From positions 1 through 43,480 of the IMG/VR virus record IMGVR_UViG_3300009320_000035: 43,480 nucleotides of DNA; one strand, 5' to 3'. The DNA comes from a virus. The notes beneath the pieces were generated by a model. It did not search any database, was not told the origin of the DNA, and saw only the letters and a list, made by a program, of their open reading frames with translations. Below are positions 1 to 43,480 of the stretch, piece after piece; within the stretch, counting starts at the first letter, position 1; each line of letters starts with the position of its first letter. A program made the position numbers and the translations under genes.

Positions 1-192
1 GTCCTATATTATATACTTACTTATTTAATTATGTATTATATGTATGATACTTTGTGTGTCCGCACTACTATTCTAAGAACTAATTGATTACAACAGCTAT
101 ACGACAATAGTCTTATCTATCTAACTGAATACATATCTTTATATATGATAACATACATAATAATTAATTAAGTAATATATATGTGATTATGT
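1..192 (+). promoter_or_regulatory. Left-end noncoding leader with probable early promoter
   Basis: No ORF of note. The stretch is extremely AT-rich. CTTTATATATG at about 135-145 is a good archaeal-type TATA box roughly 50 bases before the first gene at 193. A short motif resembling TAGTCCTATCT recurs nearby (about 107, 332 and 508, the first with one change). No long terminal repeat shared with the right end was found by eye. Confidence 0.45.
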
Positions 193-378
193 ATGACTAA
201 GAAAGATAAGATGATAGATGTAGTAGCTAACAATACTATCTGTATCAGCAAACAAATAGCTATCAATCAATCCATCTTATCTACTATGGAGACTATGAAC
301 CATAGCATACTAGCTATTACTATATGGCTAATAGTCCTATCTATAGCTATCCTCATAATAGGAGTTAGTTTAATATGA
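193..378 (+). CDS. Small membrane protein with C-terminal transmembrane helix
   Basis: The product has 61 residues. Residues 1-35 are polar and contain repeated Asn/Ile/Ser, and residues about 38-60 form one hydrophobic helix ending the protein (IWLIVLSIAILIIGVSLI). This topology suggests a tail-anchored protein with the N-terminus inside. It is the first gene of the rightward early region and its stop overlaps the next start (ATGA), so the two are probably co-translated. Codon use is unusual (many CTA and ATA codons) compared with later genes. Family not recognised. Confidence 0.6.
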   Translation: MTKKDKMIDVVANNTICISKQIAINQSILSTMETMNHSILAITIWLIVLSIAILIIGVSLI

Positions 379-605
379 GAGTAAAGATAGATGATAGTAA
401 TAATACAAATGATATAGAGAATCTAATTAGCTTAGTTAATCAAGGTAATAAACTAAGCTTACTAAAAGAAGGATTGAATACGTATATACAAGTAGAGTTT
501 AGAAATAGTCCTATCTGTATTAATTGTGGTAGTAGTAGTGTATACACTCTTAAATCAGGTAAGGTTACTTGTAGACGTTGTGGATACATACGTAATAATA
601 AGTAA
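375..605 (+). CDS. Small zinc-ribbon protein
   Basis: The product has 76 residues. The C-terminal third carries CINCGSSS...CRRCGYI, a classical CxxC...CxxC zinc ribbon of the kind seen in archaeal transcription and translation accessory proteins. The N-terminal half is polar and Asn-rich with no recognised fold. Translationally coupled to the preceding membrane protein by a 4-base overlap. Zinc binding is a confident inference from the cysteine spacing; the function is unknown. Confidence 0.65.
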   Translation: MRVKIDDSNNTNDIENLISLVNQGNKLSLLKEGLNTYIQVEFRNSPICINCGSSSVYTLKSGKVTCRRCGYIRNNK

Positions 606-662
606 GAACATAAGTAATTAACGAATACATAATAGGTAATATGCGAATAAGGAGATGATTAT

Positions 663-947
663 ATGAATAATGAAAAACATGAAGGATATAAAAATAGGGA
701 GACGTGGGCTTTGGCTCTACATTTAAACAATGATGAAGGGTTATATCTGCGTTGTCGTGAAATGGTCAAAGGTAAAGAATTAAACAGAGATTTAGAGCAA
801 GAGTTTATGGATTTTATCGATGAACTAAAAGAAGCACACGAAGAAAACCCAAAAAACGAAGCTTTAAAGTTAATGTTCGATGATGTCGGTAGTTTATGGC
901 GTGTCGATATAGTAGAGGTCATAGAAGACTTCATGGACAAGGAATGA
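663..947 (+). CDS. NRETW-motif viral/plasmid protein
   Basis: The product has 94 residues and is preceded by AGGAGATGATTAT, a strong ribosome site. The N-terminus YKNRETWALALHLNND matches the 'W/YxNxETWxxxLxL' signature of small phage and plasmid proteins of unknown function. The rest is acidic and helical (LEQEFMDFIDELKEAHEE). No catalytic motif is visible. The recurring presence of this family in mobile elements supports a viral gene; its job is unknown. Confidence 0.65.
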   Translation: MNNEKHEGYKNRETWALALHLNNDEGLYLRCREMVKGKELNRDLEQEFMDFIDELKEAHEENPKNEALKLMFDDVGSLWRVDIVEVIEDFMDKE

Positions 948-951
948 TTTT

Positions 952-1065
952 ATGATAGTTCAAAAAATGGAATTTAAAGGCAAATTAACAGCAAAACAAG
1001 AAGAAATTATAATGAATGGAACAGCTGAAGAATTTGATAAAATGCTAAGGGAGATGGTTAAATGA
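952..1065 (+). CDS. Very small helical protein
   Basis: 37 residues beginning MIVQKMEFKGKLTAKQ, five bases after the preceding stop. Two short amphipathic helices are predicted by eye. Its TGA overlaps the ATG of the disrupted gene at 1062, so it sits in a tightly packed operon. Too short to assign. Confidence 0.4.
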   Translation: MIVQKMEFKGKLTAKQEEIIMNGTAEEFDKMLREMVK

Positions 1066-1092
1066 AAATTAAAACTATTGTGAGTAATATTT

Positions 1093-1536
1093 ATATGTAT
1101 TAATTCCCTATTATCATGTGGTGATAATAATGAACAAAGAAGAAAAAAGGGAATATATGAAGAAATGGAAAGAAAAGAACAAAGACCATGTTAAAGCTTA
1201 TAGAAAGAAGTATTATGCTGGTAATCCAACAAGATTTAGGCATAGTAAGGAATACATGGCTGAGTGGAGAACAAAGAATAGAAAAAGATACAATAAAATG
1301 ATGATTGAATGGAGGAAAAATAATCCATTATTTGCCGAACAGAAAAGAATACGAAATATAGCAAATCTATACCTAAGAAATAAGATGATTGAGCGTGATG
1401 GTAAATGCTTGGATTGTGGAAGTAATGAAAGATTAGAAATGCATGAGTTAACCTATACAAAACCCCCAAAACTAAGTAATTTGGTTACTTTATGCAGAAA
1501 GTGTCATAGAAAGAGGCATAGAAAATATGAATATTT
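1093..1536 (+). mobile_element. Compact HNH homing cassette 1
   Basis: About 444 bases bounded by a 7-base direct repeat (AATATTT at 1086-1092 and 1530-1536). It holds an RBS-masking hairpin and one HNH endonuclease gene that fills nearly all of it. A TATA-like TTTATATG straddles the left boundary. Excision at the repeat would restore an open frame in the host gene. There is no transposase and no terminal inverted repeat, so homing by the HNH nuclease is the natural interpretation. Confidence 0.45.
1109..1129 (+). promoter_or_regulatory. RBS-sequestering hairpin before HNH gene 1
   Basis: TATTATCA (1109-1116) is the exact reverse complement of TGATAATA (1122-1129) with a 5-base loop. The ribosome site GGTGAT (1120-1125) lies across the loop and 3' arm, and the ATG follows immediately at 1130. 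A folded transcript would hide the ribosome site. Confidence 0.6.
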
Positions 1537-1543
1537 CAAATAA
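1130..1543 (+). CDS. HNH endonuclease (homing type), paralog 1
   Basis: 137 residues from ATG 1130; a GTG at 1118 is also in frame but lies inside the ribosome site. Residues 1-75 are a very basic repetitive region (KKWKEKNKDHVKAYRKKY...) as in DNA-binding arms of homing nucleases. The C-terminal zinc-bound HNH core shows CLDCGSNERLEMHE, NLVTLCRKCH and KRHRK: two CxxC pairs around the His-containing metal site. Close paralogs lie at 2023, 6341, 8400 and 22565. Expression is probably held back by the hairpin at 1109-1129. Confidence 0.85.
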   Translation: MNKEEKREYMKKWKEKNKDHVKAYRKKYYAGNPTRFRHSKEYMAEWRTKNRKRYNKMMIEWRKNNPLFAEQKRIRNIANLYLRNKMIERDGKCLDCGSNERLEMHELTYTKPPKLSNLVTLCRKCHRKRHRKYEYFK

Positions 1544-1621
1544 AATAAAGGAGGAGATTGTTATTGACCGTAATAGAGAAAAGGCTATAATTAGTGCATT
1601 TTATAAAAGAGGTGATGACTT

Positions 1622-1852
1622 ATTGAAAAATGGCAAGAAACAAGCTTAATCAAAGCTTTTACAACAATTAAAGGTAATATGGATATAGATACCGATACCC
1701 ACGAAGCTATGAAAGAAGCTGTTAATAAATTAGAGTTGAGGGTGTTACTTAAACACTTTGCGAGTTTAGAGGTAGTTGAAGAGGACACCCCCATCACAGA
1801 GGGGGGAGTAGCAGAGGTTAAACCCGATGATGCACCTATGGGTGTGGTTTGA
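1622..1852 (+). CDS. Small acidic protein, start uncertain (ATT 1622 or ATG 1679)
   Basis: From ATG 1679 the protein is 57 residues (MDIDTDTHEAMKEAVNKLEL...). The frame stays open upstream to TGA at about 1614-1618, and AGGTGATGACTT precedes an in-frame ATT at 1622, which would give 76 residues starting with an amphipathic helix (IEKWQETSLIKAF). AAAGGT just before 1679 is a weaker ribosome site. The C-terminus is acidic and proline-rich. No family recognised. Confidence 0.45.
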   Translation: MEKWQETSLIKAFTTIKGNMDIDTDTHEAMKEAVNKLELRVLLKHFASLEVVEEDTPITEGGVAEVKPDDAPMGVV

Positions 1853-1853
1853 T

Positions 1854-1988
1854 ATGGAGAGAATGGAAGAAGTAACAACAGCACTGCTAGAAAATCGTTG
1901 TTTTATGGGATTCAAACCAATAGAAGAAGAGGAAAAGGATGGGGTGTGTGGGGATAACAAAGATGAAGTGATAGAACAACACACTTAA
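1854..1988 (+). pseudogene. Small gene with 3' end displaced by an HNH cassette
   Basis: 44 codons starting MERMEEVTTALLENRC and ending ...DEVIEQHT at a TAA. The final codons CAA CAC AC(T) match, in phase, CAC ACA CCT at 2434-2442 at the end of the next HNH ORF. Joining there gives ...VIEQHT-PIDPEPTEELK-stop, a natural acidic C-terminus. I infer that the HNH cassette inserted near the end of this gene and captured its original tail. The truncated form may still function. Confidence 0.45.
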
Positions 1989-2430
1989 ATTGATACACCA
2001 CCATATATTTGTTGGTGGTTGTATGGGTTATGATAAAGAGAAGAATGCTATAAAATGTAAAAAATGGAGAGAAAAGAACAAAGAATATAGAAGAGAATAT
2101 GAAAGAAAATACCGATTAAAGAACAGAGAACACAGGAACAAGCTAAAAAGAGAATATAGAGAGAAATACCCAGAAAGAATAAGGAAGTATCGAGAAGGAT
2201 ATAGGAAAAGAAGGTCAGAAATGCTCAATGAACACGAAAGGATAAGTAAGTGGGCAAGACGTCATTTGAGGAATATTATGTTAAAACGTGATAATATGAA
2301 ATGTCAAGATTGTGGGTCTAAAGAGAACTTAGAGATGCATGAAGAGAATTATGAATATCCACAGAAGTTGGAAAACTTAATGACTTTGTGTATGGTTTGT
2401 CATAAGAAAAGGCATAGAGTATATGCCATG
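1985..2430 (+). mobile_element. HNH homing cassette 2 (approximate limits)
   Basis: The element lies between ACACAC at 1979-1984 and the ACACACACAC run at 2431-2440. It contains a ribosome-site hairpin and an HNH gene, the same architecture and nearly the same length as cassette 1. Boundaries are approximate because the flanking repeat is a low-complexity CA run. Confidence 0.35.
1997..2019 (+). promoter_or_regulatory. RBS-sequestering hairpin before HNH gene 2
   Basis: ACCACCA (1997-2003) pairs with TGGTGGT (2013-2019) around a 9-base AT-rich loop. The GGTGG ribosome site is in the 3' arm, four bases before ATG 2023. Same arrangement as 1109-1129 and 6315-6336, with different bases in the stem. 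Confidence 0.5.
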
Positions 2431-2475
2431 ACACACACACCTATAGACCCAGAACCAACAGAGGAGTTGAAATAG
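2023..2475 (+). CDS. HNH endonuclease (homing type), paralog 2
   Basis: 150 residues from ATG 2023 (MGYDKEKNAIKCKKW); an in-frame TTG at 1990 would put the hairpin inside the gene. The N-terminal half is made of Arg/Lys/Tyr-rich repeats of the type RKYREGYRKRR. The HNH core has CQDCGSKENLEMHEENY and NLMTLCMVCHKKRHR. The last 15 residues (MTHTPIDPEPTEELK) are acidic and absent from the paralogs; they look like the captured tail of the gene at 1854. The MGYDK start is shared with the minus-strand paralog at 22565. Confidence 0.85.
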   Translation: MGYDKEKNAIKCKKWREKNKEYRREYERKYRLKNREHRNKLKREYREKYPERIRKYREGYRKRRSEMLNEHERISKWARRHLRNIMLKRDNMKCQDCGSKENLEMHEENYEYPQKLENLMTLCMVCHKKRHRVYAMTHTPIDPEPTEELK

Positions 2476-2673
2476 TTGAATATCACAGGAAAGGTTATAG
2501 GAGCTGATTATGTTGAGAGTTGTTTGGATGTTTTGACAGATGACAACCAACTGATAAAAGTTACTATAGCTCATAGAAGTATTCAATTTTTCAGATTTAT
2601 GGAAAACAAACGAGTGAATATAACAGGGTTTTGGAAATGGAAGCATATAAAGTTATTAGATGAGGTGAAGTAA
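2476..2673 (+). CDS. Hypothetical small beta-rich protein (possible OB-fold)
   Basis: 65 residues with a TTG start directly after the preceding TAG. The pattern of alternating hydrophobics (ITGKVIGADYVESCLDVLTDD...LIKVTIA...RVNITGFWKWK) suggests a small beta barrel, possibly OB-like, but this is only an impression. Adjacent to, and ending directly before, the next gene at 2674. Function unknown. Confidence 0.55.
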   Translation: MNITGKVIGADYVESCLDVLTDDNQLIKVTIAHRSIQFFRFMENKRVNITGFWKWKHIKLLDEVK

Positions 2674-3132
2674 ATGATTGATAAGAAAGACTTTGAAATA
2701 GTTAATTTAGAACCTAAGCATGATGGTAGAAAGAGCTTTTATGGTAAAGCTGTTGTATTGACTGAGGGAAATACCTTAAGATTGAGGAGTTATCAAACAA
2801 TAGTAGCTGAGATTAAAAAGGGTAAAGTTGAAGTATTTGGAACATATTCTAACACAACTTTAAGGCATATTAAGGAGTTTTTATTGCAAAATGGGTTTAA
2901 GGCTGAATCTAAAAAGCAAATAGAGAGAGATTATATTAAATCTACTGTTAAATGTAGGTCTATTAAACAAAGTGAATTAACATCTGAGTGTTGGATGGTT
3001 CAGTTTAGAGGGTTATCAGCCTGTGCTACTTGTAAATTTAGAGATAAACCCTCTTGTGGTGGTAAGGCTATAAGAGAGAAATTAAAGAATGATAAAGGAT
3101 TTCCTGTTCCACTTGGAAAGGTGATTAAATGA
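2674..3132 (+). CDS. Conserved-looking protein with C-terminal four-cysteine motif
   Basis: The product has 152 residues. The N-terminal two thirds form an alpha/beta domain (KDFEIVNLEPKHDGRKSFYG...). The last 50 residues hold CWMVQF, CATCKF and SCGGKAIREK followed by GFPVPLGK, a probable metal site. Its stop overlaps the next start (ATGA). I do not recognise the family; the cysteine pattern suggests a nucleic-acid-binding or redox metal site. Confidence 0.6.
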   Translation: MIDKKDFEIVNLEPKHDGRKSFYGKAVVLTEGNTLRLRSYQTIVAEIKKGKVEVFGTYSNTTLRHIKEFLLQNGFKAESKKQIERDYIKSTVKCRSIKQSELTSECWMVQFRGLSACATCKFRDKPSCGGKAIREKLKNDKGFPVPLGKVIK

Positions 3133-3275
3133 GTGTTGATATGAGTGCAGGTATGAAGGATTTAGTAGATGAAGCAGTAGATGAAGCTTACCATAAAGGA
3201 TATATTGAGGGTGTTAAGGATACTATAACTGCTGGATGTATTAGGTTGAATAAGTTAGAAAAGGAGTTGATTTAA
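3129..3275 (+). CDS. Small acidic helical protein
   Basis: 48 residues (MSVDMSAGMKDLVDEAVDEA...). Overlaps both neighbours by one to four bases, the tight coupling typical of this operon. Predicted mostly helical. No motif. Confidence 0.45.
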   Translation: MSVDMSAGMKDLVDEAVDEAYHKGYIEGVKDTITAGCIRLNKLEKELI

Positions 3276-3439
3276 TGGCTAAGATGTTTAAAGAGGCAAT
3301 TCAGAAGGTTTTAATCGGGAAGTTTGAACAAATGCGTAATTTAGCTGAACTTAAAGCTTTATCTAATGTTAGTTTAGAGCGACCTTTGAGTGAGTTAGAG
3401 TTTAATCGAATGAGAGAGTTAAAGGGGTTGGTTTTATGA
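3275..3439 (+). CDS. Small basic helical protein
   Basis: 54 residues (MAKMFKEAIQKVLIGKFEQM...). The start ATG shares one base with the preceding TAA, and GGAG lies upstream. Amphipathic helices throughout; no recognised family. Confidence 0.45.
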   Translation: MAKMFKEAIQKVLIGKFEQMRNLAELKALSNVSLERPLSELEFNRMRELKGLVL

Positions 3440-3573
3440 TGGATGTTGGAGAGATAGCTGATTTAAACGCAGAATTAGACAAGCTTTGGAAAGTTATACC
3501 AGATATGTATTGGGATGAAGTTAGTAAAATAGTTGAGATTAATTTAGATTTAGAGAAAGAGTGTAATACTTGA
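3436..3573 (+). CDS. Small acidic protein
   Basis: 45 residues (MMDVGEIADLNAELDKLW...). The ATG overlaps the previous TGA. Predicted helical with alternating acidic and hydrophobic residues. No family recognised. Confidence 0.45.
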   Translation: MMDVGEIADLNAELDKLWKVIPDMYWDEVSKIVEINLDLEKECNT

Positions 3574-3582
3574 GGTGGTTGA

Positions 3583-3699
3583 ATGAATGAAAAGGTTTTA
3601 AAATGCAATAAATGTGAAGGCAATCTGTTTCAGGTAGTTAAAAATGGGAAGAAAGAATGGATTGAATGTTCAGGTTGTTATTGTAGAGAAGCGAGGTGA
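3583..3699 (+). CDS. Tiny zinc-ribbon protein
   Basis: 38 residues: CNKCEG near the start and CSGCYC near the end, giving a CxxC...CxxC(xC) ribbon. GAGGTGGTTGA precedes the ATG. One of more than a dozen comparable miniature zinc proteins in this window. Confidence 0.5.
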   Translation: MNEKVLKCNKCEGNLFQVVKNGKKEWIECSGCYCREAR

Positions 3700-3703
3700 T
3701 TTA

Positions 3704-3886
3704 ATGGGTAGAAGAAAAGTGAATGATAATAGAAAAGTCCATAGAGCTTGTAGGCTTTGTAAAAAATACAAAAGATATAATGCAAGTAAAGATACCTGTG
3801 ATGAGTGTGATAATAAGGTTAGATTGGGATTTGCATCTTTAATTTGCTTTATTATTGGTCTTGTGGTTGGAGTTGTGATTTTGTGA
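3704..3886 (+). CDS. Zinc-finger membrane protein
   Basis: 60 residues from ATG 3704, preceded by GAGGTGATTTA; an upstream in-frame ATG at 3644 lies within the preceding gene and is less likely. Residues 14-36 hold CRLCKKY...CDECDN (CxxC...CxxC). Residues 41-60 form one transmembrane helix. The stop overlaps the next GTG start. Confidence 0.55.
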   Translation: MGRRKVNDNRKVHRACRLCKKYKRYNASKDTCDECDNKVRLGFASLICFIIGLVVGVVIL

Positions 3887-4308
3887 AACCTGACTGTTCA
3901 AACTGTAAGAATTTCAAAGAGAAAGACATAAACAAAGAACCAGAGTGGCTGGATGTTAGTTTTGGAAATTGCAAAAACTTCGTCCCGAAAATTGATATAA
4001 AGGTCGATACAGAATCTAAATCGGCTATGGGGATACCAAAAATTAGCACAAAAAAAGACACTGGATGGTATTCAATGAAAGAAGGAGATGTAACATTCCG
4101 CTTTGAAGACAAGGATATTATAACAATCCATAACATGCCAATATTCATTCCAAAAATAATGAAAGAGGCAACTAAAGACCAATGGGAAGACGTGACAGCT
4201 TCAGAATTCAATAAGGCATTACTTGGTGATTTTGGGAATCCTATAAATGTTATAGCGAACTTGGTTGCAGAAAATAAGTGGCGAATCCTCAAAAAGGTGA
4301 TTAAATGA
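3883..4308 (+). CDS. Hypothetical protein with N-terminal CxxC motif
   Basis: 141 residues from GTG 3883 (overlapping the previous TGA as GTGA). It begins VKPDCSNCKNFKEK with a third cysteine at FGNCKNF, so a small metal-binding head is likely. The remainder is mixed alpha/beta with no known motif (GDVTFRFEDKDIITIHNMPIF). An antisense ORF over the same bases is a shadow. Function unknown. Confidence 0.6.
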   Translation: MKPDCSNCKNFKEKDINKEPEWLDVSFGNCKNFVPKIDIKVDTESKSAMGIPKISTKKDTGWYSMKEGDVTFRFEDKDIITIHNMPIFIPKIMKEATKDQWEDVTASEFNKALLGDFGNPINVIANLVAENKWRILKKVIK

Positions 4309-4490
4309 AATGGGAATATAAGGTCTATAAGTATGACTTAGGTATGTTTTTTAACCAAAATAAGCCACCAGATGTATCAGTCTTAGACGAGCTTGGAGGA
4401 AAAGGATGGGAATTGGTTTCAACAATTACAATTAGCGGTGGATATGGAAAGAGCCAAGCTGTTATGTTAATATTCAAGAGAAAGAGGTGA
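4305..4490 (+). CDS. DUF4177-like small protein
   Basis: 61 residues. It starts MKWEYKVYKY and has LDELGGKGWELVSTI followed by a C-terminal strand ending in FKRKR. This is the hallmark layout of the DUF4177 family ('WEY...LNxLGxxGWELV...FKR'), found in many prokaryotes and their viruses with no established function. Translationally coupled to the preceding gene (ATGA). Confidence 0.75.
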   Translation: MKWEYKVYKYDLGMFFNQNKPPDVSVLDELGGKGWELVSTITISGGYGKSQAVMLIFKRKR

Positions 4491-4494
4491 AAAT

Positions 4495-4692
4495 ATGAAA
4501 TACTGTGAAATTTGTGAAAGGAATGTAAGTCCTAAAAAGGGCTTTAGTTGGGTTGGGTTTATCTTTGGTTTTGGTATATTTTACCTAATTTACTACTTAT
4601 TAAAGGCAAAAAGATGTCCAATTTGTAATGGTAGAAAGTTTGATAGTCCAATTAATGTTCGTGCTTCAAGAAGAGCCAAGAGAAAAAGATAA
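4495..4692 (+). CDS. Zinc-ribbon membrane protein
   Basis: 65 residues: CEICERN at the start, a hydrophobic helix at about 18-38 (WVGFIFGFGIFYLIYYLL), then CPICNG and a very basic tail (RASRRAKRKR). The two CxxC pairs on either side of the helix could fold into one ribbon only if the segment is a hairpin; otherwise it is a membrane anchor. Last gene before a structured spacer. Confidence 0.6.
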   Translation: MKYCEICERNVSPKKGFSWVGFIFGFGIFYLIYYLLKAKRCPICNGRKFDSPINVRASRRAKRKR

Positions 4693-4694
4693 TG

Positions 4695-4708
4695 TTCTCT
4701 TAAGAGAA
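4695..4708 (+). repeat. 14-bp perfect palindrome
   Basis: TTCTCTTAAGAGAA is its own reverse complement and lies just after the stop codon of the zinc-ribbon membrane gene. It could be a protein-binding operator or the base of an RNA hairpin. Confidence 0.5.
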
Positions 4709-4735
4709 AACTTATCAGGTTATGGCTAATCCTTT

Positions 4736-4757
4736 TGGGTTTCTTCGCATAAACCCA
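4736..4757 (+). terminator. Hairpin in spacer 4693-4844
   Basis: TGGGTTT (4736-4742) pairs with AAACCCA (4751-4757) around CTTCGCAT. It follows CCTTTT and precedes an A-rich tract. In the 152-base gap between two gene blocks this could be a terminator or an RNA-processing site. The rest of the gap holds a further imperfect GAG/CTC pairing, and the GGTGATAAG ribosome site lies just before 4845. Confidence 0.4.
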
Positions 4758-4844
4758 CTAAAAAGCCTTACATTTAAAAACCATTATGAGAGGTTGTGAG
4801 TAATCCTTAAACTCAAACTGTTCTCGAATACGTTAGGTGATAAG

Positions 4845-5072
4845 ATGAAGTCGATAAGTTACAGAAAAACTGAATTATTGTTTAAAAAAGTAAAGTCATA
4901 TTTAAAGGCAAATCGTAAGACTAAGATTTCTAGCAGAGATTTAAGCAAGATTATTAAAAAGGAATTAGCTGGAGAGAAAAGAGTTGTTAGAAAGTATATG
5001 GAATTTCTTTGTGATTTTGACTTTATGACAACACATTTTGGTGTATTTAAAGTTAAACAGGGGGCGAAGTAA
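4845..5072 (+). CDS. Basic winged-helix-like DNA-binding protein (putative)
   Basis: 75 residues, Lys/Arg-rich. Residues 5-60 have the helix-turn-helix rhythm KTKISSRDLSKIIKKELAGEKRVVRKYMEFL, and the C-terminal FMTTHFGVFKV could be a wing. I infer a small winged-helix regulator. GTTAGGTGATAAG before the ATG is a strong ribosome site. Confidence 0.5.
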   Translation: MKSISYRKTELLFKKVKSYLKANRKTKISSRDLSKIIKKELAGEKRVVRKYMEFLCDFDFMTTHFGVFKVKQGAK

Positions 5073-5216
5073 ATGGAGTGTAAGCATGAATGGAAGAAAT
5101 CTCATATTAAAATTAATCGAGGAGGGAACTTCGTAGCTTGTATTCCATCTGTAAGAATAGAATGTGATGTTTTTGTTTGTGTTAAATGTGGGAAAACCAT
5201 AGAACCAGATATTTAA
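5073..5216 (+). CDS. Small cysteine-rich protein
   Basis: 47 residues starting directly after the previous stop (TAAATG). Cys/His residues (CKHEW, ACIP, ECDVFVCVKCG) suggest a zinc knuckle of the type C-H...CxxC. Function unknown. Confidence 0.5.
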   Translation: MECKHEWKKSHIKINRGGNFVACIPSVRIECDVFVCVKCGKTIEPDI

Positions 5217-5231
5217 AATGAGGTGATTGAT

Positions 5232-5570
5232 GTGGATTGTAAAATGTGTGAAGCAATAAAGAATGAAGAATCAATTTATCAGGATTGGATATGCACTATC
5301 TTAGATACTAAAGATAAAAAAGGACATGAAGTTAGAAGAATGGTTATTTTAAACGAGCATTTAAACGAGAATGAAATACAAGAATGGGTATTTGTTCATT
5401 GTAGTAATAAATTAATAGCACACATAAAGAGCAAAAGTAAGCATGATTGTATAATTATGGACTCTACCTTTTCAACTATTAAAGACCATTTTCATTTGGT
5501 TGCTTGTGATTTATTGAAAGGGATAGATAGAGCTCAAGTTATGAAAACTAAAGCGAGGATTATAATATGA
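5232..5570 (+). CDS. Hypothetical protein, GTG start
   Basis: 112 residues from GTG 5232, chosen because AGGTGATT ends four bases upstream (an alternative GTG at 5223 lies inside it). CKMCEAIKNEESIYQDWICTI begins the protein. The central HVN/HCS and HLVACDLLK segments include several His/Cys residues (KHDCIIMDSTFSTIKDHFH). An enzymatic or metal role is possible but no family is recognised. The stop overlaps the next ATG. Confidence 0.55.
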   Translation: MDCKMCEAIKNEESIYQDWICTILDTKDKKGHEVRRMVILNEHLNENEIQEWVFVHCSNKLIAHIKSKSKHDCIIMDSTFSTIKDHFHLVACDLLKGIDRAQVMKTKARIII

Positions 5571-5695
5571 AATGCACAAGAGATTGGTTATTACCATTAG
5601 TAAGATGTTGGAAGTGTAAGAGGCATATCCCAAACAGAGAGAAATCTATTAAACTTTGTATGGATTGTTATAGAAAAATAGAAGGTGAGGATTAA
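5567..5695 (+). CDS. Tiny zinc-ribbon protein
   Basis: 42 residues: RCWKCKRH and LCMDCYRK give CxxC...CxxC. Overlaps the preceding stop (ATGA). The LCMDC segment resembles the one in the minus-strand protein at 8910-9080, suggesting related miniature zinc proteins. Confidence 0.55.
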   Translation: MKCTRDWLLPLVRCWKCKRHIPNREKSIKLCMDCYRKIEGED

Positions 5696-5872
5696 TTGAA
5701 CATAAAAAAGAAAATTACTGAGATTGAAAAGAAAAGAGAGCTTGAAATAACACCATTAAAAAACATTTACGAATTGTTCGATATACTAAATGATATTGTA
5801 GAAAGATTTAATGTGAATCCTGATGATATTACTATAATAGAAAAAGATAAGAAAACATTTGTTAGATGGTAA
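5696..5872 (+). CDS. Small helical protein, TTG start
   Basis: 58 residues. TTG 5696 follows the previous TAA directly and has GGTGAGG seven bases upstream. Highly charged N-terminal helix (KKKITEIEKKRELEI), then LKNIYELFDILNDIVERF. Overlaps the next start by seven bases. No family recognised. Confidence 0.5.
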   Translation: MNIKKKITEIEKKRELEITPLKNIYELFDILNDIVERFNVNPDDITIIEKDKKTFVRW

Positions 5873-6306
5873 AAATGATAATTAAATTGTCTGATTTCGA
5901 GAGAATTAAACCCTTTAGATTAAACCGCAAAGGGCATGATATAGGACATATAGTTAGATGGAATAAGGATAGAAAGCTGTATTATTTAACCCATCGAACA
6001 GGTGAGCATTACTATATTAAAGGGAAAGGCTATGCGATTCAAAGAGATATTATAAACAAGCTGATTAGAGACCAGAACGTAGTTGGAGTTATAATCCATT
6101 ATAGAGGAAGCAGAGATAAAAAATGGTTAATTTCTAATATTATGGATTGGTTTAACGGGAAAACTATTGAATATTCTAAAGACACAGGAAAAGCATTTGA
6201 ATCGTATGGTAAACAGAAGGTATTATCTGAGAAAAAGATGATTAAGATAGGAGTAGATTCAGATGATATTAGTAAAGTTCAAAAGAGGGGATTACAGAAG
6301 TTTTAA
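5866..6306 (+). CDS. Hypothetical protein whose 3' end was remodelled by an HNH cassette
   Basis: 146 residues from ATG 5866 (or ATG 5875). Basic alpha/beta protein (FRLNRKGHDIGHIVRWNKDRKLYYLTH...HYRGSRDKKWLISNIMDWF). Its last codons read DSDDISKVQKRGLQKF. A diverged copy of exactly this tail, DADDYTRVEKIGLQKYDK, lies after the HNH gene at 6726-6782. I infer that the HNH cassette inserted at the end of this gene and supplied a replacement 3' end. Biochemical role unknown. Confidence 0.6.
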   Translation: MVKMIIKLSDFERIKPFRLNRKGHDIGHIVRWNKDRKLYYLTHRTGEHYYIKGKGYAIQRDIINKLIRDQNVVGVIIHYRGSRDKKWLISNIMDWFNGKTIEYSKDTGKAFESYGKQKVLSEKKMIKIGVDSDDISKVQKRGLQKF

Positions 6307-6314
6307 AAGTCAGT

Positions 6315-6336
6315 ATCACTAATATATATTGGTGAT
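6315..6336 (+). promoter_or_regulatory. RBS-sequestering hairpin before HNH gene 3
   Basis: ATCACTAAT (6315-6323) pairs with ATTGGTGAT (6328-6336), nine pairs including one T-G, with a 4-base loop ATAT. The GGTGATT ribosome site of ATG 6341 is in the 3' arm. This is the strongest of the three HNH leader hairpins. Confidence 0.6.
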
Positions 6337-6340
6337 TGGT

Positions 6341-6727
6341 ATGACTGAAACAAAACAAGAAAAATATTTGAAAAAACATCCTGATAGGAGAAAGAAAACA
6401 GTACATGAATATTATCTTAGAAACCGAGAAAAGATTATGGAAAAACAGAGGATTTGGAGGAAACAAAACCCCAAGAAACTAAAAGCACAGATAGATAGAA
6501 ACAATAAAAAATACCGAGAAAGACATAAAGAGAAAAACAAAATACGAAAAATGGCTAGCCATTATCTCAGAAAGAAGATGTTAGAAAGAGATAGTTTCAA
6601 GTGTCAAGATTGTGGGACTGAGGACAATTTAGAGATGCATGAATTGAAATATACCAGAGAATGGAGTGTTGATAATGTTATTACACTATGTAGAAAATGT
6701 CATTCAAAAAGACATAGAAAATTTTGA
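6341..6727 (+). CDS. HNH endonuclease (homing type), paralog 3
   Basis: 128 residues from ATG 6341 (an in-frame TTG at 6329 is within the hairpin). Basic N-terminal repeats (YYLRNREKIMEKQRIWRKQN) lead into HYLRKKMLERDSFKCQDCGTEDNLEMHE and NVITLCRKCHSKRHRKF. Same family as the genes at 1130, 2023, 8400 and 22565. It separates the gene at 5866 from a relic of that gene's original end. Confidence 0.85.
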   Translation: MTETKQEKYLKKHPDRRKKTVHEYYLRNREKIMEKQRIWRKQNPKKLKAQIDRNNKKYRERHKEKNKIRKMASHYLRKKMLERDSFKCQDCGTEDNLEMHELKYTREWSVDNVITLCRKCHSKRHRKF

Positions 6728-6782
6728 TGCTGATGACTATACACGAGTTGAAAAAATAGGATTGCAGAAATATGATAAGTAA
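6726..6782 (+). pseudogene. Relic 3' end of the gene at 5866
   Basis: Read in one frame from 6726 to TAA 6780-6782 this gives DADDYTRVEKIGLQKYDK, which aligns without gaps to the end of the 5866 gene (DSDDISKVQKRGLQKF). Many of the differing codons differ at more than one position, so it is a diverged homologue rather than a fresh duplication. It overlaps the start of the SWIM gene, as an original operon partner would. Confidence 0.55.
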
Positions 6783-7101
6783 GAAAATGTTTTTAAGAGC
6801 GAGAGGCTTCGCACAGGTTATGTTAGAACAAAAGGGAACAAAACACTTATTCCTACAATGTCCAAGTAGTAGAAGTTCCCAGATGAAATATCTATTAACC
6901 TATAACCCTGAAGAAGAAGACTGGAGAGACTCTATTAAATGCTCATGCAAGTGGAGTTCAACTTATGGGATAGATGCAAAGACAGGACTATTAACCAAAC
7001 CTTGCTCTCACATTTTAGCTGGAATGATATTTTTATCACGAAAGTATGGGAAGTTTAAAGAAGAAGTAGAAGCTATGAAAAAGGAGAGCGGTATAGAATA
7101 G
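6772..7101 (+). CDS. SWIM zinc-finger protein
   Basis: 109 residues. The core is CSCKW (residues 62-66) followed about 20 residues later by CSHILAG, the CxCx(n)CxH pattern of the SWIM domain, used for DNA, RNA or protein binding in archaeal and bacterial SWI2/SNF2-associated and stand-alone proteins. The preceding YLLTYNPEEEDWRDS is a typical beta lead-in. There is no helicase partner in the window. Alone, it may act as a nucleic-acid-binding regulator. Confidence 0.75.
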   Translation: MISKKMFLRARGFAQVMLEQKGTKHLFLQCPSSRSSQMKYLLTYNPEEEDWRDSIKCSCKWSSTYGIDAKTGLLTKPCSHILAGMIFLSRKYGKFKEEVEAMKKESGIE

Positions 7102-7104
7102 ATT

Positions 7105-7218
7105 ATGCTTATGATTGTGTGTATCATGAGAAATGACCAATATGATATTGAATTTGATTCGATAAGATTAGATGGTATTCGATACAATGTTATGGCACAC
7201 AATTATAAAATAGAATAG
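7105..7218 (+). CDS. Very small hypothetical ORF
   Basis: 37 residues (MLMIVCIMRNDQYDIEFDSI...). There is no clear ribosome site, although it fills the gap between the SWIM gene and the winged-helix gene exactly. Alternating strand pattern (YDIEFDSIRLDGIRYNV). Confidence 0.35.
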   Translation: MLMIVCIMRNDQYDIEFDSIRLDGIRYNVMAHNYKIE

Positions 7219-7231
7219 AGGTGAATAGAAT

Positions 7232-8032
7232 ATGAGAAAAGATGTAAAAGCAGAGTTAAGCACTCTGTATGCAATAAAAGAATTAGGAGAAGCAACTAGA
7301 GAAGAGCTTCTTCATGAACTAAAAAAAACCTACAAAGTAAAACTATCAGACAAAAAACTAATAAGAATATTAAGAAGATGGAAAGCTAAAGAAGTTCTAT
7401 CTTTAAACTTTGTAGATGGGGAAGAAGTATATAAGATGGCAGATGTGCCAATGTTCCCTAAGCTAAAAATAGCACACCTAAAGAAAATGGCTGATAAAGA
7501 AGCTGGAAAGATAATAGAAGAATTAGAGAACATGGGTAATGAAGCAGGTCATGTAGTTGAAACCAGAAATAAGTGGAGAGACTATGTTGATTTAAATCTG
7601 ACATTTGAGAACATAGACCCAATCTTAGGAGGAGATTCTGGAAAAACAAACAATAGAAGACTTTTCCCTAGAGGAGCTGATGGTAAACTAATCATCAGAC
7701 GTGGTTGGATGTTAGGATGGCTTAGAGAAAATCTAAGACTAATGGATTGTCCGGGAACAGTTAAAAGCTATATAGCTGTTAGTCAAGGAGATTTCATAAA
7801 ACAACCAAAAATTGTAAATTTAGAAGCCATGACACCAAAAGGACCATGCACTTACGAAGCAATACCGGCAGGAACAAAATTCAAAATGCTGATTAGGTTC
7901 CCAATGCAAGGTTCTAAAGTAAGAACTGCTGAAGAATTTATTCAGTTCCTGAAGAAAGCAGAAGTAGCTCCAATCAGAGGATTTGGTGCAAATCCAAATG
8001 TCTATGGTGGGAGAATAAGAGCATTAAACTAA
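7232..8032 (+). CDS. Winged-helix protein with C-terminal Cas7/RAMP-like domain (putative)
   Basis: 266 residues with a GAGGTGAATAGA ribosome site. Residues about 5-70 form a winged helix (ELSTLYAIKELGEATREELL...LIRILRRWKAKEVLSLNF). The C-terminal ~150 residues follow the order seen in RAMP/Cas7-type folds: an early 'ILGG' loop, a strand then LIIRRGWMLGWLREN (compare 'IPGSSLKGxLR'), YEAIPAGTKFKMLIRFPM, EEFIQFLKKAE, and a terminal glycine-rich IRGFGANPNVYGGRIRAL (compare 'GG.GA...GYGRV'). The resemblance is by eye and is not proven. If real, it is a solitary viral Cas7-like protein and could interfere with host CRISPR complexes or bind RNA. It is the last gene of its block; two stable hairpins follow. 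Confidence 0.5.
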   Translation: MRKDVKAELSTLYAIKELGEATREELLHELKKTYKVKLSDKKLIRILRRWKAKEVLSLNFVDGEEVYKMADVPMFPKLKIAHLKKMADKEAGKIIEELENMGNEAGHVVETRNKWRDYVDLNLTFENIDPILGGDSGKTNNRRLFPRGADGKLIIRRGWMLGWLRENLRLMDCPGTVKSYIAVSQGDFIKQPKIVNLEAMTPKGPCTYEAIPAGTKFKMLIRFPMQGSKVRTAEEFIQFLKKAEVAPIRGFGANPNVYGGRIRALN

Positions 8033-8038
8033 GATTTT

Positions 8039-8054
8039 GGTAGCTTCGGCTACC
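8039..8054 (+). terminator. cUUCGg hairpin after the winged-helix/RAMP-like gene
   Basis: GGTAGC TTCG GCTACC: a perfect 6-bp stem closed by C-G around a UUCG loop, one of the most stable RNA tetraloops. It follows a TTTT run four bases after the stop codon and is followed by ATTTAATTTTA. Likely a terminator or 3'-end protector. Confidence 0.6.
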
Positions 8055-8103
8055 ATTTAATTTTACAAAGGATATGAGTGCACTCATTCATGTCCGTAAG
8101 ATT

Positions 8104-8117
8104 GAGACTTCGGTCTC
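8104..8117 (+). repeat. Second cUUCGg hairpin
   Basis: GAGAC TTCG GTCTC: a 5-bp stem with the same C(UUCG)G closure. Between the two hairpins, ATGAGTGCACTCAT (8074-8087) is a perfect 14-bp palindrome. Three stable foldings in 80 bases of an AT-rich genome suggest a structured transcript. Confidence 0.55.
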
Positions 8118-8399
8118 GCCCATAAAATTTCATTTCATAATGTCATATTATACCTCATGGCATTAAAGTTCATTTCATCTTCATTTCATCAAATATAATG
8201 CTATAAGAAATGATAGTATGCATTATGATGGAACTATATGACATGCGACCACATAATCATTATCCGATTATATTTGATACTACGATATTGGCTCTCATAA
8301 TATGAAATCATATCCTATAAAATCTAACAAATTCTACCGAAGTATAAAAACATCAAAAGAATAATTATCTTTAAATTTATCAAATACCTTTATATATTT
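8118..8399 (+). other. Noncoding AT-rich spacer with interleaved complementary blocks
   Basis: No gene seen. ATGTCATAT (8140-8148) is complementary to ATATGACAT (8236-8244). ATCAAATATA (8188-8197) is complementary to TATATTTGAT (8269-8278). TCATATTAT (8143-8151) is complementary to ATAATATGA (8297-8305). The first two pairs interleave, a pseudoknot-like arrangement, but in so AT-rich a region some matches are expected by chance. It could be a noncoding RNA, an origin or an upstream control region. A TTTAAATTTA box at 8370-8379 lies 21-30 bases before the HNH start at 8400. Confidence 0.35.
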
Positions 8400-8822
8400 A
8401 TGACTTCGACAAATAGGAAAGAATATAATAAGCAGTATTGGAAGGAACATGGTAAAGAATTGGCTAAGAAATTCTCACGATATAAACACGAATGGTATCT
8501 GAGAAATAGAGAAAGAATAAAGAAAGAAGGTGCTTTAAGGTATCAAAAAAACAAAAAACTTTATCCTGAGAGATTTAAAGAGCAAAAGAGAAAGAGTAGA
8601 TTAAGGTTAAATGAACGAGTTAGAGAACGAGAAAGAATTAGAGCATATTGTTTTGTTCATCTAAGAGATAAGATGTTGAGGAGAGATAATAACAGATGTG
8701 TAAATTGTGGGTCAACTGAGAAATTAGAGATGCATGAATTGAAATATGAACGACCACCCATATTAGAAAATCTCAAAACTCTATGTAGAAAATGTCACAA
8801 TAAAACTCATAGAAAATATTAA
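8400..8822 (+). CDS. HNH endonuclease (homing type), paralog 4
   Basis: 140 residues. N-terminal basic repeats (YKHEWYLRNRERIKKEGALRY) and core HLRDKMLRRDNNRCVNCGSTEKLEMHE with NLKTLCRKCHNKTHRKY. No ribosome site precedes ATG 8400; a TATA-like box about 25 bases upstream suggests a leaderless transcript, unlike the hairpin-led paralogs. Its stop overlaps the end of the opposing minus-strand gene at 8819. Confidence 0.85.
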   Translation: MTSTNRKEYNKQYWKEHGKELAKKFSRYKHEWYLRNRERIKKEGALRYQKNKKLYPERFKEQKRKSRLRLNERVRERERIRAYCFVHLRDKMLRRDNNRCVNCGSTEKLEMHELKYERPPILENLKTLCRKCHNKTHRKY

Positions 8823-8980
8823 CAAGAAGATTTGCTAAAGAATAAGAACATTATCAGTATTGCTATCTTATCCAAAAACCAGAGAATTATAATCCCAAGA
8901 GTGTTTCTTTTAGTTGACTTTAGAGTTTTCTCCAACTTCTCCATCATCTTTTCCAATCTCTTCAGAGGATTCTTCTTCAT
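8819..8980 (-). CDS. Small membrane protein with coiled N-terminus
   Basis: 53 residues from ATG 8980, chosen over longer starts because GGGAGGAG sits seven bases upstream. Basic helix MKKNPLKRLEKMMEKLEKTLK then one transmembrane helix (TLGIIILWFLDKIAILIMFLFF). It overlaps the 3' end of the gene at 8910-9080 by about 70 bases in another frame, an unusually long same-strand overlap. Last gene of the leftward island. Confidence 0.5.
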   Translation of the reverse strand: MKKNPLKRLEKMMEKLEKTLKSTKRNTLGIIILWFLDKIAILIMFLFFSKSSC

Positions 8981-9080
8981 AAACTTTCTCCTCCCAACAA
9001 TCCATACAAAGCTTTGAGAAATCACCATCCCAAAACTCAGAATCTATTAACCTCTTCCCACACTTCTTGCAGGTATCCAT
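8910..9080 (-). CDS. Zinc-ribbon protein with acidic tail
   Basis: 56 residues: CKKCGKRL...LCMDCWEEK (CxxC...CxxC) then a strongly acidic tail (YEEESSEEIGKDDGEVGEN). The zinc head and the shared LCMDC segment link it to the plus-strand gene at 5567. The acidic C-terminus is encoded by the same bases as the first part of the gene at 8980. Confidence 0.55.
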   Translation of the reverse strand: MDTCKKCGKRLIDSEFWDGDFSKLCMDCWEEKVYEEESSEEIGKDDGEVGENSKVN

Positions 9081-9084
9081 AAAG

Positions 9085-9264
9085 TTATTTCTTCTTAGAA
9101 CTATTTAAACCACGATGTCTGTTGAACCGTTTTGTTTGCTTAGCTTGTAACCACTCGGACTTAAGATTCCCACCACAGATACAACTAGATTTAACCTTCC
9201 CACTAGAATTTACATAAATTCTCTCACAATCGATACATTTGCCTACTAAAGTCATCCAACTCAA
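9085..9264 (-). CDS. Zinc-ribbon protein with basic tail
   Basis: 59 residues if TTG 9264 is the start (AAGGTGATTTTC lies just upstream); an ATG at 9255 is the alternative. CIDCERIYV...SCICGGN gives CxxC...CxC. The C-terminus is basic and would suit nucleic-acid contact. Middle gene of the leftward island. Confidence 0.5.
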   Translation of the reverse strand: MSWMTLVGKCIDCERIYVNSSGKVKSSCICGGNLKSEWLQAKQTKRFNRHRGLNSSKKK

Positions 9265-9274
9265 GAAAATCACC

Positions 9275-9358
9275 TTACTGAATAGACCCACAAGTAGAAC
9301 ATTCTACAAAACCCTTTCTTTCCATTAGGTCAAAACGACCACAGTTACCACATCTCAT
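9275..9358 (-). CDS. Tiny zinc-ribbon protein
   Basis: 27 residues: CGNCGRFDLMERKGFVECSTCGSIQ, essentially one complete CxxC...CxxC ribbon and nothing else. TAGGTGTTATGT precedes the start, and a TTTAAATATA box is about 10-20 bases further upstream. First gene of the leftward island. Confidence 0.5.
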   Translation of the reverse strand: MRCGNCGRFDLMERKGFVECSTCGSIQ

Positions 9359-9476
9359 ACATAACACCTATATTTAAAGCCACATTCGTTGATTGTCTTA
9401 CTGATGTATTTATATAGTTTACCTACTATATATTAGATTGTACTACTATTTAAAGGCATAACTTTAAGGCGATTTT
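9359..9476 (+). promoter_or_regulatory. Divergent promoter region
   Basis: Gene starts point away from this gap on both sides. Reading right, ATTTATATAGTTT (about 9409-9421) and TACTATATATTAG (about 9424-9436) are TATA-like, with GGCGATTTT as the ribosome site for 9477. Reading left, TTTAAATATA (about 9368-9377 on the plus strand) is a candidate box for the gene at 9358. The adjacent AbrB-type protein could bind here. Confidence 0.5.
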
Positions 9477-9620
9477 ATGAAATTAAAACGAAAGGTAATT
9501 AAAATATCTACAAATTCTAGAGGAGTAATTATACCAGCTCAAATAGCCAGAGCTCTTAATGTTCAAATAGGAGACGAAGTAGAACTGATTTTAAAGGAGG
9601 AGGATAAAGATGAAAACTGA
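9477..9620 (+). CDS. AbrB/SpoVT-type DNA-binding protein
   Basis: 47 residues: KRKVIKISTNSRGVIIPAQI followed by ARALNVQIGDEVEL is the complete swapped-hairpin AbrB motif ('...SRGxVxIPxxIxxxLGIxxGDxVEL'). The family includes antitoxins and transcription regulators that bind AT-rich DNA as dimers. It is the first gene after a divergent promoter region, so autoregulation is plausible. Overlaps the next start. Confidence 0.85.
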   Translation: MKLKRKVIKISTNSRGVIIPAQIARALNVQIGDEVELILKEEDKDEN

Positions 9621-9846
9621 GAAAGAAATAAGAGAAAAGGTTAGATTCTTAGAACTCAGAGGTAAAGGATTAGCAACTAAAAGAAATAAGAACGAGCTAG
9701 CTGGAATGAATACAGCTCCAGAAGTTAAAGCCTTAGCTGACAATAAAACTCATTTAGATGCACTTCTTTGGGTATTAGGACCTAAAGGAGATAATGTTCC
9801 CGGAGACCATGAGTTTAAAGAATTAGCCAGAGAATTAGGTGTTTAA
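9610..9846 (+). CDS. Hypothetical helical protein
   Basis: 78 residues, ribosome site GGAGGAGGATAAAG. Helical with a Gly/Asp-rich loop (LWVLGPKGDNVPGDHEFKELARELGV). Lies directly after the AbrB-type gene with an 11-base overlap, but no toxin family is recognised, so a toxin-antitoxin reading is not supported. Confidence 0.55.
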   Translation: MKTEKEIREKVRFLELRGKGLATKRNKNELAGMNTAPEVKALADNKTHLDALLWVLGPKGDNVPGDHEFKELARELGV

Positions 9847-10191
9847 ATGAAGTGGTCAAATGAATGGGAATATCAAGGCACGGTGTTTATCCGTTGTATG
9901 AATTGTAAGAAAGCTCTACCTGTTCAATATAAAGACAACCACAAATGCAAGCCGTTAAATGTAGCTGTGGCTAAAACAAGTGCAGAGAGAGAAGTTTTAG
10001 AAAATGCTACAGTTGAAAGAGAAACGGTTGGCTCAGATATGACAGAAATTAAAGAACGTCTTGAGGAAATGAGAATTAGAATAGGAAATATAGAAGTCTT
10101 ACAAGGTAAACAATACGATGAGTTTGCACCACAGTTAAATGCAATACTTGAGAAGTTGAGTACTGATGAAAAGCCAACTAGTCCAGTATGA
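9847..10191 (+). CDS. Hypothetical protein with zinc knuckle and coiled coil
   Basis: 114 residues. N-terminal RCMNCKKAL...DNHKCK gives C-C-H-C ligands for a zinc knuckle. Residues about 50-105 form a coiled coil (AEREVLENATVERE...MTEIKERLEEMRIRIGNIEVL). Suggests a small oligomeric nucleic-acid or protein adaptor; no family assigned. Confidence 0.55.
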   Translation: MKWSNEWEYQGTVFIRCMNCKKALPVQYKDNHKCKPLNVAVAKTSAEREVLENATVERETVGSDMTEIKERLEEMRIRIGNIEVLQGKQYDEFAPQLNAILEKLSTDEKPTSPV

Positions 10192-10324
10192 TTTTTACCT
10201 AAAGTACAAACAATGGCTTGAAACAAATCAATGCCCGTTTAGATACTATCACGAAGGTAAAAGAGAATGCCTCTATGATGAGTTTTGCTCCAAGAAAAAT
10301 AATAAAGGAATGTGTGAGTTGTGA
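10166..10324 (+). CDS. Small cysteine-rich protein
   Basis: 52 residues from ATG 10166, overlapping the previous gene by 26 bases. Aromatic and cysteine-rich (YDFYLKYKQWLETNQCPFRYY...CLYDEFCSKKNNKGMCEL); four cysteines could bind zinc. The ribosome site is weak. The overlap and spacing fit the operon style. Confidence 0.45.
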   Translation: MKSQLVQYDFYLKYKQWLETNQCPFRYYHEGKRECLYDEFCSKKNNKGMCEL

Positions 10325-10404
10325 GAAAGGCAACTTGGGAAAGATTTAGAGACGGAGTAAAAAGATGGTGGTATTATAATAAATGGAGGTTTGGGTTTAA
10401 ATGA
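10321..10404 (+). CDS. Miniature basic tryptophan-rich peptide
   Basis: 27 residues, GTG start overlapping the previous TGA (GTGA). RKATWERFRDGVKRWWYYNKW is rich in Arg/Lys and Trp/Tyr. It could be membrane- or nucleic-acid-active, but it is very short. Confidence 0.35.
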   Translation: MRKATWERFRDGVKRWWYYNKWRFGFK

Positions 10405-10502
10405 TAGAGGCTATAATGGCTTGGATGGCTGTAGCAGACTATGAGGAAGATGAGTATGAACAAGAAGCAGACGATTATGAAGAGGAACGAAACAAACAAT
10501 AA
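10401..10502 (+). CDS. Miniature acidic peptide
   Basis: 33 residues (MIEAIMAWMAVADYEEDEYE...). The ATG overlaps the previous TGA. Hydrophobic N-terminal helix followed by Glu/Asp/Tyr. No family. Confidence 0.35.
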   Translation: MIEAIMAWMAVADYEEDEYEQEADDYEEERNKQ

Positions 10503-10875
10503 ATATAAAGTACCCGGTATGCCAGCATATTGTAAGAGAAAACCTAACACTATTCATATCAATGCACACAACTCGTCAGTACATGAGATTGCTAAAGTCG
10601 TATTAGGTCTAATTTACAGAAAGGGAGCTGACTACAGAATTGTGTGGGATAAGAAAATGGTAAAACATATTGATGCTCTTGGAAATTATTTAGATAAAAG
10701 GATTTCAGATATGGGTGTTAATAGTCCTAGAAGTTTCATCACAGAAGCACAATGCAAACAAACAAGAGATATTATTGATTTAGTTGTTTTAGATAGTGGA
10801 GAGGAACAAGAAATTATTAAAAGTCATGGATTGGAGAAAGCAAAATCTAGAGGAAGAACGGTGGTTAAGGTATGA
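10441..10875 (+). CDS. Hypothetical protein
   Basis: Up to 144 residues; the start is uncertain (ATGs at 10441, 10450, 10456 and 10480 are all in frame and overlap the preceding peptide gene). The core from MPAYCKRKPNTIHINAHNSS onward is mixed alpha/beta. HEIAKVVLGLIYRKG superficially recalls a metalloprotease helix but lacks the second His, so no enzyme is assigned. Its stop overlaps the next ATG. Confidence 0.55.
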   Translation: MRKMSMNKKQTIMKRNETNNKYKVPGMPAYCKRKPNTIHINAHNSSVHEIAKVVLGLIYRKGADYRIVWDKKMVKHIDALGNYLDKRISDMGVNSPRSFITEAQCKQTRDIIDLVVLDSGEEQEIIKSHGLEKAKSRGRTVVKV

Positions 10876-11069
10876 AATGTGGATGGAGAGACCCACTGGC
10901 TCCAGAAGAGGAATTAGGAGAATGTTTTCATGAACAAGAGTGTGTATATTCAGCAGATGGGGATGATGGATTGAGATATTGCACAGACAATAGTAAACAA
11001 TTTGAAAGGTATTATCCACACAATGAAAACATAACCGATAAGAAAATCAAAGAAGGTGTTGATTATTAG
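10872..11069 (+). CDS. Small cysteine-containing protein
   Basis: 65 residues. Four cysteines (KCGWRD, GECFHEQECVY, RYCTDN) with nearby His suggest metal binding. Acidic, no known domain. Last base shared with the next GTG start. Confidence 0.5.
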   Translation: MKCGWRDPLAPEEELGECFHEQECVYSADGDDGLRYCTDNSKQFERYYPHNENITDKKIKEGVDY

Positions 11070-11422
11070 TGAGCAGAAAACAGAAGAAGCATCAGGAACA
11101 CAAAGTGCTTGTAAATAAATTAAGCCATTACTTAAAATACTGTGGATACGAAGTAATAACTAATGAAAGTTATGGGCATTATAATTTAAATGGAAAACCA
11201 ATAGAAGATGGAGAGATAGACTGTATTGCTTTCAAAGATGATGAGATTAGAATATACGAAGTTAAAAGTTTCAGTAAAATGAACGGACTTAAGAGAGCAA
11301 ATAAACAGTTGAAGAGGGGATATAAACGGTTGACTGAATGTTATGGTCCTAAGATGAAATGTCTTAAGTTTTATGTCCATCCTAAAGCAGATGGAGATTT
11401 TTCAATTGAGGTGATTAGATGA
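11069..11422 (+). CDS. PD-(D/E)XK-like nuclease (putative)
   Basis: 117 residues from GTG 11069. The layout KLSHYLKYCGYEVITNES...DGEIDCIAFKDDEIRIYEVKS matches the endonuclease-like core: first helix, first strand, an Asp in GEIDCIA and the ExK in YEVKS two strands later, followed by a basic helix (RANKQLKRGYKRLTECY). This fold covers Holliday-junction resolvases, VRR-NUC and restriction-type enzymes. The single domain and size fit a resolvase or repair nuclease used during replication or packaging. Confidence 0.65.
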   Translation: MSRKQKKHQEHKVLVNKLSHYLKYCGYEVITNESYGHYNLNGKPIEDGEIDCIAFKDDEIRIYEVKSFSKMNGLKRANKQLKRGYKRLTECYGPKMKCLKFYVHPKADGDFSIEVIR

Positions 11423-11526
11423 AAAGATGCCCGAATTGCAATTCAATCAAAGTTAGCATCATCAGAAAGGGAGGAAAAATAGTTAGAATGAGATGTCGGA
11501 AGTGTGGATATATTAATAAAAAATGA
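11419..11526 (+). CDS. Tiny zinc-ribbon protein
   Basis: 35 residues: CPNCNSIKVSIIRKGGKIV then CRKCGYINKK, the complete two-knuckle ribbon of TFIIS/RPB9-like folds. Coupled to the nuclease gene by a 4-base overlap. Confidence 0.55.
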   Translation: MKRCPNCNSIKVSIIRKGGKIVRMRCRKCGYINKK

Positions 11527-11536
11527 GGTGATAAGA

Positions 11537-11677
11537 ATGGATATAACTGACCAATGTCAATTTGTACACATGACTGAAGGAAAAGCACCAATGACAAAAG
11601 AACAATTCATTGAGACTGTAATAAATTTTAAGAGGTCCAATCCAAAAGATTGGGAAGAAATGAAAAAAATATTGTGA
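11537..11677 (+). CDS. Small hypothetical protein
   Basis: 46 residues, strong ribosome site GAGGTGATAAG. Helical C-terminal half (TKEQFIETVINFKRSNPKDWEEMKKIL). No family recognised. Confidence 0.5.
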   Translation: MDITDQCQFVHMTEGKAPMTKEQFIETVINFKRSNPKDWEEMKKIL

Positions 11678-11686
11678 GGTGAGAAT

Positions 11687-12094
11687 ATGGTAGAAATGAT
11701 TAGCAAGAGAGATTTTAGTTGGACTCCCGATAAGAAAGAGGTAACTGTTGTCCTAACACAAAAACAGCACTGGAAGACACCAGAATTGCTTGAACAACTA
11801 AAGAATATGCAACAGCAACATAAAGGAATAAATCAAACATTAGCTCAACAGCCAAAGCCAATAGAACTAACAAAAGAAGAAGAAGTATTGAAAAAGAAAT
11901 TAGATAGGATAATGCAGTTTAATGCCTATCAGAAAGCAAAAGTAAACATAGAGATGTTAACTAAACAAGGTGTGCAACTAGATAAAGATTTGAGTGAACT
12001 TGTTAAATTGCTTAGAGATAAATTGAAAGTGTTAAAAACCAAGAAAGAAATTGTAGAGGAGTTAGACCATGGCAAAAATAATGCTAGTAAGTGA
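11687..12094 (+). CDS. Coiled-coil protein
   Basis: 135 residues. N-terminal strand pair (FSWTPDKKEVTVVLTQKQHW) followed by about 90 residues of Gln/Lys/Glu-rich coiled coil. Last gene of the early block; its 3' end overlaps the true start of the glycosyltransferase at 12069. Function unknown. Confidence 0.6.
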   Translation: MVEMISKRDFSWTPDKKEVTVVLTQKQHWKTPELLEQLKNMQQQHKGINQTLAQQPKPIELTKEEEVLKKKLDRIMQFNAYQKAKVNIEMLTKQGVQLDKDLSELVKLLRDKLKVLKTKKEIVEELDHGKNNASK

Positions 12095-13303
12095 TTCCGT
12101 AAACGTCCCAAACTCGCAAGAGGGGAATGTGGATTCGGAACGCAAGCAAAATATATAACTCACTGTTTAGCTAATGCTGGACATGATGTGTTTGCACTTG
12201 GATATGCTTACAGGGGAGTATCTCAAAGAGTTAATATGCTTCCAGATAAATATCCTCAAGGACATATCACAATGATTCCAAACGGAGAGACTAAATTTGG
12301 AGAGCAGATTTTACCTTATTGGCTTAGAAAAATCCAGCCAGATGTTTTAATCACTCTAGCAGACCTGTGGATGACTGGATACATACATAAAATAAAGATG
12401 GGACACACTAGATGGGTTAGACTTATTCCTTTAGATTCTCATACAATGCTTCCTAGTTGGGCTCAACAGATTCAACACACCGATATTCCAGTAACGTTTG
12501 CCAAATTTGCCAATAAATTAGTTAAAGATACTTGTGGGATTGAGGTTAAAAATATACCTCATGGAATTGATACAAATATATTTACTCCTCTTTCTAAAGA
12601 GAAAAAAGAAAAAGGAAGAGCAAATGCTGGAGTGAATGAGAAAGATTTTGTAATAGGATTTGTATCTAGAAATCAAATTAGGAAGATGCAACCATACTTT
12701 TTTAAAGCATTCGCTAAATTTGCAAAGAACAAACAAGATGTAAAAGCCTTAATTCACATGGATTTAGTAGATGAAAGATTAGGTTGGAATCTCAGAAATA
12801 TTTTCCATCTTTTAAATATCCAAAGTAAAGTAATTAAATCTACTCAAACGGAAGGATTCGCTTTTAAATTTGACATCGATGATAATAAAATGAATGTTCT
12901 GTATAATCTAATGAATGTTCATTATCATCCCGGTTCTGAAGGATTTGGACTATGTCCCATGGAGGCTAATGGTGCAGGAACTCCAAATATCGGAGTGGAT
13001 TATACAACAGCTCCAGAATCGTTAAATTATGGAAAATGTGGCTGGTTGTCAAAAATAGGAATGTTGTGGACTCATCCGGTTGGAGCTGAGTGGGCTATTC
13101 CAGATGTAAATGACTTAGCCAAATGGATGCAATATACCTATGAGAATAGAGAGGAAGTTAAAGAAATTGGTGAAAGAGCAAGGAGGTATGCTGTATCAAA
13201 TTACTCTTGGGATGTCATAGGACCAGAATGGATAAAGTTCGTAGATGAGATAATAAATAATCCACCAGAACCAAACTATAAAACAGGAGAGGTAGGTGTT
13301 TGA
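12069..13303 (+). CDS. GT-B (GT4-like) glycosyltransferase with internal -1 frameshift
   Basis: The intact-looking part runs from about 12095 to 13303 and includes the GT4 donor-site motif EGFGLCPMEANG (E-x7-E) and HGIDTNIF. The natural N-terminus MAKIMLVSDSVNVPNS starts at ATG 12069 (GAGGAG upstream) in a different frame. Both frames are open between 12095 and 12155. A one-base backward slip on GGGG (12122-12125) joins ...NSQEG to ECGFGTQAKYITHCLANAGH, a normal GT4 N-terminal fold of about 411 residues. Either a real frameshift mutation, a sequencing error, or recoding by slippage. It transfers an activated sugar, probably onto a glycan made by this module. Confidence 0.75.
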
Positions 13304-13432
13304 ATGAAACGATGTGTATTTTGTAGAAGAGGATTGGAATTCGATAAACTCTTTCCAGATTTGGTATTCAACGAGAAAGGGGTTTGTAGAGATTGTTATG
13401 AGGAATTGGAAATATTAGCTGGAAGGAGATAA
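13304..13432 (+). CDS. Tiny zinc-ribbon protein
   Basis: 42 residues: CVFCRRG at the start and VCRDCYEEL later, CxxC...CxxC. It starts directly after the glycosyltransferase stop and ends one base before the hydrolase start. Confidence 0.5.
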   Translation: MKRCVFCRRGLEFDKLFPDLVFNEKGVCRDCYEELEILAGRR

Positions 13433-13433
13433 A

Positions 13434-14078
13434 ATGTCTAGATTAGAAGAAATAGAACACTTAAATAGAAAATATGGTAGAAAACCAAAAGAATGCCATC
13501 TTCCTATTGAAGACAAAGAAGGATTACCTAGAGTGCTAATAATAGGAGATTCAATTGCAGTAGGATATGTTCTACGAACTAGAAGAATGTTAGAAGATAC
13601 GTTCAACATTCACTTTATTCCTGTCAATGGTGGACCAACAACCAGAGGACTTGAAATGATAGATGATTGGTTGGGTAATAAGAAGTGGGATATAATTCAT
13701 TTTAACTGGGGTCTTCATGACATTATTGTAAGAAATGGAAAGTATCAAGTACCATTTGATGAATATGAGAAAAACCTCAGACTTCTAGTTGAAAGACTTA
13801 AACAAACTGGAGCTAAATTAATCTGGGCTAGTTCTACCCCAATACCAGAAGATAACGAAGAGCCACACTTTGACCAACCAAGAAGGAATGAAGATGTAAT
13901 CGTATACAATAAGATAGCTAAAATGATTATGAGAGAAAACAACATAAAAATCAATGATTTGTATAAATACTCAATCTCTAAACTCGATATTATGCAGATA
14001 CCTAAAGACTTACACTTTAACAAGACTGGTACTAAAATGCTTGGAGAAGCTGTTAAGAACGCTATAGAGATGATTTAA
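13434..14078 (+). CDS. SGNH/GDSL-family hydrolase
   Basis: 214 residues. Block I is VLIIGDSIAVGY (catalytic Ser in GDS), block III is NWGLHD in place of the usual GxND, and block V is DLHFNKTG with the catalytic DxxH. The family includes carbohydrate esterases and acetyl-transfer/de-acetylating enzymes acting on polysaccharides. No signal peptide, so it acts inside the cell, consistent with modifying a glycan precursor made by neighbouring genes. Confidence 0.85.
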   Translation: MSRLEEIEHLNRKYGRKPKECHLPIEDKEGLPRVLIIGDSIAVGYVLRTRRMLEDTFNIHFIPVNGGPTTRGLEMIDDWLGNKKWDIIHFNWGLHDIIVRNGKYQVPFDEYEKNLRLLVERLKQTGAKLIWASSTPIPEDNEEPHFDQPRRNEDVIVYNKIAKMIMRENNIKINDLYKYSISKLDIMQIPKDLHFNKTGTKMLGEAVKNAIEMI

Positions 14079-14668
14079 TGAATATTGAACAAGAATTTGA
14101 AAAGCTAGATTTAGAACTAAAAGTCGGATTACGTTCTAATTCAGCTAACATAACTATATTCAATATTTTTGAGAAATTAAACCTTCCAAAAGATTCCCAC
14201 TTTGTGGATGTAGGGTGTGGAAAGGGTGGTATTCTATTTCTAGCTCATGCTTATGGATTCAAACAAATCACTGGTATTGAAAACGTTAAGGAGACAGTTG
14301 AAATATGCAGAAAAAACCTAGCTGGAAAGGACATCAAAATAATTGAAGGAGATATAAGAGAAGTTGAAATCGATGATTCTATGAATATTTTTTATTTGTT
14401 TAATCCGTTTGGAAAAGAAATTATGAAAGTGTTTTTAGATAAAATTAAACATCTTCCTAAAGTTCATTTAATCTACAAATATGCAATCTGCCATGACCTA
14501 ATAGAGAAGGCAGGATTCGAACTTAAGAAGGCATTTGGATTAGAAAAACTAGATGGGTCATCTAAATTCCTCACAGAATTAAGCCCTCATTTAAGTGTTT
14601 ATTACTATAAGAAGAATTTAGATAAGTATGGATTTTATGATGATGATAGTGGAGGTTCGATATTATGA
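14078..14668 (+). CDS. Class I SAM-dependent methyltransferase
   Basis: 196 residues. Motif I FVDVGCGKGGILFLAHAYG, motif II ITGIENVKET and post-II IIEGDIREVEI form a standard Rossmann SAM pocket; NIFYLFNPFG fits the motif IV position. Coupled to the hydrolase by a one-base overlap. Substrate unknown; within this module a sugar O-methylation is a reasonable guess. Confidence 0.8.
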   Translation: MNIEQEFEKLDLELKVGLRSNSANITIFNIFEKLNLPKDSHFVDVGCGKGGILFLAHAYGFKQITGIENVKETVEICRKNLAGKDIKIIEGDIREVEIDDSMNIFYLFNPFGKEIMKVFLDKIKHLPKVHLIYKYAICHDLIEKAGFELKKAFGLEKLDGSSKFLTELSPHLSVYYYKKNLDKYGFYDDDSGGSIL

Positions 14669-15636
14669 AAAGAGAAGAAAGTGCTAGCTTCACTGCAGCT
14701 TCAGTGTTCCCAGCTAAATTGCTTGGAATGAAGTTTAAGGATGGGATTATACCACCAGTTCATGTTCAGCTTAATCCAACTAATATATGTAATTTAAATT
14801 GCCCCTTTTGTTCTTGTGCAAATAGAAACAAGACAGAATCACTACCATTAGAAAAGGCAAAGGAAATAATGGTATCATTTAAAGTCTTGGGATGCGAGTC
14901 TGTAACAATTACTGGAGGAGGAGAGCCACTCTTACATCCTGAAATTGATGAGTTATTGGAAATGATACATAATATGAGCATAGAGATAGGTCTAGTAACT
15001 AATGGAACTGCATTTGATAAAGTTAAACCAAAAAACTTGAATAAGCTTATTTGGTGTAGAATTTCTCATGCAGACCACAGACCATTCACCAAAGAATATC
15101 AAAAGTCTTTAGGCGATGCAATTCTTAAAGCTCAAGGTGTTGATTGGGCATTCAGCTATGTTATAGGAAAGAATCCTAACTATGATACTCTTCAGAAGGT
15201 TATAGAATTTGCCAATTTTTATGAATTCACTCATGTTAGAATTGTCTCAGACTTATTAGACTTAGTGAATTGTCCAGACATATTTGATGTTAAAGCTGAG
15301 ATGAAGAAACGAGGAGTTGATGATAAGATAGTAATCTATCAAGGCAGGAAGAGATTTGTTAGAGGATGTAAGGACTGCTGGATTAGTCTATTAAAGCCAG
15401 TGGTCTCAGCAACAGGAGAACTATTCCCTTGTTGTGCAACGCAATATACTACCTTTGAGCCAGAATTAGACTATGGTCCTAAAATGAAATGGGGAGATTC
15501 TAAGGACATTGTTAAGATTTGGAAAGACCAGATTCCATTTGATGGGTCAAAACGATGTGTGAGATGCTATTATATGGACTATAACAAAGCATTATCAATT
15601 ATGAAAACACCACTCAAACATAAAAAATTCCTGTGA
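14665..15636 (+). CDS. Radical SAM enzyme with C-terminal cysteine cluster (SPASM/twitch-like)
   Basis: 323 residues. NPTNICNLNCPFCSC holds the CxxxCxxC [4Fe-4S] site, TITGGGEPLLHP is the GGE motif, and LVTNGTAF is the fourth strand. The C-terminal CKDCWISLLKPVVSATGELFPCC and CVRCYY cysteines resemble an auxiliary-cluster (SPASM/twitch) domain. Such enzymes modify peptides, sugars or cofactors by radical chemistry; context suggests a modified sugar. The start overlaps the methyltransferase stop (ATGA). Confidence 0.85.
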   Translation: MKREESASFTAASVFPAKLLGMKFKDGIIPPVHVQLNPTNICNLNCPFCSCANRNKTESLPLEKAKEIMVSFKVLGCESVTITGGGEPLLHPEIDELLEMIHNMSIEIGLVTNGTAFDKVKPKNLNKLIWCRISHADHRPFTKEYQKSLGDAILKAQGVDWAFSYVIGKNPNYDTLQKVIEFANFYEFTHVRIVSDLLDLVNCPDIFDVKAEMKKRGVDDKIVIYQGRKRFVRGCKDCWISLLKPVVSATGELFPCCATQYTTFEPELDYGPKMKWGDSKDIVKIWKDQIPFDGSKRCVRCYYMDYNKALSIMKTPLKHKKFL

Positions 15637-15640
15637 TTTT

Positions 15641-16027
15641 ATGGCAAAGAAAGGAGAAAAAATATCAGAAAGGCATAAGCAGATACTTAGGGAAAGAATG
15701 ACAGGAAAGAAGAATCCTATGTGGAGAAAGACTGGTAAGAATCACCCTACTTGGAAAGGAAAGACATATTCATTGACAAGAGGAAAATATAAATATATCC
15801 AAATAAATCAATCAACTCACCCATTTTCCAGTAAAAGAGGATATGTCTATGAACATCGTCTAGTTATGGAAAAGCATCTGGAAAGATTCCTAAAACCAAA
15901 AGAAGTAGTTCATCATATAGATGGAAATACTCTTAACAATGATATTAAGAATTTGATGTTGTTTCCTAATGATGCAGCTCATAGACGTTTTCATAGAAGA
16001 TTTAATAGAAAGAAAGATAATATATAA
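15641..16027 (+). CDS. HNH endonuclease with NUMOD3-like motifs
   Basis: 128 residues. N-terminal GKKNPMWRKTGKNHPTWKGK contains two 'N/HPxW' repeats like the NUMOD3 DNA-binding motif of homing nucleases. The core YVYEHRLVMEKHLERFLKPKEVVHHIDGNTLNNDIKNLML is the HNH_3-type domain (HH...N...). It is a different family from the five CxxC-type HNH paralogs. Inserted between the radical SAM gene and a zinc-ribbon gene, with no RBS hairpin seen. Confidence 0.85.
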   Translation: MAKKGEKISERHKQILRERMTGKKNPMWRKTGKNHPTWKGKTYSLTRGKYKYIQINQSTHPFSSKRGYVYEHRLVMEKHLERFLKPKEVVHHIDGNTLNNDIKNLMLFPNDAAHRRFHRRFNRKKDNI

Positions 16028-16039
16028 TAGGTGATGTAA

Positions 16040-16177
16040 ATGCCAATTTGCCCCCATTGTGGATGTACTGACTGTAAACCAGCCAAAGAAGCACCAAGTT
16101 TTTGCTGGAAGTGTAGAAGTTGTTTTAAGTTTTTTTGTGAAAGAAATGTAAATTATGAAATATTGCAGAGGAGATAA
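16040..16177 (+). CDS. Small double zinc-knuckle protein
   Basis: 45 residues with eight cysteines (CPHCGCTDCKP, CWKCRSCFKFFC). GGTGATG lies just upstream. Overlap with the upstream part of the glycosyltransferase reading frame means the latter starts at 16179. Confidence 0.5.
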   Translation: MPICPHCGCTDCKPAKEAPSFCWKCRSCFKFFCERNVNYEILQRR

Positions 16178-16178
16178 T

Positions 16179-16889
16179 ATGAAATTAGGACAGAATCAAT
16201 TAGGAAGACCAACTGTATCAGTAATCATACCAAATAAAGATTGTCCATATTTTCAAGAAGCTCTTGAATCTGTATTAGCTCAAACCTATAGAAACTTTGA
16301 AGTTATTATTATTCTAGACAATTGTTCTGAAGTTACTAAGATAGAGGTATCTAAACTTACTAATGATATTAAAGTTAAAGTAATTATTAAAGATGATGGG
16401 AAGCCAAGCATTCCTTCTGCTAGAAATAGGGGTCTCAAAGAGGCTAAAGGAGAATATATAGCCTACCTTTCTGCTGATGATGTGTGGTATTCAACCTTCT
16501 TAGAGGAAACTGTAGGCAAAGGAGACATAGTCTACACAGATTATGATAGAATAAACTGTCAAGGGAATTGGGTTGGATTTACTGAAGAGAAGAATTTTGA
16601 ATATCATGAAGATTTTGTAATACATCTATGGTACAGATGCTGTGTTAATTTAAGCTCTTGTTTAATTCATAGAAAAGTCTTTGATAAAGTCGGTGGTTTT
16701 GATAATGAGATTCTAATGGGAGAAGATTATTTATTTTATCTATTAGCAGCAAAAACTTTTAAATTTACACACCTAGCAAAGCATCTCTCAGCTTATAGGG
16801 TACATGGACTTCAAACCACAAATTCAGTAGAGAATTTGAAATGGGATGAAATCTTAAGAAAAAAAGCTAGAGAGGTGTGGAATAAATGA
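16179..16889 (+). CDS. GT-A (family 2) glycosyltransferase
   Basis: 236 residues from ATG 16179 (GAGGAG upstream; an in-frame ATG at 16155 is inside the zinc-knuckle gene). TVSVIIPNKDCPYFQEALES is the GT2 nucleotide-binding start, SIPSARNRGLKEAKGEYIAYLSADD carries the metal-binding acidic motif, and GGFDNEILMGEDYLF is the acceptor-side ED motif. Cytoplasmic; adds a sugar from a nucleotide donor. Confidence 0.9.
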   Translation: MKLGQNQLGRPTVSVIIPNKDCPYFQEALESVLAQTYRNFEVIIILDNCSEVTKIEVSKLTNDIKVKVIIKDDGKPSIPSARNRGLKEAKGEYIAYLSADDVWYSTFLEETVGKGDIVYTDYDRINCQGNWVGFTEEKNFEYHEDFVIHLWYRCCVNLSSCLIHRKVFDKVGGFDNEILMGEDYLFYLLAAKTFKFTHLAKHLSAYRVHGLQTTNSVENLKWDEILRKKAREVWNK

Positions 16890-17464
16890 AGTTTGGAATA
16901 TTTGGAGTTGGTAGAGATGGTACTACACTTTTGTGGAGACTTCTCAATTCTCACAGTCAGCTTAAGATAGCTTATGAACCATGTGATAAACACTTTGAGG
17001 GAAAGCTTGAGGATTTTAATGCAGCTAAACAACCCATGCAATTTTCTAATCAGATAATAAAATTAGATAAAACCAAATCAGACTTTGAAAAGTATATATT
17101 CATTAAAAGAAATGAGCTTGATAATGTTTACAGTTTGATTAGAAGAAATAAAAAACCAGTTAACCTTACTAAATTTTATATGAAGAGATATGAAGAGATT
17201 CATAAAAGAATTAAAGAATTTATGAATAAATATCCAAAGATATGTATGCAAATAGAATATGAGAATTTATGTCTTCACACTGAAAAGGTCCTTAAAGATA
17301 TCTGCAAGTTCTTAGATATACCTTATGAGGTTAATATGCTTGAAAAATGGAGAGAAATTGAAGTTCCTGCTTGGGCAAAATCTGCTCAATATCAAACAAA
17401 AAATATTAGATATGTAACAGGAACTTGGATGCGAGATAGAGAATTCATGGAAAGTATTGTATGA
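16886..17464 (+). CDS. PAPS-dependent sulfotransferase 1
   Basis: 192 residues. FGVGRDGTTLLWRLLNSHSQ is the phosphosulfate-binding loop (compare 'GxxRSGTTLLxxLLxxHP'), IFIKRNELDNVYSLIRR matches the 3'-phosphate site, and YENLCLHTEKVLKDICKFL is the typical C-terminal region. Cytoplasmic; would transfer sulfate from PAPS to a glycan hydroxyl. Coupled to the glycosyltransferase by ATGA. Somewhat short for the family but with the main motifs. Confidence 0.8.
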   Translation: MKFGIFGVGRDGTTLLWRLLNSHSQLKIAYEPCDKHFEGKLEDFNAAKQPMQFSNQIIKLDKTKSDFEKYIFIKRNELDNVYSLIRRNKKPVNLTKFYMKRYEEIHKRIKEFMNKYPKICMQIEYENLCLHTEKVLKDICKFLDIPYEVNMLEKWREIEVPAWAKSAQYQTKNIRYVTGTWMRDREFMESIV

Positions 17465-17496
17465 AAGTTGTTGTATTTGTTACAACTAAAACATAA
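17461..17496 (+). pseudogene. Possible remnant 5' end of a lost gene
   Basis: ATG 17461 overlaps the sulfotransferase stop in the usual ATGA way and opens MKVVVFVTTKT before a stop. The peptide resembles the first strand of a glycosyltransferase or Rossmann protein. The next gene starts 19 bases later, so this may be the stub left by a deletion, or chance. Confidence 0.25.
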
Positions 17497-17514
17497 AGTA
17501 TTGGAGGAATTTGG

Positions 17515-18114
17515 ATGGATTTAAAACAGTGGTGGGATAAAGCACATAAAGAAAACATTAACAGATGGGTTAGTGATTATGGAAAGACTAAAATCCATAA
17601 ACTGTTAAATGTTGATGTTAAAGGAACAGTTCTCATTATCGGAACAGGTAGAGGAACTTATGTAAAAGAAATGTTTAAAGATGACTGCACTATAGATGCT
17701 ATGGACATTACAGAATCTGCATTCGATAAGGTTAATCAATATTTAAGGAATAAGTTTATTTTTCCATGTAGTCTTCCTGAAAGCGAATATGACTATATTA
17801 TACATCATTTAGTAGCTCAACACATGAGTGATAATGATTTATTGATTCAGCTTAAAGAGATGATTAAATCCTTAAAATCAAATGGGATTTTAGGGATTCA
17901 ATTCTCTGAAGGAAAGAAATATAATGATTTAGAAGCACAGATGAAAGGAGGAGTTAGAAGAACTATTAAAATAATGAATAAATTAATTAGAAAAGCTGGA
18001 GGAGAAATTGTCTGGTTATCTGAAGGAAACCATCAATATGAAGCTCCAAAAGGATTGCATGACCCTATAAAGTATTACTGTGAATGGTATGGAATTCAGG
18101 TGAAAAGGGTATGA
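17515..18114 (+). CDS. Class I SAM-dependent methyltransferase
   Basis: 199 residues, ribosome site GGAGGAATTTGG. TVLIIGTGRGTYVKEMFKDD (motif I), IDAMDITESAF (motif II) and YDYIIHHLVAQHMSD (motif IV region) give a SAM-binding Rossmann fold; EMIKSLKSNGILGIQFSEG is the following strand. The stop overlaps the next start. Acceptor unknown, likely a glycan or small metabolite in this module. Confidence 0.8.
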   Translation: MDLKQWWDKAHKENINRWVSDYGKTKIHKLLNVDVKGTVLIIGTGRGTYVKEMFKDDCTIDAMDITESAFDKVNQYLRNKFIFPCSLPESEYDYIIHHLVAQHMSDNDLLIQLKEMIKSLKSNGILGIQFSEGKKYNDLEAQMKGGVRRTIKIMNKLIRKAGGEIVWLSEGNHQYEAPKGLHDPIKYYCEWYGIQVKRV

Positions 18115-19076
18115 ATATTATATTAACTGGTCCTATGGGAATAGGAAAGACAACATTCGCTAAGGAATATGCAAAGAATAATGATTTTAAATTTATAGAT
18201 TACGACCACATAGGTGAAGATAAAGCTGCTGCTATAAACAGTCTTCCAACTGGAAACCATATAATTGATGGTATAACTGGACCAGTCCTAAAGAAATTGA
18301 TAAAACCTTATAAAAGATGGGCTTTAGTAACCACACCAGAAATAGTCCTTAGACGTTATGAAGGAAGAAAATATAGGGCTTTAGAATATCAATCAGAACA
18401 GATTAGTCTTGTATTACAGCAACAAATAGATAAAGCAGATGAGGTGATAGTTTTGATGAGTAAAGAAGAAATAAAAGAAGGAATTAGAAAATTTCCTATG
18501 AAATATCAATACATTGAATTTCCTTATGGATTGAATAATGATGGAGCTAGAGGATGTATTGATACATGGAATAGAATAAAGCATCTTGAATGGGAAGGTA
18601 AAACAGTATGCGACTTAGGATGTTATGCTGGATACTTCTGCTTTGAATTAGAAAAGGCTGGAGCTAAACCAACTGGAATTGATATGCCGGGTATAATCAA
18701 TCAGGCTCAGAACTTCGGCTTTATGAAAGGTTCTAAGGTCAAATTCGTAGGAAAGGATTTGGACATCCATCCAGTTCATATCAACTATGATGTCATCTTA
18801 TTACTGAACACTCTCCATCATTTGAGGTCGCCCCTATTTACCCTATGGAATATATTCCAAAAAGGTAAGATGGTAATATTAGAAACAGAATTGCCTAAGA
18901 AATCTATGGATATTCAAGTAGGAGATTGGATTCAGTTGAGTCAGAAAGGAAGAGGTCATTGGTATATGTTTAGTAAGGAAGCATTGATTAAAATAGCTGA
19001 AGAAAATGGTCATATACTAACTGAAGAGATACCTTCCTCAAGACCTAATAGAGCAATATTGGTGTTTAAAAAATGA
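18111..19076 (+). CDS. P-loop kinase-like domain fused to a methyltransferase
   Basis: 321 residues from ATG 18111. Residues 1-140 are a P-loop domain: IILTGPMGIGKTTFAKEYA (Walker A) and an Arg-rich VLRRYEGRKYRAL that could be a lid. Residues about 150-321 are a methyltransferase: TVCDLGCYAGYFCFELEKAG, PTGIDMPGIINQA and YDVILLLNTLHHLRSP, similar to the CmoB/mo5U-type group. A nucleotide kinase-methyltransferase fusion is unusual; both activities may act successively on one sugar or nucleoside. Confidence 0.75.
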   Translation: MNIILTGPMGIGKTTFAKEYAKNNDFKFIDYDHIGEDKAAAINSLPTGNHIIDGITGPVLKKLIKPYKRWALVTTPEIVLRRYEGRKYRALEYQSEQISLVLQQQIDKADEVIVLMSKEEIKEGIRKFPMKYQYIEFPYGLNNDGARGCIDTWNRIKHLEWEGKTVCDLGCYAGYFCFELEKAGAKPTGIDMPGIINQAQNFGFMKGSKVKFVGKDLDIHPVHINYDVILLLNTLHHLRSPLFTLWNIFQKGKMVILETELPKKSMDIQVGDWIQLSQKGRGHWYMFSKEALIKIAEENGHILTEEIPSSRPNRAILVFKK

Positions 19077-19741
19077 AGAATAGCTGTGTAGTTTTAGGTC
19101 CGCCTAGATGCGGAAACCACATGATTATGACTATCTTAATGGCTTTAGGAATGGTAGAACATCATCCGAAAATAAATAAAAGCAATTACCCAAATTATCT
19201 ATTTCAAAAATTAAAAAAGAACAATCATTTTGTATTTGGTGGTCATCCACAATATCCTTTAACTAAAGACAATTTCATCAAATCTGGATTTAGAGGTATT
19301 TATATCACAAGAGACCCAAGAGATTCAACAATAAGCTGGTATTTCTTTATAATGAAATCTAAGAAGCAAAAGTTTCAATGGCTAAAGAAATACACAAAAG
19401 AAGAAGGAATAAATGCCATGATTAGAGGAGTCAAAAAACGTAGCTTTGCGGGAGTAGTTAAAAGATATAAATCTAGAAACGGATGGAAAGTTTGTCCTAA
19501 TGTTTTGTGGGTAAAGTATGAAGATTTACTTAGAAATCCTCAAAGGGAAGTGGATTTGATAGCAACCCACTTAGGAATTAAGAATAGACCATTTAAGAAA
19601 GAATTCCTATTTGATAAACATAGATGGGAATTCAGACAAGGTGAAATAGGAAATTGGAAAAAACATTTTACAGAAAATAATATAAAGACATTCAAAGAAG
19701 TTACTAAAAATCTTTTAGAGGAGGAAGGATACACATGGTGA
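19073..19741 (+). CDS. PAPS-dependent sulfotransferase 2
   Basis: 222 residues. VVLGPPRCGNHMIMTILMALG (phosphosulfate loop), IYITRDPRDSTISWYFF (3'-phosphate site, RDPRD...S), KYEDLLRNPQREVDLIATHL and RQGEIGNWKKHFTENN (matching the 'RKGxxGDWKNxF' C-terminal motif) make a full-length classical sulfotransferase. Coupled to the preceding gene by ATGA and followed by the APS kinase fusion, its likely PAPS source. Confidence 0.9.
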   Translation: MKNSCVVLGPPRCGNHMIMTILMALGMVEHHPKINKSNYPNYLFQKLKKNNHFVFGGHPQYPLTKDNFIKSGFRGIYITRDPRDSTISWYFFIMKSKKQKFQWLKKYTKEEGINAMIRGVKKRSFAGVVKRYKSRNGWKVCPNVLWVKYEDLLRNPQREVDLIATHLGIKNRPFKKEFLFDKHRWEFRQGEIGNWKKHFTENNIKTFKEVTKNLLEEEGYTW

Positions 19742-20592
19742 AATATGCAATGTTTATAGGAAGATGGAGTCCTCCTACCTCAGGTCATAAATTCATAATA
19801 AATAGAGCTTTAAAGAAAGGGAAAAAAGTCTGTATAGCTATTAGAGATACTCCAATTTCCGAGAAAGACCCTTACACTTATGAACAAAGAAAACAAATGT
19901 GGAGATTAATCTATGGAGATAAAGTTAAGATTGTTAAGATTCCAGACATAGAGTCTGTTAATATAGGAAGAAAGGTTGGTTATAAAGTCAATAAGATTAG
20001 TGTTCCTAAAAGGATTAAACAGATTTCAGCTACTGATGTAAGAAGCGGCAAGAATCTTCATGTAGATGGAAACATTAAAAGTTATATAAAGAATATGAGA
20101 ACAACCTTCTGGTTTACTGGATTACCTTGCTCTGGTAAGACTACTCTTGCTTTAGCATTAAAGAGGAGACTTGAGGGGAGAGGTCTTAGAGTTGTTCATT
20201 TAGATGGGGATGATATAAGAAAACATATAAATACTGATTTGGATTTCACTCCTTCCGGTAGGGTAGAAAATCTAAGAAGGGTAGCTGAGATGTGTAATCT
20301 ATTCAATCAAAATCATATAACTGTGGTTGCATCTTTCGTGTCTCCTACTGTTTCGATGAGAAAAATGCTTAGGAAAAAGATAAAAAACTTTAGGTTGGTT
20401 TGGTGTGATTGTCCTAAAAGGATTTGTATTAGGAGAGATGTTAAAGGAATGTGGAAGAAGGCAAGAATGGGTAAAATAAAGAATTTCACTGGATGGAATG
20501 CTCCGTTTGATGAGCCAAAAAATGCTATAAAAATAAACACAAGATTAAAAGTAGATAAATGTTTAAATTTGTTGGAGGCGATGATATGGTAA
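19735..20592 (+). CDS. Nucleotidyltransferase-adenylylsulfate kinase fusion
   Basis: 285 residues. Residues 1-110 are a cytidylyltransferase-like nucleotidyltransferase: FIGRWSPPTSGHKFIINRAL ('GxxxPxxxGH') and ISATDVRSG ('ISxTxxR'). Residues about 120-285 are APS kinase: WFTGLPCSGKTTLALAL (Walker A), VHLDGDDIRKHI, SGRVENLRRVAEM and VVASFVSPTVSMR. APS kinase makes PAPS from APS and ATP. The N-terminal domain shares the fold of ATP sulfurylase's catalytic domain, so a compact PAPS synthase is conceivable, though the motif is closer to NMN/glycerol-type transferases. Confidence 0.85.
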   Translation: MVKYAMFIGRWSPPTSGHKFIINRALKKGKKVCIAIRDTPISEKDPYTYEQRKQMWRLIYGDKVKIVKIPDIESVNIGRKVGYKVNKISVPKRIKQISATDVRSGKNLHVDGNIKSYIKNMRTTFWFTGLPCSGKTTLALALKRRLEGRGLRVVHLDGDDIRKHINTDLDFTPSGRVENLRRVAEMCNLFNQNHITVVASFVSPTVSMRKMLRKKIKNFRLVWCDCPKRICIRRDVKGMWKKARMGKIKNFTGWNAPFDEPKNAIKINTRLKVDKCLNLLEAMIW

Positions 20593-21674
20593 AACTTACT
20601 GTTAATTTTTATGGAAAGGGTGAAGTATTTGGAGGATGTGAGGAGTTCTTTAACCAATTTAAGCTAGTTGACCCAGCTTTCCAGCACGTTAGTTATAAAA
20701 GAGCTTCTACTGCAGTTGGTAATCCACACACTCCGGAAAACTTAGGATTCTTTGAAATAGAAGGAGCATTGATTTTGGATGAATATCTCAAACAATATGA
20801 ACAATTATTCAAACCAAAAGTGATTGTAAGAAATGGTTGGTGTGGGGGATATGTTAAACTTAAAACACCAACTATCGCAATCCATCAAGATGTTCATCAT
20901 ACGGCAGCCAGAATACTACTTGATAGAGGAATGTACACACCTTATGAATTCAATAGAGTTGGTGTGGTATTTCCGGATATTCAAAAGAAAGTAGCTGCAC
21001 TCGCAGTTAAAAACATAGCAGTTAGTCCCTTTGTTCAGGAGAAATTTAGAGAGCTTGGAATAGAAACTAAGGTAATTCCTCATGGAGTGGATTTAAAACA
21101 ATTTAGAGAAGTTCCTGATAGAGATGTTTTGAGAGAAAAATTGAGGAAAGAGTTTAAAATAACCCAAGACCATATAGGACTTTGGGTCGGTAGATTTCAT
21201 CCTCAGAAAGGATGGCATATAATGAGAGAGTTAATTAAAAGTTATCCTAATATCCATTGGATTTGCCTATTCAGTGCTTATCATAATAAGAAAAGGAGAT
21301 TGAAAAATGCTACACTACTTCAACCAGCCAAAAGAGAAGATATGTTCCAGCTGTACAATTTAGCTGACTTTTATTGTATGACTTCTTGTACAGAAAGTTT
21401 CAGTCTTACTTCTTTAGAAGCTATGGCTTGCAATACCCCAGTATTGGGTCATAACACAGGTATATTATATAGTCTGAATAAGGACTTCGGATTAAAGACA
21501 AATGAATGGAATCCAAAAGGATTCAAAGAAATAATTGATAATTTTCTACAAGGTCAGAAATTCAATCCACAAAAAGTAGCAGAACAATATTCAATGGAAA
21601 AATGGAAAAAAGCGTGGAAAGAAGTAATTCATTCCACGCAAACACAATCTTCGTCTATTTCAAAACAATCCTGA
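20586..21674 (+). CDS. GT-B (GT4-like) glycosyltransferase
   Basis: 362 residues from ATG 20586 (GGAGG upstream; the longer in-frame start at 20559 lies inside the kinase gene). N-terminal acceptor domain with a GGCEEFF loop. HGVDLKQF and LWVGRFHPQKGW begin the donor domain, and TESFSLTSLEAMACNTPVLG carries the E-x7-E motif. The last gene of the rightward module; its 3' end overlaps the convergent membrane-protein gene by 46 bases. Confidence 0.9.
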   Translation: MVKLTVNFYGKGEVFGGCEEFFNQFKLVDPAFQHVSYKRASTAVGNPHTPENLGFFEIEGALILDEYLKQYEQLFKPKVIVRNGWCGGYVKLKTPTIAIHQDVHHTAARILLDRGMYTPYEFNRVGVVFPDIQKKVAALAVKNIAVSPFVQEKFRELGIETKVIPHGVDLKQFREVPDRDVLREKLRKEFKITQDHIGLWVGRFHPQKGWHIMRELIKSYPNIHWICLFSAYHNKKRRLKNATLLQPAKREDMFQLYNLADFYCMTSCTESFSLTSLEAMACNTPVLGHNTGILYSLNKDFGLKTNEWNPKGFKEIIDNFLQGQKFNPQKVAEQYSMEKWKKAWKEVIHSTQTQSSSISKQS

Positions 21675-22063
21675 CCCCACCCTATCGCATGGGTAATGTT
21701 ATAATACATATTGTCATCTATACATTCGTCAAACTCGTTCATTTCTGTACTATTTTTCAGACAGTATTTAACTCCAGTTTCATTGAATGCTTCATCTCCA
21801 ATTGTATCACAAAGAAGTGCTTGTTTAACAGAAATCCAATCAGATTTAGTTAGATTCTGAATTAGTGGTATTTCAGTAACATTTGTATCTTCTGTTTCTT
21901 CTTCATCCTCAGAACTGTTTGAACTTGGTCTAGTATAATACATTAAAGCAAAGACACCTGCTATTAACAAACCAATTACTATTAAACCTATTATTTGCTT
22001 AGCTGTATTATTCTTTTTAGTTTTAGATACTCTCTTCTTTCTTTTTCTCTTCATATACTTCAC
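21629..22063 (-). CDS. Membrane-anchored protein with cysteine-rich ectodomain
   Basis: 144 residues. A very basic N-terminus (KYMKRKRKKRVSKTKK), one transmembrane helix (IIGLIVIGLLIAGVFALMYY) and an external acidic domain with five cysteines (LLCDTIG, KYCLKN, DECIDD, QDCFE, DCVCVE) and N-glycosylation-type sites (NVT, NLT, NST, NIT). The positive-inside rule gives N-in/C-out topology. Possibly a receptor-blocking or lysis-related envelope protein. Its ribosome site AAGGTG follows half of a split palindrome. Confidence 0.6.
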   Translation of the reverse strand: MKYMKRKRKKRVSKTKKNNTAKQIIGLIVIGLLIAGVFALMYYTRPSSNSSEDEEETEDTNVTEIPLIQNLTKSDWISVKQALLCDTIGDEAFNETGVKYCLKNSTEMNEFDECIDDNMYYNITHAIGWGQDCFEIDEDCVCVE

Positions 22064-22066
22064 CTT

Positions 22067-22608
22067 CGTAGTGCACTATTTAATTTTTTAATTTTCTATG
22101 CTCTTTTTTATGACAATCACGACATAAAGTTATTAAATTCTTCATTTTTTGAGGCATTTCATATTTCAATTCGTGCATCTGTAAATTGTCTTTTGATTTG
22201 CATATTTTACATTGGAAATTATCACGCTTTAACATTTGTTCTCTTAATCTATCTTTTGCCCACCTTCTAATACGTTCCCGTTCTTTTAATATATCATTCA
22301 TTTTTTCTCTATATTTTCGTCTTATTTCTTTAACTTTTTTTGGATTTCTTAAAATATAATCCCTTTTTTGTTTTCTTATTCTTTCTTTATTATTATCTAA
22401 CCATTTTCTTCTTCTCAATTTAGTTTCTAATTTGTTATTATAATCTTTCCATTTTTTGAGCAACTTTTTTTTGTTTTTTTTCACATATCTCTTTCTTTGT
22501 TCTTTAACTTTCTCAGGATTATTAATTTTCCATCTTCTATTATATTCTTTTTTATCGTAACCCATTATACTATTATAGCAGTCATTTTATATAAAGATGT
22601 GCACTACG
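22067..22608 (-). mobile_element. HNH cassette 5 inside a split 14-bp palindrome
   Basis: CGTAGTGCAC (22067-22076) and GTGCACTACG (22599-22608) flank the minus-strand HNH gene. Collapsing the shared GTGCAC gives CGTAGTGCACTACG, a perfect 14-bp palindrome just before the ribosome site of the membrane-protein gene. I infer insertion of an approximately 530-base cassette with a 6-base repeat at a palindromic target. Confidence 0.45.
22080..22565 (-). CDS. HNH endonuclease (homing type), paralog 5
   Basis: 161 residues from ATG 22565 (MGYDKKEYNRRWKINNPEK, the same start as paralog 2). The longest basic repeat region of the family, then DRLREQMLKRDNFQCKICKSKDNLQMHE and NLITLCRDCHKKEHRKLKN. No ribosome site is visible; a TTTATATAAAA box about 24 bases before the ATG suggests a leaderless transcript. 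Confidence 0.85.
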   Translation of the reverse strand: MGYDKKEYNRRWKINNPEKVKEQRKRYVKKNKKKLLKKWKDYNNKLETKLRRRKWLDNNKERIRKQKRDYILRNPKKVKEIRRKYREKMNDILKERERIRRWAKDRLREQMLKRDNFQCKICKSKDNLQMHELKYEMPQKMKNLITLCRDCHKKEHRKLKN

Positions 22609-22687
22609 GGAGGCTCAGGGGGCTTCATAGCCTAAAAGTAAAATTCGGGCACAAGCTTTCGCAAGGTATCCCGCTTACTCAATGCAC
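22599..22687 (-). terminator. GC-rich structured element at end of virion operon
   Basis: The outer arms GTGCA (22599-22603)/TGCAC (22683-22687) and CGGG (22607-22610)/CCCG (22670-22673) close a region with an inner AGGCT...AGCCT or GGCTTCATAGCC hairpin. It is much richer in G+C than its surroundings and lies right after the stop codon of the last virion-operon gene, so it may be a terminator or a structured RNA. I checked for a tRNA and do not see a cloverleaf. Confidence 0.4.
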
Positions 22688-22789
22688 TTACTTGAAAATC
22701 TTGTTCAATATTCCATATCCTACTCCTAACACTGGCAATACGACTAATGCTAATTCCACGATATATAAGACTTCTGCTCCTGTCAACAT
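22688..22789 (-). CDS. Miniature membrane protein
   Basis: 33 residues after a strong TAGGAGGTGAACTCA ribosome site. MLTGAEVLYIVELALVVLPV... is one transmembrane helix with a short basic end. Next to another single-helix protein at the end of the tail module, a classic position for holin-like proteins, but this is only positional evidence. Confidence 0.5.
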   Translation of the reverse strand: MLTGAEVLYIVELALVVLPVLGVGYGILNKIFK

Positions 22790-22824
22790 TGAGTTCACCT
22801 CCTATATTGTTTTAGTATTCTAAT

Positions 22825-23091
22825 CTATTTAAGGGTTTTGCTTCCTATTCTAGAGAAGAAAATTCCAAGGATTACTAGGGCTATTATGATGTCATCTGGT
22901 ACTATAAAGCCTACAAAACCAGCTATTTTACCTACTGCAGCTAATCCTATCATCCACATGGTTCTAGATTGCCATATTGGTTTATTTCCCGCATTAACGA
23001 AATTTATCACTTCAGTGATAGCTTTTTCGGTATTACTTAAACGATTTTGTGCTCCTTTTAATTCTCTCTCCAGTTCTTTCTTTTCTACCAT
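22825..23091 (-). CDS. Membrane protein with coiled coil (holin-like candidate)
   Basis: 88 residues from ATG 23091 (GGAGATGATAAAT upstream). Residues 1-35 form a charged helix (EKKELERELKGAQNRLSNTEKAI). Residues about 45-85 hold two hydrophobic segments (MWMIGLAAVGKIAGFVGFIV, IIIALVILGIFFS). Size, topology and location at the end of the tail genes fit a holin or membrane-anchored lysis protein; no lysis partner is identified. Confidence 0.55.
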   Translation of the reverse strand: MVEKKELERELKGAQNRLSNTEKAITEVINFVNAGNKPIWQSRTMWMIGLAAVGKIAGFVGFIVPDDIIIALVILGIFFSRIGSKTLK

Positions 23092-23096
23092 ATTTA

Positions 23097-23300
23097 TCAT
23101 CTCCTGCAGAGATAATGAATCTCTCCATCAATTACATAAACTTTATTCTTATCACATTTCTCACAGTATATCGTACCTATTCCATAGGGTACTTTTCCAC
23201 AAAGGTTTATATCCAGTTCTCCATCTGTTGTTGCATCCAGTTGTTTTGTGCATTTAACAAAATCCACAATTTCAATATTCTCTATTTCCATCTCAATCAC
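23097..23300 (-). CDS. Small zinc-ribbon protein
   Basis: 67 residues from GTG 23300, or 64 from ATG 23291. KCTKQLDA, INLCGKV, YCEKCDKN and YLCRR give four to five cysteines for zinc. Sits between a tail-end protein and the holin candidate. Function unknown. Confidence 0.55.
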   Translation of the reverse strand: MIEMEIENIEIVDFVKCTKQLDATTDGELDINLCGKVPYGIGTIYCEKCDKNKVYVIDGEIHYLCRR

Positions 23301-23770
23301 TAAAAGGCATAACCAATGACTACTGTTATTGACTCTGAAGTCGCTAAAGGAAGGTCTGTTGCTGTATAACCCGGAGTGTGGTCGTGCTCATAAATGTGAG
23401 ACACGCCATGAGCATGAGAAACTGGTAACCTTGGAGACTGTGCTCCTGCTGTGCAATGGTCACTACTATAACCATTAGCTGAATCTGTATTTTGTTTTGT
23501 AGATTGTTCAGTAACCCCAGCTGGCAAATTACTTAAAGCTCCAGTAATTGGGTCATCTGTTTTATCATAAGTCATCTTTCTTATAGTAATTGTTAAAGCT
23601 GCTCCAGTTCTTGAAACATTAGAAATCAATCTTTTAGCTGTTTTACAAAATACCATTACTGCATTATCATGAGTTGGAGTATTTGATAATGTTACTGTTA
23701 TCTGTCCAGAACCATCTGTAGTGTCTGTAAAGTATTCCATATTGAAAACATTGCCAGCTAAATCTGTCAT
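23300..23770 (-). CDS. Tail-associated protein with His-rich C-terminal region
   Basis: 156 residues, rich in Thr/Ser/Asn as in fibre and spike proteins. The segment SHAHGVSHIYEHDH has HxH motifs of the type that bind metal at the tips of phage spikes and fibres. The YFTDTTDGSGQITVTLSN and FCKTAKRLISN parts are beta-rich. Downstream of the fibre genes; probably a distal tail, tip or fibre component. Confidence 0.5.
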   Translation of the reverse strand: MTDLAGNVFNMEYFTDTTDGSGQITVTLSNTPTHDNAVMVFCKTAKRLISNVSRTGAALTITIRKMTYDKTDDPITGALSNLPAGVTEQSTKQNTDSANGYSSDHCTAGAQSPRLPVSHAHGVSHIYEHDHTPGYTATDLPLATSESITVVIGYAF

Positions 23771-23779
23771 TCATATCAC

Positions 23780-24658
23780 CTAAGTATCTATTTCAAATCC
23801 TATTATAGTTACATATTTTGTTTGAGCTCCTCCAGCTGCATTGTTATTATAAACTTTAACTGTGTATGCTGTTCCAGCAGCTATTACCGCATCTGGAAAT
23901 CCTCTTCCTAAAGTCCAACTTGAAACTCCCTGTCCGCTATCATTTTTAGATGACCTTGGCGACCTTCCAACAATAGCAGCAGCTTCATAATGTCTTAAAT
24001 CAAACTGACCACTTCTATCATCCATAACTGCCCATACATATAGTTTCTTTCCAGCTGTTACTGTATGACCGACTGCAAAATCTTGTTCAGCTTGCTGACC
24101 AATAGCAGCTGATTTATACCAAAGATAAACAGTAGCTCCTTTAGGTAATTTTGGTAATTGACCAGTGTAAGTATCAGCAACTTCAATAGCTACTACATTT
24201 GCACAAGTTCCATTAGGAGCGGTGTTCTGACTTCCAATTAATCTGACGTGCTCTCCAGCCACAAATTTTATAGGCACATCAAAATCTACAATGTTTTCAG
24301 ATGAACTTCCAGCAGTGATTCTACCTGTTATTTGACTAGTGTCATTATGTAAATACCAATATAGAGCAGCATAAGTCCCTTGCATCATGACTCTATAGAC
24401 ATAAACTATTTTATTTGCTGGAACTGTGTATAAATCCCAATCAAAAGCTTGAGTAGAAGCAAAGTTAGACCACACCTTTATTGTGATATCCGAATTATGA
24501 ATTGGGTGATGTCCTCTACTCAATTCCATATTATTCCAGACATTACTTGTAGCAGTCGTATTATTTAATTCATTCTCTACATCTGTAAAATTCGCATTGA
24601 CTTCAGTTGCGTTTGCGGTTGTCCCATTCGTGAATGTATTTGTTACACTAAATGCCAT
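23780..24658 (-). CDS. Putative tail fibre/receptor-binding protein
   Basis: 292 residues. The N-terminus MAFSVTNTFTNGTTANATEVNANFTDVEN is the common 'NGTxAxAxxVNANF' start of phage fibre proteins, which anchors trimeric fibres. The rest is beta-rich with repeated aromatic and Gly-Asn turns. Lies at the distal end of the tail gene order, where host-recognition proteins are expected. Confidence 0.7.
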   Translation of the reverse strand: MAFSVTNTFTNGTTANATEVNANFTDVENELNNTTATSNVWNNMELSRGHHPIHNSDITIKVWSNFASTQAFDWDLYTVPANKIVYVYRVMMQGTYAALYWYLHNDTSQITGRITAGSSSENIVDFDVPIKFVAGEHVRLIGSQNTAPNGTCANVVAIEVADTYTGQLPKLPKGATVYLWYKSAAIGQQAEQDFAVGHTVTAGKKLYVWAVMDDRSGQFDLRHYEAAAIVGRSPRSSKNDSGQGVSSWTLGRGFPDAVIAAGTAYTVKVYNNNAAGGAQTKYVTIIGFEIDT

Positions 24659-24700
24659 CTTCTCACCTCTTTATATTTAAACCTCATTCAATTTAAATCT
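24659..24700 (-). promoter_or_regulatory. Short gap with a possible TATA box before the fibre gene
   Basis: Reading left, AATTGAATGAGGTTTAAATATAAAGAGGTGAGAAG precedes ATG 24658. TTTAAATATA is close to the ribosome site GAGGTGAG. The box is too near the start for a leadered transcript and may be chance. Confidence 0.2.
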
Positions 24701-25744
24701 TTAATCCACATTGATTTTGTGGATAGTATGAACGTCAAATCTAGCTGTTTTAGCTATGTTTGGATTCTCAGCATAGGTGTACATATCTCCTCCAGCAGCT
24801 GCATTGAAGATAGCTGTTCTTCTGATAGTCTTAGTATTTGCTTCATTTACAGCTAAAATACCCTCGAAATCAACCCTATAATCTACACTCGTTCCTGTTG
24901 CTATAAACAAATTTCTTTCTTCTTCATTTGTCATGGTAAGCATTGATTCTGAAACTGCGGTTGTTCCAGACCCCCAAGCCATGTGAGTTGGAGCGGTAGC
25001 TGCAGCTCCAGCAACCCAATCTCTAATAACTTGAACTCCTCTATTCATCATAGGTTTTGCGTTTGTAAATTCCCATCTTTCTATAAATCTCATTTCAATC
25101 AAATTTGTCTTGGCTAATCCAGTTGGAAAAGTAATTCGACTGAACATATTTCCATTACCAGTAGCATCAAAAATTCCAAATTCTGTATAAGTATTTCCAG
25201 TAGCTTCGATAGAATTCCAATCTGTTGTGAATTCAACATAATCGCTTCCTGTAGCAGTTGTAATAGCATTCCTCTCACCAGAAACCTCTGAAATTAAAGC
25301 CGTTTGAGTAACCGCATAAGCAGTAGTTCCTGTACCAATGCCTGTGTAACAAGGAGATGTATTTCCAGAACCGGCTAACCAGTCTCTGACAGCTTCCCTT
25401 CCCGTATTTGTTAATTTTTGAGAAACATTTGCTGAAGCAAACTGTGTCCAAGCACTACTTTGACTACCCAATCTACTTGTTCCGAGAAGACCTGCTCCCG
25501 GATGCCCTAAAATAAATGAACCTGAAGCTATCACTCCCCATTTTTCTTCACCCCACTGACCAAATAGAGGATGATTCCATATCAAAATATCTCCAGCAAT
25601 ATTCTTCTGCTGAAGAACTCTTTTGATACTCCTAATACTAAACGTGGTTTCAGCAAAATTAAAGAGAGTACCAACATCTCCTCTACTGAAGGTATTTTCA
25701 TTCGTATAATTTTGGTTTCTAAACACTGAACCTAAACTTGGCAT
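24701..25744 (-). CDS. Tail tip/baseplate-associated protein
   Basis: 347 residues. It begins MPSLGSVFRNQNYTNENTFS. Two similar segments, EAVRDWLAGSGNTSPCYTGIGTGTTAY and VIRDWVAGAAATAPTHMAWGSGTTAV, show an internal duplication of about 110 residues, each followed by a beta sandwich. The 'THMAxGTGTTA...LxxE' element recurs in phage tail proteins. Between the hub-like protein and the fibre; likely structural. Confidence 0.6.
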   Translation of the reverse strand: MPSLGSVFRNQNYTNENTFSRGDVGTLFNFAETTFSIRSIKRVLQQKNIAGDILIWNHPLFGQWGEEKWGVIASGSFILGHPGAGLLGTSRLGSQSSAWTQFASANVSQKLTNTGREAVRDWLAGSGNTSPCYTGIGTGTTAYAVTQTALISEVSGERNAITTATGSDYVEFTTDWNSIEATGNTYTEFGIFDATGNGNMFSRITFPTGLAKTNLIEMRFIERWEFTNAKPMMNRGVQVIRDWVAGAAATAPTHMAWGSGTTAVSESMLTMTNEEERNLFIATGTSVDYRVDFEGILAVNEANTKTIRRTAIFNAAAGGDMYTYAENPNIAKTARFDVHTIHKINVD

Positions 25745-25748
25745 TCAA

Positions 25749-27425
25749 TCACTCCGCATCTGGGTCTGTATCTACTTCAGTTGCTCTAGCTAAAGCAGAT
25801 TCTTCATCTTCTATTAGTTCTACTCGCTGACTCCAAAAATCCGTAGTTATCTGATTGATTCTTAAAGTTCTATTAAAATTATTTCTAGCAATTACAAGTT
25901 TAATAAGACTTCCTAAAGTGTAAGTGGTATCTCCTGCTATTATTCCATCTGGTCTTGGAATTGAAATTATTGCTTTAAATCTTGGAACTGAAAGTACATC
26001 TAATATAGGACCAGCTTTCTCAAATCCTACCCATTTAGCTTCGGTTCTAATATAATCATTGAAGTCTGAATTACTAGATGGTTGAAGAGAAGTAGCGGTA
26101 ACAGTACCTTTACTGTCCCTTGCTTTAAATTGCATAGTATATTGCTGTCCTCCCGGATTGTAAGCATCAGGAAAATTCAGCTGTCTAATCTTTCTACCAT
26201 CAGCATCAGTATCAACGCTAGTCCACCAAGTGTTTCCGGTATCTGCAGCAAATTCATCATCAACCAACTGTTCTGCAATATCAGCCATTGTTATATACTT
26301 CCATTTAGCCCCTAAAGCAGCAAGACTCGTGTCATCGAATCTAAGGTAATGAATATTATGATTATAACAATCCTTTCCAGCATTATAAAGAATAACATTA
26401 ATTATATCATCTGAGTATTTATCAACCACTACTTTCTCTAAATCGTCTGTTCCTTCTGTTATAGTAGAAGCTGAAGTTCCTGCTTTAACGTCCCAGACTA
26501 AATAATATCTTCCATCTACCTCACTAGCATTTTGATTTGAATCTCCGATTTTTACATAGAAGACATATTGACCATCTTCTGTGTATTTATTCTGAGAAAG
26601 TTCTTCCAAACAATCTATCGCTGATTTATATTTTGCAGTATAACCTACTGTAGGAAATGCAGCTCCTGTTGATTTAACAGTCGGATTATCAGGATGCCAA
26701 TAGATTTTTCTATTATCATTATAAAGTTGTTGTCTGTCTAAAACCCCATTTTTAGCAGCATCGACAGCAGACCCCCCTATTGCTTCTGCAACTGTATATC
26801 CTGTAGCATCCAAAAGAATCATAGTTTCAAATAAAGTCTCTATCCAGCTTTTGCCTTTAACTTGAATTATGCTCCCATTAGCATCTATAGTATTCTTTGG
26901 ATTGGTTACAATTCCTTCCATTCCTTGAGATGATAGAGCTTGAGCTTGCTGAGCTGAAGACAATCCAGCCCAAGTAGAATCCTTCCAGAAATAAATCTTA
27001 ATTAAATCATCTGCTTCAATCACAGAATAATCAATTCGAATATTTCTTGTTCCACTGGCTGGAGCTGATACGAATGTTAGAGTAGTCCCTGAAATACTAT
27101 AATCTGTAGTATAGGTCTGTAAATCCCAAGAGCTTGTATCAGAGTTATAAACATAAACTTTTTCTCTTCTCGCTCCGGTTGTTATATTTAAAGAAGGAAT
27201 ATACCAAGTCAGAGTAAAAGCTACTGTAGCTCCATCTCCATTATGATATGTTTTAAAAAACCTATTGCCAGAATTAAGAATATTAAAATTGAAATTGTCT
27301 TTAATCTTTCCCATTCCTGCGGTTATGTTAACTCCAGAAATATCATCTAAAGCAATAGCTGTACTATCCCAGTCATTTTCTTCCATCTTTTTGTAAACCT
27401 CTACTCGGCATCTCTTCACATCCAT
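25749..27425 (-). CDS. Tail hub/baseplate protein (putative)
   Basis: 558 residues, the largest gene downstream of the tape measure except for fibre genes. MDVKRCRVEVYKKMEENDW...ISGVNITAGMGKIKDNFNF has the strand order of tail-hub proteins that define local frames ('...GKxxDxFxFxLxN'). VLYNAGKDCYNHNIHYLRF and IAEQLVDDEF fit the hub's second half. An inserted Ig/beta-sandwich-like segment is visible at about residues 60-125 (AFTLTWYIPSLNITTG). Position supports a hub or Tal-like role. Confidence 0.6.
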   Translation of the reverse strand: MDVKRCRVEVYKKMEENDWDSTAIALDDISGVNITAGMGKIKDNFNFNILNSGNRFFKTYHNGDGATVAFTLTWYIPSLNITTGARREKVYVYNSDTSSWDLQTYTTDYSISGTTLTFVSAPASGTRNIRIDYSVIEADDLIKIYFWKDSTWAGLSSAQQAQALSSQGMEGIVTNPKNTIDANGSIIQVKGKSWIETLFETMILLDATGYTVAEAIGGSAVDAAKNGVLDRQQLYNDNRKIYWHPDNPTVKSTGAAFPTVGYTAKYKSAIDCLEELSQNKYTEDGQYVFYVKIGDSNQNASEVDGRYYLVWDVKAGTSASTITEGTDDLEKVVVDKYSDDIINVILYNAGKDCYNHNIHYLRFDDTSLAALGAKWKYITMADIAEQLVDDEFAADTGNTWWTSVDTDADGRKIRQLNFPDAYNPGGQQYTMQFKARDSKGTVTATSLQPSSNSDFNDYIRTEAKWVGFEKAGPILDVLSVPRFKAIISIPRPDGIIAGDTTYTLGSLIKLVIARNNFNRTLRINQITTDFWSQRVELIEDEESALARATEVDTDPDAE

Positions 27426-27429
27426 GCTA

Positions 27430-27870
27430 TCACTTCGTTTCTCGTAAATTTATTGTATAACGCATGAAATGACCTAATTCTGAATTGGCATCAATGATAA
27501 CATTAAAGCTTATAAATTGAACTCTAATCCAATTGGTTTCACTATCTGGGTCTTCATCATGCCCATCTATATAAGTTGGAGTAGTTCCCACTGGAATTTG
27601 AAGATATGTGGAATTGCTTACTTCTTCAGCAAAGTCCTTTAGAAGGGCATAAGTTATACTATTTGATGGCACACTATCTACATCAATTGTTCCTTCTACA
27701 AGTATAGTTGGATTTTCAAATCCTCCTCTTTCTGCTTCTACTATATCTTCTTTTGATTCTGCTGGCGTAGCTCTAGTTAAAATCTTCCATCCTACTTTGA
27801 TATTATTTGTTAATAACCAAACTGCTGTTCCGCTATTCACTCCTGCGTTTTTAAGATAAACTTTTCCCAT
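27430..27870 (-). CDS. Tail protein downstream of tape measure
   Basis: 146 residues, beta-rich (VYLKNAGVNSGTAVWLLTNNIKVGWKILTRATPAES...ILVEGTIDVDSVPSNSITYALLKDF). Size and place between the tape measure and the hub are those of distal-tail-type proteins, which share the tail-tube fold. No closer assignment possible by eye. Confidence 0.55.
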   Translation of the reverse strand: MGKVYLKNAGVNSGTAVWLLTNNIKVGWKILTRATPAESKEDIVEAERGGFENPTILVEGTIDVDSVPSNSITYALLKDFAEEVSNSTYLQIPVGTTPTYIDGHDEDPDSETNWIRVQFISFNVIIDANSELGHFMRYTINLRETK

Positions 27871-27879
27871 TTACTCACC

Positions 27880-29109
27880 TCAAAATCTTGATTGAACATT
27901 CGTATAATCTCTAAGTCTGTCCATAATAATACTTGCTATCTCATCAGCATTAACCCCACCCGTAGTATTCACAGTAACATTGATTCCTCCAATATCTGTC
28001 TGATTAGCAGGTACAACTTGTTCTCCTCTATGAAGTTTATATAAACCAGTTTCTGGAATCCCACCTCCGAATTGTCTAGCTCCTTCTACAAATCCTTTTG
28101 CGGTTGCACCAATTGCATCAGCTATTCCTCCGGGTAAAGCAAAGAATGCACCCAATACTAATTTAACAATAGCATAACCAAGACCAAGCCAATCTAATTC
28201 CAAAATCGCTTTGAATATCTTACCGAATAAATTTCCTATGAATTCCTGTACTCTCGTTGTATATCTAAACATTTCTTCAAATATCTTCCACCAATCAGCC
28301 TCTTTAGCCCATTTAATTATTTCATTTAAAACATCAACAGCCCAATCTAATAGAAATCCTATAACTTCGCTTGTAACTGTAAAGAGATTATCCCATATTT
28401 CATACCAATCGATTACTCCAAAAAATTCAACTAATTTTCCCCATAAATCTTCTACAAATTTTTTAATATTTGTTAATGCTTCTAATATATCAAAATCACT
28501 AAACAATAAAAATGCAGCAGCAGCCAATAATGCTAAAGGAAGTAGTAACCCCATTCCCATAACTAATCCACCAACAGCAAGTTTTAAAGAACCTATAATA
28601 AACAAAGCTGTACCTAGAGCAGCTCCTAATATAATTATCCAACCAACTAAATCTGGATGTTGGTCTATCCAATCTGTAATTGCCATTATTATTTCCATAA
28701 GCATTGGAACAAAAGGTTCTATAACTGATGCAATAGCACTTCCAAGTGTGAATTTAAGATATTCAATCCCTACACTTAATCTTTTCATAGAAGCAGAAGC
28801 AGCAGTTTGTCCATCTGTTAATTTCATAAAAGTATCCATGGCTGTTTGTGCTATTCCCATAAATACTCTCTGAAGAAGCATTCCAAAGAACATGACAGAT
28901 AAAGCCCACATCTGGAATCTTCTTCTTAAATCTATAGTAGCCGAAGACATTTTCTTTAATGCCATTGGTCCACGTTTTCCTGTTCGTTGCATTTGCCATG
29001 TCGTTTTTTTAACAGTATTTCCTAATTGTTTTATTTTAGTTATACTTTTATTTACACCCATCGTTCTAAACAATAATCTAATTTCTCGTTGTTCTGCTCC
29101 CATTGCCAT
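27880..29109 (-). CDS. Tail tape measure protein
   Basis: 409 residues. Basic N-terminal helices (KQLGNTVKKTTWQMQRTGKRGPMALKKMSS), then hydrophobic helices (LSVMFFGMLLQRVFMGI; WIIILGAALGTALFIIGSLK; LLLPLALLAAAAFLLF) alternating with Trp-rich amphipathic ones, and a glycine-rich end. This mix after two small chaperone-like genes is characteristic. If the usual length rule for tape measures applies, the tail would be short for a siphovirus. Antisense and alternate-frame ORFs here are shadows. Confidence 0.8.
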   Translation of the reverse strand: MAMGAEQREIRLLFRTMGVNKSITKIKQLGNTVKKTTWQMQRTGKRGPMALKKMSSATIDLRRRFQMWALSVMFFGMLLQRVFMGIAQTAMDTFMKLTDGQTAASASMKRLSVGIEYLKFTLGSAIASVIEPFVPMLMEIIMAITDWIDQHPDLVGWIIILGAALGTALFIIGSLKLAVGGLVMGMGLLLPLALLAAAAFLLFSDFDILEALTNIKKFVEDLWGKLVEFFGVIDWYEIWDNLFTVTSEVIGFLLDWAVDVLNEIIKWAKEADWWKIFEEMFRYTTRVQEFIGNLFGKIFKAILELDWLGLGYAIVKLVLGAFFALPGGIADAIGATAKGFVEGARQFGGGIPETGLYKLHRGEQVVPANQTDIGGINVTVNTTGGVNADEIASIIMDRLRDYTNVQSRF

Positions 29110-29333
29110 TATCTTCTACCTCGTGTTTTCATTTTCTTCATAGCCTTTTCTTCAGCTTCGCTCTCTTCTCGTAACTTATCTACTAGACTCCAAAATGTAG
29201 GAATAGGCAATTCTAGGAATTCTTCTAATGGAATCCAACTGAATTTTCTAAGGAAAGCGTAGTGCACCTCAACTAGAAAATCATTCCAGTTAAGCTTTTG
29301 TTTTCTGAGTTCCTGCAACTTTCTTGGCAGCAT
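29109..29333 (-). CDS. Tail assembly chaperone, second ORF (putative)
   Basis: 74 residues (LNWNDFLVEVHYAFLRKFSWIPLEEFLELPI...). It overlaps the end of the previous gene by 44 bases and ends at the tape-measure start, as the lambda T-type frame does. It has an in-frame ATG at 29333, so either reinitiation or a frameshift fusion is possible. The frame offset is +1, not the usual -1. Confidence 0.55.
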   Translation of the reverse strand: MLPRKLQELRKQKLNWNDFLVEVHYAFLRKFSWIPLEEFLELPIPTFWSLVDKLREESEAEEKAMKKMKTRGRR

Positions 29334-29688
29334 ACTTCATCTGCTCCATTCTCGCTTTTACCGCCTGTTGACCAGTTGCTCCAAAGGAATTAAGTTCAAT
29401 GACCACAGGAAATAGTTCAATTAAATGATTCATAACAAAGGCTTCTCTTTCTTCTTCTGGTTCGTTTGGATAACTTAATCTCATTGTTTCAATACATAAA
29501 TTTCCAATCAATCTAGCTACGTCCTTATCCATTTTCTTCATTATTTCTTCCTCTTTAACACCTTCAAATTTTCCCATTAATTCAAATAAATCTGGAAGGT
29601 GTTTTACTCTTAGTGGTTTTAGAGTTATTTCCTCTTCTCCTATCTTAATAGTTTTACCTAATCCTATATGTTTTGCAAATCTACCCAT
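29290..29688 (-). CDS. Tail assembly chaperone, first ORF (putative)
   Basis: 132 residues. Begins MGRFAKHIGLGKTIKIGEEEITLKPLRVKHLPDLFELMGKFEG, the strand-then-helix start of tail chaperones (lambda gpG-like), followed by helices. The position between the tail tube and the tape measure and the overlapping downstream ORF support the role. Confidence 0.65.
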   Translation of the reverse strand: MGRFAKHIGLGKTIKIGEEEITLKPLRVKHLPDLFELMGKFEGVKEEEIMKKMDKDVARLIGNLCIETMRLSYPNEPEEEREAFVMNHLIELFPVVIELNSFGATGQQAVKARMEQMKYAAKKVAGTQKTKA

Positions 29689-29962
29689 CTGTTCTCACCT
29701 CTTTTCCATCCAGTGTTTTGATTACTTTTTCTTCTGGATTCTTTTTCTCAAGAATGTTTAATCTTTCTTCCATCTCAAGAAGCTTTACATATAATCTACT
29801 ATTATCTAATAACCATTTCAAAGTCATTCCATAATCTGAACTGAATTCTTCGTCTGCTATTTGCTTGAATTCTTTCAAAGTTCTTTCTGGAATTCTTGAA
29901 ATAATGAGAGCAGGTCTATATCTAAGTACCCGCTCTCGTATCTTTTCAATCTTTTCACTCAT
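29681..29962 (-). CDS. Small helical protein in tail operon
   Basis: 93 residues. ALIISRIPERTLKEFKQIADEEFSSDYGMTLKWLLDNSRLYVKL resembles a ribbon-helix-helix protein ('...RIPexTlkeFkeIAdeef...dyGmtLkwLld'), followed by a coiled coil (LEMEERLNILEKK). Such RHH-like proteins occur in archaeal viruses as regulators; its place inside the tail genes is odd. Overlaps the next gene by eight bases. Confidence 0.5.
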   Translation of the reverse strand: MSEKIEKIRERVLRYRPALIISRIPERTLKEFKQIADEEFSSDYGMTLKWLLDNSRLYVKLLEMEERLNILEKKNPEEKVIKTLDGKEVRTDG

Positions 29963-29971
29963 TTACATCAC

Positions 29972-30553
29972 CTACGTGTATGGAGCTAATGCTACCATAG
30001 CTGCCGTATTATCGCATGAATCTTCTTGGATATTTCCTGCTGTTCCACCTACGTTTTGTGCTGGGAATTTCATTTGTACTGTGAATTTCAAAAGTCCATC
30101 AGTAAAGGATGGTTTGCATGATGTTACATATCCGTCCTTTGCATAGAACCTATATCCTTCAGATGCACTAGCTACTCCTGCACTTCCTGAAGCTGCTGCT
30201 GTGTCATTTGTCCAGAGTATAGATACAGCCATTTCGTCTCTATAGATTGTGTTTGTTGAAGTCAATGGTTCGCTTGTATCGTATGTTCTATTTAAGAACT
30301 GGGAAAAACCACCACCAGTTCCACCAGCCCCACCTATAGCTACTGGATAGGCTTCGAAAGTAACTGTTGTGTCTCCTTCTGGTACTTTCTTGACGTGTCT
30401 TCCACCAGCTAGATTAGCCACTGTTTCTATGTCTTTATCTCCTCTGTCTATATCTACAGTTTCTGTTATTCCTGCATAACTTACCCATGCTCCGTTTTGG
30501 CTAGCTATTGATATTAAGCAAGTCTCACTCCAAACACTTACTGTATTGGCAAT
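29972..30553 (-). CDS. Major tail (tube) protein with an ATT start codon
   Basis: 193 residues if ATT 30553 is the start. GGAGG lies eight bases upstream (30562-30566) and no ATG, GTG or TTG is in frame until GTG 30421, which would remove 44 residues with the fold-typical start SETCLISIASQNGAWVSYAG...ETVDIDRGDKDIETVAN. GGRHVKKVPEGDTTVTFEAYPV is the tube-protein 'G....vpGdttvtFe' element. Position before the chaperones and tape measure agrees. Should be made in many copies. Confidence 0.7.
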   Translation of the reverse strand: MANTVSVWSETCLISIASQNGAWVSYAGITETVDIDRGDKDIETVANLAGGRHVKKVPEGDTTVTFEAYPVAIGGAGGTGGGFSQFLNRTYDTSEPLTSTNTIYRDEMAVSILWTNDTAAASGSAGVASASEGYRFYAKDGYVTSCKPSFTDGLLKFTVQMKFPAQNVGGTAGNIQEDSCDNTAAMVALAPYT

Positions 30554-30576
30554 AACAATCGCCTCCTTTGTTTTTT

Positions 30577-31077
30577 TTATCTAAACGCTGTTCTTATAGT
30601 TTTTGTCATCTCTTTTCCAGCTACTTTTCTAAAACTCTTCATAGCACTATCACTTCCTTTCTTAAGGAATTTGTAAGTAGGACGTCCCATTCTTTTTGAT
30701 GCACCCGGATGGTGAACCTGTTTTGCAAACCTACGTACACCATCACGTCCAATCCAACTCAATCTTCCAACTAATTTTGGGGTTTTTGGGATTGGATGTG
30801 GTGCCGTTCCATCATGTACCATACCAGCATAAAATACAGAGCTACCAACTCTATATCCATTCTTTATCTTTATTACTTGTATGCTTTTTGACAACTGTCT
30901 TTGTTTGTGATATTTTCCTAAATTGATTAATTTCTTTGAAACATAACTTGTCCTTGTTGCTGCCCATCTTAATATATTATCTGCTGCTCGAGGAACACTT
31001 GCTCTTCCACTTCCTCCAAGTCTTCTCAATCCTCTAGCTACTTTATCAGCTCCTATTACTTTAACACTAACGACCAT
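30577..31077 (-). CDS. HK97 gp10-like head-tail/tail completion protein
   Basis: 166 residues. KVIGADKVARGLRRLGGSGRASVPRAADNILRWAATRTS is the helix start, and YRVGSSVFYAGMVHDGTAPHPIP matches the 'YAxxVexGTxxxP' core of HK97 gp10 family proteins. Basic C-terminus. Located between the connector/terminator genes and the tail tube, the standard place. Confidence 0.75.
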   Translation of the reverse strand: MVVSVKVIGADKVARGLRRLGGSGRASVPRAADNILRWAATRTSYVSKKLINLGKYHKQRQLSKSIQVIKIKNGYRVGSSVFYAGMVHDGTAPHPIPKTPKLVGRLSWIGRDGVRRFAKQVHHPGASKRMGRPTYKFLKKGSDSAMKSFRKVAGKEMTKTIRTAFR

Positions 31078-31501
31078 AAAAATCCCATTCCACTATCACA
31101 TCAGTATGATACTCTGTAGTATTATCATCTAAAACAACTTCAGTAGTGGCAGTTGAGATAAATCTCATATTATAGCAAAACTTTGCTTTATAAGCAGATT
31201 GATTAGTTCTGAGAGCTTTCTTAACAGCATCAACTAATGCAGGAGAAGTGTCTCCCTTTCTAGTAACACAAGTTAGAATAACTGAAATAGTTGAATCGTA
31301 AATTGGGTCATCACTTTGAGTTAGAGAAACTTCTGGTGTATTTGGAGTCATAATCTCTACTCTAGAATATCCTTGCTTGCCTAATTTAGTAGGTCTTCCT
31401 TTTAGAATCTTAGAAGTATATGCACTAACATCTGCAGAAGCAACCAAATGTGTTCTTATTAAATCTCTTATGTCATTCCCTAAAGTTGATATACCAGCCA
31501 T
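31067..31501 (-). CDS. Tail terminator-like protein (putative)
   Basis: 144 residues from ATG 31501 (GGTGAGATT upstream; a longer start at 31537 is less likely). ISTLGNDIRDLIRTHL...VEIMTPNTPEVSLTQSDDPIYDSTISVILTC has the fold order of gpU-type tail terminators. Next to the gp10-like gene and overlapping it by 11 bases. Confidence 0.55.
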   Translation of the reverse strand: MAGISTLGNDIRDLIRTHLVASADVSAYTSKILKGRPTKLGKQGYSRVEIMTPNTPEVSLTQSDDPIYDSTISVILTCVTRKGDTSPALVDAVKKALRTNQSAYKAKFCYNMRFISTATTEVVLDDNTTEYHTDVIVEWDFYGR

Positions 31502-31548
31502 AATCTCACCGCAATAGCTATCGGGAAGGAAAACCATTCCCTAGTGAT

Positions 31549-32100
31549 TTATTGATAATTACCCATATTAACCATGTCAGCTCCAATCTGCTTAAGCTCT
31601 ATAATCTTTCTTTTAATCCTTTCTGTTCTTGTAGCTTCTGGATTCATAAAGTCTGCTACCATATCCATACAAAGTGCTTTAATATCATCTGTGGCAGCAG
31701 CTGTTCCATAAGTGTAAGTTACTTTAACTGTTTGATTTCCTAGTACAAATGTTCCGGGAGTTGCACTTGCATTAAGTTTTATTATTCCTTCTGGAAGGTA
31801 AGTATCATACCAATTCGAACTCATCTGAGTAAAAACATCATCGTTATCGTCATCTATTCCCAAGTAACTTACAGCAGCTATGTCCATCTGTTTTAATTTC
31901 AAAAACTTACTACCATTTCCATCATAAAGTTCTTCAGTAGCGGTTTGAGTTCCTTGCCATGTTCTACCAGTTCTTGCGTCTATTTCCTTAGTAGCACCTG
32001 AAATAAACAAAGCAATTTGCCCATTTCCCCATTCTGCTGCTTGAACATTTGTCCAGTTTCTCACCTCAGCTACTGTACAATACAAAGCCAATTTAAACAC
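31549..32100 (-). CDS. Head-tail connector protein (gp6/gp15-like)
   Basis: 183 residues. Helical N-terminus (CTVAEVRNWTNVQ...IALFISGATKEIDARTGRTW), a beta insert with YDGNGSKFLKLKQMDIAAVSYLGID and KVTYTYGTAAATDDIKALCMDM. This 'helix ... idartgR...Y.G.gs..l.l....i' pattern is typical of the adaptor that docks on the portal. A confident role from pattern and order. Confidence 0.75.
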   Translation of the reverse strand: MFKLALYCTVAEVRNWTNVQAAEWGNGQIALFISGATKEIDARTGRTWQGTQTATEELYDGNGSKFLKLKQMDIAAVSYLGIDDDNDDVFTQMSSNWYDTYLPEGIIKLNASATPGTFVLGNQTVKVTYTYGTAAATDDIKALCMDMVADFMNPEATRTERIKRKIIELKQIGADMVNMGNYQ

Positions 32101-32338
32101 CTAATAGTTTTATACCAGCAAATGTAGCAATAGCTCCAATTAAGACCATAATAACTCTACTAAATAAGTTTTTTAATTCACTATGTTCTGCTTTAGTTGT
32201 TGAACTATGAGCTATTAAAACATCATTCAATTTGCCTGTATTCGCTGCTATATTCTTTACTGCTTCTGCTGTAATAGTAGTGTTATGATTAATAGTTTCC
32301 ATACTCTTTGATATTCTTTCTAGATGTGCATCTGTCAA
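32093..32338 (-). CDS. Small protein with C-terminal transmembrane helix
   Basis: 81 residues, TTG 32338 start preceded by AGGTGAAAAACC. Long polar helix (ERISKSMETINHNTTITAEAVKNIAANTGK) and one C-terminal membrane helix (VIMVLIGAIATFAGIKLLGV). Similar in plan to the protein at 193. Not expected to be virion structural; perhaps a membrane-associated assembly or lysis factor. Confidence 0.5.
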   Translation of the reverse strand: MTDAHLERISKSMETINHNTTITAEAVKNIAANTGKLNDVLIAHSSTTKAEHSELKNLFSRVIMVLIGAIATFAGIKLLGV

Positions 32339-32348
32339 GGTTTTTCAC

Positions 32349-32519
32349 CTATAATCTTTCATTAAACATACTTGCTCTTACAGCATCAAAAATCTGAAGT
32401 AAATTTGCTTTTGTTATTTTCCCAGCTGGTTCTACTACTGGTTTTTGTACTGTTCCATTTTTAACTTCCAAAATTATCTTCACATTTAATGGCTTTTCTT
32501 CTTTCTTCTCTTCTGGCAT
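32349..32519 (-). CDS. Small basic/acidic protein
   Basis: 56 residues starting MPEEKKEEKPLNVKIILEVK. A lysine/glutamate head, then a strand (VKIILEVKNGTV) and a helix (LLQIFDAVRASMFNERL). AGGAGGTAGATTAAA upstream. Function unknown. Confidence 0.5.
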   Translation of the reverse strand: MPEEKKEEKPLNVKIILEVKNGTVQKPVVEPAGKITKANLLQIFDAVRASMFNERL

Positions 32520-32532
32520 TTTAATCTACCTC

Positions 32533-32847
32533 CTATTTTACTAAACTATCTAATAGTGCCTGAAACTCATTCTTTGCGTTTGTATGTCTAGCCTTTAGTG
32601 CTACAGCAGTATCGTAAGCAGCTTTTAATTCATCGTAGTTTTCTACTCCTTCCTGTGGTTCTGCTGGAATGCTTACTGCATTTGCTTTGGTTGTCAAACT
32701 AGCTATTCTTGTTGATACAGCTGATTCTTTAAATTCCCATGGGTCTGCTCCATGTTGTGTTACTGTCCATGAGTTTTCATCCCAAACTCCATTATCAGCT
32801 TCTCTTATGAGTTTTTCAGGCGTTCCAAATCCATATATGTCTCCCAT
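32533..32847 (-). CDS. Small structural-region protein
   Basis: 104 residues. MGDIYGFGTPEKLIREADNG, a Trp-containing acidic middle and a C-terminal helical hairpin (YDELKAAYDTAVALKARHTNAKNEFQALL). It follows the large fibre gene and may be its chaperone or base. No family recognised. Confidence 0.5.
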   Translation of the reverse strand: MGDIYGFGTPEKLIREADNGVWDENSWTVTQHGADPWEFKESAVSTRIASLTTKANAVSIPAEPQEGVENYDELKAAYDTAVALKARHTNAKNEFQALLDSLVK

Positions 32848-32864
32848 TTATATCATCTCCTATC

Positions 32865-35048
32865 TTAGTTTCCTATTGAAGTCCAGTCTGTATCTGCGAC
32901 TGTTCCAATGTAAGTTATGCTTGCTCCTGCTGCTAAAGCTGCTGCTGTGTTTGTTCCTGCTCCCAAGTCGTCTCCTGTAGCTGGGAATACATCACAGCTC
33001 TGCGCTCCGTCATTCTTTATTTTCACAATAGTCCCGACAGGGAAAGTCGCTGGCAAAGTTACAGCGTCTCCTGCATTTGCACAAGTAGAAATTACATTAT
33101 ATGTAGATAATAAAACTCCATCGCCCTGAGAAGAACCAGCGTCTGCTGTTAGTCCTACGTTTGCTTCATGTTTTTGGAGTATGTGACTTGAGACTTCGGT
33201 CCATCTTGTCCCTTCGACTGCTCCAGCAATCATAGAAAGTGCGTCTGCTGCTGCGAAACCTATTCCAGTATTGCCATCCCCCGCAGTTGTAAAAACAGGA
33301 TTTGTAGCGCTTGCAGCTTCATCCATTATAGCAGCGCCAGAAGAAGTATTTGCCCTAAACTCCCCCCCGTCTAATAAAAATCTTCTAACTCCAGCGATTG
33401 CAATACTTAAAATATTAGCGCCACCTGAATAAAGCCCTTTTTCAGTTGTGCCAATCCTCAAGCTAGGTTTAGCTGCTGCTCCAGCTGTGTTCGAACCGTC
33501 TATAACAACTTGACAACCCTCAGTGTCAGAAGAATTTTCAATTACTTTAAACCATTCTTGAGCTTGACCAGCACCTGCATCTATTTGGAATAAAGCTCCT
33601 GTAGTTAAATTGTCGCTATCACCAACTATAATATGTGCATTTTGGGTCGTGTTAGCGGTTGCATTTTGAGAAGCTGTAACTATGCTTGATGCTTCTGTAA
33701 ACCTCATGGCTTCCACACCGCCAGCAATAAGTGAAAGTTGGTCGGATGCTGCCCTGCCAATTCCTGTATCAATATCACCTCTAAAAGAAAGCGCTGGTGA
33801 AATTGCTGTTGCTGCAGCTACTTTAAGATAATATCCTGACGGTGTTCCACTCTGTAAATATGTCGTAGCTGCCTGATGTCTTGCATTTCCCGCAATATTT
33901 AATATTAAAGTTGTTCCTGATTTTACATTTAAACCTGTTCCTGTTGTTCCGAACTCCAGGCTTGGTCTGAATTCCTGATTTGATAGAGGTAGAATTAACT
34001 GACCTCTTTCTGTATCATTTGAATTTTCAATAACTTTAACCCACTCTACATCTGCACCTGCCCCACCAACTATTTTAAGTAATGCACCTGTGGTAAGATT
34101 ATCAGAGTCTCCTGTTATGATGAGAGCATCTTGAGTAGTATTCGCAGTTGAATTCATTGAAGCAGTTACGATTGAAGATGCTTCTGTGAACCTCATTCCT
34201 TCCACACCGCCAGCAATTAAACTTAGTTGGTCTGCTCCTGCCCAACCAATTCCTGTATCATCATCTCCTTCAAAAACATATACTGGATTTGTTGAGGTTG
34301 CTCCTTCTGTAGTCATTATTTGGAATTGAACTCCTGCACCGTGACCTGTGAAAATCGTTGAGCTAAATTTAGCCACATGAGTTCCGCCAGCAGCAATATT
34401 AAGAAAATCTGCTTGTTGATTAAAGAGTCCTGTTTCACTGTCACCAATTCTCAAACTTGGCTTTGTTGTATCTCCTATTGTATTACTTCCGTCAATTATT
34501 ACCTGACAGCCTTCCGTGTCATTTGAATTCTCTATAACTTGTAACCATGATTTGTCTTGTGATGCTCCACCAATGACTTCAAATAAAGGTCCGGTTGTTA
34601 ATGCATCAGAATCTCCTTTAATCAATAATCCCGTTCCTGTTGTTAAACCTGCATTTTCAAATATACATCCAGAAGCAGTGGTTACAGTATCATGGTCGAA
34701 ATTAAATGCTCCAGTATTAGCTCCAGTAGTAGGAGTTGTTGTTACGTCTGTTGTGTAAGTTGAGCCTGTGCGATTTACTCCAAGGACTACAACTCCCTCT
34801 TCTCTAACATTAAAATTCTGTCCAGCTCCAACTTCATTAAGGAAAGTTCCAGCACCGTACAATCTGATATATGGTCTGGCATCCTGATTATTTGCTAATA
34901 ATTTCAAATCATCATTAGCAGTATGACCACCATGAATAGGACCAACTGCTGCACTAGGTTCTAAAGTGATTCCACTAACGAAATTTAATTGTTGAGCTTC
35001 TCCACTTGCATTTTTCCTAAAAAATATAGGATTAATCATCTGTGCCAT
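32865..35048 (-). CDS. Large repetitive fibre/decoration protein
   Basis: 727 residues with three repeats of about 165 residues. Each has 'GDSD.LTTG.L..I.GGA....W.KVIENS.DTE' (starting about 145, 312 and 477) and 'DTGIG.A..DQLSLIAGGVE.MRFTEASS' (about 264, 427 and 592). 'TGIG...D.LS...GG...R' elements are common in phage fibres, where they form trimeric beta solenoids. The C-terminal 100 residues differ (cap or receptor domain). Unusually, it lies with the head genes, so it may decorate the capsid or head-tail junction rather than the tail tip. Confidence 0.65.
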   Translation of the reverse strand: MAQMINPIFFRKNASGEAQQLNFVSGITLEPSAAVGPIHGGHTANDDLKLLANNQDARPYIRLYGAGTFLNEVGAGQNFNVREEGVVVLGVNRTGSTYTTDVTTTPTTGANTGAFNFDHDTVTTASGCIFENAGLTTGTGLLIKGDSDALTTGPLFEVIGGASQDKSWLQVIENSNDTEGCQVIIDGSNTIGDTTKPSLRIGDSETGLFNQQADFLNIAAGGTHVAKFSSTIFTGHGAGVQFQIMTTEGATSTNPVYVFEGDDDTGIGWAGADQLSLIAGGVEGMRFTEASSIVTASMNSTANTTQDALIITGDSDNLTTGALLKIVGGAGADVEWVKVIENSNDTERGQLILPLSNQEFRPSLEFGTTGTGLNVKSGTTLILNIAGNARHQAATTYLQSGTPSGYYLKVAAATAISPALSFRGDIDTGIGRAASDQLSLIAGGVEAMRFTEASSIVTASQNATANTTQNAHIIVGDSDNLTTGALFQIDAGAGQAQEWFKVIENSSDTEGCQVVIDGSNTAGAAAKPSLRIGTTEKGLYSGGANILSIAIAGVRRFLLDGGEFRANTSSGAAIMDEAASATNPVFTTAGDGNTGIGFAAADALSMIAGAVEGTRWTEVSSHILQKHEANVGLTADAGSSQGDGVLLSTYNVISTCANAGDAVTLPATFPVGTIVKIKNDGAQSCDVFPATGDDLGAGTNTAAALAAGASITYIGTVADTDWTSIGN

Positions 35049-35060
35049 TTAAATCGCCTC

Positions 35061-36260
35061 CTAAGACGTTATTTCAACTATCCAACTTACACCTTCATTG
35101 TTTTGTTCTGAATCTATGTAAACATCGCTTACATTATCTACTTGTAAAGCCACTCCTTCTCCCGGATTAAGTTGATATCCATTAGTTGAACTAACTGCTG
35201 AATTTCCTACATAAACCATATCTGTATTTGCAGTTTTTGCTTTAAGTAAGACTGAATGTCCATCTGTTATAGCTAAACTTCCCCCACCATTTAATTGAAC
35301 TGCTGTTCCTGCTGTTGCCACATCCTGAACTCCTTGAGTCAGACCAGTTGCATTTATTCCCATACTTGTTATTTTTGCGTGTAATTCTCTATCTGTACTC
35401 ATTGCTAGAGCACCAACATCTCCAGAATCTACTGCATCGTTAGTAGCAATTCCCATTATTGCTAATCCTTTACTTGATGCCACTGTAAATTCATCGGAGT
35501 CGTCTGTATAATCGTTTAATTCTATTGTGCTTATTAATCTTCCTTTGTTATCAAATTGAGCAATTGCAGCTGTTCCATTACTATATGTTGGAAGAGTAGT
35601 ATTGTATTCACCACCAATAGCCATAAAGGCTGGTGCTGCTACTTGATTTGCACTAGAAACTAAAACAGGTGTTTTTGCTCCATCTTCAGTAACAACCATA
35701 TTGTATAAAACACCATTTAAACTCGCAGCAGGTCTAATTGCCTGTCCTTCTGTTACTGCGTTTGGTAAAGCAGAACCATCAAAATCTTTAGCTTCCCAAA
35801 GGGTTTGTATAGCTCTCGCTATGACAGAAGCACCATGAGTATTATAACCACCAATCTTCAAATGTCCATTTACATCACTTTGAAGAACTGTTGCATCTCC
35901 ATCTGCGTAAGTTGTTACGCTTGCTCTATATTCTCCACCAGCTGGTATAAATTGAGGATTTGCTGGCATTGCTCCATCATCTGTAGGAATAGGAAATGCT
36001 CTAAATGCGTTTGCTGTTTCATCATATCCACCAATACCTTGCCAATGTTCTGTTACTGTTGCTAAGGATTGGTCTTGTGTGAATACATACGCATCTGTTT
36101 GCGTACCATCTGTTAACTGAAATGCAGAAACATCTACCTGAACGTTCCCAGAAATAGTTACATCTGCATCTTGTAGCTTTACTCGTACAGCTACATTTCC
36201 TTCTGCATCCTCTACAAAAGAATTCCATCTTCTATCGTTTAAACTTGTTGGAAGTGCCAT
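35061..36260 (-). CDS. Structural protein, possible fibre base or capsid decoration
   Basis: 399 residues. MALPTSLNDRRWNSFVEDAEGNVAVRV is a start common to phage structural proteins. Beta-rich with two similar segments, GGEYRASVTTYADGDATVLQSDVNGHLK and GGEYNTTLPTYSNGTAAIAQFDNKGRL. The C-terminus (ALQVDNVSDVYIDSEQNNEGVSWIVE) is a receptor-like beta sandwich. It precedes the fibre gene and has its own candidate promoter. Confidence 0.55.
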   Translation of the reverse strand: MALPTSLNDRRWNSFVEDAEGNVAVRVKLQDADVTISGNVQVDVSAFQLTDGTQTDAYVFTQDQSLATVTEHWQGIGGYDETANAFRAFPIPTDDGAMPANPQFIPAGGEYRASVTTYADGDATVLQSDVNGHLKIGGYNTHGASVIARAIQTLWEAKDFDGSALPNAVTEGQAIRPAASLNGVLYNMVVTEDGAKTPVLVSSANQVAAPAFMAIGGEYNTTLPTYSNGTAAIAQFDNKGRLISTIELNDYTDDSDEFTVASSKGLAIMGIATNDAVDSGDVGALAMSTDRELHAKITSMGINATGLTQGVQDVATAGTAVQLNGGGSLAITDGHSVLLKAKTANTDMVYVGNSAVSSTNGYQLNPGEGVALQVDNVSDVYIDSEQNNEGVSWIVEITS

Positions 36261-36356
36261 TCCAATCGCCTCCTGTATATTTTACTAATCAGACCCCTTA
36301 GATAGGCATGGGTCGTCATTCTAGTTAAATTATTATTCTTTATTCTATTTAAAACC
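36261..36356 (-). promoter_or_regulatory. Internal promoter with leader hairpin
   Basis: Reading left, GTTTTAAATAG (36345-36355) is a TATA-like box. About 35-60 bases later the leader has GACCC/GGGTC (36292-36296 with 36310-36314), a 5-bp stem, then GGAGGCGATTGG before ATG 36260. It could give separate control of the fibre genes. Confidence 0.45.
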
Positions 36357-36608
36357 TTATTTTGTTGCGTAAACAATCATTCCTACTTCATCATTGTTAG
36401 TACACGATATAGTTACCTTAGTTGCGGTTGTTCTAGCCACTTTCAAAACATTTGCAGTTGTTTCATTATTTGCTGCTATCCCAATTATACTCTTTACTGG
36501 GAATGTCAAAGTGTCATTGTTTTGACAATCTGTTATTCTAACCACATACAATCCCGGTACTGGTTCTGCATAGCTAACATTACTTGAAGCTAATGTATAA
36601 TCTGCCAT
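36357..36608 (-). CDS. Small beta-rich protein (capsid decoration candidate)
   Basis: 83 residues, beta strands throughout (YTLASSNVSYAEPVPGLYVVRITD...TATKVTISCTNNDEVGMIVYATK). Two genes after the capsid gene, where decoration proteins are usually encoded. No signal peptide. Role inferred from position only. Confidence 0.5.
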   Translation of the reverse strand: MADYTLASSNVSYAEPVPGLYVVRITDCQNNDTLTFPVKSIIGIAANNETTANVLKVARTTATKVTISCTNNDEVGMIVYATK

Positions 36609-36634
36609 TTAATCTACCTCCAAATATTAAAATG

Positions 36635-36659
36635 ATGGGGTCTAAAAAACCAACCCCAT
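36635..36659 (-). terminator. Hairpin between two small head genes
   Basis: ATGGGGT (36635-36641) pairs with ACCCCAT (36653-36659); on the coding strand the loop is T-rich (TGGTTTTTTAG). It lies after the capsid and first small gene and may attenuate transcription or stabilise the capsid mRNA 3' end. Confidence 0.5.
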
Positions 36660-36669
36660 ATTAAAACGC

Positions 36670-36933
36670 TTAGTCTAGTCCCCAAACACGAATGTATTTG
36701 ACTGCTGTAGATGCTGTTCCCGGAATTGTTATTGTTGTTGTACTCCATGTTCCTGATGCAACTGCTGCACCATCTGCACCTATTATATGTACTCCATAAA
36801 TTGTAGCAATTTTTCCTGATACGGAAATTGTATCACTTGGTGCTGCTGTTGATGGGGTTACAATCAAATAGTCTTTGACACCTGCATTAGGTGCGATTTG
36901 GGTAAATGTCGAAGTTGAAGTTATATCTGTCAT
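36670..36933 (-). CDS. Small beta-sandwich protein (capsid decoration candidate)
   Basis: 87 residues: ITSTSTFTQIAPNAGVKDYLIVTPSTAAPSDTISVSGKIATIYGVHIIGADG... with regular strands and Thr/Ser turns. Immediately downstream of the capsid gene, 13 bases away, with GGAGGCGATGAAAG as ribosome site. A head decoration role is a position-based inference. Confidence 0.55.
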   Translation of the reverse strand: MTDITSTSTFTQIAPNAGVKDYLIVTPSTAAPSDTISVSGKIATIYGVHIIGADGAAVASGTWSTTTITIPGTASTAVKYIRVWGLD

Positions 36934-36946
36934 CTTTCATCGCCTC

Positions 36947-38050
36947 CTATAAATAACTGTAGAATCGGTAATTCCAATTCTCAGCTTTACAGACAAGTGA
37001 ACCATACCACTTTATCATGAATTTGCTAGAGTCATTGGTCTTTGCCAATTCTTCCATTGTTTCGTCTTGAAGCACTCTCAGCTCCCATGTATTGGTGTCA
37101 TACACATGGATTTCTTTTCCACCGCTTGATGTTGGCATTGCCAAATCTGCGATGATAGGGATTCCATCGACTTCTACTGCTGTTATTCCAAAGGAAATTT
37201 GTGTTATACTAACGTATCGTAGATGTGATTGGATTAATGCTTTTATGTCGTCCAAAGTCTTGTAGTCTGTAACTATCAAGTCTGGATGTCCATAAGCATT
37301 CCTAATTGTTCTTACTGCAGTTCTTAGCAAATCTATTGTTATTACTGCTGTTGAACTTCCATCGCTTGTGTTTGTTGTTACCCAATTAGTAAATCCATCA
37401 AATCCAGTTGCGTCATTTGTTGTTCCTGTACAGATTTGTTTCTCTAAATGCTCTACTAAAGAACGTCTCTTTACAGAGATTTCCTGTTGCATTGCATTCA
37501 AATACTCAGCTGAAGCTGCTAACATTGGACCAGTTACTCTACCTACTGCGTAACAGAATTTAATTGGTTTGGTTACTCTTGTGTAAGTATCGTCTGCTTC
37601 AGTTAATGCTCCATCTTCTGCTGTAAATCCTTGTATTGTTCCTTTTGCTGTTAGTTTGTTAAAGTCCGTAAATGCCCCTCTATTTGTTCTGCGTTTTATT
37701 ATTCCGCTATATAATGGCGTATCGAAGTTTGTTATGTCTGTTATTTCAGGGTCTAGATATATTGGTAATAGTGTTGGTAAACTTCCACTTGTAGTTGTAT
37801 AACTTGTGCCTGTTGCATAAACTTGTGATGTTGTTTGTAGTGCTTTTGCCTCAGTGCTTTTTACAAAGCTTTTAACTTCAAGTTTCAGTTCTTTTCCTTC
37901 CCACTTACCAGAAATATCTATACTTTTTGCTTCCCGTTTGACTGGATGATGTCGGTAAACAGTCCTGTCTGGAAGATTGCCAAACGAGGTCATGTATGCT
38001 GCCCCGGGAACGAGTGAGCCATCAGCGTTTCCAAATTGTGCCATATTCAT
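36947..38050 (-). CDS. Major capsid protein (HK97 fold)
   Basis: 367 residues (or 365 from ATG 38044, which is better spaced from AGGAGG). The middle has LEKQICTGTTNDATGFDGFTNW and LLRTAVRTIRNAYGHPDLIVTDYKTLDDIKALIQS, the spine helix and P-domain pattern of HK97-fold capsid proteins, and VEVDGIPIIADLAMP the following strand. Sits directly after the protease gene. Expected to be the most abundant virion protein. Confidence 0.85.
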   Translation of the reverse strand: MNMAQFGNADGSLVPGAAYMTSFGNLPDRTVYRHHPVKREAKSIDISGKWEGKELKLEVKSFVKSTEAKALQTTSQVYATGTSYTTTSGSLPTLLPIYLDPEITDITNFDTPLYSGIIKRRTNRGAFTDFNKLTAKGTIQGFTAEDGALTEADDTYTRVTKPIKFCYAVGRVTGPMLAASAEYLNAMQQEISVKRRSLVEHLEKQICTGTTNDATGFDGFTNWVTTNTSDGSSTAVITIDLLRTAVRTIRNAYGHPDLIVTDYKTLDDIKALIQSHLRYVSITQISFGITAVEVDGIPIIADLAMPTSSGGKEIHVYDTNTWELRVLQDETMEELAKTNDSSKFMIKWYGSLVCKAENWNYRFYSYL

Positions 38051-38060
38051 CGTCCTCCTT

Positions 38061-39185
38061 TTAGTTGACCCCTTTCATCTGCTTCCATGCTGCCATTGCA
38101 TTGAACGGGGTTGCCTTTTGCTCAAATTTTGATTCATTTGATACCAAAACTCGAGATTCTGGTTTTACACTCTTCAATTCTTGTTTTAATGCTTTAATCT
38201 CTTCTTTTAAGACTTCCTGAATTAACTCACGAGCTAATGCCTTCACTTCATCTGTTGCAGGTTTTTCTTCAGCTGGTTCTTCTGTTTTTGGTTCTTCTGC
38301 TGGTTTTTCTTCAACCTTCTCTTCAGGAGTTGCTTCCTGAGTCTCAGGCTGTGAAGTCTCCGAAGGCTCTTCTGTAGGTTTTTCTATTTTTTCTTCCTCT
38401 TTAGGTTGCTCTTGAGCTGCAGGTTCTTGTTTTATATCCTTCATAGACTCAACCTCCATGTTGTCTTTTAAAATTTCATTTATTGCTTTTGATTTTATGA
38501 ACATATCAGTAATTGTACAATTTGGGTTTGCAGGTCTTCCTGTAAATGCTGCTCCTCCAAAATTTAAATCATCTAATATTCTAATCCTTTTTCCATCCAT
38601 AAACTCATATCTATAATTCAATGGTTCAAATTCAATACTAAACGCATCTAAGAATCCATTCTCTAAACTCCCCTTTACTGAATCATAACCCGGATGGAAT
38701 TTATTAAGCATTACTTCAATCATAAGACCTTTATTATCAAACATAGAATCTGTTATTTTTCCAATAGGAAGATTTCTAGAATCTTCCAAAATATGCTCAT
38801 GGTCTTTTCCTATTTTGAAAGTCATTCCAGAATCCTTTATTTGTTTTGCTATAGATTGCAAACAATGTGGAGATACTATGTCATCGACTAGGTCTAAATC
38901 AGATGTACTTAAATAACCACGTACATACATATTTCCATCCACACTTTTTATTTCAATAGAATCAGTATAAATAATATCTCCAGAAATTTCTGTCTTTTTC
39001 TGCCATTTATCCCCTACTTTTTTATATACGTTTTTAACAGCTGCCCAAGCTACTTTAGCAGCTCTTTCTTCGCTTTTATATTGCTTTAAAGCAGCATTAA
39101 AGGCTTTTCTATAAATAGTCTGAGCTGCAGAAGGCAGATTATTTCTAACACTAGCCGGAAGCCCAGCATTACTTGCGTATGGCAT
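38061..39185 (-). CDS. ChaB domain-prohead protease-scaffold fusion
   Basis: 374 residues. Residues 1-65 (MPYASNAGLPASVRNNLPSA...IYRKAFNAAL...AAKVAWAAVKNVYKKVGDKW) are a ChaB domain. Residues about 70-230 are an S78-type prohead protease: GYLSTSDLDLVDDIVSP, the DHEH histidine and DAFSIEF with the catalytic serine. Residues about 245-374 are a Glu/Pro/Lys-rich low-complexity segment with a coiled coil, as expected of a scaffold. Cleavage and capsid maturation are the likely roles. The order terminase-portal-protease-capsid is standard. Confidence 0.85.
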   Translation of the reverse strand: MPYASNAGLPASVRNNLPSAAQTIYRKAFNAALKQYKSEERAAKVAWAAVKNVYKKVGDKWQKKTEISGDIIYTDSIEIKSVDGNMYVRGYLSTSDLDLVDDIVSPHCLQSIAKQIKDSGMTFKIGKDHEHILEDSRNLPIGKITDSMFDNKGLMIEVMLNKFHPGYDSVKGSLENGFLDAFSIEFEPLNYRYEFMDGKRIRILDDLNFGGAAFTGRPANPNCTITDMFIKSKAINEILKDNMEVESMKDIKQEPAAQEQPKEEEKIEKPTEEPSETSQPETQEATPEEKVEEKPAEEPKTEEPAEEKPATDEVKALARELIQEVLKEEIKALKQELKSVKPESRVLVSNESKFEQKATPFNAMAAWKQMKGVN

Positions 39186-39217
39186 ACATAATTATTGTAT
39201 TAGGTAGAATTTAAGTG

Positions 39218-40642
39218 TTACGGCTTCTGTCGAAGTGCTGCTGTTTGCTTGTCGGTGTCTTCTGAAAGCTTGTCTGGAGACTCTGTTAGTACTTGATGGT
39301 TGTTTAAAAGATTCTGATTCAATTGTCCTGTTTTATTAGAATTTGCTTTATTTGGTTTACCTCTCATTCCTTCTGGTATTTTAAGCATATTCCAGCACCA
39401 CTTTGGATTAACTAATCCCAATCCCAATAATTGTTCGCAAGTATCTGCTTTTATTTTTAGAGTTTGAACTTCACGAACTTCATCTTGCCTATATGCTTTA
39501 TTGAATTTTAACTTCACGCCAAATTCATTTAAAAGCTGGCTGTTTATCACATCTTGAAATATGTCTTGCAAATGTGATATTTTTCTATAGTATCCATCTG
39601 TTCCCGTTGTACTTCCTTTTACTCCTTTAGAAATCAATAAATCCGAAAGTCTGCTTGATGGTATGTTCCAAGCCATTACAATTACTTGAGTCATATATCT
39701 TGCCAATTCTCTAAATTCCATATCTTTTGACATGGCATTTAAAGGAACTGCAGTAACCTTTCCACAAGTAACTATTGATTTGTGTTTATTTCTATCTGCT
39801 TGCCATTGTTGAAGAGATTGTTTAAATGCGTTATAATTTGCACTTGTCGGAACTTCTTCTTCCAAATTAAACATCATCTCAGGAATTCCACCTTTTTCAA
39901 AAAAGAATTGTGCAAAATTCTTTATATGTATGAGAGTTGACAATTCCTGAATTAAAGTTTGCATTGGAGTAAATCCATAGAACTTTCCATCTATCTGCAT
40001 ATATCTAAAGTGAATTACTTCGTCAGCCATAAAGGTTTGTTTTAATTTAGGGTCTGGTCCTACTTCTTGAATATATTTAAGAACATTCCCAAACTTGTCC
40101 CATTTTGCTGTCATTGTAGATGAAGGAATTATTCTAAAAGACCTAGTTTTTGTTATATCCTCATCTTGGATTTTTATTTCTTCAATAGCATTGTCTATTA
40201 TCAAATTCTTTACATCTGACTTTATGTTTATCTTTGGAAACACTCTCAAAGCAGCATTTTTAATATCTGTATCATTTAGTTTAGCTTTCCAGATATAAGC
40301 ATCTCCAGTAACAAGAGCATCTATCCAAAAGGTTGTAAATTGTTGTTTTGCAAAATTATCTTGTAGGAATTTCTCTGCTCGTTTCTTACCATTCCTTCCT
40401 CCATCCAATTCCCAACCATCACTTAGTATATCTTCAGTTATAGCAGAAATTATGGACATTATCTCTGGTGAAGTCTTCATATAATTGTAGAGCATCTTAT
40501 AGTTAACTTCTGGTCTTTTGCCCCCACCAACTGTTGTAAAGAAGAAAGGTGTATTTAATAGAGGAGTTCCTTTTATTTCTGTTTTTTTTGGATTTTTTCT
40601 TGTTTTTCTAGATTTTATTGATTTTTTTGTAGATTTCTTCAT
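39218..40642 (-). CDS. Portal protein
   Basis: 474 residues. YNYMKTSPEIMSIISAITEDILSDGWEL is the typical portal N-terminal region. The VIHFRYMQIDGKFYGFTPMQTLIQEL strand-helix, the KSIVTCGKVTAVPLNAMSKDMEFRELARYMTQVIVMAWNIPSSRL wing-stem segment and the GSTTGTDGYYRKISHLQ crown approach match the family. Forms the dodecameric DNA entry port and motor dock. The basic N-terminus (KKSTKKSIKSRKTRKN) may contact DNA. Confidence 0.85.
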   Translation of the reverse strand: MKKSTKKSIKSRKTRKNPKKTEIKGTPLLNTPFFFTTVGGGKRPEVNYKMLYNYMKTSPEIMSIISAITEDILSDGWELDGGRNGKKRAEKFLQDNFAKQQFTTFWIDALVTGDAYIWKAKLNDTDIKNAALRVFPKINIKSDVKNLIIDNAIEEIKIQDEDITKTRSFRIIPSSTMTAKWDKFGNVLKYIQEVGPDPKLKQTFMADEVIHFRYMQIDGKFYGFTPMQTLIQELSTLIHIKNFAQFFFEKGGIPEMMFNLEEEVPTSANYNAFKQSLQQWQADRNKHKSIVTCGKVTAVPLNAMSKDMEFRELARYMTQVIVMAWNIPSSRLSDLLISKGVKGSTTGTDGYYRKISHLQDIFQDVINSQLLNEFGVKLKFNKAYRQDEVREVQTLKIKADTCEQLLGLGLVNPKWCWNMLKIPEGMRGKPNKANSNKTGQLNQNLLNNHQVLTESPDKLSEDTDKQTAALRQKP

Positions 40643-40666
40643 AGATATATCTATGATTCATCAAAT

Positions 40667-40816
40667 TTAAACCTTTCGTTTGGGAATACTCTCTACTGCT
40701 ACATTACCAGATAAGATAAAACAATCTTTACATTCAATACAGCGAACCTTCTTATAATCTGTTTCAAATTGCCCTCTAACACGCTTTAGGAATCCTTTAC
40801 ATTTTGGACATGGCAT
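40667..40816 (-). CDS. Tiny zinc-ribbon protein between terminase and portal
   Basis: 49 residues: MPCPKCKGFLKRVRGQFETDYKKVRCIECKDCFIL, CxxC...CxxCxxC, with one base of overlap with the terminase stop. It could be a packaging accessory like the small HNH- or zinc-type partners known near terminases, but has no nuclease motif. Confidence 0.55.
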   Translation of the reverse strand: MPCPKCKGFLKRVRGQFETDYKKVRCIECKDCFILSGNVAVESIPKRKV

Positions 40817-42225
40817 TAAACCGCCTCAAATGATGCTACTCCAACATTCCCGTAGTAAGCAATATCATAAGCTAGAGCTAGACTAATTACAGTATCATCA
40901 TGAGCTCCAACTCCTTCGTATGTTTCTTTCTTCTCAGTTCCAATCCTTCTTTCTCTAACTTGAAAAGCCATTAGTTCTTTAATTAGAATTGGATGATTTA
41001 AAATGAATAAAGTTTTAGTCATGAAACCGGACTGGAGTTGTCCAAGCACTCTTTCCTTTGAAGCACGCACAGTCTTGAATCCAACAGTTACAAATTTAAG
41101 GTCATCATCTAATTTAGCATCAGAAACAAGACTTTGAGATAATCCTCTCTCTTCTATTTGAATCTTTCGGAAATTGAAAATTTTATGAAGTTCTTTAATT
41201 CGAGTTAACTGCCAAGAAGCACGCTTCCCTTTATATCTCTCTAATTTAACAAGTCTGCAAATTTGAAACTCATCTTTTTCAATAATAGTAAAAACACTAA
41301 AGTCTGCAGAGCTGCCTTTTTTAAGAGCTACATCAATACCCATATAATAAAGGCATTTTGGTTTTGGAGTATTGATTTCCAGATTACTATGGATTTGTCC
41401 TTTAATCATTTCCTCTGGGAAGAAGGAATCTCCTCCAGCCATCGGATTGCAGAGATATTCTCTATCGAATTTAAGAAGTCCCATATTATTTCTGATTTGT
41501 TCTAATTCCGTTAAATCAAATCTCTTCTTCCAGAGAGGTTCAATCCAATTCCCAGTATCATCCATTATAACTGCAGAATATCTTTTATGAATCCATCCTT
41601 TCTTTTCTTCTAATTCAGCAAGAAGGTCATCTGTCTTCATTGGTGTTCCCACTACTATTAATTGACCTTTTCTAGTATTCACGCATGGAGTTATTACAGA
41701 CCAAAAAAGTTCTTTAGCCTGTTCTTGAGTTATCTCCTCATCTCTTAGAATATCATCACAAATAAAGTAATCAACATGAGTACCTCTAATTCTGGTAGTG
41801 AATGGTTTGATTTTAAGCACATTTCCATTTCTAGTAGTTAGTTCGGTCTTACTCCAAGAGTCGCTTCTATCAGTTGGGATTAATTCCCTAAGCACTTCAT
41901 TCTCAGAAATAAGTTTTTTAATAATCTCAAGAGTATCTTTAGCCTGTTGCAATCCAGCAGAAACTAAAGCAATCCTAATATCCTTCTTAGTGTAAAGTAA
42001 CCAAATTGAATAGCACACGCTAAACAAAGTAGTTTTCAAATGCCCTCTAGGACTTATTATACAAACAAACCTATTATTCCAAAGCAGGTTTAGTTGTTCC
42101 ACATGGAAGGTGTCGAGACTATATCCGATGACGTTCTCGATGAACCATGGTAAGTCGTACTGTATTCTAACAAGAGCACTATTTTCATTCTGTCCATTAA
42201 ATATCATCTCCCGTGTTCGCTGCAT
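40816..42225 (-). CDS. terL: Terminase large subunit
   Basis: 469 residues from ATG 42225 (GGAGTGA upstream; an in-frame GTG lies at 42234). CIISPRGHLKTTLFS is a Walker A variant, YFICDD the Walker B, and TPMK the coupling motif. The nuclease domain has GIDVALKKGSSADFSVF (first Asp), IQIEERG and GAHDDTVISLALAYDIA, the RNase H-like triad. ATP-driven DNA packaging and headful or site-specific cutting. The flanking gene order supports it fully. Confidence 0.9.
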   Translation of the reverse strand: MQRTREMIFNGQNENSALVRIQYDLPWFIENVIGYSLDTFHVEQLNLLWNNRFVCIISPRGHLKTTLFSVCYSIWLLYTKKDIRIALVSAGLQQAKDTLEIIKKLISENEVLRELIPTDRSDSWSKTELTTRNGNVLKIKPFTTRIRGTHVDYFICDDILRDEEITQEQAKELFWSVITPCVNTRKGQLIVVGTPMKTDDLLAELEEKKGWIHKRYSAVIMDDTGNWIEPLWKKRFDLTELEQIRNNMGLLKFDREYLCNPMAGGDSFFPEEMIKGQIHSNLEINTPKPKCLYYMGIDVALKKGSSADFSVFTIIEKDEFQICRLVKLERYKGKRASWQLTRIKELHKIFNFRKIQIEERGLSQSLVSDAKLDDDLKFVTVGFKTVRASKERVLGQLQSGFMTKTLFILNHPILIKELMAFQVRERRIGTEKKETYEGVGAHDDTVISLALAYDIAYYGNVGVASFEAV

Positions 42226-42358
42226 CTGGTTCACTCCAATTTGAATTATCTTCTATACCCTCAATATAAAATGGCAATCGTTTACCACACTCTTTGCACT
42301 TTCCAATTTTTTTTAAACACTTCTTGCACAAATCCGATACAAAACATATTTCAGTCAT
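42197..42358 (-). CDS. Small zinc-ribbon protein upstream of terminase
   Basis: 53 residues: ICFVSDLCKKCLKKIGKCKECGKRL has five cysteines in a ribbon arrangement, followed by an acidic tail (EGIEDNSNWSEPDAANTGDD). It overlaps the terminase start in another frame and has AAGGTGATTAA upstream. Confidence 0.5.
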   Translation of the reverse strand: MTEICFVSDLCKKCLKKIGKCKECGKRLPFYIEGIEDNSNWSEPDAANTGDDI

Positions 42359-42362
42359 TTAA

Positions 42363-42515
42363 TCACCTTTTTAATCTATTAGTTAGAGTATCATAGTCTT
42401 GATTAGCCCAAGCATGAAAACATTTCTCACAAACAACCAATTTAGAATTCATAAGCTTAGGCTCAACTATAACAAACTTCCCATCAGCCCTGCCCTGACA
42501 AATCTCACATTTCAT
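42363..42515 (-). CDS. Small zinc-ribbon protein
   Basis: 50 residues: CEICQGRADGKFVIVEPKL...VVCEKCFHAW, CxxC...CxxC with a following His. The start overlaps the terminase small-subunit stop (ATGA). Confidence 0.5.
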   Translation of the reverse strand: MKCEICQGRADGKFVIVEPKLMNSKLVVCEKCFHAWANQDYDTLTNRLKR

Positions 42516-43135
42516 GCTTCTATCGCCTTTTTCTTCTTTTTCTTCTTAAACATATCTATAATCTCCGGAGCATAAATTGTTATCATACCTTTATCAGCAT
42601 CAGCAATATATTGCCTTTTCTCCATCCAGTCTAAAATCTGATTTTGAATATTTTGATTAACATTAACTGTTATTTCCTTAGTTTGAACAGATTCAATTTT
42701 TTGAATCAACTCACCTTGCTTTTTCATATACAAAGCAATACGATTAGCCCATGTAGAGAGCAACCCATTAAGCATCCCGTAGGCTCGAATTTCATCCTCT
42801 CCAAACTGCCCAGAAGAAATCTTATTCTCAATCTCACCCATGTACTCTTTAATCTTATCTTGCATATCTAACAAATTTCTAGTAGTGTTTAATTCCTGCT
42901 CAGCTAACTCCTCAAGAAACTTCTCATTACCGGAAATAACCATCCCCAAATCATTAAGAGCTTTCTTCTTCCAGAGGTAAATTGTATTATGACTAATCAA
43001 TATACCTTTCTCCTCTAGAACTTTAGAAATACTCCTAGCACTTTTGTGGAAGTTTTCAATAATAACCCCCTGAGCATTATGAAACTCCACTGTATTCCAT
43101 TTAGCCGGTCTTTTTATCTTCTTCGGTACTTCCAT
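42512..43135 (-). CDS. Terminase small subunit-like DNA-binding protein
   Basis: 207 residues. N-terminal helix-turn-helix (SARSISKVLEEKGILISHNTIYLWKKKAL) as in small terminases and resolvase-type regulators, long central helices, and a Lys-rich C-terminus (MFKKKKKKKAIEA). First substantial gene of the virion operon and three genes before the large subunit; small terminases recognise packaging sites on viral DNA. Confidence 0.7.
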   Translation of the reverse strand: MEVPKKIKRPAKWNTVEFHNAQGVIIENFHKSARSISKVLEEKGILISHNTIYLWKKKALNDLGMVISGNEKFLEELAEQELNTTRNLLDMQDKIKEYMGEIENKISSGQFGEDEIRAYGMLNGLLSTWANRIALYMKKQGELIQKIESVQTKEITVNVNQNIQNQILDWMEKRQYIADADKGMITIYAPEIIDMFKKKKKKKAIEA

Positions 43136-43271
43136 TATTATCCCTCCTCTTCTTCTCTAAATAAGCTTCCTCTAAAGCTTTACTAATGTTATCCTCTTCA
43201 TAAAGCATCTTAGCAGTTTCTATATTAACCATTATGGTTTTAGGAACTTTAAGTACTCTAGTTCTCTTCAT
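43101..43271 (-). CDS. Small protein, possible ribbon-helix-helix regulator
   Basis: 56 residues: MKRTRVLKVPKTIMVNIETAKMLYEEDNISKALEEAYLEKKRR. A basic strand then two helices fit an RHH-like protein. The strong GGTGATTGG ribosome site and leading position suggest control of the virion operon. Overlaps the small terminase start by 35 bases. Confidence 0.5.
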   Translation of the reverse strand: MKRTRVLKVPKTIMVNIETAKMLYEEDNISKALEEAYLEKKRRDNNGSTEEDKKTG

Positions 43272-43480
43272 CCAATCACCTATAATATTATTAGTTATGT
43301 AAATATTTAAAGCTTACGTATGAATTATTTAACCAATTTCCCCAACCAAAAAAAATTTTTAAAAACAATAATCCCCAAGGTAATTACAACAATCACCCCT
43401 TTTCTTACCAAAAAAATTATAAATATCTTCTTTCGAACCAACTGTCCTATTATATCAATACACTTTACCACTACTACCCC
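43272..43480 (-). promoter_or_regulatory. Right-end leader and probable virion-operon promoter
   Basis: No gene seen. Reading left, AGCTTTAAATATTTACATAA (about 43295-43314) is a TATA-like region 25-45 bases before ATG 43271. The outer part has homopolymer A tracts (AAAAAAATTTTTAAAAA). GTCCTATTATAT near the end loosely resembles GTCCTATATTATAT at base 1, but not enough to call a terminal repeat. Confidence 0.45.

Follow-up and report, generated by a model that had tools for sequence, protein, structure and literature searches.

A tailed virus, probably archaeal, encodes an orphan protein that joins a winged-helix-like head to a predicted RAMP-like domain: a candidate Cas7-type decoy

The window, by which we mean the whole stretch of 43,480 bases analysed here, is a virus contig of linear form. 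It carries an HK97-type structural module made of terminase, portal (PF04860) and a capsid protein of the SU10 type (PF17236). Among phage records, this capsid protein matches only those of haloarchaeal tailed viruses (27.6% identity, E 6e-17), so that the host is probably an archaeon; the type of Shine-Dalgarno signal and codon use, with arginine mostly encoded by AGA (72% of arginine codons in the window), point the same way. The virus group also has a more distant member, a 27-kb virus contig whose capsid protein shares 38% identity with the one encoded in the window.

The gene of interest is the open reading frame at 7232-8032 (+). It runs from ATG to TAA with no internal stop and codes for 266 amino acids: the ORF listing and the translation show a real, intact gene. 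An archaeal-type Shine-Dalgarno sequence, GAGGTGA (7218-7224, +), lies 7 nt upstream of the ATG, and a GGTGA/GGAGG signal also precedes many other genes of the record. Upstream, in the same direction, are found a gene for a protein of 109 aa that bears a CxC...CxH (SWIM-like) motif and matches nothing in Pfam (6772-7101, +) and, between this gene and ours, a small ORF of 37 aa, putatively coding and probably part of the same operon (7105-7218, +). Downstream, an array of three consecutive hairpins, two of them with UUCG loops, occupies 80 nt directly 3' of the stop codon (8038-8117, +) and contains one long central stem. With a fold z of -5.5, equalled by 0 of 200 shuffles, it is, once G+C is corrected for, more stable than any other 90-nt window of the record. 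It has no match in Rfam and no second copy in the sequences searched. It may be a terminator or a 3' UTR.

The protein begins with a predicted (winged) helix-turn-helix-like domain of approximately residues 1-72 (7232-7447, +), followed by a helical linker, residues 80-104 (7469-7543, +). That a winged helix would be found at this place had been proposed from the sequence. The single-sequence model agrees in giving a tri-helical, HTH-like arrangement, but the family matches remain below threshold, with E 0.013 for PF17598, under the cut-off of that family, and E 0.012 for phrog_6943. We infer a DNA-binding role for this head. A 13-nt inverted repeat (TTATGATTGTGTG / CACACAATTATAA, 92% complementary) is present upstream of the gene, at 7109-7121 / 7196-7208, and is a possible operator for the winged helix, about one such pair being expected by chance on a rough estimate.

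Compared with Pfam, PHROGs, NCBIfam, PADLOC and the sequences of the PDB, as a whole and domain by domain, the protein found no significant match; these profile searches, which included the C-terminal domain, yielded no confident placement in an unrelated family either. A tblastn search of phages and plasmids at E 10 was likewise empty. IMG/VR was scanned for patterns drawn from the whole protein, for others from its C-terminal domain and for three motifs, degenerate or gapped, made by hand; the matches were all due to chance. Scans of genome contigs gave no true relative, it being understood that such scans require exact short matches, which distant relatives would escape. At the search sensitivity used the protein is an orphan, and conservation and covariation are therefore not derivable. 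Related viruses were retrieved via terminase and capsid (best distinct relatives at 68% and 65% identity, respectively), and the gene is absent from the sequences available for them. A near-identical virus fragment (terminase 100%) and the 68% relative come from other samples; neither contig carries the gene, and as both are short fragments this absence says little. A fold search of BFVD gave no named Cas-like viral protein.

What can be said of the C-terminal part comes from single-sequence AlphaFold models, with a pLDDT of 39.3 and a pTM of 0.33 for the whole protein and a pLDDT of 40.8 for residues 106-266 alone (pTM 0.33-0.35 across both). The whole-protein model places helices at 3-16, 23-34 and 40-55 in the head, 80-86 and 89-104 in the linker, and 157-168 and 233-242 further on, with strands at 118-126, 181-185, 208-212, 217-224 and 259-262. 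From strand 118-126 on, the order is beta-alpha-beta-beta-alpha-beta, that of a RAMP domain, with a glycine-rich loop between helix 2 and strand 4, so that the ferredoxin-like core on which the original prediction depended is present in the model, at a pLDDT of 39. The model of residues 106-266 fits the same order, with the last strand missing (pLDDT 39-41 for the two models).

All the sequence motifs that had been claimed for this protein are there, in the order claimed. Strand 1 (118-126) is followed by the ILGG loop (residues 131-134; together 7583-7633, +), by inspection the counterpart of 'TGLHIGG' in Csm3, then by GADGK at residue 148. RRGWMLGWLREN (residues 156-167; 7697-7732, +) would form helix 1 of the ferredoxin-like core. 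YEAIPAGTKF (208-217; 7853-7882, +), which corresponds to 'ERVPAGxxF' of Csm3, precedes strand 3. After helix 2 (233-242; 7928-7957, +) comes the terminal glycine-rich loop RGFGANPNVYGGRI (249-262; 7976-8017, +), before the last strand and near to the RAMP motif-V consensus G-phi-G-x5-G-phi-G (PMC3727216). Not one of 200,000 shuffles contained, near the C-terminus, [IVL]PxG[TAS]x[FY] followed by G(hydrophobic)G-x4-7-G-x-G in the same order and with the same spacing; the figure is optimistic, since the query was already known when the second pattern was drawn up.

When the models were submitted to Foldseek against the PDB, every one of the first 12 matches of the whole-protein model was a subunit of a class 1 CRISPR effector, in most cases Csm3 (best match 4qts_D, E 0.0079, probability 0.85), and chains from type IV (8rc2_L), I-D (7sba_A) and VII (8z4l_A) complexes were also among them. 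With residues 106-266, 4qts again came first and the first 6 matches were chains of Csm complexes, at E 0.25-0.55. For neither model was there a match at E <= 0.001, and TM-scores reached at most about 0.4. Matches obtained from low-confidence models can be meaningless. Finding the same family first in two model runs is nevertheless hard to explain by chance, although the runs share sequence and network and hence are not independent. Much further down the lists appear chains of the AAV origin-binding domain and viral Rep proteins, which would suit a replication or DNA-nicking protein (an HUH Rep or origin-binding domain with its RRM-like fold). We reject this reading as highly improbable: the translation has no H-x-H motif, and the matches, with a probability of about 0.1, are far below those of Csm3.

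Further comparison with Csm3 used an alignment of 10 Csm3 genes located on plasmids, either annotated or found by tblastn. Set against the profile of these 10 sequences, the single sequence was aligned by hhalign over the IPAGTKF region only, and not significantly (P 0.04-0.07); 14 of 300 shuffles did as well, as did several unrelated proteins. A strict chain of five Csm3 blocks with Csm3-like spacing gave no signal: 813 of 3000 shuffles did equally well. After this failure the spacing was relaxed, the pseudocounts were softened and the number of blocks was reduced, and the outcome is counted as support, not as proof: three ordered Csm3 blocks reached 28.4 bits, against 4.7 +/- 4.3 for shuffles (0 of 2000 as good), and none of 436 pieces of unrelated proteins did as well, the best of them scoring 27.6. 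Under the same relaxed test Cmr1, Cmr3, Cmr4, Cmr6, Csm4 and Csm5 scored between 11.7 and 39.5, a range of divergent true RAMPs that overlaps the value of 28.4. The main contributor is EAIPAGTKFKMLIRF, with 13.9 bits; when the whole protein was shuffled 2000 times, 3 shuffles did as well.

The original prediction had equated RRGWMLGWLREN with the 'GSSLKGxLR' helix of RAMPs. Its position in the model fold, that of PGSSLKGxLR in Csm3, agrees with this, but its residues do not: the segment LIIRRGWMLGWLRENLR obtains -0.2 bits against the Csm3 block, with little in common beyond GxLR, and in the relaxed test it was PILGGDSGK, not helix 1, that took the PGSSLKG block. The loop GFGANPNVYGGRI, which follows helix 2 and precedes the last strand, is a near but inexact match to the glycine-rich consensus G-phi-G-x5-G-phi-G that RAMPs carry (PMC3727216): in GFG-ANPNVY-GGRI (250-262) the spacer has 6 residues instead of 5 and no positive charge, and there is no hydrophobic residue between the last two glycines. 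The loop after strand 1 holds D129, D135 and D150; read without gaps, by inspection, an N falls opposite the slicer aspartate of Csm3, in an alignment that is itself unsure. The PF03787 (RAMPs) profile has no match anywhere in the record. As the protein has neither a significant match to a RAMP or Cas7 profile nor the helix-1 motif, and as its fold matches come from low-confidence models, it is not filed as a member of the Cas7/RAMP family.

Overall, Csm3, the backbone RAMP of type III-A systems and a Cas7-group protein (PDB 4qts, from T. thermophilus), remains the nearest known protein, as the best fold match on two occasions and with a single ferredoxin-like core, on models of low confidence. 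In the whole-protein model the viral protein has, like Csm3, a glycine-rich loop ahead of the last strand and after helix 2, and VPAGxxF in Csm3 corresponds to IPAGTKF, before strand 3, in the viral protein. The latter differs from Csm3 in lacking the PGSSLKG residues at helix 1 and the long insert after it, in having a smaller domain, no cas neighbours and a winged-helix head, and in being unmatched by any Csm3 or RAMP profile. The Cas7-like subunits of types IV, VII and I-D, also among the first 12 whole-protein fold matches, show no detectable sequence relation to it, nor does it have adjoining effector genes. What defines the Cas7 group is a single RRM domain, with no second one after the G-rich loop (PMC3150331), and the viral protein ends right past its own G-rich loop. 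The proposal of a RAMP/Cas7-like C-terminus draws on Csm3 and Cas7 chains heading two fold searches and on the block-chain test, while the models are of low confidence, no match attains E <= 0.001 and no profile is significant. We consider a RAMP-like, Cas7-group fold for residues 112-266 (7565-8029, +) to be somewhat probable.

Were this fold wrong, the likeliest alternative would be a plain winged-helix transcription regulator with an unrelated domain, ferredoxin-like or of another alpha/beta kind, that binds a ligand, in a layout resembling that of Lrp, the Csm3 matches then being due to chance motifs and to the low confidence of the model. Archaea and their viruses have many regulators that combine an HTH with a ferredoxin-like domain, and the low confidence of both models, together with the want of any significant RAMP family profile, would fit. 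Yet neither Lrp/AsnC nor another regulator appears in Pfam and NCBIfam even at E 10, and none is among the best 50 fold matches, plentiful as they are in the PDB, while Cas7 chains lead both runs. Lrp/AsnC proteins do share the succession of an HTH and a ferredoxin-like domain; here, by contrast, there is neither profile nor fold match, and the C-terminal domain is about twice as long, so that an identity with Lrp/AsnC as such is rejected. The broader reading is quite possible, if short of even odds.

That no other cas gene lies in the window is confirmed for the 57 proteins compared with PADLOC, none of which has a Cas match below E 0.004, on a linear and possibly incomplete contig. No CRISPR-like array is present among the repeats found there. 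A Cas effector subunit is normally recognized by the cas genes or the array that accompany it, and within the contig the protein has neither. Two weaker matches, of a Cas4_II model to 11069-11422 (E 0.005) and of a Cas10 model to 1118-1543 (E 0.017), were judged to be noise. The first region (+) encodes a small nuclease-like protein with a PD-(D/E)xK-like motif, GEIDCIAF...IYEVKS. The second belongs to a set of at least five HNH endonuclease-like paralogues (1118-1543, 1990-2475, 6329-6727, 8400-8822 and 22080-22565), with long, basic, coiled N-termini and DNA repeats common to four of them.

The reading that we prefer, at a probability of roughly one in three for the explanation as a whole, is that of a decoy. 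The virus would make a two-part protein, in which a helical linker connects a winged-helix-like head with a single, minimal RAMP domain that belongs to the Cas7/Csm3 group. This domain would mimic a backbone subunit of the Cas7 type, and the defective mimic would enter, or cap, the filament that binds the crRNA in a type III effector or a related one of class 1. Meanwhile, the winged helix would bind viral promoter DNA and restrain expression of its own gene, as in Acr-Aca fusions, which repress their own promoter (PMC13131331). Action on CRISPR and autoregulation by the head are both inferred. If the fold is right, poisoning of an effector is the best-precedented role for a stray viral Cas-like protein, because AcrIB3 mimics and replaces Cas5, with which it shares 38% identity, and AcrIF25 uses a Cas7-Cas7-like interface (PMC13131331). 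With these Cas-mimic anti-CRISPRs our protein would share the mode of action, that of a stray subunit-like viral protein hindering a class 1 complex. It differs from AcrIB3 in having no measurable identity with a Cas protein, and is itself a candidate inhibitor. Likewise, AcrIF24, AcrIIA11 and AcrIIA15 offer a parallel for the possible pairing of an inhibitor with an HTH autoregulator; in AcrIF24, however, the HTH is at the C-terminus and the protein is not RAMP-like, whereas here the head is N-terminal.

For type I systems, viruses are known to mimic Cas5 as well as the Cas7-Cas7 interface. A Cas7/Csm3-like mimic from an archaeal virus, with a built-in DNA-binding domain, would if real widen the range of subunit poisoning to include type III or related systems, and would suggest that viruses recruit RAMP domains for counter-defence or for the control of RNA. 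The most specific version, of a first Cas7-group mimic fused to its own autorepressor, a minimal and inactive Csm3-like subunit that poisons type III (or IV/VII-like) filaments, possibly with an RNA ligand encoded 3' of the gene, appears to us unlikely.

That RNA lends itself to another view, the main rival to the decoy if the fold is right. The protein might be an RNA-binding, RAMP-like regulator with no part in CRISPR, binding viral or host RNA (for example its own 3' hairpins) while its winged helix binds DNA, and so tuning viral expression. The fold evidence, Csm3 being first in both Foldseek runs, is identical for this reading; the strongest RNA structure of the record begins 5 nt past the stop codon; and cas genes are absent nearby. 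The hairpins might just as well be a terminator or 3' UTR of the ordinary kind, though, one of the three being terminator-like, and no known family with such a role was found. Few RAMP proteins are known outside CRISPR. We deem this reading rather doubtful, and that the 8038-8117 RNA is a ligand of the RAMP-like protein is speculation.

Elsewhere in the window, 12188-21674 (+) is a viral block of cell-surface and small-molecule genes. It comprises two group-1 glycosyltransferases and one of family 2, two sulfotransferases, methyltransferases, a GDSL hydrolase, a radical SAM protein and a fusion of a nucleotidyltransferase-like domain with an APS kinase. The block perhaps supplies activated sulfate for the sulfation of glycans. 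One protein of the window, reported with the radical SAM gene of this block, matches viperin models (E 1e-13).
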